DNA from: a virus
Direction: 5' to 3' (one strand)
IMG/VR virus record: IMGVR_UViG_3300036804_000200
Span: 1-39,647 of that record
DNA length: 39,647 nt
Shown here: piece after piece, positions 1-39,647 of the stretch
Layout: each line of letters starts with the position of its first letter
Numbering within the stretch: position 1 is the stretch's first letter
Made by a program: the position numbers and the translations under genes
The notes under the pieces: model-generated
What the model was told of the DNA's origin: nothing
Seen by the model: the letters and a program-made list of their open reading frames with translations, nothing else
Databases searched by the model: none

Positions 1-127
1 TCAACCCAGCCGTTCAATTCATTTCCTGCGTGCGGTTGGGATCAATCGTCCATGGCGTGAGGTCGGGGCTGGCGGACGTCGCCAGCTCTTGCGTGCGCTC
101 GGGGTCGATCGACCACGGCGTGGTTCC
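1..127. repeat. Terminal direct repeat, copy 1 (circular assembly overlap)
   Basis: Bases 1-127 are identical to 39521-39647. The repeat lies inside the 3' end of the 1018-aa fibre gene, and the gene order continues smoothly across the join. The simplest reading is a circular molecule of 39,520 bp cut at an arbitrary point, with a 127-base overlap left by the assembler (127 is a common assembly k-mer length). A genuine short terminal redundancy is the less likely alternative. Confidence 0.93.
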
Positions 128-3070
128 CGGGCCCGCGATCAGCGACGAGTGCAGTGAAACGAGAATCAGCAGGGGCGGAAGCAACGAGTCGTCGGGGCCG
201 CCACAGACGGCCCGCGGGCCGCCTGGGACGCAGCCGCCGCACATGGCGATGTGTTTGGCGGTGACAGTCGGATAGACGGGCGGCGGCGGCGGACTCGGAA
301 TCCCGTTAGCGATATCCGCCCAGTTGCGCCATGCGAGCAACCGCGGCGAGACGTTGGTGGCGTCGAACGTGGTTCCGTGAACGCCCGCCGTCCCGTCAGT
401 GCCAGAGATGACATAGAACTGATTCACGCCCCGGCCATCTGAATTGTCGCCGGCGCCCCAGGTGTTCCACTGGCCTTGAATCAAGCCCCATTGTCGGCAG
501 GTCGTTGCAGTCAACGCGGAACGCGGGAAGATCGTCGCGTATTCCACCAGGCCCGTATAGCCGCCGGTCTGGCACGCCTCATAGAGCGCCGTCTGCGGAT
601 CTTTCCCGGATGGGTCGTAATCAAGGTCGTGGGTCGCAGCGTGCTGTAGGCATGAGCTCGGGAACGTGGCCGTGTTTGAGATCAGTGGCGAAACCGTCTG
701 GTACGATCCCTCGTAACCCCATAGTTCCGGCACAAAATTAGGCGCCTGTGGTGTTGTCGGGATATAGAGCTGCGGTGCATTGAAATCGCGCTGAAACCAC
801 CCGCCACCGCCGCCCAGGCCGATTCCGCCGTTGATCTGTTGGTCGTATTTGACATGCCATTTACGCATGTCATTACATTGACCCCTTGTCGCCGGGAAGG
901 AAGCCTGCGGGGTACCCAGAGCGAGCGAGTCTGTCGCCGTCGGATAAAGGCTCGCGAAAAACAACGCCACACTGGGCGCTGCCGCCTTGCTCGCCATATC
1001 GATATATGGTCCACCGCCCATAATATCGACCGGGCAGGCACCAGGGAATGCGGCATTGAGATTGTTGACAGACGACCAGATGCCGTTAAGCGGATTGGCT
1101 GTCGTGCCACTACCAAACTGGTCCATCAACAAGCACTTGATATTAGATGCACTGCGACCGGCTGCCGTCCAGACAGCCTTGTAGATCGCGACGGCCTGCC
1201 CCAGCCTGGCACACTGGGCTTCTTCGCGGCCCATGACCGTACTGTGAAAGGCGCCGAGTGCGCCCAGCGCGAATAGCCACTGATTCGATGTAAAGTTCCA
1301 AACCTCGTTGCTGAGTTCGACGCCGACGATCTGGTCAACAGGCGTGTTGGCAACGTCCTTATTCGCCCAATCGGTCACCGTGGCATCAGTTGCGGTCTGG
1401 GGAATATTCCTCCAAAGATTCGATCCGATCGTGGCGGCCATCCTGGCCGTGATCTCCAGCGGTAGCGCATGCTGATCGGGGCAGCCAACCGTGACCGCAG
1501 TCCCTGAGACCGTGTTGGTGCCTGAGACGCCGTTGATGTACTGCGGAGCGGGCATGAAGCTGGTGAAGACCGGAGAGCCGAGAAACACCAGAAATGCAAA
1601 CGTCGTCGGGCTGGTAACTACGATCAAGCATTGGAAATTATTCAGCGTATTGTTCAACGTTCCCGAGGGGCCATTCGTGAACGGAATACCCGAGAAACCA
1701 GAGCTACCGAACGTGATCCGAGTGCCAGAGTGCAAGCCTGCCGTCGAATTGCAAACCGCTTCGCCAATGGCCCAATTGTTCGGCATATTGCCGGAGAAAT
1801 TCATAAAGTAATTGTTGGGAGCGGCGAAGAAGTACGGCAGCGGGGAACCGCCAGGCGTCGCGGACGTATTGGTGTATGTGTTGTTATCGACGTAAACGTT
1901 AGGTGAGACGCCGATGTCGTAGTTTCGGATCGCAGAGATAGTGACCGTCGTCGGCCCCGCTGAACCTCCTTGCGATTCTGGGTTTTGCCAGTTGAAGTTC
2001 GTGAGGCTCGGCATGTCCGCCGGATTCACGACATTCGTCACGCCGCCGGTTCCGAGCGTGCAATCCATGAATCGCAACCACTTCGGAACCTGGTTGCTCG
2101 GCGTGGTGAAATTGCTGATAAACGTGGGGTTGGGAACGGTCTCGTCGGTGTTCTGGGCGACGGTGTCAGGCGGCGTCAGGAATTCGCTCGCCAGCGTGTA
2201 TGGCCCTGGGTAACTGGCGCCGTGTGTCGCGACATTGACCGTGAGCGTGATCGCCTGGCTGGTGGCTTGGTTGGAATACGCGATCGTCGCCCAAACGGTC
2301 TTACCGACTTGCACGCCGCCGACGAGCATTCCTGGCGTCGACCCGCTTGCCGTGATCGAGCCGGCGGAATTGACCGTAATCGAAGCCGTCATCGGCGTCG
2401 ACGGCGCCGTGTCGTTGTAAGTAAATGTGTAGGTGCCAAGCACGGTCGGATTGCCGCGCTGGTCGATGTAAGTGTCGCTGGCCGGGCCAACGGTGAATGA
2501 ACAGGTCATCGCCGCCGAGAGCGTCAGCGGGTGACCATTGGAATCGCGAGAAGCAACGTTGAAACAAAACGCGCGATGGAACAGATTGGCGTTTATCCAG
2601 CCGGTTCCCGCCGAGTCCGCCGACGTGGGCCATGCGACGTTGCCGCCAAGCTGCAAAGTCGGCGTCATGGTGCCGAAGCCCGGCACCTGGATTGTCTTGT
2701 TATTGCCGACCCCCACGCCGCTGAAATAGCAGGTCACTTGCTCGTCTTGGCCGAAATAGTTCGTGACCGCCTGCGCCGTCACCCCAGGCACCGAACCTGC
2801 CGCGCAGACAATCGCACCGCTCGTCGTGGTGAGGGCGACAACCGAGCTGCCATCGAGCGGCGTCTCTGGCTGCAAGAAAAAGAATGGCCAGGTGTGCGTG
2901 ACATCGGTGTAGAACGGCCCTTGGAACGGCACGCTGACACCGCCCACGAGCAGCGTGATGTCCGCCGCGGTGACGGATGTGACGATGCTGCAAACTGGCG
3001 GAGAGCCATTGAGCACCATCACGCCGATTAACCCGTGCTTAGTAACTACGGGGTCTAGAGAGAGAGCCAC
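14..3070 (-). CDS. Tail fibre/spike protein with glycoside-hydrolase-like domain (1018 aa)
   Basis: This is probably a receptor-binding or capsule-degrading tail protein. The N-terminal ~300 residues are beta-rich, Ig-like segments. Residues ~325-920 resemble a clan GH-A-like hydrolase seen in bacterial surface proteins: WLRFMDC at 331-337, then VELSNEVWN around Glu589 (candidate acid/base), then ELWGYEGSY with Glu787 (candidate nucleophile). A PPPPPP linker at ~927 leads to a Cys/Gly-rich tail and two copies of a TPW-IDP-RTQE motif at 984-995 and 1005-1016. GTG start at 3070 directly abuts the stop of the upstream fibre gene. It overlaps the next gene by TTGA across the contig junction. The hydrolase activity is inferred from motif order; no substrate can be assigned. 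Confidence 0.78.
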   Translation of the reverse strand: MALSLDPVVTKHGLIGVMVLNGSPPVCSIVTSVTAADITLLVGGVSVPFQGPFYTDVTHTWPFFFLQPETPLDGSSVVALTTTSGAIVCAAGSVPGVTAQAVTNYFGQDEQVTCYFSGVGVGNNKTIQVPGFGTMTPTLQLGGNVAWPTSADSAGTGWINANLFHRAFCFNVASRDSNGHPLTLSAAMTCSFTVGPASDTYIDQRGNPTVLGTYTFTYNDTAPSTPMTASITVNSAGSITASGSTPGMLVGGVQVGKTVWATIAYSNQATSQAITLTVNVATHGASYPGPYTLASEFLTPPDTVAQNTDETVPNPTFISNFTTPSNQVPKWLRFMDCTLGTGGVTNVVNPADMPSLTNFNWQNPESQGGSAGPTTVTISAIRNYDIGVSPNVYVDNNTYTNTSATPGGSPLPYFFAAPNNYFMNFSGNMPNNWAIGEAVCNSTAGLHSGTRITFGSSGFSGIPFTNGPSGTLNNTLNNFQCLIVVTSPTTFAFLVFLGSPVFTSFMPAPQYINGVSGTNTVSGTAVTVGCPDQHALPLEITARMAATIGSNLWRNIPQTATDATVTDWANKDVANTPVDQIVGVELSNEVWNFTSNQWLFALGALGAFHSTVMGREEAQCARLGQAVAIYKAVWTAAGRSASNIKCLLMDQFGSGTTANPLNGIWSSVNNLNAAFPGACPVDIMGGGPYIDMASKAAAPSVALFFASLYPTATDSLALGTPQASFPATRGQCNDMRKWHVKYDQQINGGIGLGGGGGWFQRDFNAPQLYIPTTPQAPNFVPELWGYEGSYQTVSPLISNTATFPSSCLQHAATHDLDYDPSGKDPQTALYEACQTGGYTGLVEYATIFPRSALTATTCRQWGLIQGQWNTWGAGDNSDGRGVNQFYVISGTDGTAGVHGTTFDATNVSPRLLAWRNWADIANGIPSPPPPPVYPTVTAKHIAMCGGCVPGGPRAVCGGPDDSLLPPLLILVSLHSSLIAGPGTTPWSIDPERTQELATSASPDLTPWTIDPNRTQEMN

Positions 3071-5011
3071 CTAGAATCCCTCAGTCACCTTGATTGAGCC
3101 ACACTTGAGAGAATTGACGGCGTTAGCGGACATGTTAGCCTGGAAGTCAAGTAGATATGCTTGCGTGAGATCGAGAGAGATTTGCGTCTGAGCGGCCTGG
3201 GTGCCAGCCGTAGAACCGTTCGTGATCATCGCGACATTTGAGAAGAGCGACGATGCCGTTGAGACGGTCGAGGAAAACATCGTCCCGCTGATGTCCAGCT
3301 TCCCGCTCGACCCTCCGACCTTGCATGTGATGTCCGCATATCCGTTGTAGGCACCGTTGACGACGTTAGTCGCAAAACTGAGCGCTATCGTGGTTGCGAT
3401 GACGTTGCTTCCAAGCTTCCATGAAAATATGACCGTTCCCGGGCTGCTCGCTGCCGACGTGCCATAACCCGAGAAAATAAATCGCAGGGACTTCCCAGCC
3501 ACAAAAAAGCCGGCCGGAAGGGACATTGAACCAACGGCGCCAGTTGTCGTTACGAGCGACTGAGCACCGGATGCCGTGAGCGTGGTTAGCGCGGTCTGGC
3601 TGTAAATGCCGCGGGGAACATATCCGACCATTCCCCCCAAGTAGGGGGCCAGAGCGATCTGGGTAGAGTCAGGCCATAAGTCACCCGCGGTGGGAGTGCC
3701 GGGCGCGGCTTGGAGAGCGAGGTTGAGATTGCTCGACGCGCCGATGGTGACGTTCGACGCCGCGCTGATGGCCGTCCCGTTGCCCACCAAAATGCCCGTC
3801 GCCGTCGTCGTGAGCGTGATCGCCGGAGTCGTGGTCGCTGTGGCGACGGTTCCGGCGAAACCGTTGGCGGTCACAACCGACACCGACGTGACGGTACCGC
3901 TGCCGCCGCCAGGAACCGCCCAGGTCGCATCCTCGCGGAGAAAATGGGTCATGCCCGCAGTCGCTCCCGGATCCGGCGCAATGCCAGCCGCGTGCGAAGC
4001 TCCCGAAGCGACCATCACAGGGAGCTGCCCGACGGCCGCGGATCCGGACAGATCACTGAACCCCGGTTGCGTCGAGCTCGGCACGCCGCTCGTCGAGATC
4101 GCATTGATCCACTGGCTGGTGACGGCAGCGTAGGACTCGATGCCGCCGAGCGTCGTCGCCGATGGGTTGGGCAACTGGGAGGCGGCCACGCTGCCGCTGA
4201 TATCGGTGAACGCTGGCTGCGTCGAGGTGGGCACACCGGTTGCCGGGATGGCGTTGATCCATTGATGGCTGGTCGAGTTCCTTGCTTCCACGCCGCCCAG
4301 CGTCGATGCCGTGGGCGTCGGGAGCCGCGCGGCCGGCAGCGTGCCCGATGAGATGTTGGCCGCATTGGTGGTGTCCGTCGTGGCCGATGGCGCGAAGGCA
4401 ACCCCGTTCGTTTTGGTGACCGTGAGCGCCCCGGATCCGGCGAGCGTTCCATCGCCAGAGACCACTGCGAATGCCGGATCCGCGCTGACGCCCTGGTCCA
4501 CGAGCACGCGGCCCGCGGTGCCGATCGTCGCGAGCCCGACACTGCTGGTACCCTCACCCAGCAACACGGCATGGGCAGTCAGCGTCGTCAGTCCCGTGCC
4601 GCCCTCGGCCACGTTAGCGATCCCGCCGGCCAGCGTGCCTCCGCTGACACTCACCAGGCCAGTGAGGCCCAGAAGGGTCGTGAGGATCCCATACGCGTCG
4701 TTGAAGTCGGCCGCGTAGATGCGCGTCTCGACGGTGTCGCCGGCCAGGAAGTTCTGGTCAGTCCCGTCGAGGACTGTGACTCCGGTGAGCTGGTCACCGC
4801 TCCGGCCGGTGTACGTGTAGTGCGTTGCCTGGGAGAACGTCGTGGCGCTCATCAGGGTGACGCGGATCGGCGAGCTCGGCGACGGCGAGCCGAAGATCGT
4901 CCCCGTGCCCGTCGCCAGGTTGATGACGCCGCTTCCGGCGGTATACCCGCCCGTCGCGAGCGTAGAGCTGCCGTTGGGCCAGTCGAGATGCTGGACGAAA
5001 ACCTGAGACAT
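3071..5011 (-). CDS. Tail fibre protein with internal repeats (646 aa)
   Basis: Long beta-rich, Ser/Thr/Gly-rich protein typical of phage side or tip fibres. It lies between the hub-like protein and the hydrolase fibre. Start ATG at 5011 is chosen because a GAGG Shine-Dalgarno lies 5 bp upstream and the hub gene stops just before; the reading frame is open further upstream, but that stretch is the shadow of the hub gene. Residues 231-330 hold two ~50-aa repeats (pattern LP-P-A-TLGG...QWINAI...GVP-STQP). The last ~140 residues (nucleotides 3071-3493) match the C-terminal part of the 202-aa virion protein at 13393-14001, for example SGYGTSAASSPG against GGYATTPGSAAG. The fibre role is inferred from composition, repeats and position. 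Confidence 0.82.
   Translation of the reverse strand: MSQVFVQHLDWPNGSSTLATGGYTAGSGVINLATGTGTIFGSPSPSSPIRVTLMSATTFSQATHYTYTGRSGDQLTGVTVLDGTDQNFLAGDTVETRIYAADFNDAYGILTTLLGLTGLVSVSGGTLAGGIANVAEGGTGLTTLTAHAVLLGEGTSSVGLATIGTAGRVLVDQGVSADPAFAVVSGDGTLAGSGALTVTKTNGVAFAPSATTDTTNAANISSGTLPAARLPTPTASTLGGVEARNSTSHQWINAIPATGVPTSTQPAFTDISGSVAASQLPNPSATTLGGIESYAAVTSQWINAISTSGVPSSTQPGFSDLSGSAAVGQLPVMVASGASHAAGIAPDPGATAGMTHFLREDATWAVPGGGSGTVTSVSVVTANGFAGTVATATTTPAITLTTTATGILVGNGTAISAASNVTIGASSNLNLALQAAPGTPTAGDLWPDSTQIALAPYLGGMVGYVPRGIYSQTALTTLTASGAQSLVTTTGAVGSMSLPAGFFVAGKSLRFIFSGYGTSAASSPGTVIFSWKLGSNVIATTIALSFATNVVNGAYNGYADITCKVGGSSGKLDISGTMFSSTVSTASSLFSNVAMITNGSTAGTQAAQTQISLDLTQAYLLDFQANMSANAVNSLKCGSIKVTEGF
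4022..4321 (-). repeat. Two tandem 50-residue tail-fibre repeats
   Basis: Within the 646-aa fibre, two consecutive 50-residue units align: TLGGVEARNSTSHQWINAIP and TLGGIESYAAVTSQWINAIS, each followed by GVP-STQP-F-D-SGS. Such repeats form the shaft of many phage fibres and vary in number between relatives. Confidence 0.8.
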
Positions 5012-5018
5012 GAAAACC

Positions 5019-7220
5019 TCACTGCCAGAACGATTGGCCGGGCGCCATTGCTGTGCCTTGATCGCCGCCCAGTGCCGGGCCCTGGTCACCGCCGAGCGCT
5101 GGGCCCGCGGTACCAGGGAGTGATGGGTTGAACGAAGAGCCGTCGCCCGTCGGGCCCTGGTTGGCACTCAACGCGGTCGACCAGTTGGAGGCGTCGCCGG
5201 TCGGACCCTGGGCGATGTTTGGCGCCCCGCCGCCGAAGATCGAGCTGCCGCCGAGCTGGGCCCCGGTGACGTTGGGCCGGAGGAATTGGTCCGCGTTGAA
5301 CCGGCCGCGACGATTCGAGAGATGCAGGCCCATGGCGTAACTGGTGCCTTGCGGGCCCGACTGGAAGGCGATCTCGACACTGACGATTGGGAGCGAGAGT
5401 GATTCCCAGCCTGTGGTGTAGCCATTCCCCGCGATCGAGATGGCCTGGCCTGTCGAGCCGACGGTGAGGTAGGTCGTCAGCAGGCCGTAGTAAGGAACCG
5501 TCCCCTCGACAACGACGTTCTCCAGCGACTGCAAGACCTCATTGGCGTAGGTCTGCATGTTGGAGAAGTTGGAGGCGTCTCTCCAGTCGCGAACGGTGAT
5601 GACTTTGGTGCGCTGGACGCCCTCGACGGTGTAGAGCGTTCCGCCGTAGCCAGGGACGCCCGCGACCTGTGGAACGATGACGTTCAGTGATCCGCTCGCG
5701 ACGGGGATGAACGCCATCACGTTGTTCGGCGCCGTTGTTTGCGAGCCAAACACCAGAGCCGTCGGCCGGTCGAAGTAAATCAGGCCGTTGACGGGGTCGA
5801 GAGTGATGCCCTGCGAGGCCGTGTTGTAGGGGGCAGAACCGCCGTTCGACCACTGCACCAGGCCGATAGGCGTCGTGGTGAGCGAGCCCTGGTTGCCGGC
5901 CGAGGTGAGGATCGGCACGGCATAGGGGAAAAAGTTCAGCATCGCGCTGGCGATGGCGGCATTGGTGACTTTGTACTTCCGCCAGACGACCGACGAGTTG
6001 AGGCTCAATCCCCAGATCTGGTAGCTGTTGTAAGTCACCGCGGGGAGAGCTCGATCGAGTGTCAGGATCGAGGTACCGCCGGCCGTCATGGCGGTATTGG
6101 CGACGATGCGGGCCCAATAGAGTTGGCCGATGCCGGGGATGATGTCGGCATAGACACCGACCTGGCCCTGTGCCTGGTTTGCTCCCTGGGCCCAGAAGTT
6201 GGCCGGCCAGGTCACCGTGTTGTTCGAGCTCGTCACGAGGATGTGTGTCGTGTCGGTGACGGTGCACGTGCCTTGATCGTTGCTATTGCCGGTGCCGATG
6301 CCGGGCTGGTTAAAGTCGGCGGGGGTCCAGTTCAGCTTCGCTTGCGCGTTCGTGAAGCTTCCCCACGCGAAGTCTTCCTGGAGGCCTCCGTCTGACGAGC
6401 TGGACCCGGGCCAGGGTTGCGTCTGCAACATCACTGGTACCGCGATCGTGTTGCCGCGGACTTCGACCTGTGAGTAGCAGTCGTTGTAATCGCGGGTGAG
6501 TGTCGGCATCCCCAGGCGGGGATCACTGCCCAGCGTCAACGTGTTATTGGCCGCCAGCCGCATATCGAGGAAGCGGATGGTGCCGTCGGGCTGGACGTGC
6601 ATCCAATGGTTGGGATGGCAGGTCTGGACGAAGTTCTCCAGGGATTGCAAGAGACGCTCGCCGGAGATGCTGGCCCGCCAGGGCGGAATCACGGTGAGCG
6701 CGGCCAGGTCGCTCAGAGTGAGCGCGGGCAGCACGGGCGGACCGAAGGAGACGTAGGCGCCGACGCCCTCGGCCGAGAGGTTGGCGGCGTTGGTGGTCAT
6801 CGTCAGCACGGCCTGGACGATCTGGCCGACGGTGAGGCCCGCGCGGCTGCCGATGAAGTTGGGATCATCGCCGGGCAAGTTGTAAACCGACGTGTCGGTG
6901 AGGGTCACCGCGTCCGTGTTGGGCACATAGTCGGCGTCATTCCTGAGACCATAGGCGCGGTACTCGCGGACCCATCCGAAGCCGTCCATGAACCGATCGA
7001 CGTAGCCGGCGAACGTGCCCGCGAAGACGAGTGTGCCCGACATCGTGAGGGCGCACGACTTGCCGCTCCATGGATCGGGGAGCGCGGTCAGGGCGCCCAG
7101 GATGCGTGAGAGCTCAAGCGATGGGATGCCGCCCTTGATGATGGGCGTACAGCGATCGAGCGTGGCGTTGAAGCTCGCGAGGTTGATCGCCGATCCGTTG
7201 ATTGTGAGGACGTCGGACAC
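5019..7220 (-). CDS. Baseplate hub / tail-tip protein (733 aa)
   Basis: Large protein directly downstream of the tape measure, the usual place for the siphovirus tail hub (Dit/Tal-like). The N-terminal half contains SLENFVQTCHPNHWMHVQPD and DGTIRFLDMRL, which look like hub ring domains. The middle is beta-rich. The C-terminal ~70 residues are Gly/Pro/Gln-rich with short repeats (QGPTGD twice, GPALGGDQ twice), suggesting a flexible or collagen-like attachment. GTG start at 7220, 3 bp after the tape-measure stop; no clear Shine-Dalgarno, so translational coupling is likely. Assignment rests mainly on order and size. Confidence 0.65.
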   Translation of the reverse strand: MSDVLTINGSAINLASFNATLDRCTPIIKGGIPSLELSRILGALTALPDPWSGKSCALTMSGTLVFAGTFAGYVDRFMDGFGWVREYRAYGLRNDADYVPNTDAVTLTDTSVYNLPGDDPNFIGSRAGLTVGQIVQAVLTMTTNAANLSAEGVGAYVSFGPPVLPALTLSDLAALTVIPPWRASISGERLLQSLENFVQTCHPNHWMHVQPDGTIRFLDMRLAANNTLTLGSDPRLGMPTLTRDYNDCYSQVEVRGNTIAVPVMLQTQPWPGSSSSDGGLQEDFAWGSFTNAQAKLNWTPADFNQPGIGTGNSNDQGTCTVTDTTHILVTSSNNTVTWPANFWAQGANQAQGQVGVYADIIPGIGQLYWARIVANTAMTAGGTSILTLDRALPAVTYNSYQIWGLSLNSSVVWRKYKVTNAAIASAMLNFFPYAVPILTSAGNQGSLTTTPIGLVQWSNGGSAPYNTASQGITLDPVNGLIYFDRPTALVFGSQTTAPNNVMAFIPVASGSLNVIVPQVAGVPGYGGTLYTVEGVQRTKVITVRDWRDASNFSNMQTYANEVLQSLENVVVEGTVPYYGLLTTYLTVGSTGQAISIAGNGYTTGWESLSLPIVSVEIAFQSGPQGTSYAMGLHLSNRRGRFNADQFLRPNVTGAQLGGSSIFGGGAPNIAQGPTGDASNWSTALSANQGPTGDGSSFNPSLPGTAGPALGGDQGPALGGDQGTAMAPGQSFWQ

Positions 7221-7223
7221 GTG

Positions 7224-8873
7224 CTAGTTGGGGAAGCCCATCGATGAGGCGGTGCGGTTTTTTTCGACCTGCTGGCCGATTTGATGCTGCATTGGTTTGA
7301 GACTGTTGATCATCTGCCCCTGCTGGTGAGCCATTTGTCCCTGTTGTTGGAGCATCATCGAGAGCATTTGATACAGGGCTTCATCGCCCTTCCGATTGCC
7401 CTTGACCCCCATCATTTGCTTCTGGCGGACAATGTCCTGGGTGAGCATGTCCTGGACGCCACCGGCCTTCATCGCCGCTTCGTCCCGAGGCATTCCCGAC
7501 GCCATGAGCTGCCGTTGAGCTGAGCGCGTCAGCTTATCGCGGATACGCTGCTGTCCTTGAGGGCCGGCCGTCAACATTTCTTGTTCGGCCTTCGCCATCC
7601 ATGTATCGCCCAGGCGCTTCTCCGTGTCCGCTCGCTCCTTTGCAGCCTCATTTGCGTCGTCTTGTCGCTGCTTTTGGAGTTTCGCGGCATTGTCATCCCG
7701 TACCTTGTTGATGCCTTCCTGTTCTTTGTGGACGTCATCTCTCCATTGCTTCATTTCGGCCTGATCTGTTCTGAGACGATCGCGGTTCGCGCTGCGCCGT
7801 TGGACGGCAGCCGAGCGCTCGTCAAGCTGATCCTGGAATTCCTTATCTTCTCGGTCTTGCTGCTCAAGCGCGTCCGGCGTGACGCCCTGAAGCTGACTCG
7901 CGATAGACCGATCAAAACCGCGATCGCTGTCGGCCAGTGTTTGGGTCACACGCCTGAGCGCCCCCATGCCCGCGGGCCCGGCGACCTGGGCTTGAGTAAC
8001 CGCTTTCTCGCCGATCCGCTGCCGGATGGCCCGATCCATCTCGAATCGTCTTTGCCGCGCCGCGTCTCGTTTCGCTCGAAGCTCTGCTCTGACGCGCGGC
8101 ATCTCGTTGACGTTGACGCGCTGAGCGTGCAGCTCGATCAACTCATCCGTCATATCTGCCTTGTTCAGCTCACCGAGCTCGGCAGTCTCGCCCTGACTGC
8201 GCTCGGCTTCAATCTCCTTCCCAGTAGCCGTGGCCGCCACTGCCGCTGCCGCCCGTTCGGCTGCTGGCCGTTCCGCCAGGATCGCCTTGACGTTTTCCGC
8301 CGATTCGCTTTGTTTCTCTGTCGGCGTCTGTGTGAACTTGATGAATTCCTCGTGCGCCTTCTTGACTTGCTCCTGGAACTCCTTGAGCTTCTCCTTGGCC
8401 TTGTCGATGGCCTCCTGGGTCTCACCGCCGAAGGCCTTCTGAATCGCGGGAAGAAGTATACCGAGCCCGACCGCAAGCACTGAGATGATCCCGGTCATTC
8501 CGGCGCCGGCACCCAAGCTCATCAGGATCTGCGGGATATTGTTCTGGACGGCCGCCAGTGCGCCGACCAATCCCCGCGTCCCGAGCTGGGAGGTGAAGTC
8601 CTGAACCGCGTATGAAAGGCCCAGCAGGCCCTGGCCGGAATTGCCTCCGCCGGATCCCTTCAGCCGTCCAAGCAAATCCGTGGTCTGGCGGATGTTGCCA
8701 TCGAGCTTGGTGAACGCCTGGGCGAAGTCCTGGCTGCTGATCTGCCCTTGCTCGAGCTGCACGGCCAGGGCCTGGAGTTCTTGCTTCATCACGGCCAGAT
8801 CGGCGTTCATCGCCTTGGCGATCGCCGAGCTCTGGCCCATGTCCAGGAGTAGCTTTATGGATTCGTCAGGCAC
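7224..8873 (-). CDS. Tail tape measure protein (549 aa)
   Basis: Highly helical protein with long Lys/Glu/Arg/Gln coiled-coil stretches (~180-450) and one hydrophobic, Gly/Ala-rich segment near residues 105-145 (AGAGMTGIISVLAVGLGILL), the typical architecture of a tape measure. The C-terminus is Met/Gln-rich. It sits between the tail-completion genes and the hub. Using the usual ~0.15 nm per residue, 549 residues imply a tail of about 80 nm, consistent with a siphovirus. GTG start at 8873 overlaps the preceding stop by 8 bp. Confidence 0.88.
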   Translation of the reverse strand: MPDESIKLLLDMGQSSAIAKAMNADLAVMKQELQALAVQLEQGQISSQDFAQAFTKLDGNIRQTTDLLGRLKGSGGGNSGQGLLGLSYAVQDFTSQLGTRGLVGALAAVQNNIPQILMSLGAGAGMTGIISVLAVGLGILLPAIQKAFGGETQEAIDKAKEKLKEFQEQVKKAHEEFIKFTQTPTEKQSESAENVKAILAERPAAERAAAAVAATATGKEIEAERSQGETAELGELNKADMTDELIELHAQRVNVNEMPRVRAELRAKRDAARQRRFEMDRAIRQRIGEKAVTQAQVAGPAGMGALRRVTQTLADSDRGFDRSIASQLQGVTPDALEQQDREDKEFQDQLDERSAAVQRRSANRDRLRTDQAEMKQWRDDVHKEQEGINKVRDDNAAKLQKQRQDDANEAAKERADTEKRLGDTWMAKAEQEMLTAGPQGQQRIRDKLTRSAQRQLMASGMPRDEAAMKAGGVQDMLTQDIVRQKQMMGVKGNRKGDEALYQMLSMMLQQQGQMAHQQGQMINSLKPMQHQIGQQVEKNRTASSMGFPN

Positions 8874-9471
8874 GGTCGGAGCTCCGGATCACGTCGATCA
8901 TCCAGGCCCGCATCGATTTCCTGGCCTTCTCGACGCCATCGGGCCGCAACCCTCGCAAGTCACGCTGTGGAAGCTTCGTGGTGCCTGTGAAATGCCAGTG
9001 GAGGAACGGAACGCCCTTCTCGCTCACAACGTCGTTCCAGTAGCCGACGCACTCCCAGATGCCGTTGCTGAGCTTGCCGAAACGTGTGAGAAGGTTGGTG
9101 ATGACGCGGCTGAATTGCTTCCTGGGCGCCAGCGCTGGGCCGTCGAGCAGCTTATAGGCAGATGACTTGAGATTGTTGTGGAGGCCCGTCTCGATCGACC
9201 CGAAAGCGGCATAGCGGCCGCGCTTCGCCCTAGGAGCTTGTCCGAGGCGTTGGGCTACTGTGAGCTTCACCCCCGGTTTGCCGACCGGCCGGTAGCTCAC
9301 CGGCCGCATGAGAGCTCCCGTGTGATCGGTGCCGGCCAGGACGCCCTTGCGGTTGTCCTCATCGATGATCCTGCCCCACGTGATCATCAGAGGAATCGGA
9401 TTGGGATTCGCGATGCGGTCGAATCGCGTCCGCACCCGGTCGAGGCCAGAGGTGTCGACGGTTGATGCCAT
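8866..9471 (-). CDS. Phage virion morphogenesis / tail completion protein (201 aa)
   Basis: Resembles the phage virion-morphogenesis (Mu gpG / tail S) family. The C-terminal half has the family pattern of a WHFTGT loop followed by KLPQRDLRGL, then a basic helix. The N-terminal half contains KGVLAGTDHTGALMRPVSYR, a segment often seen in these proteins. It would help finish or join the tail. ATG start at 9471. Upstream lies a ~110-bp gap after the stop at 9584, with a GC-rich palindrome but no gene that I can see. Confidence 0.7.
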   Translation of the reverse strand: MASTVDTSGLDRVRTRFDRIANPNPIPLMITWGRIIDEDNRKGVLAGTDHTGALMRPVSYRPVGKPGVKLTVAQRLGQAPRAKRGRYAAFGSIETGLHNNLKSSAYKLLDGPALAPRKQFSRVITNLLTRFGKLSNGIWECVGYWNDVVSEKGVPFLHWHFTGTTKLPQRDLRGLRPDGVEKARKSMRAWMIDVIRSSDRA

Positions 9472-9583
9472 CGGCTTAATTCATCACCCTGAGACGCCGA
9501 AAACCCGGGAGGCCGGCGGCGATCGCCGGCAGCTCGGGGCCGGCCAGGGCATTTTGGGAGAGAAGATGGGTTTACTTAGAACG

Positions 9584-10762
9584 TCAGACAGTGAAGAAAT
9601 TGAACGTCACCAGGCCCAGGCCGCCCACGGAGTAGTGAGTGTCCGAAGCCTCGATGTCGGCCCGCGAGAAAGCCTGGACCAGGTCGGCGCGGACCATTCT
9701 CATCCGCAGTGCCGGTTCATGCACGATGCGCAGTTTGAACGCACTGAGCGAAAGCGGCTCGGCTCCGGGGAGCCGGCCATACTGAATCCAGACGTCGTGG
9801 ATCCAGGCCCTGCGTCCGCCGTAGAGCCGATCCGGAGGAACATTCCTCACCGCGAGCAACACCAGCGTGACGAAGTCCCGAACGATCTTCGGCTGCTCCG
9901 GCTCTTTCGGCTTCCGCGGTACCGCTGGCGCTGGCTTCCTCGGCACCGGCCGGGGCTTGGGAGCGACCGCCGACGCTCCGCCCCCCCGACCGGTGCCTTG
10001 GTTCCACGTTGCTTTGATCAGCCGGTTGTATCCCGGGCCGCTGATCTCGCTCATTGCCTTGGGCCGCCCTGGCCGTCCAGGCGGCCGAGCGGATGCGGTC
10101 TGACGGTAATAGGCCGCCCATTCCTCAGGCGTCATGCCGCCGGTCCAGCGCCCCGTCTTGAACGTCGATTCGTCGACCGCGGTTCCACCCGCTGACATTC
10201 CGAACGTGGCGTTGGCGGTCTGATATCGGCCCACCTGGGGGACGCCGGCCCGCTGGGCCGCGCGCGGCACTGCCGCGACCTGGCGGACCTTGCCTTGCTT
10301 CCACAGCTCCCACTTCCGCCAGGCCGCGATCTTGACCCTGGCCGTGCCGGCCGGCGAAAGACCGATGACATCCCTGCCCTTCTGGGCCTGGTACCGCAGG
10401 ACCTGGCCCCACTGATCGCCGGTCCAAGCGTCATACCGCCAATAAAACTCGGCGTGCGTCGTCAGGGCCCTGCCGGCGAGCAGTGAGTAGGTCCGGCTCT
10501 TTTGCCAGCCAGGGATCAACGCCGGTGCGTTGGGGTCACCCTTGCCCGACGGCGTCATCGCGGACTTTCGGTACTTCCTCGTCTTCGCGCTGATCGCCCG
10601 GAGCGGCGATCCATCCTTGTCGAGACCAGCGAGGATATCTTTGCCCTTGCTCGCGATGCCCAGCTCGACAACCCAGCTCCAGAAGAGCTTCTTGACGTCG
10701 GCCGGATAACGGGCGAGATCTGGAGGCTCGATTCCTCGGAGCTTATAGCTGGTACCGGCCAT
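9584..10762 (-). CDS. Tail-module protein with C-terminal RADLV module (392 aa)
   Basis: The N-terminal ~150 residues (SKGKDILAGLDKDGSPLRAI, then basic residues) share the ILAGLDKDGSPLR-type motif with the downstream morphogenesis protein, so a tail-completion role is likely. A Pro/Arg-rich linker (~235-290) leads to a C-terminal ~95-residue domain: IVRDFVTLVLLA, RAWIHDVW, LSAFKLRIV, MVRADLVQAF and a final VTFNFFTV. I associate this pattern with a small winged-helix-like module found in bacterial regulatory and conflict proteins, not in tails. ATG at 10762 is preferred for its homology-like start; GTG 10795 and ATG 10777 are alternatives. It overlaps the end of the zinc-ribbon frame upstream. 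Confidence 0.6.
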   Translation of the reverse strand: MAGTSYKLRGIEPPDLARYPADVKKLFWSWVVELGIASKGKDILAGLDKDGSPLRAISAKTRKYRKSAMTPSGKGDPNAPALIPGWQKSRTYSLLAGRALTTHAEFYWRYDAWTGDQWGQVLRYQAQKGRDVIGLSPAGTARVKIAAWRKWELWKQGKVRQVAAVPRAAQRAGVPQVGRYQTANATFGMSAGGTAVDESTFKTGRWTGGMTPEEWAAYYRQTASARPPGRPGRPKAMSEISGPGYNRLIKATWNQGTGRGGGASAVAPKPRPVPRKPAPAVPRKPKEPEQPKIVRDFVTLVLLAVRNVPPDRLYGGRRAWIHDVWIQYGRLPGAEPLSLSAFKLRIVHEPALRMRMVRADLVQAFSRADIEASDTHYSVGGLGLVTFNFFTV

Positions 10763-10956
10763 GATTCCGCGATCCATCCCAGGCGCTGGCAGCACCGCAC
10801 GCAGGCCGTGACGATCATCTTGCCTGGCCCCAAATCAAAGCTCAGTTGCTCGCCGCTGATCGGCTGCGCACAGCCTGGACAGATCGCGAGTTGCTTTCCC
10901 GGGCGGGCGGCGATGAGCTTGGGCGGCTTGCGGAGCTCGCCGTCGAGGCGTTTCAC
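10555..10956 (-). CDS. Zinc-ribbon ORF overlapping the next tail gene (133 aa)
   Basis: GTG at 10956 overlaps the tail-tube stop (GTGA). The first ~58 codons look coding and hold a treble-clef-like pattern: CPGC near residue 26 and CVRC near residue 55. From about 10790 the frame stays open for more than 200 bases, but codon use becomes poor while the 392-aa gene takes over in the -1 frame. Either the zinc-ribbon protein really runs on to 10555, or a -1 frameshift fuses it to the downstream protein, or an indel removed its stop. I saw no canonical slippery heptamer. Confidence 0.45.
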   Translation of the reverse strand: MKRLDGELRKPPKLIAARPGKQLAICPGCAQPISGEQLSFDLGPGKMIVTACVRCCQRLGWIAESWPVPAISSEESSLQISPVIRPTSRSSSGAGLSSWASRARAKISSLVSTRMDRRSGRSARRRGSTESPR

Positions 10957-11972
10957 GCGATGGTGAGTGTGAAGTCGGATCCCGCGCTGGGATCCCACAT
11001 GTTGTTTTCGGTCGACGATTGGAAGTAGAGATCGTTCAAGGCCAGGTCGTCTTCGAAGGGACTGAACACGTTCTGGGCGTTGAAGCCCAGCGTGAATCCA
11101 TGCGTCCCGTTGTTGAGCTCGATCGAGCAGGTCTCGCTGGTGAGACCTTCATAGAGCGTGCGATCGTCCTGGGCCGCCAGCGGGTAGAGCAGCTTCGAGG
11201 CGACCGTGGTTTTGCGTCCGACCAGTCGCAGAAGCTGGATGTACCGGTTGGCGTACCAGCGTCGAGCCAGCGCGTTCTGGACGTTGATGGTGAGGTCGGT
11301 GAACTGCGTCCGCACGGCCCCGCCATAGGTGATGAAACTGCTACCGCCCGCGTGGATAAACACGTAGGGGTCGATCGGGAAGTTGTTGTCGGCCGGCGAC
11401 GGGAATATGCCGGCGGTCGGGTCAGTCGAGCTGTCGAACTGGTTGCCTTGCGGTGTCGACGCCGAGAGCTGAAGCGTGAGGGTGCCGACCGTCGACCCTT
11501 CGTTGATGGCGAAGCTGGCACCGTCGGGCTTCACGCCCAGGTAGACGCGCCGCTTGACGCTGCCGTCGGGCCGCGCGATGGCGTGGTAGATCGAGCAGCT
11601 CGCCAGGTCCCCGGCCGGCTCGGTTGTGGTCCAAGGTGCCGTCTGACCGCTGTTGATTCGGAGCAGCGCCCAGCTCAGCAGGAAGGGTGCCTGGGACACG
11701 CACAGCTTGACCGTGAGTTGTCCCTTGACCTCCTGCTTATCGGCAACCATGTAGGCCGGGACATCAAAGCCCCCGCCGTACGGCACAGTCACCGTGCCGG
11801 CGGGCCTCGGCCGCATCGTGAAGGCGTTGCCGCCATCGAGCCTGATGTAATAGGCCGATGCGTTGGCCAGGCCGTAGGTTGTCGACGTCGTCCAGACCGT
11901 CGGCGAGACCACGGGGGTCTTGTAGGCCGACTCCTCAACGATCATGAGCCATTCGCGGATTTGAGCGGACAT
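10953..11972 (-). CDS. Major tail tube protein (339 aa)
   Basis: Beta-rich protein at the position of the major tail subunit, between neck/tail terminators and the tape-measure group. Begins with MSAQIREWLMIVEESAYKTP, a start common in tail-tube proteins, and contains DKQEVKGQLTVKLCVSQAPF in the middle and SIELNNGTHGFTLGFN toward the end, as expected for the tube beta-sandwich. ATG at 11972 follows the previous stop by 9 bp with a GAGATCACCTC leader. Tube identity is inferred from fold-like composition and gene order. Confidence 0.7.
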   Translation of the reverse strand: MSAQIREWLMIVEESAYKTPVVSPTVWTTSTTYGLANASAYYIRLDGGNAFTMRPRPAGTVTVPYGGGFDVPAYMVADKQEVKGQLTVKLCVSQAPFLLSWALLRINSGQTAPWTTTEPAGDLASCSIYHAIARPDGSVKRRVYLGVKPDGASFAINEGSTVGTLTLQLSASTPQGNQFDSSTDPTAGIFPSPADNNFPIDPYVFIHAGGSSFITYGGAVRTQFTDLTINVQNALARRWYANRYIQLLRLVGRKTTVASKLLYPLAAQDDRTLYEGLTSETCSIELNNGTHGFTLGFNAQNVFSPFEDDLALNDLYFQSSTENNMWDPSAGSDFTLTIA

Positions 11973-11981
11973 GAGGTGATC

Positions 11982-12473
11982 TCAGGTGGGAAGCTGGTTG
12001 AGTACCTCGATCCGCATCTGGCCCTTGCAGGCCCAGAACGTGCCGTCGGGCGATTCGTCATAGCCCGGGATCGAGAATTCGGTGAGGCCGCTGTAGGCGC
12101 CGGCGGCTTGAAGTGCGGCGACGTTGGCGTTGGTGCCGGTACCGCCCGGATAGATCGCGTTCTCGATGGCCCACCAGAAGTTCAGGGGGTCGTCAGCATC
12201 GGCCCCCAGAATCAGGTATTCGCAGTTGATGTAGAGCCAGCCGACGAACGCATTGGGGAACTTCCACGTGTCCGGGCCGTTGATCGGAGTGAGCCGGATC
12301 GCCACGCGGCCGACGGCCTGCTCGATGCCAAACGGCGGATTCTGCCCTGGCTTCTCGCGCCAGGTCCTCCACGTGCCGACAACACGCTTCAGCGTTGGGT
12401 CCATCTTGAGGATCGTCTCGATCTTGCGCAGCACGGTTGTGCGCGGAGACGCATTCAAATCGAGAGTGGCCAT
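11982..12473 (-). CDS. Tail terminator / head-tail joining protein (163 aa)
   Basis: Small mixed alpha/beta protein immediately before the tail-tube gene, where tail terminator or neck proteins usually lie. Motifs visible: TVLRKIETILKMDPTLKRVV at the N-terminus, WLYINCEYLILGADADDPLN centrally and GQMRIEVLNQLPT at the end. Start ATG at 12473 overlaps the preceding stop by ATGA; the open frame upstream of it is a shadow of the neighbouring gene. No single family is certain. Confidence 0.55.
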   Translation of the reverse strand: MATLDLNASPRTTVLRKIETILKMDPTLKRVVGTWRTWREKPGQNPPFGIEQAVGRVAIRLTPINGPDTWKFPNAFVGWLYINCEYLILGADADDPLNFWWAIENAIYPGGTGTNANVAALQAAGAYSGLTEFSIPGYDESPDGTFWACKGQMRIEVLNQLPT

Positions 12474-13336
12474 CAGGCTCGCAGCGTGTTGGTCGAGGTG
12501 AAGTTGATCGGGATGTTGGCAATCAGGTTGCCGTAGGCATCGAGATCGCCGTTGATGTTGAGCTCCGCGGTGTAGCAGCTCAGCAGCCGGTGGGCCTCGG
12601 CACGGTACCGGGCGGCCAGGCCCATGAATTGCTTGGCACTCGTCGAGTGCTGAAGCATTGATTCGCAGACCAGGGAAAGCGCGTAGTAAGCACAGATTCG
12701 CTTGGTCCGGTCGGTGACGATCAGCGCGTTCTGCTGGAGCAGATCGAGAATGAACGGGTTGCGTAACGACGTGCGCCGGGTGCCGCCGGTGAACCAGGCA
12801 TCGAGGGCCACGCCGTGGTAGCCCAGCAGCTCGACGTTGCCGCCGCGATAGTTGCGGAGGATGTTTTCGTCGAGCCAGGATCTGGCCGCCGCACACTGGA
12901 GCAGGAAGCCGGTTTCACTGTCGGGCGGGTTGACCTGGTCAATCCAGCCGGCCAAGAGCCGCATGTCGGCGACGGTGTTGTAGACCGGCGGCGGAGTGCC
13001 GGTCCCAGGCGCCGGCTTGAGCGTGACTGTCGAGCCGTACGGCATCAGCGACGCCGAGCGGCCGCCCCGTGTCGCCGTGGCACTGACGTAGTAAACCCCG
13101 AGCGGCAGGCTGGCCGTGTCGGAGTTGTTGAAGCTGATCTGGTATTGGGCGTTGGTGGCGCTCAACCAGATGATCGTCGGCGTGTCGACGGGCGTTTCTT
13201 GATCGCCCTGCCAGAGCCGGGCCAGGAGCGTATCGGAGCTCATGAACTGGCCCACAGGCACGGAATCGTCAGGATTCAGCGCCTGCAATTGCCAGTCGAA
13301 GCTGGTGCCGATCTGGAGGTCGAGATTGAGTGGCAT
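12473..13336 (-). CDS. Neck/head-tail connector-like protein (287 aa)
   Basis: Two apparent parts. Residues 1-110 are beta-rich and Ig-like (GTSFDWQLQALNPDDSVPVG; GVYYVSATATRGGRSASLMP). Residues 120-287 are helical with many aromatic and charged residues (AAARSWLDENILRNYRG; KRICAYYALSLVCESML), like gp6/gp15-type connector proteins. It sits between decoration-like genes and the tail terminator. Function is inferred from position; an adsorption or neck-whisker role is possible for the Ig-like part. Confidence 0.5.
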   Translation of the reverse strand: MPLNLDLQIGTSFDWQLQALNPDDSVPVGQFMSSDTLLARLWQGDQETPVDTPTIIWLSATNAQYQISFNNSDTASLPLGVYYVSATATRGGRSASLMPYGSTVTLKPAPGTGTPPPVYNTVADMRLLAGWIDQVNPPDSETGFLLQCAAARSWLDENILRNYRGGNVELLGYHGVALDAWFTGGTRRTSLRNPFILDLLQQNALIVTDRTKRICAYYALSLVCESMLQHSTSAKQFMGLAARYRAEAHRLLSCYTAELNINGDLDAYGNLIANIPINFTSTNTLRA

Positions 13337-13392
13337 GAGACGTCGGCCCGGATCTCACGGGCCGCCCAGTACTATGGCCCCTGGGTGGGATG

Positions 13393-14001
13393 TCAGAAGA
13401 CGATTTCGACGGTCGTGTTGGTGTGAACGAGGGTGTCGGTGGCGGCCGACAGGACGCTCTGGACGTCGACGAGCAGCGACGTGGTGAAGTTGACCGTCGA
13501 CGGCGTCTGCGGTGCCTGGGTGCCGATCGTGGAGCCGTTGGTGAACGCCGGATCGAGCACGGCCGACAGCGACGACAGGCACAGGACCCCGGTGGCCTGA
13601 ATCGTGCCGGAGCTGCCGATCGAAATGCAGGTCAGGCGACACTCGCCGTAATAACCGATCTTCGTCTGGGAGACCGCGAAGGCGGTCGCGGGCGTTGTGG
13701 CGACGCACGATCCGCCCAGGTAGATGCCAAAGGTGAGGTTGCCCGCGGCGGAGCCGGGAGTGGTGGCATAACCGCCGAACTTGACCACGAGCGTGGCGCC
13801 CAGGCGGTTCAGCGCATTGGCGTTGAGCGTCGGGCTGCCGGCCGCATTGGCCGTGCTCACGACCGAGGCCGTGGCGGCTGCCGTCAGAGTGACCGGCGTC
13901 ACCTGCGAAAAGATCTGCGTCGGCCGGGCCCGCCAGAACGTGCCGTCCATGACTGGCACATTTCCATAGCCCGGATTGGTCTCGTCGAAATTGAGAATCA
14001 T
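13393..14001 (-). CDS. Virion protein sharing the tail-fibre C-terminal module (202 aa)
   Basis: Gly/Ser/Thr/Ala-rich beta protein in the head/neck region. Residues ~66-202 are recognisably related to the last 140 residues of the 646-aa tail fibre (GGYATTPGSAAGNLTFGIYL against SGYGTSAASSPGTVIFSWKL; FTNGSTIGTQAPQT against ITNGSTAGTQAAQT). This suggests a duplicated surface-exposed module used at two sites of the virion. ATG 14001 has a GAGG about 5 bp upstream. Decoration or neck-fibre role is an inference. Confidence 0.65.
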   Translation of the reverse strand: MILNFDETNPGYGNVPVMDGTFWRARPTQIFSQVTPVTLTAAATASVVSTANAAGSPTLNANALNRLGATLVVKFGGYATTPGSAAGNLTFGIYLGGSCVATTPATAFAVSQTKIGYYGECRLTCISIGSSGTIQATGVLCLSSLSAVLDPAFTNGSTIGTQAPQTPSTVNFTTSLLVDVQSVLSAATDTLVHTNTTVEIVF

Positions 14002-14032
14002 AGGGAACCTCAGAGGGATGTGGCCCCGGGCC

Positions 14033-14413
14033 TCAGAGCCACGGGAATGTGAGCGAGCCTTGGAGGGCGGGATCAGAAGAGGCGGTCGAAGCGATTTGCT
14101 GCTGAAAGAGGACGATGGTGCCGGCGGTGGGCTGCTGGAATGCGACCGTGCTGTTCTGGACGGTGAGCGCCCCGGTTGTGACGTTCAGCAGGCAGTTCCA
14201 GAAGTTGCTGCCGGAGCCAGGCACGCCCGGGCTGGTGACAGTGCCGGAGAAGTTGATGATCGGCTGCATCCCTTGCGGGACCGATCCGACGAGCGGCGGC
14301 TGATAGCTCCCGTTGACGGTAATCGTGGTACCGCTGTCGGGCAGGAGGACATTGCAGCGAATCGCCGGTGACAGGACTCCATCGCCCCCGGCCGGCGATA
14401 ACGTGAGAGGCAT
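14033..14413 (-). CDS. Probable virion structural protein (126 aa)
   Basis: Small beta-rich, Gly/Ser/Pro-rich protein with no recognised family. It lies in a run of four similar-sized proteins downstream of the coat protein, a typical place for head decoration or neck proteins. ATG 14413 is preceded by AGGAG at good spacing, supporting the start. Segments such as TTITVNGSYQPPLVG and GTIVLFQQQIAST suggest a beta-sandwich. Confidence 0.5.
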   Translation of the reverse strand: MPLTLSPAGGDGVLSPAIRCNVLLPDSGTTITVNGSYQPPLVGSVPQGMQPIINFSGTVTSPGVPGSGSNFWNCLLNVTTGALTVQNSTVAFQQPTAGTIVLFQQQIASTASSDPALQGSLTFPWL

Positions 14414-14421
14414 TGGAGCTC

Positions 14422-14970
14422 CTAGGCGACCGAGCCGCCCGCAAAGAGAACCCAGATGGTGACGGTGTTGGCGCCCGGATCGAAGACGATGTTGCAGCTC
14501 GACGTGGTCACGACGTTGCCGTTGCCGGCGCCCGTCGACGTTGGATCAGAGAGGTTCCACAAACCGTTGTTGTTGCGCACCCAGCTCGGCGTCGCCAGCG
14601 GTCCGAGGACTGCCCAGCCATTGGAGGCGCCGGCATAGACCTTGACGTCGTGTGTGCTGACCGTGTCCGGATTGAAAGCAATGGCTTCCCGGACCCGGGC
14701 GAAGCTGATCGAGTTGCCGTCGGGGTCAGTCAGCCCCGAGTTGAGATTGAGCGTGGTCGTCGCGCCCGAGAGCGTCAGTGGCTTGCAGTAGATCGTGTCG
14801 ACCTGCAAGCTGCCGGTGCCGGTCGTGTAGGTGACGGTCCCCAGCGTCGAACCGGTGCCGTTGATCGACAAGGCCAGGGTCTGTGCGTTGATGAATCCAG
14901 CGACACCGGCGGCGATGAACTCCGAGAAGTTAAAGTTCCGGGTCACGGATCCGGTGACGGTCTGCCCCAC
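14422..14970 (-). CDS. Probable virion structural protein (182 aa)
   Basis: Beta-rich protein with GTLGTVTYTTGTGSLQVDTI and a Trp-containing C-terminal half (SNGWAVLGPLATPSWVRNNN). GTG start at 14970 immediately follows the stop of the upstream gene. It belongs to the block of capsid-associated genes after the coat protein. I do not recognise a family; a decoration or head-completion role is suggested only by position and composition. Confidence 0.5.
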   Translation of the reverse strand: MGQTVTGSVTRNFNFSEFIAAGVAGFINAQTLALSINGTGSTLGTVTYTTGTGSLQVDTIYCKPLTLSGATTTLNLNSGLTDPDGNSISFARVREAIAFNPDTVSTHDVKVYAGASNGWAVLGPLATPSWVRNNNGLWNLSDPTSTGAGNGNVVTTSSCNIVFDPGANTVTIWVLFAGGSVA

Positions 14971-14971
14971 G

Positions 14972-15424
14972 TCAATTCACTCCGGGCTGTGACTGGAAGT
15001 AGCCGGCGACGAAGAAGTCGACGTTGACCGTGCCGGCCGTGGTCGCGGCGAGCACAAGCGCGACAACGAGCGTGCCCGTCGCCAGCGGTTGTGTCTCATG
15101 GATGACGCAGATCGGCGAAGTGGAGCTCGTGACGGCGCGATCGATCGGAACGGCCCCGGCCGTGATCTGGGTGTCGATTTCCACCGCGGCGATCGTGCTC
15201 AAGACCATGTCGGTCAGGAAGAACGTTTTGTTGGTCGGGACCGTGAACAGCGGAACGGTGACGGGCAGCGTCGCGCTGGTGGCGATACGACCGCACGCGC
15301 TGACGAGCGTCTGTCCGAACCCGAGCGATCCCGCGGTCGACTTGGCGACCAGGGGACTGACCGAATACTGGCTTCCAAACTGGTCATAGTAAGGAAGCTG
15401 GCCCGACGGATACGGATATCCCAA
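14972..15424 (-). CDS. Probable capsid decoration protein (150 aa)
   Basis: First gene after the coat protein. Starts at TTG 15424, supported by a strong GGAGG 5 bp upstream in an otherwise empty leader; no ATG is available in frame. The N-terminus is Tyr/Pro/Gly-rich (GYPYPSGQLPYYDQFG), followed by a beta-rich body (LFTVPTNKTFFLTDMVLST; GTLVVALVLAATTAGTVNVD) ending in DFFVAGYFQSQPGVN. Head-decoration proteins commonly occupy this position; the family itself is not recognised. Confidence 0.5.
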   Translation of the reverse strand: MGYPYPSGQLPYYDQFGSQYSVSPLVAKSTAGSLGFGQTLVSACGRIATSATLPVTVPLFTVPTNKTFFLTDMVLSTIAAVEIDTQITAGAVPIDRAVTSSTSPICVIHETQPLATGTLVVALVLAATTAGTVNVDFFVAGYFQSQPGVN

Positions 15425-15493
15425 GTGACCCTCCTACGTGAGATGTGAGCCCGGCCGACGTCGCCGCCGGCCAGGCCGTCGGATAGGAGGTGC

Positions 15494-16858
15494 TTAGCAG
15501 GTGATGACGATGCCGAAGTCGGGACGGATGACGCCCAGGGCGTAGCCGAAATCGACTGTGACGAAGAGCGCCTGGTAGATGTGCTGATACGACACCATGA
15601 CCCTCAAGGGAATTCCTTGCAGGTCGATGTAGGTCACGTCGAGGACGTCGCGGGCCTCGGGCGGCGTCTCGATCGGACGCAGGGCCAGGGCGATGGCGTA
15701 TTCGTGGAACGCCAGACATGTGTAGGACTGCACCGTGGCCGTCTGCCCGGAGCCGTTGGCAGCCGCGGCGGCGTTGGTGGCCAGGGTCAAGCTGGTCGTG
15801 GAGCCGACGGCGATGACCTGGTAGGGCGTCGAGGTCGCATCGCTGCTAAAGACCAGCCACTGCCCCACCAGAGCGCTGGTGAAATTGGTGCTGGTGCCGG
15901 CGACGGTTGGGCTGCCGGTTGATACCTGCACCGTGCCCACCAGGTTGGTGATCAGCCTGGCCGTGGTAGGATAGCTGGGCGTGGTGCCGGCGAAGTTCGA
16001 CCCGATCGTCAAGGTGGTGTCGCTGGCGATCGCGGTGACCTTGTACTGCGTCTTCGTCGGATCGGACCCGAACGTCAGGTAGCTGGTGCCGGCAACCAGG
16101 TCGGTCGTGAACGCCGTGTTGGTGCCGGTGACCGTCGCGCTGCCGTTGGTGGGCTGCACCTGGCCGTTGATGATCGAGCCAGACGCACTCGGCATCTGTT
16201 GATCCCAGACCGGATTGAAGTTGAAGCCCTGCGCGATCTTGCCCTGCTCGCGGGCCTGCTGTGCGATCACGATGCCGACCAAAGACTCCTGTGTCCACGC
16301 CGTGTCACCCAGCATCTTGCGGTAGACCTGGTTGTGGGCGGCGAGGTGGAGCTTGGACGGGTCACTGAGCGGGACCTTGGCATCGGCCAGTCCGGACCAC
16401 GCGTTGAGCATGTCCGCAACCTGGACCTCGCCCTGGGCGGCGCCGGTGATCGGAGCGTTACTCGAGAAGTTGGTCGAGTTGATCTGGGCCGCGATCTGGC
16501 CGTTGAGATACTCTTGCGCCCGCTTGTGCAAGGGGTCGAAGAACTTTTGCGCCAGGTCAGTCGCGGTTTGCCACTGCTCGAAGTCCTGGAACTGGAGGGC
16601 CTTGCCGACCCGGTTCTGGAACACCAACGGCACGTAGTTCGGGCTGACCGCGGTGCCGGTCAGGGCGCCGTTGTTGATCGCCTGCATCGGTCCGGTATCG
16701 GGGAAGTAGACGTCCACCGTCTTGCCGACGCGAGCGGCTTCCGTCTTCACATCCATGTAGACGCGAGACAACAGGGAGACCTGTCCCATCTTGGCGGCGT
16801 TGTATTCGCCGGCGCCCGCAATGAGGGTCTCGAAAAAGGCGTTGAAATTATTGGGCAC
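15494..16858 (-). CDS. Major capsid (coat) protein with inserted beta repeats (454 aa)
   Basis: Encodes the main shell subunit. The N-terminal half (GAGEYNAAKMGQVSLLSRVY, VYFPDTGPMQ, HKRAQEYLNGQIAA) and the C-terminal end (LRVMVSYQHIYQALFVTVDF) resemble P22/HK97-fold coat proteins. Between them, residues ~232-376 hold two related ~70-residue beta repeats, so the protein is longer than a minimal coat. GTG start at 16858 has GGAGC 8 bp upstream. It follows a coiled-coil scaffold-like gene, the classic order of portal, scaffold, coat. Coat identity is inferred from position and overall pattern. Confidence 0.78.
   Translation of the reverse strand: MPNNFNAFFETLIAGAGEYNAAKMGQVSLLSRVYMDVKTEAARVGKTVDVYFPDTGPMQAINNGALTGTAVSPNYVPLVFQNRVGKALQFQDFEQWQTATDLAQKFFDPLHKRAQEYLNGQIAAQINSTNFSSNAPITGAAQGEVQVADMLNAWSGLADAKVPLSDPSKLHLAAHNQVYRKMLGDTAWTQESLVGIVIAQQAREQGKIAQGFNFNPVWDQQMPSASGSIINGQVQPTNGSATVTGTNTAFTTDLVAGTSYLTFGSDPTKTQYKVTAIASDTTLTIGSNFAGTTPSYPTTARLITNLVGTVQVSTGSPTVAGTSTNFTSALVGQWLVFSSDATSTPYQVIAVGSTTSLTLATNAAAAANGSGQTATVQSYTCLAFHEYAIALALRPIETPPEARDVLDVTYIDLQGIPLRVMVSYQHIYQALFVTVDFGYALGVIRPDFGIVITC
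15731..16165 (-). repeat. Duplicated beta-domain insertion inside the coat protein
   Basis: Two copies of a module align within the coat protein: residues ~232-300 start GQVQPTNGSATVTGTNTAF and residues ~308-376 start GTVQVSTGSPTVAGTSTNF. Each is followed by a short YKV/YQV strand, then SDTTLTIGSN or STTSLTLATN. The period is 76 residues. Comparable modules are seen in phage surface proteins, so these may project from the shell. Confidence 0.8.
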
Positions 16859-16938
16859 TGCGGAAAGCTCCGGCTCTGGCGGCCGGCGGACCGTCGAGGG
16901 TCAAGAAAGGAAGGGAAGTGATTCGAGGCGGGAAGTGA

Positions 16939-17556
16939 TCAGCCGACGCGAGAAGCCTTGGCCGCTGCGAGGATGACCTCTTTGTTGCGGGGATCGAGCA
17001 TGAACTTGGGATCGGCGAGCTGTTGCTTGGTCAGGCGGATGCCCGACTTCGAGGGATCGTGGCCGCCGCCTCGGCCGACTGCCGGCGGCGTGCGTGCGGC
17101 TTGCTCGGTGCCAGGGACGATCGAGCCAGCGACAGCGCGCGTCTCGACCATTTCCTCGGCCGAGGAAAAGGCATAGTCAGCATCGACTTTCAACTTGGCG
17201 ATTGCAGCATCGATCGCCGTTGCATCGACATCATCCTTGTCGGCCACGTAGCCACTGATCTGATAGAGATGGTCGATGGCTTTCTCGCGGGCCCCTGACT
17301 CGCGGGCCCGCTTGGCAAACACTTCCTTGTGTGTCATCACCCTGAGCTTCTGCTGGAGGTCATCGGCCCGCTTGCGGTGCTCGTCGGGGTTGCCGACCTG
17401 TGCCTTGAGGCTGTCGCGTTCCCTGGTCAAGGGCTCGAGGGCGTTGCGGTGCGTGTCGCGTTCACCGGTGAGGGTTGTCACGAGACCTGACAGCCTTTCA
17501 TTCTCCGCTTTGAGAATGTCGATGGCTGTCTGTGTGTCGCTGGCGGGGGCAGGCAT
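16939..17556 (-). CDS. Capsid scaffolding-like protein (205 aa)
   Basis: The N-terminal ~75 residues form a predicted coiled coil (AIDILKAENERLSGLVTTLT ... RKRADDLQQKLRVM). The C-terminal part is charged and flexible, with SGIRLTKQQLADPKFMLDPR and a basic end. This matches phage scaffold proteins, and it sits directly upstream of the coat gene. The protein would guide shell assembly and then leave the capsid. ATG 17556. The ~150 bp between this gene and the ferritin-like gene holds no gene I can support. Confidence 0.65.
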   Translation of the reverse strand: MPAPASDTQTAIDILKAENERLSGLVTTLTGERDTHRNALEPLTRERDSLKAQVGNPDEHRKRADDLQQKLRVMTHKEVFAKRARESGAREKAIDHLYQISGYVADKDDVDATAIDAAIAKLKVDADYAFSSAEEMVETRAVAGSIVPGTEQAARTPPAVGRGGGHDPSKSGIRLTKQQLADPKFMLDPRNKEVILAAAKASRVG

Positions 17557-17708
17557 GAAGAGTACTCAGAGGTGATGGGTGGCTGGTAGGGCGCGAGAGA
17601 GGTAGGATTGGTCGGTCAGGTTGCGGGGGCGTGGCCCCATTGAAGAGCCAGAATCGCGATCGCGTCGGCGTCGACATCGGCGCCTTTCCACGTTCCCGTA
17701 ACCTGACT

Positions 17709-18164
17709 TTATGCAAGTCGATCGAGCCAGAGCTGCTCGCCGATGGCGGACTTGAGCTTCAGTTTGGACATCAGCTTCTCAAGGCACTTCTCGACGTCCT
17801 CTTGGTTCTCGGTGAGGATCTTGATCGTGGCGTAATCGTCTTCGTCGTCGGCAGCGTCGTAGGCTTCCGAGCACGCGGCGTGGATGGCGTTGAGCCTTTC
17901 GACGAGCTCCTCGAGCGCGGACTCGGGATCGGGCGTGGTGTCAGGGGCCATGCCGCCGAGCTGGAAGACACGGTCGAGAATGGGGCGGCGGCGTTCGCGG
18001 GTGTCTTCGTGCTTCTTGTGGAAGCCGTCGGAGAGCTTGCAGTAGCCGTCGTGGCGAAACCAATGCTCTTCGGTGTGCGTCCAGTGCCAGAGATCCTCTT
18101 CGAGCGCCAGGACCTTCAGGAGGGCCGGTACAACCGGGCTCATCATTTCGCCATCATCAGCCAT
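17709..18164 (-). CDS. Ferritin-like four-helix protein (151 aa)
   Basis: Start ATG 18164 overlaps the portal stop by 8 bp; the longer open frame upstream is a portal shadow. The helical pattern resembles bacterioferritin/Dps: a first helix around ALLKVLALEEDLWHWTHTEE, a second with KLSDGFHKKHEDTRERRR leading to LDRVFQLGGMAP, a third ESALEELVERLNAIHAACSE, and a last DYATIKILTENQEDVEKCLE. The usual ferroxidase ligands (E-x-x-H in helices B and D) appear replaced, so iron oxidation is doubtful. Its place between portal and scaffold suggests a virion or head-assembly role, or a borrowed host protein. Fold assignment is by eye. Confidence 0.5.
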   Translation of the reverse strand: MADDGEMMSPVVPALLKVLALEEDLWHWTHTEEHWFRHDGYCKLSDGFHKKHEDTRERRRPILDRVFQLGGMAPDTTPDPESALEELVERLNAIHAACSEAYDAADDEDDYATIKILTENQEDVEKCLEKLMSKLKLKSAIGEQLWLDRLA

Positions 18165-19707
18165 CAGTCGGTTTCCCCTTCGGCACGCTGTGCTCTTCGG
18201 CCGTCTCCTGGCTGTCGAGCGGATCGCCTGTGGGCATTGGAGGCGGCGGAGGCAGGATCTCATCCGCCTGTTTCTCGTCGTCGGCGACTTGCTGCAAATG
18301 GTCGACCGCTTGATCCCGCGTCAAGCCATAACGTTCTTGGATCACCTGTAGCCGGCTCTTGCTGCCCCGTTGGAGCTCCCAGTCGTCGCTCAGATCACGC
18401 TCCGGGCCCGGGATGGGGATCTTAGGTTCTGGCCAAGAGAGCAGCACTCGCAGCGACTTGGCGGCCGTGACCAGGTCAGCCTGGCCGTAGTGGTTGCCGA
18501 CGCACGTGCAGATGGTCCGGGCCAGGTCGGTCTCGGCCCACTGGAAGATCGGCCGTCGCTGGCGGGCCCTGGTCAAGAGCGGTGCCGAGCGGATGACGAT
18601 GCTGATGCCGCTAGGAGCGTCACTGTAATCGAGGCGGAGGGCGGCCGGCGGCAGGTCGATCGCTTCGGCGAGCTGGCCCATGAACTCCTTGCAGTCACTC
18701 CAGATCGACTCGATCTGAAGCTGGGCCTGGAGGTAGTCGGCCGAGGGCTCACCGCCGGGGCTGTAGCCATCGCCGTCGTAGCCTCCGTCGGCCTTGACGA
18801 GTCTCAGGAATCGTCCGGGACCAACTTCGGGGTTGAACTCGATCGACACATTCTTGAAGATCCCGATCGGCATGCAGTATTTGTCGATGAGTTCGTCGAG
18901 CACCGACAGGCGTTCGTTGATCCGTTTCTCGCCCCGGCGCAGGAACGTGCCCGGCCCGGGAGTCCAGAAACGGCGAACAGGAGCACAATAGTGGACAAAA
19001 GCAAAAGGGAGGCAGCCATAAGTGTTGGGCTCCGGATCTCCGACTTGATAGGCGATCACCCCACTCTTGGCCTGCTCGACTTGCATCTTCTTCGTGGTGA
19101 AGGTCAGTACCTCATCCTCGAAGTAGAGCCGGTATCGTGTCGATTCGTCGTACGCATCAATCGTGACGACGGCGAAAGCTTTACGCTGGTCTCTCGGGTC
19201 AAGAAAGACAGCGAACTCATCGCCGCCCCAGATCTGCAACTCGATGGGGTTGTCGGGATCGTACCGCTTCCCATCATCGATCGCCTTCACCTCGATAGCG
19301 GCGACGTCGTTCGTGGTGCAAAGCTTCTCGGCCTCATGCATCACCGCGTCGATATGGCACTGTTCGTAAACGACTTGAAGAACTTTGTCGGCCTGGGGCG
19401 CATCCTGGGCCGTGCGGCGAGGCCCTGGATTGTACATGTGCTGGCACAGGCGATTGACCGCCTGATGCATGAAACCAGAGTCTCGTTTGGGACGCCCCGC
19501 GAAATCGAATTCGGTCTCAGCTTCCCGCCGGGGCGTGAACCGTTCGCCATCCAGGTCGACGAACGACTGGTTTTCGCTAGCATCCGCCAGCCGGCCCCGC
19601 TCATTGCGCAGCCCATACTTGACCTCCTCGATGATGGAGCTTTTATCGAGGGTCGGGGCGAGCTGTGGCTGGCCCGGCCAGGGGAATAGGCGAGGTTGGT
19701 CGGACAA
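18157..19707 (-). CDS. Portal protein (516 aa)
   Basis: Portal dodecamer subunit through which DNA enters and leaves the head. The length and gene order (terminase, small protein, portal, scaffold, coat) fit. Visible features are a central helical/beta core (GDEFAVFLDPRDQRKAFAVV; LPFAFVHYCAPV), a long helix (LSVLDELIDKYCMPIGIFKN), PPAALRLDYSDAPSGISI in the clip/crown region and a Pro-rich acidic tail (PPPPPMPTGDPLDSQET). The only start in the right place is TTG 19707, 3 bp after the previous stop and without an obvious Shine-Dalgarno, so it is probably translationally coupled. Confidence 0.82.
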   Translation of the reverse strand: MSDQPRLFPWPGQPQLAPTLDKSSIIEEVKYGLRNERGRLADASENQSFVDLDGERFTPRREAETEFDFAGRPKRDSGFMHQAVNRLCQHMYNPGPRRTAQDAPQADKVLQVVYEQCHIDAVMHEAEKLCTTNDVAAIEVKAIDDGKRYDPDNPIELQIWGGDEFAVFLDPRDQRKAFAVVTIDAYDESTRYRLYFEDEVLTFTTKKMQVEQAKSGVIAYQVGDPEPNTYGCLPFAFVHYCAPVRRFWTPGPGTFLRRGEKRINERLSVLDELIDKYCMPIGIFKNVSIEFNPEVGPGRFLRLVKADGGYDGDGYSPGGEPSADYLQAQLQIESIWSDCKEFMGQLAEAIDLPPAALRLDYSDAPSGISIVIRSAPLLTRARQRRPIFQWAETDLARTICTCVGNHYGQADLVTAAKSLRVLLSWPEPKIPIPGPERDLSDDWELQRGSKSRLQVIQERYGLTRDQAVDHLQQVADDEKQADEILPPPPPMPTGDPLDSQETAEEHSVPKGKPTDG

Positions 19708-19710
19708 GGG

Positions 19711-20115
19711 TTAAACGGCGACTGCCGCTTCGGCAGGGATGGGTAGCTCATCCATGGTGCTAAGCGAATATGTCAGATCTTCCTCGGATGGGGCTGTTTC
19801 CTCGGCCGCCTCGGCCGCCTGCTCGAGCTCGTTGGCAGCGTCGGCCAGTCCAAGGATGACTTGCTTGACTTCTTCGATCGTCAGGCCCAGGGGAATCCGG
19901 ATCGGGCCCACACTGGCCTCGAGGCAGACGATCTTCTTCTCCGGATCGTGCCAAACCTTCCATCCGGCCTTGGCGCCCTGTGACGCCAGGAACGGGATCA
20001 GGTTCTCGATGGTGACCTGTGCCTGGGCGGCCGGCGGCTTCGGTTGCTTGTTGGCGAAGGCGAGCGGCTGGTGGAGCTTTTGCTGCTCGCGGATGACGTG
20101 CTGGCGGTGTCCCAT
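19711..20115 (-). CDS. Hypothetical protein between terminase and portal (134 aa)
   Basis: Not recognised. Basic, Gln/Pro-rich N-terminus; a middle segment (ENLIPFLASQGAKAGWKVWH) followed by strands; and an acidic Ala/Glu-rich C-terminus (EEVKQVILGLADAANELEQA). The compact gene spacing (11 bp after the terminase stop, 3 bp before portal) supports it as real. A packaging-associated accessory role is only suggested by position. Confidence 0.6.
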   Translation of the reverse strand: MGHRQHVIREQQKLHQPLAFANKQPKPPAAQAQVTIENLIPFLASQGAKAGWKVWHDPEKKIVCLEASVGPIRIPLGLTIEEVKQVILGLADAANELEQAAEAAEETAPSEEDLTYSLSTMDELPIPAEAAVAV

Positions 20116-20126
20116 GGGCGGTTGTC

Positions 20127-21617
20127 TCAGAAGGCAAAGGATTGAATCAAGGCATCCGACCGGTCAGGCGATCGTCCCAGCAGCTCGCAGAAGTCTTCCT
20201 TGGTGATCAGTCGCGTCTGATTGCCGACCAGGTCGTAGGTCAGCTTCTCGAGTTCCTCTCGCATGGCCGGCCAGTGCTCACCTGGCGGGATGCAGAATGG
20301 GCCCTGGCGTGTGGCCTCGGGAAACCTGGGATCGGTCGACCAGTCGGGGTTTAGCCTCTGCCTGAGCTTCCAGGCCGCTTCCGTCCGGATGTTGGTGAAC
20401 TGTCGCGGGTCACGTGCCCGGCCGCTGCCGGCATAGCCGATGGCTTCGGTGATGCCGTTGCGGATGAGATGGTTGCGGAGGTCTCGGCCGATGCCGAGGC
20501 GGTCGTAGCTGATTCGGTTGTGGGCGACGTGCCACTTGCGGGCGAGTCGGGCGATTTCGCCGGCAGCCTCAGAGAGCCCAAGCGCATTCCCGGCGATACA
20601 TTCGAGTACGCCCACATCATCCCTGACAATAATCGAGGTGCTATCACGCCCAACCCCTTCTCCCAGGTCGCAGGAAATCCGCCGTGTGGCGTTGAGAACA
20701 TCGAACGGGTAAAGCGGCGGATGGATCGAGGCCGCGGCTCGATCGAGCCAGGGCCCGGGGATCAACTGATCGGAGCTGACAGTGGGTATCTCGGCCAGGA
20801 TGTGTGACCTGACCCACAGGCTGTCCCTTCCGTACCGTCGATAGTTGTTTTCGAGCCATGTCTTGTCGGCCAGGCCCCAATCGCTCTTCTCTTTGTCGGC
20901 GTCCGGGCTCGCCGTCGACGGGATCCGGATTGCGTTGGCGGCTCGCTCCGGGGGGATGCCCTCTTGCTGGTCTTTCTCGGCCTGGCGAATCCATCGGATG
21001 AATCCGCCGGTTGCCCGGATCGGGTTGCCGATGATCAACAGCCGGTCATACTTCAGCGATTCGATCGCATCCCAGATCTCATCTTCGACACCGCTGGCTT
21101 CCTCGACGATCACCAGCAGCTTAGGGTTGTGCTGGCCGCTGGCTCGCTCGACTGACGTGGTACTGAAGCCGAGGGCGCCCCAATCGTCCTTCACTGTGAG
21201 CCGCAAGGGACTGCACCGGATCCCCTGGCTGATCTTCAGGCCCAATGGCACCTTCGAGTTATTGACCGCGCTTCGGACTTCCTTCCAGGTCACCGAGCCC
21301 AGGAGCGTCTGCGATGGGCCGGTGACAACGACCAGCGAGTTCTTCCGGGTGAGCGGCCACCAGGGAATGATGGTGCCGAGAGCGTAGTCTTTGCCGATCG
21401 CGTTGCCGGTGTAGCAGACGGTGACCTGATACTTGACCAGGGAGTCGCCGATCTCGCGTTGCTTCGACCAGAACGGCGGCCGGCCCAGGATGGCCGTGTT
21501 GAAGAGGTCGGGATCGTCGTGGCACTCGGCCAGCAGCTCGGTGAGGCGCTCGCCGGGGTCAGAAGCTGAGCTCGACGTCGAGCGGTCCTTCGAAGGTGAA
21601 CGGGACAGCATGGCCAC
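20127..21617 (-). CDS. terL: Terminase large subunit (496 aa)
   Basis: ATP-driven DNA-packaging motor and nuclease. ATPase: Walker A-like TGNAIGKD at 70-77, Walker B LLVIVEEA at 167-174 with the catalytic acidic pair, and coupling motif LLIIGNP at 193-199. Nuclease: Asp317 in SCDLGEG, Asp372 in SYDRLGIG and Asp488 in RSDAL near the C-terminus form the expected RNase H-like metal site. The Walker A is atypical (GNAIGKD) but acceptable for terminases. GTG 21617 or ATG 21611 may start it; the upstream gene overlaps its 5' end by 59 bp. Packaging strategy (cos or headful) cannot be told from sequence alone. Confidence 0.92.
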   Translation of the reverse strand: MAMLSRSPSKDRSTSSSASDPGERLTELLAECHDDPDLFNTAILGRPPFWSKQREIGDSLVKYQVTVCYTGNAIGKDYALGTIIPWWPLTRKNSLVVVTGPSQTLLGSVTWKEVRSAVNNSKVPLGLKISQGIRCSPLRLTVKDDWGALGFSTTSVERASGQHNPKLLVIVEEASGVEDEIWDAIESLKYDRLLIIGNPIRATGGFIRWIRQAEKDQQEGIPPERAANAIRIPSTASPDADKEKSDWGLADKTWLENNYRRYGRDSLWVRSHILAEIPTVSSDQLIPGPWLDRAAASIHPPLYPFDVLNATRRISCDLGEGVGRDSTSIIVRDDVGVLECIAGNALGLSEAAGEIARLARKWHVAHNRISYDRLGIGRDLRNHLIRNGITEAIGYAGSGRARDPRQFTNIRTEAAWKLRQRLNPDWSTDPRFPEATRQGPFCIPPGEHWPAMREELEKLTYDLVGNQTRLITKEDFCELLGRSPDRSDALIQSFAF

Positions 21618-22074
21618 GCGGAAGGATCCACGCTTTCTTGATTGCTCTGCCGAGCCAGGATGCCTTCAGGAATGTGCCCAGGGCGGCGTCATCGCGCTGC
21701 TTGCGGACTTCGTCGCACTCTTTGCGGAAGTCATCTCGGTCGCTGCGAGTGCAGCCCAGCTCAGACCTAAGCCCAGCGATGACAGCGGCGAGATGATCGA
21801 TCTTGTTTTTCCGCTGATCGGCCAGCGTCTTCATGATGGCCACGTCTTTGACGGCTTTATCTCGCTCGGCGTGGGCTGCCAGTAAGTTCTTCTCGGCCCG
21901 ATCGCGGGCCCAGCCGAAGCGCTCGCGTTCCCCGGTGGTTATCTCCAGCTTTCTCTTAAGATCCGCGATCTGCTCTTCGGGCGTCTTCTCCACAGCCGGG
22001 ATCCAGAAGCAAGCGGCGGTATCATGGCCCAGGAACGGATTGCCGAAGGGGTAATAGCAAAAGTCGATGGCCAT
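21559..22074 (-). CDS. Coiled-coil hypothetical protein upstream of terL (171 aa)
   Basis: Aromatic N-terminus (MAIDFCYYPFGNPFLG) followed by a long heptad-rich region (~30-145: ADLKRKLEITTGERERF ... DDFRKECDEVRKQRDDAAL), then a short basic C-terminus. It overlaps terL by 59 bp. The small terminase subunit normally lies here, but no DNA-binding motif is evident, so I leave the function open. ATG 22074. Confidence 0.6.
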   Translation of the reverse strand: MAIDFCYYPFGNPFLGHDTAACFWIPAVEKTPEEQIADLKRKLEITTGERERFGWARDRAEKNLLAAHAERDKAVKDVAIMKTLADQRKNKIDHLAAVIAGLRSELGCTRSDRDDFRKECDEVRKQRDDAALGTFLKASWLGRAIKKAWILPRGHAVPFTFEGPLDVELSF

Positions 22075-22110
22075 CGGGCGGCGGCTCCGAGATGGAAGGG
22101 AAGTTGGAAG

Positions 22111-22392
22111 TCAGACAGCAGGCGGCGGTGCGACGGTCACCGTGGTCGAATCGTAGGCCGCGCGGTTGATCGTCGCGGCGTCGAAATGGGCACTGCTCTT
22201 GCTGATGGTCCGGCCGTCAGGGAGTACTCGGCTGAGCTGATCGCCGAGCCAGGCCACGAGACTGGCCTTCGATTTCTTCTTCTCGGCCTCAGCAGTCTTG
22301 AACTGATGGCAGGCTCGGATGTAGATGTCCGCAGCCGCGGCTGCCTCGACATCGGGATCGACCCTCGCTGCTTTCTTCTTGGCGGCGGTCAT
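22111..22392 (-). CDS. Hypothetical small protein (93 aa)
   Basis: Lys/Ala-rich N-terminus (TAAKKKAARVDPDVEAAAAA), one helix with a Lys cluster (KTAEAEKKKSKASLVAWLGD), and a Pro/Val tail. ATG 22392 overlaps the previous stop as ATGA, consistent with operon coupling. The N-terminal half looks like a short helical, possibly nucleic-acid-binding protein, but no family is recognised. Confidence 0.55.
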   Translation of the reverse strand: MTAAKKKAARVDPDVEAAAAADIYIRACHQFKTAEAEKKKSKASLVAWLGDQLSRVLPDGRTISKSSAHFDAATINRAAYDSTTVTVAPPPAV

Positions 22393-22646
22393 TGCGGTAC
22401 GTACTCATCAGTGAGTTCATAGGCGTAGTGATGACCCACCTGTAAGTCGTCACCCCATACCACGCCGATGCGGATCTCCGACTCGGTCATCACGAAACAG
22501 TTGACGATTCCCCGCACGCCCTCCGTGCCAGCTCGGTGGTAGACGATGTCGCCAAACGCGTACGGCACCTCAGCAATGATTTGCTTCTGAGGCCGCTCGA
22601 TCGGCTCGACGTCGTCAGTGTGCTTGTAACCGTCCATAAACCCCAT
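22389..22646 (-). CDS. Hypothetical SH3-like small protein (85 aa)
   Basis: Compact acidic protein with YAFGDIVYHRAGTEGVRGIV followed by strands (CFVMTESEIRIGVVWGDDLQ). This pattern suggests a small beta-barrel of SH3 or KOW type often used in protein or nucleic-acid contacts. ATG 22646 starts 2 bp after the stop of the coiled-coil frame upstream. No family assigned. Confidence 0.55.
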   Translation of the reverse strand: MGFMDGYKHTDDVEPIERPQKQIIAEVPYAFGDIVYHRAGTEGVRGIVNCFVMTESEIRIGVVWGDDLQVGHHYAYELTDEYVPQ

Positions 22647-22648
22647 GA

Positions 22649-23038
22649 TCAGGCTCGGAGGTGGACCCGTGAAACGGAGGCGAGCTGCTCGCGGAGCTGC
22701 TCATTTTCGGCGATCAGGAGGTCCATTCCGTGCAGCCGTCTTTGGTTTACTCGCTCCACCCTTCTTCGCAGCCGATTGATCTCGGCTCTTTCTTCGCGGA
22801 CGAGTTGCCGCGCTGTCGTCAGGAGCATTCGGGCCCGCTGGAGATCCAGTCGGGTCGCTTCCAGTTCCCGGGAGACCGTCCCCAGGATGTCCGACGCTTC
22901 CAGGTCGGTCCGCGGCCCGCTCTCGCTTTCGTTGCTCGGCGCGCTGTTCGGCGGCGGAAACGACGTCGGCCAGATTGAATGGTTCAGCGTGCCCTTCAAG
23001 CTTGTCTCGGTAGAGGTCGATGCGTTGCTGCCGGGCAT
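22649..23038 (-). CDS. Coiled-coil ORF in +1 frame (3' part of an apparent frameshifted gene)
   Basis: From about 22910 downward this frame shows strong GC3 bias and a clear heptad pattern (LEASDILGTVSRELEATRLD ... LLTTARQLVREERAEINRLR). It ends 2 bp before the ATG of the next gene, as expected in a packed operon. Upstream of ~22910 the same frame looks like noise, and no good start codon lies at the boundary; an internal ATG occurs at the LLTTARQ segment. The 182-aa frame covering 22701-23249 appears coding up to that same boundary. The two halves probably form one ~200-aa protein if the frame is shifted by +1. Confidence 0.5.
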   Translation of the reverse strand: MPGSNASTSTETSLKGTLNHSIWPTSFPPPNSAPSNESESGPRTDLEASDILGTVSRELEATRLDLQRARMLLTTARQLVREERAEINRLRRRVERVNQRRLHGMDLLIAENEQLREQLASVSRVHLRA

Positions 23039-23249
23039 TCATCCCAGCGAAGAGAGCGATCAGCTTGATGCCAGCGATCTTCGTCCGTTCACGTCGCGAC
23101 CTGGACAGACTCCAGCAGCTCTCGAGGATGTCACCCTTCCGGTCTTGCGGGATCGGCCAGTCGTTCCGAAGGGCCTGGGCCTCAAGCGCTAGCTCCCAAC
23201 GTTTGGCACGGGCCCCCTGGCCCCCTGACGGTTTCTTTTGCCTGGGCAT
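22701..23249 (-). CDS. Possible small terminase-like protein, 5' part of the apparent frameshifted gene (182 aa as read)
   Basis: The N-terminal ~110 codons look genuine: basic start (MPRQKKPSGGQGARAKRWEL), helical segment RSRRERTKIAGIKLIALFAG, then AEPFNLADVVSAAEQRAEQR. After roughly residue 112 this frame becomes Gly/Pro/Ser/Arg-rich with weaker GC3, while the +1 frame becomes coding. Its position in the packaging operon and basic helical start could fit a small terminase subunit, but there is no motif to prove it. ATG 23249. Confidence 0.5.
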   Translation of the reverse strand: MPRQKKPSGGQGARAKRWELALEAQALRNDWPIPQDRKGDILESCWSLSRSRRERTKIAGIKLIALFAGMNARQQRIDLYRDKLEGHAEPFNLADVVSAAEQRAEQRKRERAADRPGSVGHPGDGLPGTGSDPTGSPAGPNAPDDSAATRPRRKSRDQSAAKKGGASKPKTAARNGPPDRRK

Positions 23250-23285
23250 GATCGGTGGGCTTCCCCGGCCCGGCCGGGGCCCAGA

Positions 23286-23543
23286 TCACTGATTCGGCGG
23301 GCCCGGCCCGCGTGTGCGACTGGCCCCGAGCTGCTGCTCGAGCTCAAAGTTTCGCAGCTTTAGATGCTCAACTAGTGTTGCGTTGTTGCGTGTCCGGCGA
23401 TCGGCCCGGTACTCACCCCACACGTGAACCGCCAATGCCAGCAGCGGACCGAGCAGCGAAAGCGCCAGGTCGTGCGCAGCGCTCCCGACGACTGCGACCG
23501 CGACGGCCGAGGCTGATGCCAGGTTGTTCACTCGGTCACTCAT
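23286..23543 (-). CDS. Single-pass membrane protein, holin/spanin-like (85 aa)
   Basis: One hydrophobic segment (VAVAVVGSAAHDLALSLLGP LLALAVHVW, roughly residues 14-42) followed by a charged coiled-coil tail (NNATLVEHLKLRNFELEQQL). The first 3 bases of ATG 23543 overlap the stop of the 43-aa membrane protein (TGATG). Together with that gene and the peptidase it forms a tight cluster that looks like a lysis cassette; a holin or inner-membrane spanin is the best guess. The longer open frame upstream is not used. Confidence 0.6.
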   Translation of the reverse strand: MSDRVNNLASASAVAVAVVGSAAHDLALSLLGPLLALAVHVWGEYRADRRTRNNATLVEHLKLRNFELEQQLGASRTRGPGPPNQ

Positions 23544-23674
23544 CACTCGGACCAGTAATATTCGATCAGTGTGGCGAAGGCACTGGCCGTCTGAACCAGA
23601 AGCGGGATCAGCAGCACAATGACCGCGACCCATGCAAAGCCATCAACGATCGGCAACCCGCGTTTGCGTTTCAC
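23543..23674 (-). CDS. Tiny single-pass membrane protein (43 aa)
   Basis: Short ORF with GTG 23674 overlapping the peptidase stop (GTGA) and its own stop overlapping the next ATG (TGATG). Basic N-terminus (KRKRG), then a 20-residue hydrophobic span (WVAVIVLLIPLLVQTASAF), and a short Tyr/Trp C-terminus. The start-stop overlaps on both sides strongly support translation in a lysis-like cassette. Holin or antiholin is a reasonable guess. Confidence 0.6.
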   Translation of the reverse strand: MKRKRGLPIVDGFAWVAVIVLLIPLLVQTASAFATLIEYYWSE

Positions 23675-24423
23675 GACACCGTGCGAATCTGCCAGAAGTC
23701 ACTCGCCAGGTCGCTGTCGACGTAGTCATAGGGCATCTCGAAATACCCCTGCTGACCCCAATCCGCCCCGTACGAGTTGCGCACCAGAAACATTTCCTTT
23801 GAGTCGTCATAGCCGACGGCCATTACGGCGTGGCCACCGATGCACCTCTGCGGCCAGCGCGGCATTGGAACGATGCCGGTCTGAGCGACTTCCTCTGATT
23901 CAAACCTGGCGTAAACGTCGAATCCGAACACGAATGGCAGGTTGGCCGCGAGCGCTCCACGCAGATCGTCCAGGTCCTGCGTGATCGACTCGTAAACCAG
24001 TGCCAGGTGTTTGGCCGCATCCGTGTAGCAGGATTGCGGCGGCTGGACGGCATACTGGCTGATGTCGTAGGGCCACTCTGATTCAGGGCAGACGCCCTGC
24101 GTCGCAACCGATTTGATGCCGTCTCTGATCTGGGCCCCGGCATCCTGGTCGACCGTGCCCTCCATCACGCGCTCGTTGTAATAGATGAAGAGCCGCGACG
24201 GAATCACCGCCGGCTGGCCTTGCTTCATCGCATCGAATTCGAGCGCGGCCGCAATCGCGTTGGCGGTGCAGCTCCCGAGCCGCTCCTGGTTGTAGACCGG
24301 CGGGCAGAGTGATCGGAGATCGATGCTCGGAGGGAGGGGCGCCGCCGCGATCTGGGCCGGGACCGAGAATTTGCGGTCGCGTGGATCGTGGACATCCTTG
24401 ATCCAGCCGTACGTCCGACTCAT
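23671..24423 (-). CDS. Papain-like C1-family cysteine peptidase (250 aa)
   Basis: Complete catalytic set for a C1 peptidase: Gln46 (YNQERLGSC) for the oxyanion hole, Cys52 in GSCTANA, His198 in GGHAVMAVGYD and Asn216 in VRNSYGADWG. The N-terminal PPSIDLRSLCPP is typical of secreted or surface C1-like enzymes in bacteria and phages, but no signal peptide is visible. Start ATG 24423 has GAGG 8 bp upstream; the open frame continues further up, over the sigma gene. It sits between a sigma factor and two small membrane proteins, in the place where an endolysin is expected. A lysis or virion-maturation role is inferred. Confidence 0.8.
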   Translation of the reverse strand: MSRTYGWIKDVHDPRDRKFSVPAQIAAAPLPPSIDLRSLCPPVYNQERLGSCTANAIAAALEFDAMKQGQPAVIPSRLFIYYNERVMEGTVDQDAGAQIRDGIKSVATQGVCPESEWPYDISQYAVQPPQSCYTDAAKHLALVYESITQDLDDLRGALAANLPFVFGFDVYARFESEEVAQTGIVPMPRWPQRCIGGHAVMAVGYDDSKEMFLVRNSYGADWGQQGYFEMPYDYVDSDLASDFWQIRTVS

Positions 24424-24433
24424 GCAGTGTGCC

Positions 24434-25012
24434 TCAAGCGGACTTCCGCAGCGCATCCCCAAGTTTGGCCACGCTGGCCGCGATGCGCTGGTGGACCCGC
24501 TGTTTGCTAACTGACAACCGATCTCCGATCTCGCCCAACGTCAGTCTGGGCCCACCGTTGAGCCCATAGTGAAGATCGAGCAGATCGAGTTCTTCCCGGC
24601 CCAGCTCTTCAAGCGCGGTCCAGATGGCCTCGGCGTCGCGCTCTTCCATCGGTTGCATTGACGCCGGGTCGACGAACTCTCTCATGTCGAAGTTGGTGAG
24701 TTCGCGACGTCGATTCGCGGCGCAATAGCTGCACAGCCTGCCGATGATGCAAGTGCCCGCGAACGTGGAAAACCGAACGTTCGGATGACGCACGGGATCG
24801 AACCTTTGCGCGCAACCGCAAAGCGCTGCCAGCGCCTCTTGTTCGAGGTCTTCTACTTCGATCCCACTGTAGTTCTGCCAACCGCGGCGGCGGGCCAGCG
24901 AATACGCAAGGCCGATGCACGAATCGACCAGTTCGTGGCGAGCCGCCAAGTCCCCTTGCAGGGCGCGTGTGCCGAGTGCGAGTTCGTCCGCGTTGGAAAG
25001 AGTTCGGCGCAC
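24434..25012 (-). CDS. RNA polymerase sigma-70-like factor, regions 2 and 4 (192 aa)
   Basis: Sigma region 2 spans about residues 24-105, including DLEQEALAALCGCAQRFDP and RFSTFAGTCIIGRL. Region 4 spans about 130-188, with LGEIGDRLSVSKQRVHQRIA as the helix-turn-helix that reads the -35 element. Region 3 is absent or minimal. It heads the long leftward run of virion genes, so it may redirect host polymerase to late promoters. GTG 25012 gives the longest frame; a GGAC at about 8 bp upstream is only a weak ribosome site. A second sigma-like protein is encoded at 31714-32298. Confidence 0.85.
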   Translation of the reverse strand: MRRTLSNADELALGTRALQGDLAARHELVDSCIGLAYSLARRRGWQNYSGIEVEDLEQEALAALCGCAQRFDPVRHPNVRFSTFAGTCIIGRLCSYCAANRRRELTNFDMREFVDPASMQPMEERDAEAIWTALEELGREELDLLDLHYGLNGGPRLTLGEIGDRLSVSKQRVHQRIAASVAKLGDALRKSA

Positions 25013-25236
25013 AATGAGGTCCGCTGGATGTCTAAGCTGCAGCGCGTTGATGCCGTGGTAAGTATCGGGTCAAGGAGGCAGGCGTTCCGCCTCGAACGCG
25101 CAAATTAAGACGGTCCGGTCGTTACGATCAGTCAAACCCTGACGGCCGTTATTTTCATGCCGGCAGGCCGCGCTAGCCGTCGCGATCGATCAGCTTTCGC
25201 TGCAAATTGCTGCATACTGGCACTTAGAGGACGGCG

Positions 25237-25369
25237 GCCGGCCGAGCAGACTTTCCCGAAAATAACCCATTAGGGGAAAGACAGGATCCCCAGGGGCTCA
25301 GAAACCTGTTTAAAATGCATCGCGTGCCGGTTGTGACATGCATCGTTTTCGGGAATGTTCTCGGCCGGC
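25237..25369. repeat. Imperfect inverted repeat upstream of the small recombinase
   Basis: Left arm 25237-25262 and right arm 25346-25369 share two blocks in inverted order: GGCCGGCC/CGGCCGGC and TTCCCGAAAA/TTTTCGGGAA, with spacers differing by 2 bp. The 83 bp between the arms hold a TAAAAT hexamer and two ATGCATCG motifs 22 bp apart. The element lies within 35 bp of the recombinase start. Candidate recombination or recombinase-binding site. The rest of 25013-25401 holds no gene I can support. Confidence 0.55.
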
Positions 25370-25401
25370 GAAAGCGACGGCTCCTTTTTCGGGAGAGTTT
25401 G

Positions 25402-25995
25402 ATGGCCCCAAAGACACTGCCCCCCCGTCGGCTGAACAATCTCCACGAGCGCGAGCACGAGTACATCACCTACGAGGAGTTCAAGATGATCCGGCGGGCG
25501 GCCGGTTCGATCGGCCGGCACCCGCACCGGGATTCGATGATGATCCTGATGGCATTCCGGCACGGCCTCCGCGCCGCCGAGCTGGTCCGCCTGAAGTGGG
25601 CCCAGCTCGATCTGGAGCGCCGCATCATCGACGTCCACCGGGTCAAGAAGGGCAAGCGGAGCACACACGATCTCTCCGTCGAGGAGGCGAAGGGCCTGCG
25701 CAAGCTGGCCCCCGAGCTGGACCGGGCCGGCTTCGTTTTCAAGACGGAGCGCATGGGCCCATTCACCACGAACGGTTTCTTCAAAATCGTCCAGCGCGCT
25801 GGTCAGGAGGCTGGGTACGCAAAGCCGCTTCACCCGCACATGTTTCGCCACGGCTGCGGGTACCACATGACCAACAAGGGCGTGGACATCCGGGTCATCC
25901 AGGACTGGCTGGGCCATCGGAACATCCAGCACACGGTGCGCTACACCGAGCTCTCACCGAATCGGCTCCGCGGTGCGTTCCCGGATGAAGAGTGA
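25402..25995 (+). CDS. Small tyrosine recombinase, FimB/FimE-size (197 aa)
   Basis: Complete tyrosine recombinase catalytic core without an N-terminal SAM-like arm-binding domain. Active-site residues: Arg57 in FRHGLRAAEL, Lys83 or Lys85 in KKGKRS, His146 and Arg149 in HPHMFRHG, His172 in WLGHRNIQ, and Tyr181 in RYTEL. Short recombinases of this size include fimbrial invertases and some phage integrases. Start ATG 25402 (GGGAGAG 6 bp upstream) is preferred over the frame opening at 25315. Its stop faces the RHH gene at 26104 across an inverted-repeat terminator. A second, longer integrase is present. Confidence 0.85.
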   Translation: MAPKTLPPRRLNNLHEREHEYITYEEFKMIRRAAGSIGRHPHRDSMMILMAFRHGLRAAELVRLKWAQLDLERRIIDVHRVKKGKRSTHDLSVEEAKGLRKLAPELDRAGFVFKTERMGPFTTNGFFKIVQRAGQEAGYAKPLHPHMFRHGCGYHMTNKGVDIRVIQDWLGHRNIQHTVRYTELSPNRLRGAFPDEE

Positions 25996-26013
25996 GCGCC
26001 GGATGCAAAGCGG

Positions 26014-26059
26014 TGAAAAATCGGCCCCCTCCCCTCCCCCGGCATCGGGGCAGGGGGGC
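26014..26059 (-). terminator. GC-rich hairpin terminator between convergent genes
   Basis: Imperfect hairpin with C-rich left arm (about 26024-26041) and G-rich right arm (26046-26059), preceded on the plus strand by GAAAAAT, which is a run of U after the hairpin on the minus strand. It would end transcripts from the RHH gene leftward, and may also stop rightward transcription from the recombinase. Confidence 0.5.
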
Positions 26060-26103
26060 TGCTCGGACCGCTTGCCCAGGCGGCAGACTTTCAACCGGAA
26101 AAC

Positions 26104-26367
26104 CTACGCCGCTTCGCTGTCTTCACCGGTGGTTTGTTCAAATGCTGCTTTGATGGCCCGATCCGTTTTGTACTTCGATAGGGACTGATCGAGCAGCACT
26201 TCCGCAAAGCGACATTTGCTGGTCCGTTGGGCCTTCGCCTGTGCGGTTAAACGCACATCCAGGCTTAGCGGAACGCTCAGGTGCAGATTCGCCAGAGGAC
26301 CCCGGATGCGGGTCGGTTTGGCCGTTGGTTCCAGTGTTTCTTCGATCGCCGGTTTTGCTCTGGCCAT
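26104..26367 (-). CDS. Ribbon-helix-helix-like DNA-binding protein (87 aa)
   Basis: N-terminal basic region, then LHLSVPLSLDVRLTAQAKAQ, a strand-helix-helix pattern typical of CopG/Arc-type proteins, followed by a second helix (CRFAEVLLDQSLSKYK). Start ATG 26367 has GGGGAC about 7 bp upstream. Together with the other RHH protein at 28424-28624 it may form part of the lysogeny control or an antitoxin-like regulator; no toxin partner is visible next to it. Confidence 0.6.
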   Translation of the reverse strand: MARAKPAIEETLEPTAKPTRIRGPLANLHLSVPLSLDVRLTAQAKAQRTSKCRFAEVLLDQSLSKYKTDRAIKAAFEQTTGEDSEAA

Positions 26368-26433
26368 GGTTGTCCCCTTTGTCGATTTCAACCCTGTCGG
26401 ATAATCTCTTATCGGCTCGGGGGACAAGCGTCG

Positions 26434-26478
26434 AAAAAGAAAAGGCCCTGGTCAGGTCGGGGGACCTGCCAAGGCCTT
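26434..26478 (-). terminator. Rho-independent terminator (minus strand)
   Basis: Stem arms 26442-26458 and 26463-26478 pair nearly perfectly (AAGGCC, TGG and CAGGTC against their complements) around a GGGG loop. The plus strand carries AAAAAGAAAA just before the stem, giving a U-rich tail on the minus strand. It would stop leftward transcription entering from the coiled-coil gene. Confidence 0.8.
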
Positions 26479-26598
26479 TAACTGGGAGCGACCAGGCCGG
26501 GGACTAGCACCGCGGCGTGGCTGATCGCTGGGGCTAGTACCTCCAGCGGCCGGCGAGCATAGATTGGCCCCCGGATTCCGTCCAGATCACTGCTCACG

Positions 26599-26636
26599 AA
26601 AAACGCCAGGCCCCGCAGAGGAAACAGGGCCTGGCG
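26599..26636 (-). terminator. Rho-independent terminator after the 105-aa gene (minus strand)
   Basis: Perfect 10-bp stem (CGCCAGGCCC at 26604-26613 with GGGCCTGGCG at 26627-26636) and AAAAA just before it on the plus strand, which gives a U-tract on the minus strand. It lies 35 bp downstream of the 105-aa gene stop, making a second terminator in tandem with the one at 26434-26478. Confidence 0.85.
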
Positions 26637-26671
26637 CCCACGGGACTCACGTCCCCGGCCATCGTGGCCCA

Positions 26672-26989
26672 TCAGCTCGACGGCGGCGAGCTCGGCACCG
26701 GTGTCGACCCGGCGGTAGGGATGACGTTGGTGATGTAGTCGGGGGTTGCCCCCGGCGCGGCCGTGAAGACGGTCACGAAGCTGCCGTCAGGCGAGACTTC
26801 CGCGACGGGGCCGCTGACCACCAGGGCGGCGCCCAGGGCGCTCTGGTCGGTCATCTGCTGGCCCTGGTCAGTGACCTGCTGGGCGGTGTCCGTTGCCAGC
26901 TTCTGCTGATCCGCGCTGATCGCGGCCGCGTCCGTGCCCAGCGTCGTTGCATCCGTGTTCACCGCATTGATGAGATCTTGCACCGTCAT
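26672..26989 (-). CDS. Coiled-coil protein with Pro/Ser tail, moron-like (105 aa)
   Basis: Helical N-terminal half rich in Ala/Thr/Gln (TVQDLINAVNTDATTLGTDA, SADQQKLATDTAQQVTDQGQ), then beta-like DGSFVTVFTAAPG and a Pro/Ser-rich end. Start ATG 26989 with GGAG 7 bp upstream. It is framed by its own possible promoter (27040-27069) and two strong terminators downstream, so it can be expressed independently of neighbours, as in prophage cargo (moron) genes. Function unknown. Confidence 0.6.
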   Translation of the reverse strand: MTVQDLINAVNTDATTLGTDAAAISADQQKLATDTAQQVTDQGQQMTDQSALGAALVVSGPVAEVSPDGSFVTVFTAAPGATPDYITNVIPTAGSTPVPSSPPSS

Positions 26990-27039
26990 TGAAAACTTCT
27001 CCGGTCCGGTTGAGTTGAGGGAAATGAACGGACGGGAGA

Positions 27040-27069
27040 ACTTTATCATCCGGTGTCGTGAAGGGCCAA
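27040..27069 (-). promoter_or_regulatory. Possible promoter for the 105-aa gene
   Basis: On the minus strand TTGGCC (27069-27064) and TAAAGT (27045-27040) are separated by 18 bp, with a TGA just before the -10 giving an extended -10 feature. The hexamers are partial matches only, so this is a plausible but unproven sigma-70 promoter. Confidence 0.35.
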
Positions 27070-27255
27070 TCTTTGGCGGCCCGATCCCTCGCAGGCTGAA
27101 CACACCAGCTCGACGTAGGTCCGGCCCTCATACTTTTCGTAATTGAGCGTGCGCCCGCAGAAGGCGAAGAAGCCCGCGGGCATCGTCCAGCGCTCGACCC
27201 AGACCAGGCGGCTCCCTTGCAGCGATCGCAGGTGTCGTTCATGGGTGTCACACAC
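27046..27255 (-). CDS. Zinc-ribbon-like small protein, possibly frameshifted (69 aa as read)
   Basis: The C-terminal half reads TYVELVCSACEGSGRQR, a CxxCxGxG zinc knuckle. In the -1-shifted frame just upstream, an ATG at 27242 begins MNDTCDRCKGAAW, supplying the other CxxCxG. Each frame alone holds only half a zinc ribbon, so a -1 shift near 27200-27206 would restore a coherent ~66-aa DnaJ-like ribbon. I therefore treat this as a real but possibly frameshifted gene; an assembly indel is equally possible. Confidence 0.45.
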   Translation of the reverse strand: MCDTHERHLRSLQGSRLVWVERWTMPAGFFAFCGRTLNYEKYEGRTYVELVCSACEGSGRQRLALHDTG

Positions 27256-27282
27256 TCTGCAGAGTAGAGATATCCGTTCACC

Positions 27283-27615
27283 TCAGAGCATCGCCGGCAG
27301 CTCGCGCCAGGTCTTGGGCTTGGGTTCCTCGGCCGGCTTGGGGTCTGGAAAGTAGAGCGCCTCGGAAGTCGCCACTGGGATGCCCGATCGATTGGCGGCC
27401 TCCTGGGCCGGGATAGGTTGGCAAACTGCCATTCCCTCGTAACCGACGAATGGAACGGGAACAGAGAACCGCATCTGACCCTGCCCGATGAGCCGCACTC
27501 CGGGAACGAGCGTAATCTCCATTGCCTGACGAAGGCAATTAAATGCGACGTTGCCCACCGGCGTGCCATCCTCGGTCCGGACCGTACTGCCGTTTTCATC
27601 AATCAGCAGCTTCAT
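27283..27615 (-). CDS. Hypothetical protein (110 aa)
   Basis: Not recognised. N-terminal KLLIDENGSTVRTEDGTPVG suggests a strand-turn-strand start; the middle contains VPVPFVGYEGMAVC; the C-terminus is Pro/Lys-rich (DPKPAEEPKPKTW). ATG 27615 has AAAGGAG about 8 bp upstream, a convincing ribosome site. It belongs to the leftward cluster of small genes downstream of the RHH repressor. Confidence 0.6.
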   Translation of the reverse strand: MKLLIDENGSTVRTEDGTPVGNVAFNCLRQAMEITLVPGVRLIGQGQMRFSVPVPFVGYEGMAVCQPIPAQEAANRSGIPVATSEALYFPDPKPAEEPKPKTWRELPAML

Positions 27616-27708
27616 ATCAACGCTCCTTTGACTGGGGACCGGCGATCGTTCACTACCCTAGTGAACACGCAGGGGAAGTCTATCTCCCGGCTCGATGCCG
27701 GTCCAGTC

Positions 27709-27993
27709 TCACTTGGGCGACAATCGCATATAGCGATCGATCAGTTTGTCGCATGCCGGGCAGCGAAGCTCAGGTATCTCCTTGAGCTCCTCACCTACCA
27801 GTCGAGCGTACCCGATGTGCGACAACGCAATCTTGACCTCTTTCGCAATGTCTTCGCGAGCTCGTTTCGCTTCGTCGCTAGGGATGGATGCGTTCTGAAG
27901 CTTCTTGTGTGCGTTGCAAAGGCCGGAGTCACCACATCCGCCGGCAAAGATGGCGAGCGCGAGCAGCGAGAAAACTAACCTTCCCGTCGACAT
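27709..27993 (-). CDS. Probable lipoprotein with zinc knuckle (94 aa)
   Basis: Start ATG 27993 lies 1 bp after the stop of the upstream zinc-ribbon gene. Signal-like N-terminus (MSTGRLVFSLLALAIFAGGC) ends in a lipobox-like AGGC, so the mature protein may be lipid-anchored at Cys20. The remainder is helical with LRCPACDKLIDRYMRL near the end, a CxxC pair. A lipoprotein in a phage lysogeny cluster can be an exclusion or Rz1-like factor; I cannot decide which. Confidence 0.6.
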   Translation of the reverse strand: MSTGRLVFSLLALAIFAGGCGDSGLCNAHKKLQNASIPSDEAKRAREDIAKEVKIALSHIGYARLVGEELKEIPELRCPACDKLIDRYMRLSPK

Positions 27994-27994
27994 C

Positions 27995-28405
27995 TCACTT
28001 CCCCTTCTTCGGCGGCGCCTCTGTGACAATCACGCCCAGCGTCCTTCGATCGGCCTTATATCGCTTCCCGTCCAGGATGAGGGCCCGTGACTTCAGCGGC
28101 CACAGGGCCCAGTACAACGCCTTTCGAGCAGCCTTGTATTCTTCAGGATGTGTTTCCTGCATCGCCCTGGCGGCTTCCCACTGATGCACGACTTCGGTCG
28201 CACGCGCTCTCGCAAGCTTCTCCCATTCATCGGACGTCATTCCGCCCGTCTGAATCCCCAACCGCTCATCGCCATCGAGCCGGCCATGTGGCATGACTAG
28301 ATCCCGGCCACAGTTTCTGCAAGGCGCGCTCAGTCGGACTTCATCGGCCCTGAAGTGAAACTCCACTCCGCAGTAGGGGCACGGGAAGTGACGCTCCTGG
28401 GCCAT
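27995..28405 (-). CDS. Zinc-ribbon protein (136 aa)
   Basis: N-terminal zinc ribbon CPYCGVEFHF...CRNCGRDLV (two CxxC pairs at about 9-12 and 29-32), then a helical, charged body (EEYKAARKALYWALWPLKSR) and a basic, Lys-rich end. ATG 28405. The ribbon suggests binding to DNA, RNA or another protein. It is translationally linked to the downstream lipoprotein gene. No specific family. Confidence 0.6.
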   Translation of the reverse strand: MAQERHFPCPYCGVEFHFRADEVRLSAPCRNCGRDLVMPHGRLDGDERLGIQTGGMTSDEWEKLARARATEVVHQWEAARAMQETHPEEYKAARKALYWALWPLKSRALILDGKRYKADRRTLGVIVTEAPPKKGK

Positions 28406-28423
28406 GCTGACCTCTGGTGACAG

Positions 28424-28624
28424 TTACCCCGGCATGCGCTTGGGCATTGGTTTGGCAAAGCCGTCATCCTTGGCCTGATCGCGAAGGGCGAGATCGATCG
28501 CTGTCGTGGCCTGCACGCCCAGGAAGTCAGCGTATTCCTTCAGCCAATCCAGCCATGCCGGATCGCCCTTCAGCGCCATCAGTGACTTCTGTGGCTGTCG
28601 TTTAGTCGCCTTCACTCTCGGCAT
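28424..28624 (-). CDS. Small ribbon-helix-helix protein, candidate repressor (66 aa)
   Basis: Pattern KSLMALKGDPAWLDWLKEYA then a second helix (GVQATTAIDLALRDQAK) followed by GF and a basic Pro-rich tail matches an RHH family of about this size that is common in some GC-rich bacteria. Start ATG 28624 has GGGAGTGGGAC upstream. It is the first leftward gene beside a control region with GGTA half-sites 11 bp apart, the spacing used by Arc-type RHH repressors. It is therefore the best candidate for the lysogeny repressor; this is inference. Confidence 0.6.
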   Translation of the reverse strand: MPRVKATKRQPQKSLMALKGDPAWLDWLKEYADFLGVQATTAIDLALRDQAKDDGFAKPMPKRMPG

Positions 28625-28670
28625 GATGTCCCACTCCCCGAAGGCCCCGACGCGTCCTGCAACTATCAAG

Positions 28671-28676
28671 AGTATA
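28671..28676 (-). promoter_or_regulatory. Possible -10 of a leftward promoter for the RHH gene
   Basis: The minus strand reads TATACT at 28676-28671, a near-consensus -10, about 47 bp upstream of the RHH start. No good -35 is found at 16-18 bp. Two inverted GGTA half-sites (28675-28678 and 28686-28689) overlap this region, which would suit autoregulation. Confidence 0.35.
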
Positions 28677-28776
28677 CCTAAAACCTACCGCGATGGTAGC
28701 TATTCGCGGGCCCGCAGATCTGGCCGATAGAAAAAAGGTATCACTAAGGTATTGACTATAAGGTACCTCAGAGGTA
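28675..28776. promoter_or_regulatory. Operator array: GGTA half-sites in pairs 11 bp apart
   Basis: GGTA(T/C) occurs on the plus strand at 28737, 28748, 28762 and 28773, and its complement at 28675 and 28686, with a lone GGTA at 28695. Each pair is spaced exactly 11 bp start to start: 28675/28686, 28737/28748 and 28762/28773. The half-site consensus is roughly aaGGTAT. The last three plus-strand copies overlap the -35, spacer and -10 of the rightward promoter. This is a classic arrangement for cooperative RHH repressor dimers. Confidence 0.7.
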
Positions 28777-28780
28777 TATT
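28752..28780 (+). promoter_or_regulatory. Strong rightward early promoter
   Basis: TTGACT at 28752-28757, 17-bp spacer and TATATT at 28775-28780 give a near-consensus sigma-70 promoter on the plus strand. It faces the early genes, whose first start codon is 55 bp downstream. GGTA operators overlap it, so its use should be controlled by a repressor. Confidence 0.75.
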
Positions 28781-28834
28781 ACACGTGTTGGCCACGCGTG
28801 AGGGCCAAGGAATGAAACCAAAGGGAGCAATCAA

Positions 28835-28936
28835 ATGGCACGGATCATCAACAGACTGGCTGACCTCTCGATCGACATCTTCGTCTTCCTGACCGTCGTC
28901 AACACGATCATCGGCCTCCTGAACCGCGTCCTCTGA
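28835..28936 (+). CDS. Tiny hydrophobic protein (33 aa)
   Basis: First gene after the early promoter. Start ATG 28835 has GGGAG 7 bp upstream. The sequence (MARIINRLADLSIDIFVFLT, then VVNTIIGLLNRVL) forms one amphipathic or membrane-spanning helix. Very small early proteins of this kind can be antirepressor-like or host-takeover factors, but nothing specific can be claimed. Confidence 0.55.
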   Translation: MARIINRLADLSIDIFVFLTVVNTIIGLLNRVL

Positions 28937-28949
28937 GGAGCCGCCTCGG

Positions 28950-29117
28950 ATGAGAACCCTCAACGCCCTGGTCCACGTCCTGGGCCATCGGTTGCACGAG
29001 CTGGTCCGGCTCATCCTGGATTGCCAGGACGAGAAAGAGATGAAGCGGCTCCATCGCCGGCACCGCGAAGTCGAGAAGCTGCTCAGGGTTTTCGACCCCG
29101 GGCAGAAAACAAATTGA
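28950..29117 (+). CDS. Tiny basic helical protein (55 aa)
   Basis: ATG 28950 follows 13 bp after the previous stop with GAGGAG just upstream. The product is helical and rich in Arg, His and Lys (LGHRLHELVRLILDCQDEKE, MKRLHRRHREVEKLL). Its stop codon overlaps the start of a perfect hairpin at 29116-29146. Function unknown; a basic early protein may bind nucleic acid. Confidence 0.55.
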   Translation: MRTLNALVHVLGHRLHELVRLILDCQDEKEMKRLHRRHREVEKLLRVFDPGQKTN

Positions 29118-29146
29118 GCCGGCGGGAACCCACGCCCCGCCGGCTC
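29116..29146 (+). other. Perfect 11-bp stem-loop overlapping a stop codon
   Basis: GAGCCGGCGGG (29116-29126) pairs with CCCGCCGGCTC (29136-29146) around a 9-nt loop. The last two bases of the TGA stop of the 55-aa gene lie in the left arm. No T-run follows, so it is more likely an mRNA-stabilising or attenuating hairpin than a simple terminator. Confidence 0.65.
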
Positions 29147-29186
29147 CAGGACGGCCCTTCCCATCACTCACTTAGAAAGGACTGCA

Positions 29187-29477
29187 ATGCCTACCGTACG
29201 CGTCTCCTGGCCCACCTGCAACCCTTGGCCGCCGGGCCTGCTCCCTCTCGCTGCCCACCTGATTGCCGAAAACTACTCTGAGGTCGCGCGCCGAGAGATC
29301 CTCGAGTTCGCCCTGGCACACGGCCACTTGCCCCCCGTCGATTGGTTCGATTGCCCGGCCGACTATGCCGAGGCTTTCACTTTCTTTCCGTCGCCAGTCT
29401 CCGGCGGATCCTCGCAGTCCCAGTACACCGACGCCGAATGGGCCCGCCGCATGAAGGACCTGCCCGATGACTACTAA
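29187..29477 (+). CDS. Hypothetical early protein (96 aa)
   Basis: Not recognised. Contains a Pro/Trp-rich N-terminus (WPTCNPWPPGLLPLAAHL), a helix (AENYSEVARREILEFALAH), and an aromatic acidic tail (SQYTDAEWARRMKDLPDDY). ATG 29187 has AAAGGA about 6 bp upstream. The stop overlaps the following gene by 11 bp, consistent with co-translation in the early operon. Confidence 0.6.
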   Translation: MPTVRVSWPTCNPWPPGLLPLAAHLIAENYSEVARREILEFALAHGHLPPVDWFDCPADYAEAFTFFPSPVSGGSSQSQYTDAEWARRMKDLPDDY

Positions 29478-29877
29478 GCGACCGGCAGCAACCCAGGCCG
29501 ACAAGCGCGCTGACGACCGTTACGCCGCGTGGTGGGACCATCACCACGCGGACGAGCTCGACTCCCAGGCCGCCTCAGCCTCGGCCGCCATCCTCTGGCA
29601 TCGCCCCTACGTCAATCAACGGCTGCGGGCCCGGCTGGCGGAGCTCGCCGGCCAGTCCCCCCGCCATCCCGCCGCGCTGTACTACGACGCCTTCAAGACC
29701 GTCGGCCCCGGCACCGAGCGGCTGTTCGTGGACGCGAAAGGTGACTGGGTTCGCGAAGCCGACTCGGCCGTCTGGATGACCGAGGCCCAGGCCCAGGACC
29801 TCCGCCACAACTTCCCCTCCCTCGACTACGCCAAGATCTTTGTCTTCCAACCGACCGGAGAATTGATCCCATGGTGA
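29467..29877 (+). CDS. Hypothetical early protein (136 aa)
   Basis: Not recognised. Basic N-terminus, a His-rich segment (YAAWWDHHHADEL), helical centre, and ALYYDAFKTVGPGTERLFVD followed by Trp-rich DSAVWMTEAQAQDL near the end. ATG 29467 overlaps the previous gene; its end overlaps the Erf start by 7 bp. Early position upstream of Erf suggests a recombination or replication-associated role, but no motif supports it. Confidence 0.55.
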   Translation: MTTKRPAATQADKRADDRYAAWWDHHHADELDSQAASASAAILWHRPYVNQRLRARLAELAGQSPRHPAALYYDAFKTVGPGTERLFVDAKGDWVREADSAVWMTEAQAQDLRHNFPSLDYAKIFVFQPTGELIPW

Positions 29878-30761
29878 GCCTTCAGTCAGACTCGATCGAC
29901 CAGATTGCGACGGCGCTCAGCATCGCCCAGGGCGACATGGCGCCCTTGCACAAGAACGCCAAGAACGATTACATCGGCAACCGATTCGCCGATCTGTCAG
30001 CAGTCCGTGAGGTGTGCGTGACGGCCTTGAGCAAGAACCTGATTGCCGTGACCCAGATGATCCGCCCGCACGAAGGCGAGGCGCCGGCATTCACGGCCGC
30101 CAAGCCCCGCAAGGACAAGGACGGCAACACGCGCTACTTCGACGTGCCCGTGCAGATCCTGGGCTACCTGCGCACCCAGCTCACACACAGCTCCGGCCAG
30201 TGGTTCGCCTCGGAGCTGCCGATCGTGTGCAATTGGGGTGATCCTCACGCCCTGGGCGGTACCGTGACCTATCTCCGTCGCTACGCCCTGGCCGCCATGT
30301 GTGGCGTGGCCCAGGACGATGACGACGCCGAGAGTGCCAAGGGCCGCAACGGCCACGCCAAGAAGCAAGCCCAGGCCCCGCGGACGGATCGCTTCGAGGA
30401 TGCGACGCCGGTCAGCGTTGGGCGAGGGTCTCCCGACCCCGCCCCTGCCCCGACCGCAGGTCTCCCCTCTCCGGCCCCGGTGCCGGCCGCGATCGCCGCC
30501 GAGCTCCCCCAGTCCAACGGCCGCCGCGGTGCACCGGAGCGACCGCAGACGGGGTTGCAGCTCTCGACGTACTGTGGCGAGCAGAAGACGGATCCCGACC
30601 TCAAGCACTGGATCGTCGAGCGGTTCAAGCACCGCAGCTATCCGGTCCGCATCACCGAGTGGACCCCGGCCCAGGTCGAGGCCGCCTGGCCGGACATCCG
30701 CGATCACTTGCGGAAGAAACAGCTCACCGCTCAGATGCGCAGCGAACCCGTGTCCGTGTAG
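29871..30761 (+). CDS. erf: Erf-family single-strand annealing protein (296 aa)
   Basis: Recombinase that anneals complementary single strands during phage replication and circularisation. Diagnostic core: DYIGNRFADLSAVREVC at the N-terminus, THSSGQWFASELPIV around 105-119, and GGTVTYLRRYALAAMCGVAQ at 129-148 followed by DDDDAE, the strongest Erf signature. The C-terminal half has an Ala/Pro-rich linker and then a helical domain (DLKHWIVERFKHRSYPVRIT). ATG 29871 overlaps the previous stop. No exonuclease partner is recognised nearby. Confidence 0.88.
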   Translation: MVSLQSDSIDQIATALSIAQGDMAPLHKNAKNDYIGNRFADLSAVREVCVTALSKNLIAVTQMIRPHEGEAPAFTAAKPRKDKDGNTRYFDVPVQILGYLRTQLTHSSGQWFASELPIVCNWGDPHALGGTVTYLRRYALAAMCGVAQDDDDAESAKGRNGHAKKQAQAPRTDRFEDATPVSVGRGSPDPAPAPTAGLPSPAPVPAAIAAELPQSNGRRGAPERPQTGLQLSTYCGEQKTDPDLKHWIVERFKHRSYPVRITEWTPAQVEAAWPDIRDHLRKKQLTAQMRSEPVSV

Positions 30762-30768
30762 TCTTTCC

Positions 30769-30792
30769 AGCGCCGGGCCCGCCGCCGGCGCT
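30769..30792 (+). other. 8-bp stem-loop downstream of erf
   Basis: AGCGCCGG (30769-30776) pairs with CCGGCGCT (30785-30792) around an 8-nt loop, 8 bp after the Erf stop. Followed by a pyrimidine-rich stretch (CGTCCCCTTCTT), so weak termination or attenuation is possible. Confidence 0.5.
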
Positions 30793-30820
30793 CGTCCCCT
30801 TCTTAAGGATACCGTGAACC

Positions 30821-31048
30821 GTGACAGCTCGCGAAGCAACCTATGCCTCAATGGTCCTGAGCTACTTCCTTTGGGAGCGCCAGGGCGATGACACGTCAAA
30901 CCCGCCGTGCAGCCAGGCCGAGGCCTACGCGGCGGCCGTCGCGCTGGCTGGCGCGGCCGCTAAACGGCTTGAGAAACCGGACGTCCTGGCGGTCAATCCC
31001 GCCATCCGCATCAGTGCAGAGACGGTCTATGATCGTTGGCGCCTGTGA
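30821..31048 (+). CDS. Hypothetical early protein (75 aa)
   Basis: GTG start at 30821, with AAGGAT 12 bp upstream. Helical, Ala-rich product (EAYAAAVALAGAAAKRLEKP) ending in AETVYDRWRL. No family recognised; compact placement between Erf and the next small gene supports coding. Confidence 0.5.
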   Translation: MTAREATYASMVLSYFLWERQGDDTSNPPCSQAEAYAAAVALAGAAAKRLEKPDVLAVNPAIRISAETVYDRWRL

Positions 31049-31067
31049 CACCCGAGGAGCAACCCCA

Positions 31068-31337
31068 ATGAAGTTGTACAGAGTTCCGTTCAAGATCCAC
31101 CAGGCGAAGGCCCGCACGAAGGCCGCAGTCGCTTACTACCAGCGACTCATTGGCGACAATGCCTACGAGGTTCTCCCCGAGCCCGGGGCCAAAGCTGTCG
31201 AGTTCTGGGCGTCATCCAACGCCACCGCGATGTGTATACTCCAGGAGCTGGTCCTCCCGGGCGACCCGCGGGAAGTCAAAGGGCGGTCGATGGTGCGATA
31301 CTTCATCGTGGCCCAGAAGCCGGAGCCGTCCCAATGA
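31068..31337 (+). CDS. Hypothetical early protein (89 aa)
   Basis: ATG 31068 is chosen because GAGGAG lies 7 bp upstream; the open frame upstream of it is a shadow of the 75-aa gene. Mixed alpha/beta: KLYRVPFKIHQAKARTKAAV, then AVEFWASSNATAMCILQELV and SMVRYFIVAQKPEPSQ. Its stop overlaps the ATG of the next gene (ATGA). No family recognised. Confidence 0.6.
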   Translation: MKLYRVPFKIHQAKARTKAAVAYYQRLIGDNAYEVLPEPGAKAVEFWASSNATAMCILQELVLPGDPREVKGRSMVRYFIVAQKPEPSQ

Positions 31338-31576
31338 GCTACCGAACCATCGAAGTCATCACCTGCGACAAGTGCGGCGTGCGTCACCCCTTCGAGATCG
31401 AGGTCCAGTTCTCAATAGCCACGAGCTCGCAGCGGGAATCAATGACTCGGGCCGCGGTCGAGGCCGGCTGGACCTATCGGCCGCCGTCGACTCAGTTCCA
31501 CATCGTCACCTACGCGGAGCACTACTGCCCCGCCCACAATCCGGCCGGGAAGCGCCGGACCAAACGTCCCTCTTGA
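31334..31576 (+). CDS. Small zinc-finger protein (80 aa)
   Basis: Starts at ATG 31334 overlapping the previous stop. Metal-binding pattern: CDKCGVRHP near the N-terminus and HYCPAH near the C-terminus. The middle is a strand-rich segment (FEIEVQFSIATSSQRESMTR) and the end is basic (GKRRTKRPS). Likely a small nucleic-acid or protein-binding factor of the early operon. Confidence 0.6.
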   Translation: MSYRTIEVITCDKCGVRHPFEIEVQFSIATSSQRESMTRAAVEAGWTYRPPSTQFHIVTYAEHYCPAHNPAGKRRTKRPS

Positions 31577-31713
31577 GTTTTCCGGTACGGCGCGGCATGA
31601 TGCGCCGGTCGATGCTCGCGTGAGTGTCGATGAGACAGTGATGTCCAGCCGTTTGTTCGATCTAGGTTGGCAGCCCAGTTCGGCCTTTCGGCAAATCAAA
31701 AGGATTCAGAAAC

Positions 31714-32298
31714 GTGTCCAGTCTTGCCTCACCGGCTATGCGCCGGTCGGACGGTCGTGGCCCGTCCACGCGCTCGATGCGCCGATACGAGTGGCGCAAT
31801 GACCCCCTCGGCCGCGGTCTCTCCTCAGACGAAGAAGTCGCCCTCGCGGCCCGCATCCAGTCCGGGGATCCGGCGGACGCCCTGGCCGCGCGCAACGAGC
31901 TGGTCGAGGCGAACCTCGGCCTTGCCAGGTGGTACGTCGAGAAACAACTCGCGGGCGATACACGCGAGTTCGAGGACGTGCTCCAGGAAGCCTATTCCGG
32001 GCTGATCGAAGCGGCGACGCGATACCGTCCTGGGCCGCAACACCATCGCTTCAGCACATACGCCGTCTACTGGCTCAAACTGAAAGTCGTGAACGCCCGA
32101 CGGCGCAGGCGGCTCATCCGCTTGCCTGCCCACCACTTCGAACGGCGGATGGAGACGATTTACACAACTTACGTGCGCTCGCTGGAAATCGATCCCCAGG
32201 CGGACCATCTCGGCCCGCTCGATCGATTGATTGAAGCCGAGCAGCACGATTGGGACACCAAGGCGCTCCGGCGATTTGGCACCAAGGTTCAACACTAG
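31714..32298 (+). CDS. Sigma-70-like protein, regions 1.2-3.0 only (194 aa)
   Basis: Contains a clear sigma region 2: LAARNELVEANLGLARWYVE, EFEDVLQEAYSGLIEAATRY and HRFSTYAVYWLKLKVVNARR, then RLIRLPAHHFERR corresponding to region 3.0. The rest (150-194) does not resemble the region 4 helix-turn-helix that reads -35, so it may act with extended -10 promoters or as a modified factor. GTG 31714 has an AAAGGA-type site; ATG 31738 or 31777 are alternatives. Directly upstream of the helicase gene. Confidence 0.75.
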   Translation: MSSLASPAMRRSDGRGPSTRSMRRYEWRNDPLGRGLSSDEEVALAARIQSGDPADALAARNELVEANLGLARWYVEKQLAGDTREFEDVLQEAYSGLIEAATRYRPGPQHHRFSTYAVYWLKLKVVNARRRRRLIRLPAHHFERRMETIYTTYVRSLEIDPQADHLGPLDRLIEAEQHDWDTKALRRFGTKVQH

Positions 32299-32307
32299 GA
32301 CGGATCC

Positions 32308-34077
32308 ATGGAACACAACAGTAACGGCCATACCAACGGTCATTCGAACGGCCACATTCCGGACGTCGGCCCCCGCCCCTACCAAGGGGCGGGCATCGAC
32401 CGGTATCCTCCCTGCGACCTTGATGCGGAACGGGGCGTCCTGGGCAGCATTCTGATCGACGAGCTCGTGCTCATAGACGTGATGGAGATCCTGACCATCA
32501 CGGATTTTTGGCGAGAAGCCCACCAGGTCGCCTATCAGGCGATACTCGACCTTTTCGAGCGTGGCGAACCGATCGATGGCATTACGTTCTCGGCCGAACT
32601 CAGGCAGATGGGTCGATGGGAAGAACTCGGCGAGAACGATTTCCTCACCGAAATCGTCGAGAAAACGCCGTACAGCTTCAACGCGAAATCCTATGCGAGC
32701 ATCGTCAAGGAGCTGTCCAACCGGAGAGCCCTCGATGCCGCACAAGCGGAGAACATCCGAGAGCGTGATTCCAATCGGTTCACGGCCGCCGAGCTGACAA
32801 CCAGGCACCTGGACCGCCTGGCCGCCCTCGAACAGTCAATCGGGATCCAGGAAGAAGACGGCAACGTTCATCCGCTGCCCGAGAAGATGGATCCAGCCGC
32901 ATTCTATGGCGTGGCCGGCAAGATCGTGCACGTCGTTGAATCCGAGACCGAGGCATGCGCCGAAGCACTGCTCTTGCAGTTCCTCACAATCCTCGGCGTC
33001 GCGATGGGGCCCAAGCCCCATTTTCAGATTCTCGGTACCAGGCACGGCACCAAATTGTTCGTTTGTCTCACCGGTGCAACCGGCGTCGGCCGCAAGGGCT
33101 CGGGATTCGACGCCATGGAATGGTTGATCAAGCAGTGTCACGCGACGTGGATGAAGCCGGTCCGCGGACTGGTTAGCGGCGAAGGCATGATCGCGGCTGC
33201 TGATAAGCGTCGCGGACCCACGCTTTGTCTGGAGACCGAGTTTGGCGGGACGCTCAACGTGATGTCCAGGCAGAGCAACACGCTGGACGCGGTTGTTAAA
33301 CAGGCATGGGACGGTCGTTATCTCGAGGTCTCAACGAAAAAAGACAAGCTCGAATACGACGATGCCCACGTCGGTTTCTGCGCCCATGTGACCTACGAGG
33401 AGTTGCGCCAGAAGCTTCGCCCCGATTCCCTTTACAACGGCTTCGGCAACCGATTCTTGTATGGACACTCCTATCGCTCCAAATATCTTCCCAAAGGCGG
33501 CTCCGCCAGCGCCATCCGTCAGGCCCTGGATCCGCTTGTGAGGGAGGTTTCTGATTGCCTCCAATTCGCAACAGGCAACAAAGATCTGGACATCCCCTAC
33601 ATGCGCGACGAGGAAGCCGAAGCGCTATGGGATTCGCTGTATCGTGAGCTCAGTTCCCCCAGACCGGGACTCTACGGTGCCGCGACGAGTCGCCGCGCGC
33701 CGTTCGTGCTGCGGATTGCGATGATCTTCGCCGTCATGGACCGGGAGTTCTACATCTGCACCAAACACCTCAAGGCCGCCCTGGCTGTATGGGATTACTG
33801 CGATCGGACGGCCGCTTACATCTGGGGTTCGCCCCGGCTCGAAGGCGATCTGGGCAAGCTGATCAAGTTCGTGGCGGATGCGAAAGAGGCGGGAGTGACG
33901 CGAACTGACATCAATCGGAAGTGCTTCAAGGGCAAGCTCAGGCCGCACGAGCTCGACGCATTGTTGCAGCAGGCCCAGGCGCTTGGTCAGATAGTGTACA
34001 GAGTCGTCAAGACGCGAGGCGCCGACCGTCACGAGTGGGTGTACAGCGGAGGGGGGCCTTTTGCGAAAAAAGGGTAA
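32308..34077 (+). CDS. DnaB N-terminal domain fused to DUF3987-like helicase (589 aa)
   Basis: Replication protein of the phage. After an Asn/His-rich start, residues ~34-150 match the DnaB N-terminal domain (DLDAERGVLGSILID; HQVAYQAILDLFERGEPIDG). Residues ~196-500 resemble the DUF3987 ATPase: Walker A-like GATGVGRKGSG near 256-266 and acidic LCLETEFGG near 306-314. The C-terminal ~70 residues (GDLGKLIKFVADAKEAGVTR) look like a winged helix. ATG 32308 with GGACGGATCC upstream. Its TAA stop (34075-34077) lies inside the left arm of the large inverted-repeat array. Confidence 0.8.
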   Translation: MEHNSNGHTNGHSNGHIPDVGPRPYQGAGIDRYPPCDLDAERGVLGSILIDELVLIDVMEILTITDFWREAHQVAYQAILDLFERGEPIDGITFSAELRQMGRWEELGENDFLTEIVEKTPYSFNAKSYASIVKELSNRRALDAAQAENIRERDSNRFTAAELTTRHLDRLAALEQSIGIQEEDGNVHPLPEKMDPAAFYGVAGKIVHVVESETEACAEALLLQFLTILGVAMGPKPHFQILGTRHGTKLFVCLTGATGVGRKGSGFDAMEWLIKQCHATWMKPVRGLVSGEGMIAAADKRRGPTLCLETEFGGTLNVMSRQSNTLDAVVKQAWDGRYLEVSTKKDKLEYDDAHVGFCAHVTYEELRQKLRPDSLYNGFGNRFLYGHSYRSKYLPKGGSASAIRQALDPLVREVSDCLQFATGNKDLDIPYMRDEEAEALWDSLYRELSSPRPGLYGAATSRRAPFVLRIAMIFAVMDREFYICTKHLKAALAVWDYCDRTAAYIWGSPRLEGDLGKLIKFVADAKEAGVTRTDINRKCFKGKLRPHELDALLQQAQALGQIVYRVVKTRGADRHEWVYSGGGPFAKKG

Positions 34078-34301
34078 AAAGCGCGCGCACTTTGCAACGA
34101 CACATGTTGCAGAGACTTGTGGCAAAAAGAGCGCGCAGGACCCGGCGGATTAAGTGCGCATGAACAGGTATGGGGGTCGGACCGATGCGAAATGCACCTA
34201 GTGTTAATGCGTCCTTTTTACAGACGCCTCTGCGCGCTCTTTTTGCCGTAAGGCAGGATGGCTCATCAGCTTCGAAAGTGCGCGCGCTTTTTACCCTTTT
34301 T
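34067..34301. repeat. Nested inverted-repeat array (candidate replication origin or control site)
   Basis: Outer perfect arms 34067-34093 and 34275-34301 are 27 bp each and read A5-G3-T-A5-(GC)4-AC-TTT, then the complement. Inner perfect arms 34121-34138 and 34230-34247 are 18 bp each and begin GGCAAAAAGAGCGCGC. A weaker third pair, 34152-34165 with 34203-34216, matches 11 of 14. All three are centred on 34184. The repeated unit AAAAAG(C/A)GCGCGC recurs 48 bp apart in both arms. The array follows the helicase gene and contains its stop codon. It may be an origin, a replication-terminating or transcription-terminating structure, or a protein-binding array. Confidence 0.75.
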
Positions 34302-34386
34302 CCGCTAAACACCCCCCCAAACCCTTGTTCACTGGTGAATTCGAAATCAATGGACCGCGGTAGTGTACGAGGCCGGTTCGGCGCGC

Positions 34387-34437
34387 AAAAAAAACCGCCC
34401 CCCGGCCCAGGTACTTGGCAGCCCAACCGGGGGACGG
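34387..34437 (-). terminator. Possible minus-strand terminator near attP
   Basis: CCGCCCCCCGG (34395-34405) and CCGGGGGACGG (34427-34437) form a near-perfect stem, with one wobble/mismatch pair, around a ~21-nt loop. Eight A residues (34387-34394) precede it on the plus strand, giving U8 after the hairpin on the minus strand. The long loop weakens the case. Confidence 0.35.
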
Positions 34438-34523
34438 TCCAAAAGGATCCCTGCTACGCAATTGTACATGATCTTGCGATCCGGACAAATGCAAGCAGGC
34501 TCCCGAGACCGAGGCCCCGGGAT

Positions 34524-34565
34524 TGCGCCAGGCAGGATTCGAACCTGCAACCTTCGGATTCGAAG
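34524..34565 (-). other. 3' half of a tRNA-Arg gene: probable attP core
   Basis: On the minus strand the 42 bp contain, in order, an anticodon loop CTTCGAA (anticodon TCG, Arg), a T-arm GCAGGTTCGAATCCTGC and an acceptor end CTGGCGC plus A. The matching 5' acceptor GCGCCAG and a proper D-arm are missing upstream, so this is not a complete tRNA. Tailed phages often carry exactly this part of a tRNA as attP so that integration restores the host gene. It lies 119 bp upstream of the integrase start. No other gene is visible in 34302-34683. Confidence 0.7.
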
Positions 34566-34683
34566 TACGGCACGCGGCCTCTCTCAACCAGCCAACGTTT
34601 CGCCGACGTTTCGTCGACGCAACTCGGCGTTGCAAGTCCTAGACGCTTACTTCATCATCCTATCACGCCGGGTAGGATCACGG

Positions 34684-35631
34684 ATGTCCCAACCCTCCCA
34701 AACTGGCCCGCCCACGATGACCCCAGTGCCGTTCAGCGACTTCATGGACGAGGTCCTGCGCCTGTACCGTCCCCCCATGCGCCGGCCGGCGACGTACCAC
34801 AAGACGCGCCAGGTCCTGGGCGAGTTCAGGAAGCTCTGCGCGACCACCGCGGACCTCACGCCGCTGGCCGTGGCGGACTGGCTGGCCGACGGGCCGGTGA
34901 GAGCGGCCGCCACCTCGGAGAGCCTCCTGAGGCACCTGCAGGCCGCCTGTGCCTACGGCGTGACCAAGAGCTACCTGGTTTCACCCTTCGACTTCCGATC
35001 GATCAGCCAGTGGCTGCCGGCCGACGAGCTGGAGGAAGCCGAAGACTTCCGGGCCCATCGCTCTGCCGACGAGATCCGGCAGGTGCTCGCCCAGGCCGAT
35101 CTGGAGGCCCAGGGCGGCTCCTGGGAGGCCCTCAGGCTCCGAGCCGCCATTTACTCGTGGGCCTATACCGGGGCTGGCAAGCTGGAAGTCCTGGGCCTCA
35201 GGCACCGCGATGTCGACCTGGGCACGCGAGTGATCACGATCCGGACGCATCCACGCCGTCGGCTCAAGACCGGTCCCCGAGCTGCCCGGCTGCCGATCGC
35301 CTGGCCGCTGGCCGAGGTGCTCGCCGGCTGGCTGCCCCACGCCCCCGGGGAGTGGATCTTCCCTCACAAGCGATTCTCCGGGCCATGGTTCTGGGGTCGA
35401 CCTGGTCACAAGCCCCTCGACCAGGTCAAGGCCCTCGGCCGCCGGGCCGGGGTCGACAAGCTCACGATCCTGGCATTCCGGCACACCGTCGGTACCTTGT
35501 CGGAAGACTGGGGGATCGGCGAGCTGATGCTGCAACGGATCCTGAGGCACTCGACCCGCAAGACGCAACGGCATTACCGGCACGAAGACGTCGAGCTGCT
35601 GCACCGAGCTGCCGAGCGAATCCACTACTGA
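34684..35631 (+). CDS. int: Tyrosine integrase with atypical active site (315 aa)
   Basis: Phage integrase with an N-terminal core-binding domain (~15-115) and catalytic domain (~125-315). Present: Lys195 in RRRLKTG, Arg266 in AFRHTVGT, His289 in ILRHS and Tyr298 in HYRHE. Atypical: the first catalytic Arg of the usual TGLR-x-SE motif is Gly165 (TGAGKLEVLGL), and the His of H-x-x-R is Leu263. Start ATG 34684; the longer open frame upstream translates the tRNA-like region and is rejected. It is next to the probable attP and is followed by a strong terminator. Confidence 0.8.
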   Translation: MSQPSQTGPPTMTPVPFSDFMDEVLRLYRPPMRRPATYHKTRQVLGEFRKLCATTADLTPLAVADWLADGPVRAAATSESLLRHLQAACAYGVTKSYLVSPFDFRSISQWLPADELEEAEDFRAHRSADEIRQVLAQADLEAQGGSWEALRLRAAIYSWAYTGAGKLEVLGLRHRDVDLGTRVITIRTHPRRRLKTGPRAARLPIAWPLAEVLAGWLPHAPGEWIFPHKRFSGPWFWGRPGHKPLDQVKALGRRAGVDKLTILAFRHTVGTLSEDWGIGELMLQRILRHSTRKTQRHYRHEDVELLHRAAERIHY

Positions 35632-35690
35632 CGGCCGCCCTGGCCGTCGCTACAGTGAGCGTCAGTCCTCAGGGACGAGGACGAGATTCC

Positions 35691-35734
35691 GATCCCCGCG
35701 CCAGCAATGAAGCAGGTTGCGGGGATCTTTTTTT
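35691..35734 (+). terminator. Rho-independent terminator after the integrase
   Basis: Perfect 9-bp stem (GATCCCCGC 35691-35699; GCGGGGATC 35719-35727) followed by seven T residues (35728-35734) on the plus strand. It ends integrase transcription before the next small-gene group and is followed by a GCGCGCGG stretch reminiscent of the inverted-repeat array. Confidence 0.9.
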
Positions 35735-35773
35735 GCGCGCGGAGAACCCGCCCGCATGAACAGGAGGTGCGGC

Positions 35774-35986
35774 TTGACTTCGCCCGACCCCATTCCCGGT
35801 CGCATCCAACTCAAACGGGAGGTCAAAACTACGGACCAAAGCTTTCACATCGAGGTTTGGGTGAATATCGACCTTGAGCCGTTGCTCAACCAAATGTTGT
35901 GGGCCGTGCTGAATGAGCCCAAAGAAATAGTGTCGTTCATGAACGGCAATATTCGCGCCGCTTTATTTCGGAGGAAGCGATCATGA
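35774..35986 (+). CDS. Hypothetical protein, TTG start (70 aa)
   Basis: Start TTG 35774 is preferred over ATG 35756 because a strong AGGAGG (35762-35767) sits 6 bp before the TTG and none precedes the ATG. Product: PIPGRIQLKREVKTTDQSFH, then VWVNIDLEPLLNQMLWAVLN, ending in basic residues. No family is recognised. The stop overlaps the next ATG (ATGA), linking it to the following zinc-finger gene. Confidence 0.5.
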   Translation: MTSPDPIPGRIQLKREVKTTDQSFHIEVWVNIDLEPLLNQMLWAVLNEPKEIVSFMNGNIRAALFRRKRS

Positions 35987-36423
35987 GCAGTCGAGTCATC
36001 ATCGTCCCCGGTGAGGAGCCGCCGGAGCATCCCGTGGTTCTCATCACGGTGGACCAGCTCCGTGAAGGGATTCGAGGCCAGATCGAACGCAACCGCTACG
36101 TCCCCCGCACCAATCCGGTTCAGAAGCGGATCGATGAGGTCATCGCCGTTGCGTTCGAGGCCGACGATATCTACCTGGCCGGCTGCCTGATGCTGGTGCA
36201 GAGCGCGCGGGCGGCGAAGGCCCACGACGTCGTGCTCGAAGTCCTGATGCAAACCATGGCCGACTTGTTGCCCCACATCCGGGCGACGCAGAAGTGTCGG
36301 GTGTGTGGCTGCACGAATGAAGCCGCCTGCTTCGGCGGCTGCGAGTGGGTGGAGCTCGATCTCTGCTCGCGGTGCGTGCTCGCGGCGAACTTCCACAGGG
36401 AGGCAGGGGATGAGCAGGCGTAA
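35983..36423 (+). CDS. Protein with C-terminal zinc finger (146 aa)
   Basis: Helical N-terminal ~100 residues (EVIAVAFEADDIYLAGCLML; VVLEVLMQTMADLLPH) followed by a Cys-rich finger: CRVCGCTNEAACFGGCEWVE and then CSRC, a zinc-binding arrangement I have seen in phage-encoded small proteins. It could bind DNA or act as an assembly/regulatory factor. ATG 35983 overlaps the upstream stop; its own end overlaps the start at 36410. Confidence 0.65.
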   Translation: MSSRVIIVPGEEPPEHPVVLITVDQLREGIRGQIERNRYVPRTNPVQKRIDEVIAVAFEADDIYLAGCLMLVQSARAAKAHDVVLEVLMQTMADLLPHIRATQKCRVCGCTNEAACFGGCEWVELDLCSRCVLAANFHREAGDEQA

Positions 36424-36643
36424 CCCGGACAGCTTCCTGGGACTGATCGAGCGGATCGGCGCGCTCTCCGTCGCGATCATCTCTAGCGACCTGCGCGTCA
36501 CCAAGCGCGGGCTGGCCAATCTCAAGTCGCTGCAAAACGAAAGAGCCGATCTGCTCAAGCAGCTCCGCCGTGACTATCCCGACCAAGATCCGTTGGCACC
36601 CCTCAAGCGCGGGCCCAAGGGGCCCAGAAAGGTCGGGCCATGA
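36410..36643 (+). CDS. Small basic helical protein (77 aa)
   Basis: ATG 36410 with GGGAGGCAGGGG immediately upstream lies inside the end of the previous gene. The product is helical and basic (LIERIGALSVAIISSDLRVT, LANLKSLQNERADLLKQLRR) with a Lys/Arg/Pro-rich end. Function unknown; a nucleic-acid-associated role is possible. The stop overlaps the next ATG. Confidence 0.55.
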   Translation: MSRRNPDSFLGLIERIGALSVAIISSDLRVTKRGLANLKSLQNERADLLKQLRRDYPDQDPLAPLKRGPKGPRKVGP

Positions 36644-36957
36644 CGAAGATTTATCCCCAAAGCCTCCGTGAGGCCGTGGCCTTCATGACGCAACATCGCA
36701 GAGTCGTTCTGCGGACCTATTACGCCGGGCAGCTCTGCGGTTCTCACTGGGCATTCATCGCCCTGGAGCAAGGCGCCATCCGCTTCCGGCGGATACCGCC
36801 GATCAACGTCCCCGGCGTCGGCAAGCCCGACATGGCGCTCGAGCTTGGTCCGAGAGACGGTTGCGAAAGCGCGCTCGCGTTCTACTCGGACGGCTTCTGC
36901 TATCAGCGCGGCGAGATCCTCATCTGGGTGCTCTACGAAACGGCAAAAACACAATGA
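36640..36957 (+). CDS. Hypothetical protein (105 aa)
   Basis: Not recognised. Mixed alpha/beta with VLRTYYAGQLCGSHWAFIAL, RFRRIPPINVPGVGKPDMAL and a Tyr/Trp-rich end (FYSDGFCYQRGEILIWVLYE). ATG 36640 overlaps the previous stop by ATGA. Its TGA stop is in the left arm of a perfect hairpin at 36953-36979. Confidence 0.6.
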   Translation: MTKIYPQSLREAVAFMTQHRRVVLRTYYAGQLCGSHWAFIALEQGAIRFRRIPPINVPGVGKPDMALELGPRDGCESALAFYSDGFCYQRGEILIWVLYETAKTQ

Positions 36958-36979
36958 CCCCGAGCGAGCCGGGGTCATT
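36953..36979 (+). other. Perfect 9-bp hairpin enclosing a stop codon
   Basis: AATGACCCC (36953-36961) pairs perfectly with GGGGTCATT (36971-36979) around a 9-nt loop. The TGA of the 105-aa gene falls in the left arm. No T-run follows on the plus strand; GCAAAAACAC precedes, giving U-rich sequence on the other side. Confidence 0.6.
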
Positions 36980-37056
36980 GCGCTATCCAAACGTGGGCGC
37001 GATTGGGTCTGGGCCCAGGGCCAACGTTGCCCACCGCACTGTATCGGAGGATACCG

Positions 37057-37389
37057 ATGAAACGCAAGCCACGCTGCCCGCGGTGCGAATCGTTTCGCGT
37101 GCGCCGCGACTTCAACGCCCAGCCGATCGGCCAGGGGTGCGTCTGGTTTCAGTGCAACGTTTGCGGCCTCGACTGGCTCTCACTCGGATGGGAGCCACAA
37201 GTGACCAATCAGAACGCCCAGCCAGAAGACGACCGCCAGCAGGAGGGTCGGGTTGCGGCGGAGGATGTGACCGATGACGCGACTGATGGAGGCATCAGCG
37301 CCCGAGTATCTGATGACGGCCAGGTCGTAGCCCAGGACCAGGGCCGTGATCAGCAGCAAGAACCCCAACGTCAACCACTGGGCTTGTGA
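37057..37389 (+). CDS. Zinc-ribbon protein overlapping an antisense membrane gene (110 aa)
   Basis: N-terminal zinc ribbon CPRCESFRVRR ... CNVCGLDW (two CxxC pairs near 7 and 33) is convincing. The C-terminal ~62 residues are Gln/Asp-rich and unstructured, and are entirely opposite the membrane protein coded at 37180-37398 on the other strand. The start ATG 37057 is preceded by CGGAGGATACC. The stop is followed 12 bp later by the next plus-strand gene. Either both genes are real, or only the ribbon part of this one is. Confidence 0.5.
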   Translation: MKRKPRCPRCESFRVRRDFNAQPIGQGCVWFQCNVCGLDWLSLGWEPQVTNQNAQPEDDRQQEGRVAAEDVTDDATDGGISARVSDDGQVVAQDQGRDQQQEPQRQPLGL

Positions 37390-37398
37390 AGGAGACAT
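37180..37398 (-). CDS. Two-pass membrane protein, antisense to the zinc-ribbon gene (72 aa)
   Basis: Two clear hydrophobic spans: LTLGFLLLITALVLGYDLAV and LLLAVVFWLGVLIGHLW. Between them runs RYSGADASISRVIGHILRRN; the YD...ATIS...GHL pattern is, from memory, one seen in phage membrane proteins. ATG 37398; no strong Shine-Dalgarno. The frame is GC3-rich and more protein-like than the opposite strand. Reading direction is opposite to all near neighbours, so it would need its own promoter. Alternative: a coincidental antisense frame. Confidence 0.5.
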   Translation of the reverse strand: MSPSQAQWLTLGFLLLITALVLGYDLAVIRYSGADASISRVIGHILRRNPTLLLAVVFWLGVLIGHLWLPSE

Positions 37399-37401
37399 CG
37401 C

Positions 37402-37617
37402 ATGCTGTCCGGAATGATCATCGGCCTCGCGATCGGGACGCTGTTGGGCTTTGCCGGCCCACGTGTCTGGCGCGGCCGGAATCGAGCTAGTCCCTGGTGT
37501 CCCGATTGCGGCGGGACGACTGACGTCAGTTGTGTTGGAGGGAGCGTTAACCTTTACTGCCCGCGGTGCAAACTGGTCGTGGCGCCGCCGGAATCCCGCT
37601 TTATGAGGTTCCCATGA
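37402..37617 (+). CDS. Membrane-anchored zinc-ribbon protein (71 aa)
   Basis: N-terminal hydrophobic span (MIIGLAIGTLLGFAGPRVW) followed by a zinc ribbon CPDCGG ... YCPRCKLV. ATG 37402 has AAGGAGAC about 6 bp upstream. The stop overlaps the next ATG as ATGA. A single-pass protein exposing a ribbon to the cytoplasm is implied. Function unknown. Confidence 0.6.
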   Translation: MLSGMIIGLAIGTLLGFAGPRVWRGRNRASPWCPDCGGTTDVSCVGGSVNLYCPRCKLVVAPPESRFMRFP

Positions 37618-37946
37618 GAGTCAACCCCACGTTGCAGCCAATGAACCGAGCGGCGCTCAAGCTCTTCGAAGAATGGGTGCGGGATAAGGCAACTCTCGAC
37701 GAGCTGATTCTCGTTCTCGAGTACCAAACGTGGACCCATCACACCCCTGTCCATTGCACGATGCGGTTCAGCGTTCCCAGGTCCTATGTCCCCGCGCTCA
37801 AGAAGATCATCGCCGAGCAGATCTTCCAGCGCGGCGGTGAGTTCAGCTTCAAAGAGGTCACCTCGAGGGGCCACATCGATCGAGTGTTTCGGAGTTCCGA
37901 CGGCATCAGTCTCGAAGTGCTGTTTCCGGTTGCGCCTCAGTCGTAG
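37614..37946 (+). CDS. Hypothetical protein (110 aa)
   Basis: ATG 37614 has GAGG 5 bp upstream and overlaps the preceding stop. Mostly alpha/beta: NRAALKLFEEWVRDKATLDE, then LILVLEYQTWTHHTPVHCTM, and a C-terminal strand SLEVLFPVAP. Last gene of the rightward run; its end overlaps by 10 bp the opposite-strand gene at 37937. No family recognised. Confidence 0.55.
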   Translation: MRVNPTLQPMNRAALKLFEEWVRDKATLDELILVLEYQTWTHHTPVHCTMRFSVPRSYVPALKKIIAEQIFQRGGEFSFKEVTSRGHIDRVFRSSDGISLEVLFPVAPQS

Positions 37947-38185
37947 ATACCGGGCGGTAGACCACCGCAACATCCACATGGACTCGCGGTGGCCACCTGC
38001 TGGCGGAACGGACGGATAGGAGGTTTCACACCACCCATGCGAAGAACCTCATCCCGGTATCCGTCCCGCTGTTCGACGTCCGGGTTGTCGTCGGAGCACA
38101 GCTCCCGAAAGCGCCACGCGTGATAGTGATCCAGAGATTCGAGCACCTTTTTCCAATCGGAGGTTTCGATGTTTTCTTCGCTCAT
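37937..38185 (-). CDS. Hypothetical protein, convergent gene (82 aa)
   Basis: Acidic-basic mixed protein (MSEENIETSDWKKVLESLDH YHAWRFRELC) with a Cys-rich C-terminal end (ASPCGCCGGLPPGIYD). The composition is natural-looking, and the start ATG 38185 is preferred over the longer frame opening at 38257. It meets the end of the 110-aa gene tail-to-tail and its start overlaps by 17 bp the opposite gene at 38169. Weak ribosome site. Confidence 0.5.
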   Translation of the reverse strand: MSEENIETSDWKKVLESLDHYHAWRFRELCSDDNPDVEQRDGYRDEVLRMGGVKPPIRPFRQQVATASPCGCCGGLPPGIYD

Positions 38186-38576
38186 TCTGATGTCTGCGAT
38201 GGTCTGCCAGGCCGCTGGCGCAGTGACGACTGGCGTTCCCAGTGGGGCGCCGGGCATTTACTTTTTCTTCGCGCACAACCCGTCCGGCGGAATGCCGCTC
38301 TTTGTCGGGCAGTCAATGTACATCGGGCCCGGTCATGCGTTGTTCGGGCCAAGCACGTTTAGCGCTCACGCCTTGCGAGCCGGCGCAATCGGCGGCGGTC
38401 CCATGTCACTGATCGCTAATACGCGTTCGCTTCCCCTACCCGCGTCGGCCATGACTACCAAACCGGCCGTCGATCCCAAGCTGAAGTTGATGCAGCAATC
38501 ACTCGGTAATCGTGGCGCCGGTGCCAAGCTGGGTGCACCCGGTGATCATCGTGTAACTGATCGACGCCGTAAATGA
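38169..38576 (+). CDS. Possible secreted protein with strong ribosome site (135 aa)
   Basis: ATG 38169 follows GGAGG by 5 bp, an excellent site. The start MFSSLILMSAMVCQAAGAVT looks like a signal peptide. The body is Gly/Ala/Phe-rich (SGAPGIYFFFAHNPSGGMPL) and the last ~26 codons overlap the end of the opposite tail-tip gene. Without it the stretch 38186-38498 has no gene. Real but unclassified, or a chance frame with a good leader. Confidence 0.45.
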   Translation: MFSSLILMSAMVCQAAGAVTTGVPSGAPGIYFFFAHNPSGGMPLFVGQSMYIGPGHALFGPSTFSAHALRAGAIGGGPMSLIANTRSLPLPASAMTTKPAVDPKLKLMQQSLGNRGAGAKLGAPGDHRVTDRRRK

Positions 38577-39143
38577 AGTCGGGCATGCGTAGGTGGGCTG
38601 GCCGCTGTAACAGGTCGCCAGCTCCACCAGTCCCAGCAGGTACTGACCGCCGGTTTGGTAATTGTCCCAAACCATCGAAGCAGTGCCGCCGCCGCCAGTC
38701 GGAAATGAAAGGTTTTGCCAGGTTGGCGAACCGCCGGCAACATAAGTGAGTACGCACGTGGTGCCGGTTGAGAACGTCACGTGCAGCGTTGTCGCGATCG
38801 GCAACAAGCATCCCAATCCGCAGACGAAGCCGCTTGCCGCGGACAGATTGATGATGTGCGAGCCGCCGCACGTCAAAGAAGTCGTCGACGAGAAGGACGC
38901 GAAGCGCGACGATGCGCCTGTAACCGTGATGAAGTAGGAACCGGTCGATCCGGTCCAGGTCAATGTGACTTGGCCGGAGCCGTTGACGGTACCCGACGCC
39001 AGCAACGTCCCGCCGGAGTGGTTGAAGACGTTGACGGTCGGAACGCTGGCATACGGCTGACCCGAACAAGCGTTGACCGTGAAGGTCTGACTGCACGGGC
39101 CCGCGCAGTTGCAGGCCCCAATCGCGTTGAGCGTGTACGGCAT
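38499..39143 (-). CDS. Cys-rich tail-tip protein (214 aa)
   Basis: Last protein of the late leftward series. Beta-rich and Cys/Gly/Ser/Thr-rich: ACNCAGPCSQTFTVNACSGQ, VNVFNHSGGTLLASG (Ig-like), CGGSHIINLSAASGFVCGLG and TSFTASISYTMITGC. Cysteines may form disulphides outside the cell. ATG 39143 overlaps the previous stop. A terminal fibre or adhesion role is inferred from position after the fibre genes. Confidence 0.55.
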   Translation of the reverse strand: MPYTLNAIGACNCAGPCSQTFTVNACSGQPYASVPTVNVFNHSGGTLLASGTVNGSGQVTLTWTGSTGSYFITVTGASSRFASFSSTTSLTCGGSHIINLSAASGFVCGLGCLLPIATTLHVTFSTGTTCVLTYVAGGSPTWQNLSFPTGGGGTASMVWDNYQTGGQYLLGLVELATCYSGQPTYACPTSFTASISYTMITGCTQLGTGATITE

Positions 39144-39144
39144 C

Positions 39145-39537
39145 TCAGGTGCAGCTCTGATCGATCAGGACGAAGTTGCCGGCGCCGTCAGGCAGGCAAT
39201 AAGCAACCTTCGAGGCCACGGGCGACGCCGGCAGCCAGTTGTAGACCGTGAACGTCCCCAGGCTGGTCTGCGTGGTCCCAGAAACCTGGTAGACCGTCAG
39301 GCCGGATTGCGAGCCGGGCGTCAGGGCGCCGAAGCTCCCGGTAGCTCCCCCCATCGTCGTCGGGAAACAGATATAGACCCCCAGGGCCGAATTGCCGAGC
39401 TGGCCCGGCTGCGAGAACGCATTGCGCGCGGTCTGCTGGGCCGCCTTGACCTGGTCCTGGAGATCCTGGACCAGGCGGAGCAGATATTCGAGCCGTTGCT
39501 CGGACGCGTACAGGCGCGTTTCAACCCAGCCGTTCAA
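39145..39537 (-). CDS. Tail-tip protein with N-terminal coiled coil (130 aa)
   Basis: Spans the circle junction: TTG 39537 corresponds to position 17 in the first copy of the terminal repeat and overlaps the TGA of the 1018-aa fibre gene (TTGA). The N-terminal ~40 residues form a coiled coil (RLEYLLRLVQDLQDQVKAAQ), then a beta domain (GLTVYQVSGTTQTSLGTFTV). It might trimerise and cap the preceding fibre. No ATG start is suitably placed. Confidence 0.6.
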   Translation of the reverse strand: MNGWVETRLYASEQRLEYLLRLVQDLQDQVKAAQQTARNAFSQPGQLGNSALGVYICFPTTMGGATGSFGALTPGSQSGLTVYQVSGTTQTSLGTFTVYNWLPASPVASKVAYCLPDGAGNFVLIDQSCT

Positions 39538-39647
39538 TTCATTTCCTGCGTGCGGTTGGGATCAATCGTCCATGGCGTGAGGTCGGGGCTGGCGGACGTC
39601 GCCAGCTCTTGCGTGCGCTCGGGGTCGATCGACCACGGCGTGGTTCC
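39521..39647. repeat. Terminal direct repeat, copy 2
   Basis: Exact copy of 1-127. It contains the last codons of the 1018-aa fibre gene a second time (39534 onward on the minus strand), and those codons are not an independent gene. After removing this copy, the 130-aa tail-tip gene directly follows the fibre gene on the closed circle. Confidence 0.93.

Follow-up and report, generated by a model that had tools for sequence, protein, structure and literature searches.

The proposed early-control region and its genomic setting

The window analyzed here is the whole virus record of 39,647 nucleotides, and the region of interest, positions 28640 to 28800, lies between genes that point away from each other. 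To its left is the minus-strand gene for a 66-residue protein (28424..28624), the proposed repressor, which we call RHH1. To its right, on the plus strand, the early operon starts with a 33-residue ORF preceded by a GGGAG ribosome-binding sequence (28835..28936) and includes, by family matches, an ERF single-strand annealing protein (29871..30761) and a DnaB-N/DUF3987 replication protein (32308..34077). The rightward early promoter, TTGACT-N17-TATATT on the plus strand (28752..28780), is the sole sigma70-like match between 28000 and 29500. For the RHH1 gene, we recognize a probable leftward promoter, CTACCA-N17-TATACT on the minus strand (28671..28699), whose −35 is poor (three of six matches) and whose −10-like TATACT (28676-28671) forms the end of an inverted pair of repeats considered below. 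The transcription start predicted from it falls about 40 nt ahead of the ATG of the 66-residue gene at 28624; this ATG fits better than a TTG at 28669, since the 81-residue form starting there would begin upstream of the predicted leftward transcription start.

A hairpin, TTGGCC-N9-GGCCAA (28788..28808, plus strand), lies where the early transcript is predicted to start. Hairpins with differing stem sequences are found at this point in five of eight phages, namely, the window phage and the relatives L051, L041, L054, and L053, but they beat shuffled sequences only in L051 and L041, and the leader hairpin was therefore rejected as a generally significant conserved structure. A search against Rfam returned no match.

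The two ends of the record carry an identical 127-bp direct repeat (1-127 and 39521-39647), so that the genome, of about 39.5 kb, is probably circular and complete. The gene content supports a temperate phage: family matches identify two tyrosine integrases (25315-25995 and 34684-35631), and beside the second is a tRNA-Arg(TCG)-like segment (34524-34598, minus strand) in which the 5′ part and the anticodon stem look decayed, the att-like appearance that an attP would have if it carried a host tRNA's 3′ half. Also encoded are two sigma-70-like factors (24434-25012, minus strand, and 31714-32298, plus strand), the second of which matches region 2 with no match to region 4, and a second RHH protein, RHH2 (26104-26427, minus strand), whose model matches antitoxin and CopG RHH entries and which is syntenic in the phages L004 and L012. 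Between the DnaB/DUF3987 gene and the tRNA and integrase lie two nested long inverted repeats (34051-34317; 43 and 23 nt, 91% complementary, GCGCGC-rich), possibly a replication origin or terminator. The proteins have a planctomycete-like look, a tentative hint at the host.

A GGTA array on both promoters

The tetramer GGTA stands at 28737, 28748, 28762, and 28773 on the plus strand and at 28675-28678 and 28686-28689 on the minus strand. These make three pairs, each with an internal spacing of 11 bp, and 14 bp separates the two plus-strand pairs; all six half-sites of the original prediction, the inverted pair included, were verified in the sequence, confirming the array. The first pair, GGTA-N7-GGTA at 28737..28751 on the plus strand (18-mer AAGGTATCACTAAGGTAT, 28735-28752), lies upstream of the rightward −35 and abuts it; the second, of the same form and strand, at 28762..28776 (18-mer AAGGTACCTCAGAGGTAT, 28760-28777), extends from the spacer into the −10; and the third, the inverted GCGGTAGGTTTTAGGTAT at 28675..28689 on the minus strand, runs into the leftward −10. 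Together, they give the consensus GGTA-N6-AGGTAT. Three half-sites had been said to overlap the rightward promoter, and this holds for 28762, in its spacer, and 28773, in its −10, but 28748 only abuts the −35; the half-site at 28737 is upstream of the promoter.

All three copies of the element GGTANNNNNNNGGTA (GGTA-N7-GGTA) in the 39,647-base record fall inside 28675-28776; 100 dinucleotide shuffles gave a mean of 0.10 copies per record and never more than 1. Because the word and the spacing had been picked post hoc, we widened the shuffle test to any tetramer at any spacing of 5 to 20; three pairs were then equaled in 2 of 4000 shuffles of 28640-28800. Further, the inverted pair ends in the minus-strand TATACT, and GGTA-N7-GGTATAnT is thus present on both strands in the same register, these being its only two exact matches in the record, with none in 100 shuffles. 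This coincidence of operator pairs with both promoters was absent from the original prediction. As a control, we took 32 promoter-like sites from these phages, and in 8 of them GG precedes the −10. This is common enough that the fusion of GGTA to a −10 is, alone, little proof of an operator, and GG before the −10 was dropped as a stand-alone mark.

The 66-residue protein as a ribbon-helix-helix protein

The 66-residue protein has no family in Pfam, PHROGs, or NCBIfam. A profile of eight homologues searched against PDB recovered only SvtR and ORF56, both RHH proteins, at weak E values of 0.18 and 0.27, and the homologue in L041 matches RHH_1 below the cutoff (E 0.014). In the AlphaFold2 model, which is of moderate confidence (pLDDT 69), a short N-terminal segment leads into two helices (residues 22-35 and 39-53), the strand itself not being formed in the monomer model. 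Foldseek ranks Arc, CopG, and further RHH proteins highest for it, each match being weak on its own (E > 0.8); VIA-align gives Z values of 4.6 for Arc and 4.4 for CopG, with homeobox rows at 2.2 or less. We accordingly regard the fold of RHH1 as the beta-alpha-alpha one of the ribbon-helix-helix (MetJ/Arc/CopG) superfamily, an N-terminal strand followed by two helices, and the profile and model matches bear out the earlier suggestion that it is an RHH protein. When the locus was checked as a type II toxin-antitoxin pair, the neighboring gene (27995-28405) was found to encode a zinc-ribbon-like protein with no toxin match, though it might be a toxin of an unrecognized kind.

Homologues and their upstream words in related phages

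Single-protein pattern scans of viral and genome collections and tblastn in phages and plasmids found no close relatives of RHH1, and scans with terminase and DUF3987 likewise found none. Relatives were reached via the integrase, a match to which yielded L004, and an int1 alignment then led to 80 loci; a second scan of genome contigs with the integrase alignment gave no match. In L004, the control region has the same order as in the window (int1, RHH2, RHH1, divergent operon), with RHH1 34% identical. Homologues of RHH1 were identified in seven other phages (L054, L051, L053, L041, L038, L004, and L012/L019), and the remainder of 50 contigs held none beyond one already known. They adjoin an early promoter, usually a divergent one, with ERF on the divergent side in L053 and DnaB/DUF3987 in L041; the synteny is imperfect, because in L038 DnaB sits on the RHH1 side. 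By capsid and terminase, L047 is closer to the window phage; no RHH1 was detected in it, and an RHHb protein, of another subfamily, stands at the corresponding divergent position. Upstream of 13210 in L053, the divergent region contains a tandem duplication of about 58 bp that includes the promoter-like end TTGGTACACTAT.

In the pooled 220-nt regions upstream of RHH1 and its homologues, no tetramer is enriched as strongly as GGTA (26 vs 13.6); 8 of these copies come from the window and 5 from L038, each of the two at a p of 0.002. Its arrangement differs from phage to phage: the −10 of L054 is covered by GGTT-N7-GGTATGAT, in L051 each of the two −10 boxes carries a GGTA, and a pair of CAAnnGGTACCnnTTG palindromes marks the RHH1 gene of L038, with one of them ending in the −35 and the other covering the −10. 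The region upstream of RHH1 in L041 has no GGTA, and L004 and L012 have, in place of GGTA pairs, divergently arranged GTCC-N7-GYCM pairs that were spotted by eye. The original prediction had proposed looking for the same array next to homologous genes, and the outcome is divided, with GGTA kept but rearranged in L054, L051, and L038, absent from L041, and replaced by the GTCC type in L004 and L012. Conservation of the array is thus only half borne out, since the exact 11-bp arrangement varies or GGTA is missing among the relatives, and a universal 11-bp lag was rejected (rank only 3 to 8 when pooled). The proposed contact residue in the strand is K in the window, L054, L041, and L038, R in L051, and W in L004 and L012, and a change of this residue may track the half-site type, W going with GTCC; we offer this as a lead.

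GGTA pairs and other RHH-like genes

Across 1.30 Mb of fetched phage DNA, window included, GGTA-N7-GGTA occurs 28 times. Phage-wide enrichment of this element was rejected, with 25 occurrences versus about 20 for other spacings. Only three of the elements lie on promoters scoring 11.5 or more, namely, those of the window, L038:6619 (minus strand), and L047:1581 (plus strand), and the latter two are each directly upstream of a small RHH-like gene of another subfamily. The register of the L038 element is identical to that in the window (+10/+21 from the −35). The genes of these subfamilies, RHHb and RHHc, have 18 GGTA in their 180 nt upstream versus 8.8 expected, with none of 400 shuffles as high, in a set that was partly preseen, as L038, L041, and the 57-residue protein of L047 (RHHc) entered it partly because GGTA sites had been noticed. 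The promoter-borne pairs and these counts are more independent evidence, from largely, though not fully, separate data. Their fold is called from a sequence pattern and weak family matches to RelB/ParD, RHH_10, and ORF56, the L047 RHH-like gene having only a weak match to the ORF56 family (E 0.035).

The 57-residue gene of L047 (1581-1779, plus strand), with its own GGTA-N7-GGTA promoter, lies on the strand opposite that of the surrounding late genes and is possibly a lysogeny-expressed moron. At the second RHH loci (RHHb) of L038 (6300-6700) and L041 (11940-12010), divergent promoters resemble those of the window's switch, and many GGTA, GGTATACC, and GGTAACC elements surround TTGACT or TTGACA promoters.

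A model for early control and its alternatives

From the repeats and the way they line up with both −10 boxes, the fold call, and the promoter-adjacent RHH genes with GGTA-type words in relatives, we propose that 28640-28800 is probably a divergent early-control region in which cooperative binding of RHH1 represses the ERF/DnaB operon as well as the gene of RHH1 itself. RHH1 dimers would dock their paired beta-strands on GGTA half-sites, and two dimers on half-sites one helical turn (11 bp) apart would bind cooperatively to an 18-bp operator. Two such operators would cover the rightward early promoter, one beside the −35 and the other over the spacer and −10, and one inverted operator would cover the leftward RHH1 promoter. 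RHH1 would thereby shut off the early operon and limit its own synthesis; as a further step, this repression would hold the prophage quiet. Binding, cooperativity, and repression are what we infer from the arrangement of the sequence. Exact spacing between adjacent half-sites is known to be required by RelB (PMC2812701).

The alternative that survives best contests this last step, lysogeny, and not the binding of RHH1. RHH1 may be an autoregulator and a repressor that times early genes, much as Arc of P22, in the course of lytic growth, controls both itself and the antirepressor (PMC7549136), with lysogeny held by another, unrecognized protein. Many proteins of the window are without family and a second RHH protein is present, so this is quite possible, if on balance doubtful; set against it, RHH1 is the promoter-proximal divergent gene, the classic position of a repressor, and no other candidate repressor was recognized.

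It is unlikely that the GGTA by the −10 is a promoter element, and not an operator, read by the host or by one of the sigma factors that the phage encodes. The phage's own sigma factors and the frequency of GG ahead of the −10 in the control would suit such an element, but it would leave unexplained why another half-site stands 11 bp away, why the pair 28737/28748 lies outside the promoter, and why pairs borne on promoters are confined to RHH-like genes. Another possibility, which we regard as improbable, is that the array is the operator of RHH2, which is also RHH by its model and is kept in place in L004 and L012. RHH proteins usually autoregulate, binding their own promoter; the array sits at the RHH1 promoter and no GGTA pair lies near the RHH2 gene, which points to RHH1. 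Very improbably, the direct repeats could be sites for a recombination directionality factor of the Apl/Xis type, given that the Apl sites between pR and pL of phage 186 are also direct repeats about one turn apart in a switch region (PMC7498355), but no Xis-, Apl-, or MerR-type (excisionase) protein was found among the scanned proteins, each array here has two repeats, fewer than the minimum of three with which binding by Apl has been detected, and the inverted array and the link to RHH genes elsewhere would go unexplained.

Returning to repression by RHH1, it is plausible that this protein is the master repressor of lysogeny in the role of CI/Cro, though the sequence would suit an Arc-like regulator of early genes equally. 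The original prediction had an RHH protein replacing the CI/Cro pair, and what stands of it is that Pfam and PHROGs scans revealed no HTH of the CI/Cro type, with many of the scanned proteins lacking any family; the only HTH-type matches there lie within a sigma factor, the gene at the switch codes for an RHH protein, and no Cro-like partner was identified. Such a replacement would not be unprecedented, given F55 of SSV1; RHH regulators of lysogeny are also known in P22 (Arc/Mnt).

Relation to known switches and significance

Immunity in tailed phages is usually described via HTH repressors. The lambda CI/Cro region resembles the present one in its divergent promoters and in having a small repressor gene next to an early operon that encodes replication and recombination functions, but there HTH proteins act on palindromic operators, whereas here an RHH protein would act on direct half-site pairs. 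The nearest known parallel is F55 of SSV1, an RHH protein that maintains lysogeny from tandem repeats at early promoters and its own (PMC5569661, PMC9608457). Like RHH1, it is a very small RHH protein with tandem repeats in or beside these promoters, an arrangement found in the window, and it represses early genes; however, SSV1 is an archaeal virus with BRE/TATA promoters, its sites are ATAGATAGAGT and not GGTA, and they lie at several scattered promoters rather than in one divergent region. Arc and Mnt of P22 (immI) are RHH repressors of the antirepressor region (PMC7549136); they are likewise short and autoregulatory, and Arc is the top match of the RHH1 model, but they control the antirepressor gene ant as accessories to the c2 repressor and not the main early operon. 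CopG, ORF56, and SvtR of SIRV1 share the RHH fold and autorepression, with ORF56 and SvtR as profile matches and CopG as a top model match, but they serve plasmid copy number or the control of other viral genes, and the weak matches point to a relation of fold, not to family membership. For Apl of coliphage 186, the shared feature is direct repeats, spaced by about one turn, in a region governing lysis and lysogeny (PMC7498355), but Apl is an excisionase-type protein with seven sites between convergent pR and pL, and none such was found here among the scanned proteins.

Tentatively, and with some doubt, we suggest that a group of tailed phages with a FimB-like integrase in common may run its lysogeny switch on RHH proteins and not on CI/Cro. 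Several unrelated subfamilies (RHH1 in the window phage, L054, and L051; RHHb in L038, L041, and L047) would occupy equivalent divergent positions and read related GGTA half-sites in differing arrangements, retargeted to GTCC where the binding strand changes, as in L004 and L012. In practice, an annotator who finds no CI in such phages should seek a small RHH gene next to a divergent promoter decorated with GGTA. If the proposal is true, these phages would offer a compact system in which to study the coevolution of RHH proteins and their half-sites, and a protein of 66 residues would show that a different fold can serve to rebuild the lysogeny switch, as it does in the archaeal SSV1.
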